Assembly: GCA_001784175.1 (NCBI GenBank)
Contig: MFPR01000042.1
Coordinates: 1-11,520 of the forward strand
Reading direction: 5' to 3'
DNA from: Candidatus Lindowbacteria bacterium RIFCSPLOWO2_12_FULL_62_27
GTDB lineage: Bacteria > Lindowbacteria > 2-12-FULL-62-27
DNA length: 11,520 nucleotides
The translations under genes and the position numbers were made by a program. Below the pieces are notes generated by a model that had not been told where the DNA came from, ran no database searches, and saw only the letters and a program-made list of their open reading frames with translations. This document shows, one piece after another, positions 1 to 11,520 of this stretch; within the stretch, counting starts at the first letter, position 1, and each line of letters opens with the position of its first letter.

Positions 1-783
1 GCTGTCCTTGCGGATCAACCCGACGTCGGACTGACCTTCCACGGCGAGGACGTTCTTATTTCCGGCCGCCATTCCGAGGAGGAACAGTGGGTCAAATCAG
101 CCCGCGAAAAAGTCCGCAACGCCATCGAAACCACCGGCACCCCGCCCCTGAGCGAAATGCTGGACCTGGCCCACGGCGAGGGCCTGTGCCACAATGAGAC
201 CTCCTTCCGAAAATCCCACGAGATCCTCGATCATGTTATCGAACAGCATCCCAAAAATGCCCGGGCCTGGAATATCCTCGGTCTTGTGCGGTGGAACGAA
301 AGCGACCTCCCCGGCGCCGAACGCGCATTCCGGAAAGCCATGTCCCTCGATCCGGACACCCGCGTCCATCGGGCGAATCTCGGCCATGTCCTTCACGAAA
401 TGGGCCGCCCAGAGGATGCCATCCACATCCTTCGCGCCGCCCACACCCGATGGCCCGATTATCCCTGTGCCGCCGAACTCTACGCCCGCTCTCTCGAAGC
501 AGCCGGTCAGTATCAAGAGTCGCACGCCGTCCGGACAAAAACCATTGGCACATTCTGTCCGAACGGCGTCATCCCAGCCGGCATCCACCGATATGATATC
601 GCCTGGTTGCTCCGCCTCTACGAAGGCATCGGCGACTCCGCCAAGGTTGACGAGTTGTACAAACACAAAAACCTCAGCGCCACTCCGCCGACCGACTCCT
701 CCGCCCAGCCGTACCGCGAGGCCTTGCTGGCCGGCCCGGAATCGCCGGCGCGCCGACCGGGCAGGCGGTGCAGGGACGGCTGA
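1..783 (+). CDS. Tetratricopeptide-repeat protein, 5' end missing
   Basis: The reading frame is open from the first base of the window to the TGA at 781-783, giving at least 260 residues, so the gene begins outside; the ATG at 157 is internal. Three TPR-like helix pairs are visible at about residues 86-119 (with WNILG and AERAFRKAMSLDP), 120-153 (ANLGHVLHEMGRPEDAI) and 154-187 (AAELYARSLEAAGQY). The spacing of about 34 residues and the A/G/P positions fit the TPR family, which forms protein-binding superhelices. No catalytic domain, signal peptide or membrane segment is seen in the visible part. The last 15 or so residues are rich in Arg, Pro and Gly and not TPR-like. A 125-nt gap with its own promoter-like sequence separates it from the next gene, so it is probably not part of the restriction operon. 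Its specific role cannot be told. Confidence 0.75.
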   Translation, partial: AVLADQPDVGLTFHGEDVLISGRHSEEEQWVKSAREKVRNAIETTGTPPLSEMLDLAHGEGLCHNETSFRKSHEILDHVIEQHPKNARAWNILGLVRWNESDLPGAERAFRKAMSLDPDTRVHRANLGHVLHEMGRPEDAIHILRAAHTRWPDYPCAAELYARSLEAAGQYQESHAVRTKTIGTFCPNGVIPAGIHRYDIAWLLRLYEGIGDSAKVDELYKHKNLSATPPTDSSAQPYREALLAGPESPARRPGRRCRDG

Positions 784-795
784 TGCCATGAAACA

Positions 796-805
796 GGGGT
801 CGGTC
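796..805 (+). repeat. GGGGTCRGTC motif, copy 1 (inverted relative to 4810-4819)
   Basis: GGGGTCGGTC lies 13 bases after the stop of the TPR gene. Its reverse complement, with one mismatch, occurs at 4810-4819 (GACTGACCCC). The two copies face each other and bracket the helicase and DUF1016 genes. From memory, similar GGGGTCAG-type words occur in short interspersed intergenic repeats near REP-associated (Y1) transposases. Two ten-base words are weak evidence on their own. Confidence 0.3.
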
Positions 806-816
806 AAATTCCTCCC

Positions 817-845
817 TTGTCAGCTTCTCTTTTCAAAAGTAGTCT
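817..845 (+). promoter_or_regulatory. Possible sigma-70-type promoter for the helicase operon
   Basis: TTGTCA (817-822, 5 of 6 matches to the -35 consensus) is followed after exactly 17 bases by TAGTCT (840-845, 3 of 6 matches to the -10 consensus). It lies in the only sizeable non-coding gap before the operon and would start transcription near 852, upstream of the dyad at 869-886 and the ribosome binding site at 894. The -10 element is weak, so this is tentative. Confidence 0.33.
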
Positions 846-868
846 GTGCTTTACTGAGAGGGGATATC

Positions 869-886
869 GAATAGCGTGGGCTATTC
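869..886 (+). promoter_or_regulatory. Perfect 7-bp dyad, possible operator or leader hairpin
   Basis: GAATAGC (869-875) and GCTATTC (880-886) are perfect inverted repeats separated by GTGG. The 18-bp symmetric element sits between the putative promoter and the Shine-Dalgarno sequence of the first operon gene. This is where a repressor site or a small mRNA hairpin would control the operon. No T-run follows, so it is not a simple terminator. No regulator with a helix-turn-helix is seen in the window. Confidence 0.4.
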
Positions 887-893
887 ACAGCAT

Positions 894-898
894 GGAGG
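894..898 (+). promoter_or_regulatory. Ribosome binding site fixing the helicase start
   Basis: GGAGG ends 10 bases before the ATG at 909. This favours ATG 909 over the in-frame GTG at 876, which lies inside the dyad and has no good upstream Shine-Dalgarno sequence. Confidence 0.65.
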
Positions 899-908
899 AT
901 TTTATTTG

Positions 909-3692
909 ATGGCGACCTCTCAGACGCAACCCATCTCGACGATAGACCTTTCGCCCGCGCAAGAGCAAATCATCTCCCACCGCGGCGCGCCCCTCCAGAT
1001 CGTCGCGTGCGCGGGGTCGGGCAAGACCGAATCCATCTCGCGGCGGATTGCCTCTCTCATCGTCGAGGGCGCCGATCCCGCGTCCATCATCGCGTTCACA
1101 TTCACAGAAAAGGCGGCCGCCGAACTCAAACAGCGGGTTGTCAAACGCGTTGAGGAAAAAATGGGCCGCGAGTTTCTCGACCGGCTCGGACCCATGTTCG
1201 TCGGAACCATCCACGGCTACTGTTTCCGCCTGCTCCAGCTCAACGTCCCCCAATACGGCAACCACGACGTTCTCGACGAGCACCGGCATGCCGGTCTCCT
1301 GAGCCGCGAATACAAACGGCTGGGGCTGTCCAAACTCGGATCCAAACACTGGGAACCGATACGGGATTTTATCCGATCGGTTGACGTCATCAGCAACGAG
1401 GTGATTGATCCGGCCGCACTAGACGGGACGCCTCTGGGCGAATGCTACCGCGAGTATCGTGACACGCTCGACCGATACCATTTCCTGAGCTATGGCCTCC
1501 TGATCACCTGCGCAATCGAAGCGCTGGAGGATCCGGCCATCTACGAAAAAATCCACGGGCCGCTTCGGCATCTCATCGTCGACGAATACCAGGACATCAA
1601 CCCCGCGCAGGAACGGCTGATTGAACTTCTGGCCCGCGACCCCGTCCAGATATGCGTTGTCGGCGACGACGACCAGTCCATCTATCAGTGGCGCGGGTCG
1701 GACATTTCGAACATCCTGAAATTTCAAACCCGCAGATCGACGACACGGGCGATCGTACTGGCCGACAACCGCCGGTCCCGCCCGCAGATCGTCCGGACCG
1801 CCAACGCGTTCGCGTCGAGCATCCCCGGGCGATTGCCCAAACAGATGCAACCGTCCCGGCCCGCCGGCGAGAACGAAATTGTTGCGTGGTCAGCCGATAC
1901 TGCGGAGGACGAAGCCGACCAAATAGCCGAGACGATTGAGCGTATCCATGCGAAAGGTTACCGCTACCGCGACATCGCCGTGCTCTTTCGTTCCGTCCGC
2001 ACGTCTGCGCCGCCTCTCATCGACGCGTTTCGGGCCAGAAACATTCCCTTTGCCTGTGGCGGCCGCACGGGACTGTTTTTGCATCCCGAAATTTCGTATT
2101 TCGGAGAACTTTTTTCGTGGATCGGCGACGGCGACTGGCGGGACGCGCGGTTCGAACAAAAACGCAAGGCCGATATTGACCGCATTGTTGCCGGTCTCGA
2201 CGCCTGTTTCGGAAACGGCAAACCCATCCCGGGACTCAAAAAATATATGGAAGACTGGAAGACCTTCGTGCTCCGCACCCGACAGCCGGTCAGTCTCGTC
2301 GGGGATTTTTACAAGCTCCTCTATAAACTCGGCGCGGAGTCCATAAACCTCGGGACGCAGGAGGGCGCTGCGCGATTCGGCGCGTTCGCGCGGTTTTCCC
2401 AACTCCTCGCCGATTTCGAGCACGTCACCCGCCGCGGCCGGTACGACCAGGAAAACGGCCGGCGCGTATTTCGTCCGGGCCAGGATGGCGGCAAGTTCTA
2501 TTTCCAGCGGCTTGCCAATTATCTGATCCATTACGCATTCGCCGCCTACGAGGACTACGAGGGCGAACCGGCGTCCGACCTTGATGCCGTCTCCGTCATG
2601 ACGGTCCATCAGGCCAAAGGTCTTGAATGGCCGGTCGTGCTTATGCCGGCGCTGGTGAAGGGCCGCTTTCCGACGTCTCTATGCGGCCGCCCGCAGGAGT
2701 GGCTCCTGCCGCCCGGGATTTTCAGCGAACAAACCCGCAAACGCTACGAAGGAAGCGAGACCGAAGAGCGACGCCTGTTTTACGTCGCCCTCACCCGCGC
2801 GCGCGACTGCGTCTATCTGTCATACTTTCAGCGGAAAAAAAATAAATTCAAACCGTCGCCGTTACTGACGGAGGTTGCCGGCACAAACATCCTTGCGTTT
2901 GCCGTGCTTCCTCTCCCCGGCACGCCGGAGCCGGCCGGCCAGAAGGAAATCCCGCCGCTTCAAATTTCGTTCTCGCACCTGGCCGCATTCGAGGATTGCG
3001 GGCTTCGCTATCAGTTCGGGACCGTTTTCGGATTTCAGCAGGAATTGGCAGTCGAACTCGGCTACGGCCGCGCAATCCATCATGTCCTTCGCCGGGTGGC
3101 GGAGGAGGCGCAAAGCAAGGGCAGTATCCCAACCGCTCCGGAATTGAAGTCTCTGGTTGATGCTGAATTTTATCTGCCGTTTGCAAACACCCCGGCCTTC
3201 GAACAGATGTATCGCTCGGCCACGCGGATGACCCGGCTGTACGTCAACGATTATTCCGGCGATCTCATGCGGGTCTGGGCGGTCGAGCGCCCGTTCGAAC
3301 TGCACTTTGAGGACGGCATCGTGGCCGGCCGCGCCGACGTCATTCTGGATCGCGAAAACGACACGCCGGGCGCGCTGGCCATCGTCGACTACAAGGTCAC
3401 GCACGATCCCGAACGCGAGGAACGCTACCGCCGGCAACTGTCCATCTATACGGCCGCCGGCCGCGGCGAAGGCCTGCGGGTCGACGCCGCCTATCTGCAC
3501 GACTTGAGCGACAGCGCGCGCCGGCCGGTGGAGATCGGGCCGGAAGTCTTGAAAAAGACCGTGCAGGAGGTTTCCATCTCTGTGAAAGCCATTCGGCGGG
3601 GGAAATACGAGGCGAATCCAGAAGAGCAAAAATGCCGGGCGTGCGAATTTCTGACGATCTGCGCCAAACGCGCCTGCCGGGTGGGAGATTGA
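909..3692 (+). CDS. UvrD/PcrA-like SF1 helicase fused to PD-(D/E)XK nuclease with Fe-S-type cysteines
   Basis: This 927-residue protein carries the full SF1A helicase motif set: Walker A ACAGSGKT (residues 33-40, Lys39), TFTEKAAAEL, DEYQD (225-229), GDDDQSIYQWRG, TVHQAKGLEW (565-574) and YVALTRARD (625-633). The last 240 or so residues resemble the RecB/AddB/Cas4-type nuclease: Asp810 in GRADVIL, Asp827-Tyr-Lys829 as the (D/E)XK element, and QLSIY (843-847) as the QxxxY motif. Cys697 together with Cys909, Cys912 and Cys918 (C-x2-C-x5-C) matches the one-plus-three cysteine layout that holds a 4Fe-4S cluster in AddB and Cas4. Expected activity is ATP-driven 3'-5' unwinding coupled to DNA cleavage in the cytoplasm. 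It is first in the operon, 2 nt before the DUF1016 nuclease gene. A housekeeping AddA-like repair role is possible, but the position before restriction genes suggests a defence accessory. Confidence 0.88.
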   Translation: MATSQTQPISTIDLSPAQEQIISHRGAPLQIVACAGSGKTESISRRIASLIVEGADPASIIAFTFTEKAAAELKQRVVKRVEEKMGREFLDRLGPMFVGTIHGYCFRLLQLNVPQYGNHDVLDEHRHAGLLSREYKRLGLSKLGSKHWEPIRDFIRSVDVISNEVIDPAALDGTPLGECYREYRDTLDRYHFLSYGLLITCAIEALEDPAIYEKIHGPLRHLIVDEYQDINPAQERLIELLARDPVQICVVGDDDQSIYQWRGSDISNILKFQTRRSTTRAIVLADNRRSRPQIVRTANAFASSIPGRLPKQMQPSRPAGENEIVAWSADTAEDEADQIAETIERIHAKGYRYRDIAVLFRSVRTSAPPLIDAFRARNIPFACGGRTGLFLHPEISYFGELFSWIGDGDWRDARFEQKRKADIDRIVAGLDACFGNGKPIPGLKKYMEDWKTFVLRTRQPVSLVGDFYKLLYKLGAESINLGTQEGAARFGAFARFSQLLADFEHVTRRGRYDQENGRRVFRPGQDGGKFYFQRLANYLIHYAFAAYEDYEGEPASDLDAVSVMTVHQAKGLEWPVVLMPALVKGRFPTSLCGRPQEWLLPPGIFSEQTRKRYEGSETEERRLFYVALTRARDCVYLSYFQRKKNKFKPSPLLTEVAGTNILAFAVLPLPGTPEPAGQKEIPPLQISFSHLAAFEDCGLRYQFGTVFGFQQELAVELGYGRAIHHVLRRVAEEAQSKGSIPTAPELKSLVDAEFYLPFANTPAFEQMYRSATRMTRLYVNDYSGDLMRVWAVERPFELHFEDGIVAGRADVILDRENDTPGALAIVDYKVTHDPEREERYRRQLSIYTAAGRGEGLRVDAAYLHDLSDSARRPVEIGPEVLKKTVQEVSISVKAIRRGKYEANPEEQKCRACEFLTICAKRACRVGD

Positions 3693-3694
3693 TC

Positions 3695-4786
3695 ATGCTG
3701 AAACGAAAAACAAAGGCCTCATCCAAAGTGGTGCGCGGCCGGTCGGTTCCCCATACGCCGGTAGAAGCGTCGTTTGCCGAAGTGATCAGCCTTATCGAAT
3801 CCGCGCGCCGGCGGGCATATCAAGCCGTGAACACCGAACTCGTCGGCCTCTATTGGCAGGTCGGTGAATACATCAGCCGCAAGTTGGAATCTGCCACATG
3901 GGGTGAAGGGGTGGTCGAACAATTGGCCGATTACATCGCGCGCAACCGTCCAGACATGAGGGGATTCACCCGCGCCAGCCTCTTTAGAATGCGGCAGTTC
4001 TATGACACCTATTGCCGGAACAAAAAAGTCGCACCACTGGTGCGACAATTGCCATGGACCCACCATCTGATGATTCTCGGACGATGCAAGCGTGATGAAG
4101 AGCGCGAGTTCTACCTTCGTCTCGCACTACAGGAACGCTGGGGGAAAAGGGAACTCGAACGCCAGCTCAAAGGCGCCCTATTCGAACGCGCAATCTTGTC
4201 ACCACCAAAAGTCTCGCCGGTGGTGCGACAATTGCATCCCGCCGCTTTGACGGTCTTCAAAGACGCCTACCTGCTGGATTTTCTCGACCTGCCCTCCGGA
4301 CATTCCGAGGGCGATCTGCAACGCGGATTGGTGAGCGATCTGCGCCGGTTCCTCATCGAACTGGGCCGCGATTTCTGTTTTGTGGGCGAGGAATATCTCG
4401 TCCAGGTCGGCGGCCGGGATTTTCGGCTGGACCTGCTCTTCTATCATCGTGAACTGCAATGTCTCGTCGCGTTCGAACTCAAGATCGACGAGTTTCAGCC
4501 GGAGTATCTTGGGAAACTGGAATTTTACCTTGAGGCGCTCGACCGGGACGTGCGCAAACCGCATGAGCGTCCTTCCATCGGTGTGCTCCTCTGCGCAACC
4601 AAAGACGGCGAGGTCGTCGAGTATGCATTGAGCCGGTCACTCTCCCCCGCGCTCATCGCCGAGTACAAGACCCGGCTCCCGGACAAGAAACTGCTTCAGT
4701 CCAAACTCCACGAGTTCTACGCGCTGGCTGAATCTAATGTCTCGCGCGATGACACGCCTCCAAGGCCGAAGCGGCGACGTAAATGA
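3695..4786 (+). CDS. YhcG/DUF1016-family PD-(D/E)XK nuclease
   Basis: The 363-residue protein has the two-part layout of the YhcG (DUF1016) family. The N-terminal helical DNA-binding-like part runs from about residue 25 to 150 and includes SLIESARRRAYQAVN, LYWQVGEYIS and LPWTHHLMIL. The C-terminal nuclease domain covers about residues 185-345. Likely catalytic residues are Asp246 in FRLDLLFY and Glu261-Leu-Lys263 in AFELK; EFQPEYLGKLEFYLEALD follows as the usual conserved helix. ATG 3695 is chosen over the upstream in-frame ATG at 3632, which lies inside the helicase gene, because GGGAG at 3683-3687 sits 7 nt before it. Members of this family often lie inside type I and type III restriction operons, but their exact task is not established. 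Here it is translationally coupled to the helicase gene and precedes mod. Confidence 0.88.
   Translation: MLKRKTKASSKVVRGRSVPHTPVEASFAEVISLIESARRRAYQAVNTELVGLYWQVGEYISRKLESATWGEGVVEQLADYIARNRPDMRGFTRASLFRMRQFYDTYCRNKKVAPLVRQLPWTHHLMILGRCKRDEEREFYLRLALQERWGKRELERQLKGALFERAILSPPKVSPVVRQLHPAALTVFKDAYLLDFLDLPSGHSEGDLQRGLVSDLRRFLIELGRDFCFVGEEYLVQVGGRDFRLDLLFYHRELQCLVAFELKIDEFQPEYLGKLEFYLEALDRDVRKPHERPSIGVLLCATKDGEVVEYALSRSLSPALIAEYKTRLPDKKLLQSKLHEFYALAESNVSRDDTPPRPKRRRK
4028..4046 (+). repeat. Perfect 9-bp palindrome with 1-nt centre inside the DUF1016 gene
   Basis: GTCGCACCA-C-TGGTGCGAC is a perfect inverted repeat within codons for KVAPLVRQL. Its right arm, extended to TGGTGCGACAATTGC (4038-4052), recurs exactly and in the same codon phase at 4221-4235. 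Confidence 0.6.
4221..4235 (+). repeat. Second copy of a 15-bp direct repeat in the DUF1016 gene
   Basis: TGGTGCGACAATTGC matches 4038-4052 exactly, 183 bases (61 codons) downstream in the same frame. Both copies encode VRQL. Part of this copy can also pair: ACCACC at 4201-4206 with GGTGGT at 4219-4224. Confidence 0.6.
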
Positions 4787-4809
4787 CAACATACAACCGG
4801 AGAATGATA

Positions 4810-4819
4810 GACTGACCCC
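4810..4819 (-). repeat. GGGGTCRGTC motif, copy 2, directly before the mod start codon
   Basis: GACTGACCCC is the inverted form of the word at 796-805 with one mismatch. It ends at the base before the ATG of mod and occupies the place where a Shine-Dalgarno sequence would be expected. Confidence 0.3.
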
Positions 4820-6796
4820 ATGCCCAGACCTCGAAAATCTTCCGGTACCGGAGGCGTTAAAACCGCGGACTACCGACACACCGGGAAAAAGCGGACGAAT
4901 ATCCCGACGGCGAAAATGGCGGCCGAGGGGAAAATTCCGGCGGCGCCGAAGGCGCAATACCACTATAACCCGCACCTGCCGCCGGTTCTGCGGTTTGATC
5001 CGGCGGGCAAGGCCGACAAACTGCCCGACCTCATCGCCGCCGCCGGCCGGCGCGCGCTGACGGCGGACGAACAGAAACTTCTGGCCGAGGCGCTCCGCAA
5101 CCACCAGCCGTGGCTGGAGTGGGCGACGAAACGGGAACAGCACGACAAGGGATTTTTCGAAGTCGATCCGGTGGCGTTGCACATCCACGAACGCGTGAGC
5201 GCCCAGGCCATCGTCCGCGCGGCGACGCGCGAGGACGTCCAGCGCAATCTCTTCGCCGACCCCGAACAGCCGTATCAGGAAGCCGTGCAATTCTACAAAC
5301 ACGACGTCGACTGGGCCAACCGCCTCATCCTCGGCGATTCCCTGCAGGTCATGTCATCCCTCGCGCGCCGTGAAAATCTCGCGGGGAAGGTGCAGATGAT
5401 TTATATGGATCCGCCGTATGGGATTAAGTTTGGGAGCAATTTTCAAGCTGAAATAAACAGGCAAGAAATGAAAGAGAAAGACTCTGATCTAACTCGACAA
5501 CCAGAAATGGTCAAAGCATATCGCGATACATGGGTGTTCGGTATTCACTCATATTTGTCATATTTACGATCCAGACTGTTCTTATGTAAAGAACTGCTTT
5601 CAACGTCGGGCAGCATTTTTGTGCAAATTAGCGATGTTAATGTTCACGTTCTTCGAAGTATGTTGGACGAAGTCTTCGGATTTTCCAATTTTATTTCACA
5701 AATCTCTTTTGCCAAAACTAGTGGTTCTGCTGATAAATATCTTGCTACTATCGGAGATTTTCTACTCTGGTATGCAAAAGATAAAGAACAACTTAAATAT
5801 CGGCAATTACATTTCATCAAGACTGACAAAACATTGGCGCAACAATATCGATTCAGAATGCATTCGAATGGCTCGGTTGGTAGAGCCGGAGATCCAAAAA
5901 CCGAGACCGACGAGCAGTTATTATCCCGATTTATGCCAGACAATCTTACTGGTCAGGGTGAAAACGGAAATCTTGATGATCAAGAAGTTTGGGGAAAACG
6001 ATTTCGACCGACGACTGGTAGACACTGGTCGACCACTAATGAGGGAATACGCCGGCTGTTTCACTGCGAACGACTTTTTCTTAGTGAAGAACGTTTGGCA
6101 TGGCGTAAGTACGTTTCAGATTATCCAGTGTCTGCGTACGGTAATTTTTGGACTGATACGGCTCAAGGTGGCCGCGCGTTTGACAGAGTGTATGTTGTCC
6201 AAACAGCCGATAAAATCATCGAACGTTGTGTTCTCATGACCACCGATCCTGGTGACATCATCCTCGATCCCACCTGCGGTAGCGGGGCCACCGCATACGT
6301 TGCAGAGCAATGGGGCCGGCGCTGGATCACGATTGACACGAGCCGGGTCGCACTTTCAATAGCGCGCCAGAGACTTCTCACCGCGAAGTATGAGCATTAT
6401 AAAACTAAGGACGGGTCCGGTAATCCGGCCACTGGATTCAATTACAAGACCGTGCCGCACATCACGCTCAAAAGCATCGCCCAGAACACCAACCTCGATC
6501 CGGTCTTCGCCAAGCACGAGCCGGTTCTCAACGCGACGCTGGCGGCGTGCAACAAGGCGCTCGCTTCGGTTTCGGCCGACGCGCGGCGGAAACACTCAAG
6601 GCGAAATTGCAGGAAAAGCAGACCCGAGAGGGCAAGCGGTCGATCACCGACGCGGACCGGCGGCGGTGGGAATTGCCGGAGAAGAAATTTGAGCATTGGA
6701 CGGTTCCATTCGATACCGATCCAGACTGGCCCAAGGCACTGCAGACGGCGGTCGCCGAATACCGCAAGGCGTGGCGGGCGAAAATGGACGAGGTGA
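4820..6796 (+). CDS. Type III-like adenine DNA methyltransferase (Mod), catalytic part, frameshifted near 6590
   Basis: The frame gives 658 residues, of which about 591 belong to the real protein; the rest, rich in Arg and Ser, is read out of frame after the lesion. Motif IV is DPPYG (residues 197-201), the target-base pocket of N6-adenine methyltransferases. Motif I, the SAM-binding DPTCGSGAT, is at 483-491. IV before I defines the beta class, as in type III Mod proteins. Residues 1-190 form an N-terminal extension, including QPWLEWATKRE and HIHERVSAQ, and the region between the motifs should hold target recognition. The ATG at 4820 begins MPRPRKSSG; no Shine-Dalgarno sequence lies at normal distance (GGAG at 4799-4802 is 17 nt away), and ATG 4916 is an alternative. 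Codons from about 5420 to 6240 are much more AT-rich than the flanks. Family assignment is firm; activity is uncertain because of the frameshift. Confidence 0.85.
   Translation: MPRPRKSSGTGGVKTADYRHTGKKRTNIPTAKMAAEGKIPAAPKAQYHYNPHLPPVLRFDPAGKADKLPDLIAAAGRRALTADEQKLLAEALRNHQPWLEWATKREQHDKGFFEVDPVALHIHERVSAQAIVRAATREDVQRNLFADPEQPYQEAVQFYKHDVDWANRLILGDSLQVMSSLARRENLAGKVQMIYMDPPYGIKFGSNFQAEINRQEMKEKDSDLTRQPEMVKAYRDTWVFGIHSYLSYLRSRLFLCKELLSTSGSIFVQISDVNVHVLRSMLDEVFGFSNFISQISFAKTSGSADKYLATIGDFLLWYAKDKEQLKYRQLHFIKTDKTLAQQYRFRMHSNGSVGRAGDPKTETDEQLLSRFMPDNLTGQGENGNLDDQEVWGKRFRPTTGRHWSTTNEGIRRLFHCERLFLSEERLAWRKYVSDYPVSAYGNFWTDTAQGGRAFDRVYVVQTADKIIERCVLMTTDPGDIILDPTCGSGATAYVAEQWGRRWITIDTSRVALSIARQRLLTAKYEHYKTKDGSGNPATGFNYKTVPHITLKSIAQNTNLDPVFAKHEPVLNATLAACNKALASVSADARRKHSRRNCRKSRPERASGRSPTRTGGGGNCRRRNLSIGRFHSIPIQTGPRHCRRRSPNTARRGGRKWTR
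5420..6240. other. AT-rich block inside mod, likely exchanged target-recognition region
   Basis: Base composition drops abruptly within the methyltransferase gene. Positions 5701-5760 contain 21 G+C of 60 (35%), whereas 5221-5280 contain 40 of 60 (67%). The block starts just after motif IV (DPPYG, 5408-5422) and ends just before motif I (6266-6292), so it spans the segment that in beta-class enzymes carries specificity. The frame stays open and continues to encode expected methyltransferase sequence such as GSIFVQISD and WYAKDKEQLKYR. The edges are approximate. Confidence 0.7.
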
Positions 6797-7794
6797 ACGC
6801 CTGCATTTCGGCCAACGCCGAGCAGGAGGAATTGGTCGACCGACCGGAAGTTTCGAAAGGCGTGCTTCGCGTCAGCGGGCCGTTCACGGTCGAGGGCGTG
6901 ATGCCGGAGGAGTTGAGTTTGGGCGAAAAGGGTCTTTACGATCCAACGCCCAACGAATTCGAAGACGATGCTGGCGGGCCGGTGGAGCAGATGAAAAATA
7001 TTCATGCCTATCTCACGCGCATGGTCCAGTGCCTGCGGTCGGACGGCGTGACGTTCATGAACAACCAGCGAAAAAAATTCGCGCGGATCGAGCCGCTGTT
7101 TGAGTCCGGCACCGGAAGCATCATTCATGCTGAAGGCGTCTGGGAAGAGCAGGACGGGGCCGGGCCCAACACGATCGCCGTCGGATTCGGGCCGCAGTAC
7201 GGGCCGGTGACGGCACAGCAGGTCGAGGAACTTGTGCGGGCGAGCAAACGATATGACGAACTTGTGATCGCCGGATTCAGTTTCGACGCCGCCGCCACCA
7301 ACGCCATTCAAGAGGCCGCCCATCCCAAACTTCGCATCCACCAGGCCTACATCCGTCCCGACATCAACCCCGCGATGGACGGCCTCCTCAAAGACACGCC
7401 CAACAGCCAGCTCTTCACCGTATTCGGCCAGCCCGACGTCGAAGTCAAAAAGAACAAGGACGCGGATTTTGTCTGCACGCTCAAAGGCGTCGACATCTAC
7501 GACCCTCTCACCAGCGCCATTCGTTCTACCGGCGCAGAAAAAGTGGCGGCGTGGTTTTTGGACACGGACTATGACGGCCGATGTTTCTGCGTCACGCAAG
7601 CCTTCTTCCCCGACCAGGACGCATGGGAAAAAATCGCGAAGGCCCTCGGATCGAGCGCCGACACCGAAGCGTTCGATGCGTTCAAGGGCACGACCTCCCT
7701 GCCGTTTCCGAAAGGCAAGCACAATCGAATCGCCGTCAAGGTGATCGACCCGCGCGGGAATGAAGTCATGTCGATTCAGACGCTCAAGGACTGA
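6547..7794 (+). CDS. C-terminal part of the same Mod methyltransferase, -1 frame after the frameshift
   Basis: This frame is open from 6424 (after TAA 6421-6423) to the TGA at 7792-7794. The part that looks like real protein begins near 6590 with TLKAKLQEKQ, directly continuing ASVSADARRK from the upstream frame. Joining the two by restoring one base in the AAA at 6590-6592 gives a continuous Mod of about 991 residues. The tail includes KFEHWTVPFDTDPDW, ELVDRPEV, RVSGPFTVEG and KVAAWFLDTDYDG, which I recognise as the C-terminal extension of large Mod proteins in this subfamily; no separate catalytic motif is visible. It could only be made alone from GTG 6547 or ATG 6784, neither with a convincing ribosome binding site. 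It ends 1 nt before the res start, as expected for coupled mod-res genes. The lesion may be a real mutation or a sequencing or assembly error. Confidence 0.75.
   Translation: MQQGARFGFGRRAAETLKAKLQEKQTREGKRSITDADRRRWELPEKKFEHWTVPFDTDPDWPKALQTAVAEYRKAWRAKMDEVNACISANAEQEELVDRPEVSKGVLRVSGPFTVEGVMPEELSLGEKGLYDPTPNEFEDDAGGPVEQMKNIHAYLTRMVQCLRSDGVTFMNNQRKKFARIEPLFESGTGSIIHAEGVWEEQDGAGPNTIAVGFGPQYGPVTAQQVEELVRASKRYDELVIAGFSFDAAATNAIQEAAHPKLRIHQAYIRPDINPAMDGLLKDTPNSQLFTVFGQPDVEVKKNKDADFVCTLKGVDIYDPLTSAIRSTGAEKVAAWFLDTDYDGRCFCVTQAFFPDQDAWEKIAKALGSSADTEAFDAFKGTTSLPFPKGKHNRIAVKVIDPRGNEVMSIQTLKD
7786..7790 (+). promoter_or_regulatory. Ribosome binding site fixing the res start
   Basis: AAGGA lies 5 nt before ATG 7796, within the last codons of mod. 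It supports 7796 over the in-frame upstream ATG at 7760. Confidence 0.55.
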
Positions 7795-7795
7795 T

Positions 7796-10700
7796 ATGGC
7801 AAAAGGCGTCAAATCTCGCGGCCTGCCGACGCACATGGATGAGCCGCCGGCGGATTGGGTTCCAACGCAGGCGGTCGATGAACCGGTCATCAACAAACCT
7901 TATGAAGAACCGGCCAAACACTGGACGTACAAGGATGGCGTCCCGGACTTAAAATCTGAACGGCGGCCGGCGAGTTACTACTACAAGACGCGCAAAACCG
8001 GCGCGGCGCAGGAAGATCTTTTTGCCGAGGAAGAACGCGCGCTGTTGCCGCTGGTGAACCGGCTCCGCAAGGACGTGAAACGATGGCGCGCGTCGGCCTA
8101 TCGGGGCGCGTCGCCGGTGAGCAAGGATCTTCTGGCGTACTGGTGGAGAGCAGACCGGTCGCGGCGGCTGTTTTTCTGCCAGCTTGAAGCGGTCGAGACG
8201 TTCATCTATCTGCTGGAGTTGGCGATTCCGGGCCGACTGCCGAGCACCGGATTTAAATCATTTGAAGTCGACGCTGGAAATCTGGATCGACTGCTCAAGG
8301 GCGTGCGCCCGGATTTTCCGGAAATTGCGCCGGATTATTGTCCCCGGCTGGTCGACATTCCCGCCGATGCCGGCCTTCAGGGTTTGCGTCGTCTTGGATG
8401 CAAGATGGCGACAGGAAGCGGCAAGACGATTGTGATGGCGATGACGATCGCGTGGGCATTCTGCAACCGCGGCCGAAATCCGGCCACTCTGCATTTTCCC
8501 AATGGCGTTCTTGTCTGCGCGCCGAATCTGACGGTCAAAGAGCGCCTGCAGGTGCTCCGGCCGGATCATCCTGAAAATTATTACGACGCGTTCGATCTCG
8601 TGCCGGCCAAATACCGGGAACTGATGGGCGTGGGCCGGGTGCTGATCACGAACTGGCACGTCTTCGCGCCGAAAAGCCCGAACGTCGAGGGCGAAAAGAG
8701 TTACAAGATCGTGAACAAGGGCGAGGAGACTGCGGAGGCGTTCGCGAAGGATCGTCTCGGGGAACTTGCCGCGCGAACGCCCATTCTCGTGCTGAACGAC
8801 GAGGGCCATCACTGCTGGCGGCCGAACAACAATTCGGCGTCAAAGGCCGAGGAGGATTTGACAAAGGAGGAGAAGGCGGAACTGGAGGAGGATGCCGAAG
8901 AAGCCCGAGTGTGGCTGGCCGGTCTTGACCGGATCAACAATTCGGGTCTGGCGGGCGGGAAAAATCCGGGGATTCTTGCGGCGTTGGATCTTTCAGCCAC
9001 GCCGTTTTATCTATCCAACAGCGGCTATCCGGAAGGTGATCCGTTCCCATGGCTGGTCAGCGATTTCGGGTTGGTGGATGCCATCGAGTGCGGCATCGTC
9101 AAAATCCCGCGTATGCCGGTCCGGGATGAAACGGAATCGAAAGACGAAGTCGGCCGGCCTGATCCGAAATATTTTCACCTGTGGCGGCATATCAATGACG
9201 GCCTTCGGCCGGTGGACCGCGCGGCGAATCGGCGGCCAAAACCGGAGGCGGTGTATCGCGAGGCCGAAGGCGCGCTTCTGATGCTGGCGGGCCAGTGGAA
9301 AAAACGGTTTGAAGAGATTCAGGGCGCAAGTCCGGGGGAGAAGATCATTCCACCGGTGTTGATTATCGTTTGCGACAACACCGAGGTGGCCGACATTTTT
9401 TATCAGAGAATCAGCGGCGAGCGGGAAGAGGAGGTGTTGGGTGCGGACGGCAAGAAAGTGGAGAAACGGAAAATATATGAAGCCGGCAAAATTCTTGCGG
9501 AGTTTTCGAACACCGAGAATTTCCGGCCCACGGTGCGGATCGACACCAAACTTCTGAAAAAAATTGAGACCGAGGAAGGCGAAACCAAAGACGAGGCGGC
9601 GCAGGCCTTGCGGGCAATCATCAACACCGTCGGCAAACGCGGCATGCCCGGCGAGCAAATCCGGTGCGTCGTGTCCGTGGGAATGCTCACCGAAGGGTGG
9701 GATGCGACGAATGTGACGCACATTCTCGGCGTGCGGGCGTTTCAGAGTCAACTTTTGTGCGAGCAGGTAGTCGGTCGGGGCCTTCGGCGGATGGACTACA
9801 CCGCGCTGGATCCGGAAGGCCGGCTGGTGGCCGAGCATGTGGATGTCTATGGGATCCCATTCTCGCTGATTCCGTTCAAGGGCAAGCCGAAAGATATAGA
9901 GCGGCCCGACCCCGTCTATCATCACGTATTTGCGGTGCCGGAACGCGCGTCGCTCGAGATTCGCCTGCCGGTGGTCGAGAGTTACACGTATGATCTGAAG
10001 GGCAGCGGGATTTCGTGCGATGTGGACAATCTCGACGACCTGGTGGTGGACGATGAGCCGACGAAAGTCTATCTGGCCGTAACGCGCGGCTATCAGGATG
10101 ACCCCTCCTCCACGCCGTCGGGAGATTTCATCCAGCAAACGCGAGAGAATTTTTACGCGACGGTACGATTTCAGCAAGTGGTGTTTCGGCTGGCGCAGAT
10201 GATCGTGGACGATTTGATCGCCGGCGGCCGGGGCGCGGGCGTTGAGGCGCTTAAAAAGTCGCTTTTAGCCCGGCACCAGGTTTTTCCGGATGTTCTACGG
10301 ATCGTGCAGGAATACATCAACAAGAAGGTCCGGTTCGTCAAAGGCGTGGACCCGAGGGAGCTGGCGCTGGAAAAATATTCTCAACTTCTGCGAGAGCGCG
10401 TTCGGGCTGGAATTCTGCCGGCGGCGGCCAGCGCGGAGGCGCCGCTTTTGCCGGTTGTGAACTCGTACAAGCCCTTCGCCTCGACGACGGACGTGAATTT
10501 CCGGACGACCCGGCCAGTAGTGAAACTGGAAAAGAGCCATCTCAATCTCGCGGTGATCCACAGCGATTGGGAGAAGGACGCGATCGCCATTCTGGAGGAC
10601 AGCGACGACGTCGAGTTTTTCACACCGAACGACCAGCATGTCGGATTGGTCGTCCCCTACGATTATCTGGGCGGCCAGCACCACTACGAGCCGGATTTCA

Positions 10701-11443
10701 TCGTGCGCCTGCGCGGCGGCAAAATCCTCCATCTCATTCTGGAGATCAAAGGGCGGGCCGGGGAAATCCACGATGAGGACCGCGTGCACGCGAAAAACGC
10801 GGCGGCGAAAAAATGGGTGGCCGCGGTCAACAACGCCGGCCGATACGACCGCTGGAATTTTGAGATCTGCAAGGAACTCGCGAACCTGCGCGTGACGTTG
10901 AAGCGCTGCGCTGACGAGGGCGAGCCGGCGGCGGCCAAGGTTGTGCCATTCCGGTTCGTGACCCCGCGCGCCGGCGAGCATTTCAAGACGTGCGTGCCGC
11001 TGGTGAGTCTGCGGGCGGCGGCCTCCAACTTCAGTAATGAACAATTCAGCTGGGATCAGATGGGAGAATGGGCGGACGAGTGGGTGTCGTTCGAACCAAA
11101 GACGCGCTTTGAGGATGGAATGTTTGTCGCCCGAATTCGCGGCGACTCGATGGAACCGACGATCCCGGCGTCTGCCTACTGTCTATTCCGCAGGCCTCGG
11201 CCCGGGTCGCGGCAGGGGCGGATCGTGTTTGTGATGCACTCGGGCGTGAGCGACCCATTCACGGGCGGCCAGTACACGGTGAAAGAATATTCGAGCGAAA
11301 AAGCCGTGGACCCCGAGACGGACTGGCATCACACGCGGATCACCCTGAAACCGCACAACCGAAAATACGACCCGATCGTTCTGACGCCGGAGGCCGAGGA
11401 TGAGGTGCGGGTGATCGCGGAGTGGGTGGAGGTTGTGGGTTAA
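7796..11443 (+). CDS. Type III-like restriction subunit (Res): SF2 helicase, PD-(D/E)XK nuclease and C-terminal LexA-like S24 domain
   Basis: The protein has 1215 residues. The SF2 translocase motifs are TGSGKT (206-211, Lys210), DEGHH (335-339), SATP (400-403), TEGWDAT (632-638) and QVVGRGLRR (657-665). The nuclease domain follows, with PDF at 966-968 and EIK at 983-985, the PD-x15-EXK pattern of Res enzymes. After it, residues from about 1066 to 1215 match the LexA/UmuD S24 fold: CVPLVSLRAAAS, then RGDSMEPTIP with Ser1118, QGRIVFV, YTVKEY with Lys1163, LKPHNRKYDPIVL and a closing IAEWVEVV strand. The Ser-Lys dyad is present, but the usual Ala-Gly cleavage pair reads Ala1076-Ser1077. There is no helix-turn-helix. 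Res should use ATP to translocate and cut DNA lacking Mod methylation. The gene is coupled to mod (1-nt gap). The S24 part adds about 150 residues to an ordinary Res and may regulate it; that is inference. Confidence 0.88.
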   Translation: MAKGVKSRGLPTHMDEPPADWVPTQAVDEPVINKPYEEPAKHWTYKDGVPDLKSERRPASYYYKTRKTGAAQEDLFAEEERALLPLVNRLRKDVKRWRASAYRGASPVSKDLLAYWWRADRSRRLFFCQLEAVETFIYLLELAIPGRLPSTGFKSFEVDAGNLDRLLKGVRPDFPEIAPDYCPRLVDIPADAGLQGLRRLGCKMATGSGKTIVMAMTIAWAFCNRGRNPATLHFPNGVLVCAPNLTVKERLQVLRPDHPENYYDAFDLVPAKYRELMGVGRVLITNWHVFAPKSPNVEGEKSYKIVNKGEETAEAFAKDRLGELAARTPILVLNDEGHHCWRPNNNSASKAEEDLTKEEKAELEEDAEEARVWLAGLDRINNSGLAGGKNPGILAALDLSATPFYLSNSGYPEGDPFPWLVSDFGLVDAIECGIVKIPRMPVRDETESKDEVGRPDPKYFHLWRHINDGLRPVDRAANRRPKPEAVYREAEGALLMLAGQWKKRFEEIQGASPGEKIIPPVLIIVCDNTEVADIFYQRISGEREEEVLGADGKKVEKRKIYEAGKILAEFSNTENFRPTVRIDTKLLKKIETEEGETKDEAAQALRAIINTVGKRGMPGEQIRCVVSVGMLTEGWDATNVTHILGVRAFQSQLLCEQVVGRGLRRMDYTALDPEGRLVAEHVDVYGIPFSLIPFKGKPKDIERPDPVYHHVFAVPERASLEIRLPVVESYTYDLKGSGISCDVDNLDDLVVDDEPTKVYLAVTRGYQDDPSSTPSGDFIQQTRENFYATVRFQQVVFRLAQMIVDDLIAGGRGAGVEALKKSLLARHQVFPDVLRIVQEYINKKVRFVKGVDPRELALEKYSQLLRERVRAGILPAAASAEAPLLPVVNSYKPFASTTDVNFRTTRPVVKLEKSHLNLAVIHSDWEKDAIAILEDSDDVEFFTPNDQHVGLVVPYDYLGGQHHYEPDFIVRLRGGKILHLILEIKGRAGEIHDEDRVHAKNAAAKKWVAAVNNAGRYDRWNFEICKELANLRVTLKRCADEGEPAAAKVVPFRFVTPRAGEHFKTCVPLVSLRAAASNFSNEQFSWDQMGEWADEWVSFEPKTRFEDGMFVARIRGDSMEPTIPASAYCLFRRPRPGSRQGRIVFVMHSGVSDPFTGGQYTVKEYSSEKAVDPETDWHHTRITLKPHNRKYDPIVLTPEAEDEVRVIAEWVEVVG

Positions 11444-11448
11444 GAAGC

Positions 11449-11520
11449 ATGCCCGCTAAGATAATTTCACGACGTTTGGAAGCGGGAGAGGGATTTCCAG
11501 CGTCTGCGGGCTTTGCAGAA
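11449..11520 (+). CDS. Start of a further operon gene, cut by the window edge
   Basis: ATG 11449 lies 5 nt after the res stop and opens a frame that runs to the end of the window, giving 24 residues beginning MPAKIISRRL and ending ASAGFAE. GAGG at 11397-11402 is too far upstream to serve as its ribosome binding site, although GTGGAGG at 11425-11431 lies 17 nt away and AAGAAG at 11442-11447 is closer and weak. The short gap suggests co-transcription with res. Too little is visible to name a family. Confidence 0.45.
   Translation, partial: MPAKIISRRLEAGEGFPASAGFAE

Follow-up and report, generated by a model that had tools for sequence, protein, structure and literature searches.

The question raised by this locus is what a peptidase domain of the LexA/UmuD type is doing at the end of a restriction enzyme. 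The window, by which we mean the whole stretch of 11,520 nucleotides analysed here, carries near its end a gene for a type III-like restriction subunit (Res), and the first-pass annotation had placed an S24 domain at 10991-11440, behind the nuclease motif of this protein. The gene and the motifs of its motor and nuclease are the following:

7796..11443, + strand: res, BPTD_3080-family type III-like restriction subunit (open frame from 7760; match to NCBIfam NF046055)
8414..8428, + strand: Walker A GSGKT of the Res SF2 motor (sequence motif)
8798..8809, + strand: DEGH box of the Res SF2 motor (sequence motif)
10685..10750, + strand: PD-(D/E)xK nuclease motif YEPDF...LEIKG of Res (sequence motif; alpha/beta fold predicted)

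The open frame 7760-11443 on the + strand encodes 1,227 amino acids and the residue numbers given below are those of this frame. The first-pass annotation had counted from the ATG at 7796, which lies 12 residues downstream of the frame start, and its Ser1118 and Lys1163 are Ser1130 and Lys1175 here. Judged by its sequence, Res is a BPTD_3080-family type III-like restriction subunit: the NCBIfam profile NF046055 scores 877 bits (cut-off 800) over residues 204-1049, and the gene adjoins a type III-like Mod. The Pfam ResIII match at residues 207-353 lies slightly below its cut-off (22.2 bits against 22.5). The motor motifs GSGKT, DEGH, SAT and QVVGRGLRR are intact. The PD-x15-EIK motif that had been read upstream of the S24 domain is indeed present (YEPDF at residue 976, LEIKG at 994), and it is also kept in the other Res-S24 proteins. 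The family model, with 970 residues, has no S24 domain; like the matches to plasmid and viral members, it stops at the nuclease, whereas the Res of the window adds 150-165 S24 residues.

The partner gene of res is not intact in this assembly:

4820..7794, + strand: mod, type III-like DNA methyltransferase, frameshifted near 6577-6595 (PADLOC MTase_III PDLC03632 on frames 4820-6796 and 6547-7794)

The gene consists of two overlapping frames. The Mods of three relatives (L033, L035 and L014) align through both halves, and that of L033 is a single frame of 967 amino acids across the break point. The restriction-modification copy of the window may therefore be inactive, unless the frameshift is an assembly error. 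Directly upstream of mod there is a gene for a DUF1016/YhcG-type nuclease (3632-4786; PADLOC PDC-S02, E 1e-132), and 876-3692 encodes a protein of 938 amino acids in which a UvrD-like helicase is joined to a PDDEXK_1 nuclease; together with the restriction-modification genes this looks like a defence island. On the other side, the contig ends 77 nt past the res stop codon, inside a repeat. Two other contigs of this genome, C20 and C43, have the same 73-81 bp (window 11440-11520) at their ends, and a multi-copy element seems to begin directly after the res stop.

Regarding the C-terminal domain itself, the features are these:

10925..10936, + strand: low-confidence linker from the Res nuclease helix to the S24 module (AlphaFold2 of residues 931-1227)
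10949..11440, + strand: C-terminal S24 (LexA/UmuD-type) peptidase module of Res (PF00717, AlphaFold2 plus structure search, 61-member alignment)
11147..11149, + strand: catalytic Ser of GDSMEP (invariant, 61/61)
11282..11284, + strand: catalytic Lys of TVKEY (invariant, 61/61)

The Pfam profile PF00717 (cut-off 23.3 bits) matches residues 1099-1221, that is, nt 11054-11422, with E 5.7e-9 and 36.1 bits when the whole of Res is the query and with E 7.5e-11 and 42.2 bits when its C-terminal 177 amino acids are used alone. A search of the PDB with the sequence of the module was borderline (LexA at E ~0.01), and the comparison of structures decided the matter. AlphaFold2 modelled the module from 59 natural homologues with a pLDDT of 90.5 and a pTM of 0.86, and the PDB entries that matched this model best in Foldseek (E 1e-5) were, without exception, LexA, lambda CI and UmuD'. 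The VIA-align Z scores were 12.1 for LexA (121-127 residues aligned), 11.8 for lambda CI and 11.1 for UmuD'. Kinship with signal peptidases instead of LexA was weaker, with Z ~7.5 against 12.1. The predicted fold is that of LexA and includes the S24 beta fold; on both sequence and model, then, the Res C-terminal domain is an S24 domain of the LexA type. This confirms the domain that the first-pass annotation had proposed, although its start lies rather earlier than 10991, near nt 10949.

In a second model, of residues 931-1227 (pLDDT 83.1, pTM 0.60), the alpha/beta nuclease is followed by a helix, from which a short linker of low confidence leads to the S24 domain; residues 126-129 of this model are its sole run of three or more residues with pLDDT below 50. 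The Pfam scan of Res gave no match to an HTH domain, and in this respect Res does not qualify as a LexA-type repressor.

Both catalytic residues are present in 61 of the 61 modules of the family alignment, the one in the window included. Thus neither of the two outcomes named beforehand as arguing against an active peptidase, a model without the S24 beta fold or homologues without the Ser and Lys, was seen. Res with the same C-terminal S24 domain was found in five genomes besides that of the window, which rules out that the fusion is an assembly chimera; two of these relatives, G210 and G213 (split over two contigs), come from a separate genome set and are 60-66% identical to the protein of the window. 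Taken with the motor and nuclease motifs, the fold and the dyad bear out the earlier view of an S24 domain with a Ser-Lys dyad attached to a DNA-translocating nuclease.

The module is not confined to Res. We first met it on other proteins when the genome of the window and one family relative were searched with the Res protein. A scan of 84,980 species genomes, with a four-sequence alignment as the query and short peptide patterns, then yielded 80 loci. We count L033-L096 as members of the family, strong or partial, and L098-L112 as LexA or phage-type repressors of the ordinary sort; frequencies obtained with such short patterns are lower bounds. The relatives are spread over 14 named phyla and several unnamed bins, and none was found in viral contigs by a search with degenerate patterns only. 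Wherever a strong member has a complete frame, its last ~165 residues are the module, and the order of effector, cleavage site and S24 domain is the same as in LexA and CI.

We assigned the hosts to types by clustering the protein parts N-terminal to the module. The largest group was HsdR of type I systems (24), followed by Schlafen-group-3 helicases (13) and by MrfA/DruE-like helicases (5, namely 4 of the MrfA type (MZB) and L055, plus one in the genome of the window). Res accounted for 4 hosts, the window's counted, and single-chain type ISP enzymes for another 4. There were also 2 other SF2 helicases, L089 (with a TnsA-like nuclease) and L062, and 4 small proteins, two of them with a DUF3037 match. 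No HTH domain is included in the 25 Pfam families that were listed for 50 module-bearing relatives. The first-pass annotation had described the S24 domain on Res; it is present there, but it is not special to Res, as the same subfamily occurs on at least seven other protein types. It is a shared portable module and not a one-off fusion.

The small proteins (L059, L075, L092 and L093) have ~260-295 amino acids and a DUF3037-like N-terminus, come from Acidobacteriota (Bryobacterales-type) and are the only hosts other than DNA motors. An Omnitrophota genome (JADGBR01) carries the module on two enzymes in separate contigs, the Schlafen-group-3 helicase L078 and the helicase with a TnsA-like nuclease, L089.

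In the genome of the window three enzymes carry the module: Res, an HsdR on contig C4, with HsdS and an N6-methylase in its neighbourhood, and a DruE-like helicase on contig C16 (1,994 amino acids, DruE3 match with E 2e-98; L118:5459-11440). An AriA/OLD-like AAA ATPase gene lies near the HsdR (L119:13617-14801). The DruE-like helicase is preceded by a TPR protein of 1,437 amino acids with weak UvrD_C matches, and a Druantia-like locus is possible there.

The phylogeny of the modules shows how they are distributed among the enzymes. The four Res modules, from the genome of the window and three other phyla, form one clade with support 100/100; therefore the Res-S24 fusion must be an old one that moves as a whole. 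The HsdR, DruE-like and ISP modules, on the other hand, are interleaved, and the tree needs 8 host changes for HsdR and 6 for the DruE-like enzymes, 6 and 4 of which are forced by starred branches. Furthermore, the modules of two HsdR proteins (L071 and L072) are 88-90% identical to those of two ISP enzymes (L077 and L080), and outside the module BLAST found no similarity between these proteins (E above 0.1). Therefore, the module has been exchanged between unrelated enzymes.

Where could such a module cut? The following candidate was located in the window:

11021..11026, + strand: putative self-cleavage bond Ala1088-Ser1089 (Ala1076-Ser1077 counted from 7796), LRAAA-SNF (UmuD-like spacing; inferred)

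Shortly after an invariant Pro, the module family keeps a segment LxAxA(G/T/S)xF. There are eight residues from this Pro to the putative P1 residue, equal to the distance from Pro16 to Cys24 in the PDB sequence of UmuD (PLFSDLVQC-G, Cys24-Gly25). Where UmuD has its P1 residue, 60 of the 61 modules have Ala and one has Cys; the putative P1' residue is Gly (28), Thr (19), Ser (13) or Asp (1). Strict Ala-Gly cleavage has been reported for the known LexA-like proteins (PMC7101444). About half of the module family, the window included, departs from this rule because its P1' is not Gly; Res has Ala-Ser where Ala-Gly or Cys-Gly would be expected of S24 peptidases. Compared with LexA, UmuD and lambda CI (MEROPS S24, PF00717), the module has the common fold, the Ser-Lys dyad, the position C-terminal to the effector and the Pro-to-P1 spacing of UmuD. 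It differs in its N-terminal partner, a DNA motor-nuclease instead of an HTH domain or a short arm, in the Ser or Thr at P1' in half of the members and in a longer loop from Ser to Lys (45 against 37 residues). It also differs in the structure of the site, since both AlphaFold2 models give the segment as a short helix (model residues 21-28) and not as the known loop of LexA.

The conservation of this segment could reflect helix packing, and the helical prediction would suit a module that serves for docking or dimerisation, with a LexA-like surface that binds RecA filaments or forms dimers and so recruits or pairs the motors, the peptidase being incidental. LexA-type domains do dimerise and bind RecA filaments, and 8gms, 8trg and 8gmt were among the structure matches. 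Nevertheless, few positions of the module are as well conserved as the Ser, the Lys and the Ala/Cys at P1, which docking alone would not explain, and we regard this reading as unlikely. The intact dyad is also what would be expected of a protease that acts in trans and cuts some other protein once the motor engages DNA (the partner Mod/HsdM, a host substrate or a phage repressor, to name examples), and the C-terminal domains of UmuD and LexA are capable of trans action in vitro. We judge this highly improbable, because every module keeps a cleavage-like segment of its own and no partner gene was seen that is common to the HsdR, Res, DruE-like, ISP and Schlafen hosts.

The reading that we tentatively favour, at somewhat less than an even chance, is that unrelated DNA-translocating defence enzymes have acquired a portable self-cleaving switch of the LexA/UmuD type, represented in Res by its C-terminal domain, which is probably triggered by RecA-ssDNA and turns the nuclease off. 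The cleavage, its trigger and its outcome we infer as follows. Res or a related motor would break host DNA, to give one example, and RecA-ssDNA would form. This is probably the trigger, by analogy, because the closest structural relatives of the module undergo RecA-ssDNA-stimulated self-cleavage. The module would then cut its own linker after the conserved Ala in LxAxA-(G/S/T)xF. The cut would sever the module, and -AAA or -AVA would become the new end of the enzyme. Such an ssrA-like, Ala-rich C-terminus may act as a degron, and ClpXP would degrade the enzyme. The net outcome would be self-limiting restriction, in other words restriction alleviation encoded in cis. The genome of the window encodes RecA and ClpX, as well as LexA (L114) and a UmuD-like protein adjoining a polymerase (L113).

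The same kind of cleavage activates UmuD, and the opposite outcome has to be weighed: the S24 module would keep the enzyme inactive until RecA-ssDNA formed in the course of a phage infection caused the cleavage that frees the active nuclease. The low-confidence linker predicted between nuclease and module would suit this arming, and DruE, one of the host types, is reported to engage ssDNA-containing intermediates (PMC13192584). Nevertheless, there are complete family relatives without the module, and plasmid and viral Res matches end near residue 1034-1059; therefore no inhibitor is needed in general. Moreover, the Ala-rich end that would remain resembles a degron. Arming thus seems improbable to us. 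The evidence leans to an off switch, because Ala at the UmuD-equivalent site would leave an Ala-Ala-Ala or Ala-Val-Ala end of the degron type.

When LexA-like proteins cleave themselves, C-degrons become accessible to Clp proteases, and a latent ClpX degron type has been described for these proteins (PMC7101444, PMC5742171). In IrvR and HdiR, self-cleavage beside the S24 domain exposes the C-degron of the N-terminal part (PMC7101444, PMC5742171); these are transcription regulators, whereas the predicted degradation substrate here is a nuclease. IrvR, a LexA-like S24 protein, cleaves without RecA when exposing its ClpXP degron (PMC7101444), and the module could likewise be a timer, whose slow constitutive self-cleavage shortens the half-life of the nuclease independently of RecA. 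A Thr or Ser at P1' is unlike the SOS-type LexA sites and would agree with it. However, nearly all the host enzymes are DNA motors, which points to the sensing of DNA damage, and instability could be had more simply from a degron that is exposed all the time; we give such a timer little chance.

Restriction by type I enzymes offers a precedent for the off switch. In E. coli, alleviation is the destruction of translocating HsdR by ClpXP (PMC4231737), and the degron of HsdR has been looked for without success (PMC4231737). As in EcoKI (PMC4231737, PMC12707154), restriction would cease under the favoured switch because the motor subunit is destroyed once host DNA is in danger; control of EcoKI is in trans, whereas the module would place a latent degron and self-cleavage within the enzyme itself. 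It is because of the LexA-like C-degrons and of this destruction of HsdR that we favour an off switch limiting damage to the host chromosome. Plasmid-induced restriction alleviation in E. coli is, on the other hand, independent of LexA cleavage (PMC11109961), and therefore restriction can be under proteolytic control without any part for SOS. We also looked for a match between the -AVA/-AAA end and the host tmRNA tag. The ssrA tag of the window's genome ends in ALAA, and -LAA is the end of every tag that could be read clearly, whichever of the two ends the module would leave. The points that we count against a self-cleaving off switch are thus the P1' other than Gly (Ser in the window), the helical site, the alleviation independent of LexA and the absence of a match between tag and module.

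More generally, the module occurs with its catalytic residues intact, and its hosts are, with few exceptions, defence enzymes that pull DNA. This suggests that bacterial immunity has a portable switch, probably an off switch, that is built into the enzymes. A wider form of this, possible but doubtful, is a transferable self-inactivation cassette, in which one S24 subfamily would couple RecA-ssDNA to self-cleavage and Clp degradation and guard any motor-nuclease against autoimmunity; it would cover type I, type III-like, type ISP, DruE-like and Schlafen-helicase enzymes. The parts are of known kinds; for their union as a shared module on many defence enzymes we found no earlier description. The open-access literature that was searched does not mention restriction enzymes with S24 domains, and such an absence is no proof.

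How cells protect their chromosome from their own restriction motors is largely unexplained outside EcoKI. If the switch is real, one peptidase module would be a common answer for many unrelated defence enzymes, and what it predicts at the molecular level is clear: a single bond, two catalytic residues and a single trigger. The SOS signal would, moreover, be linked to immune nucleases directly, not via transcription, and the enzymes of this class would be recognisable by their domain content alone.
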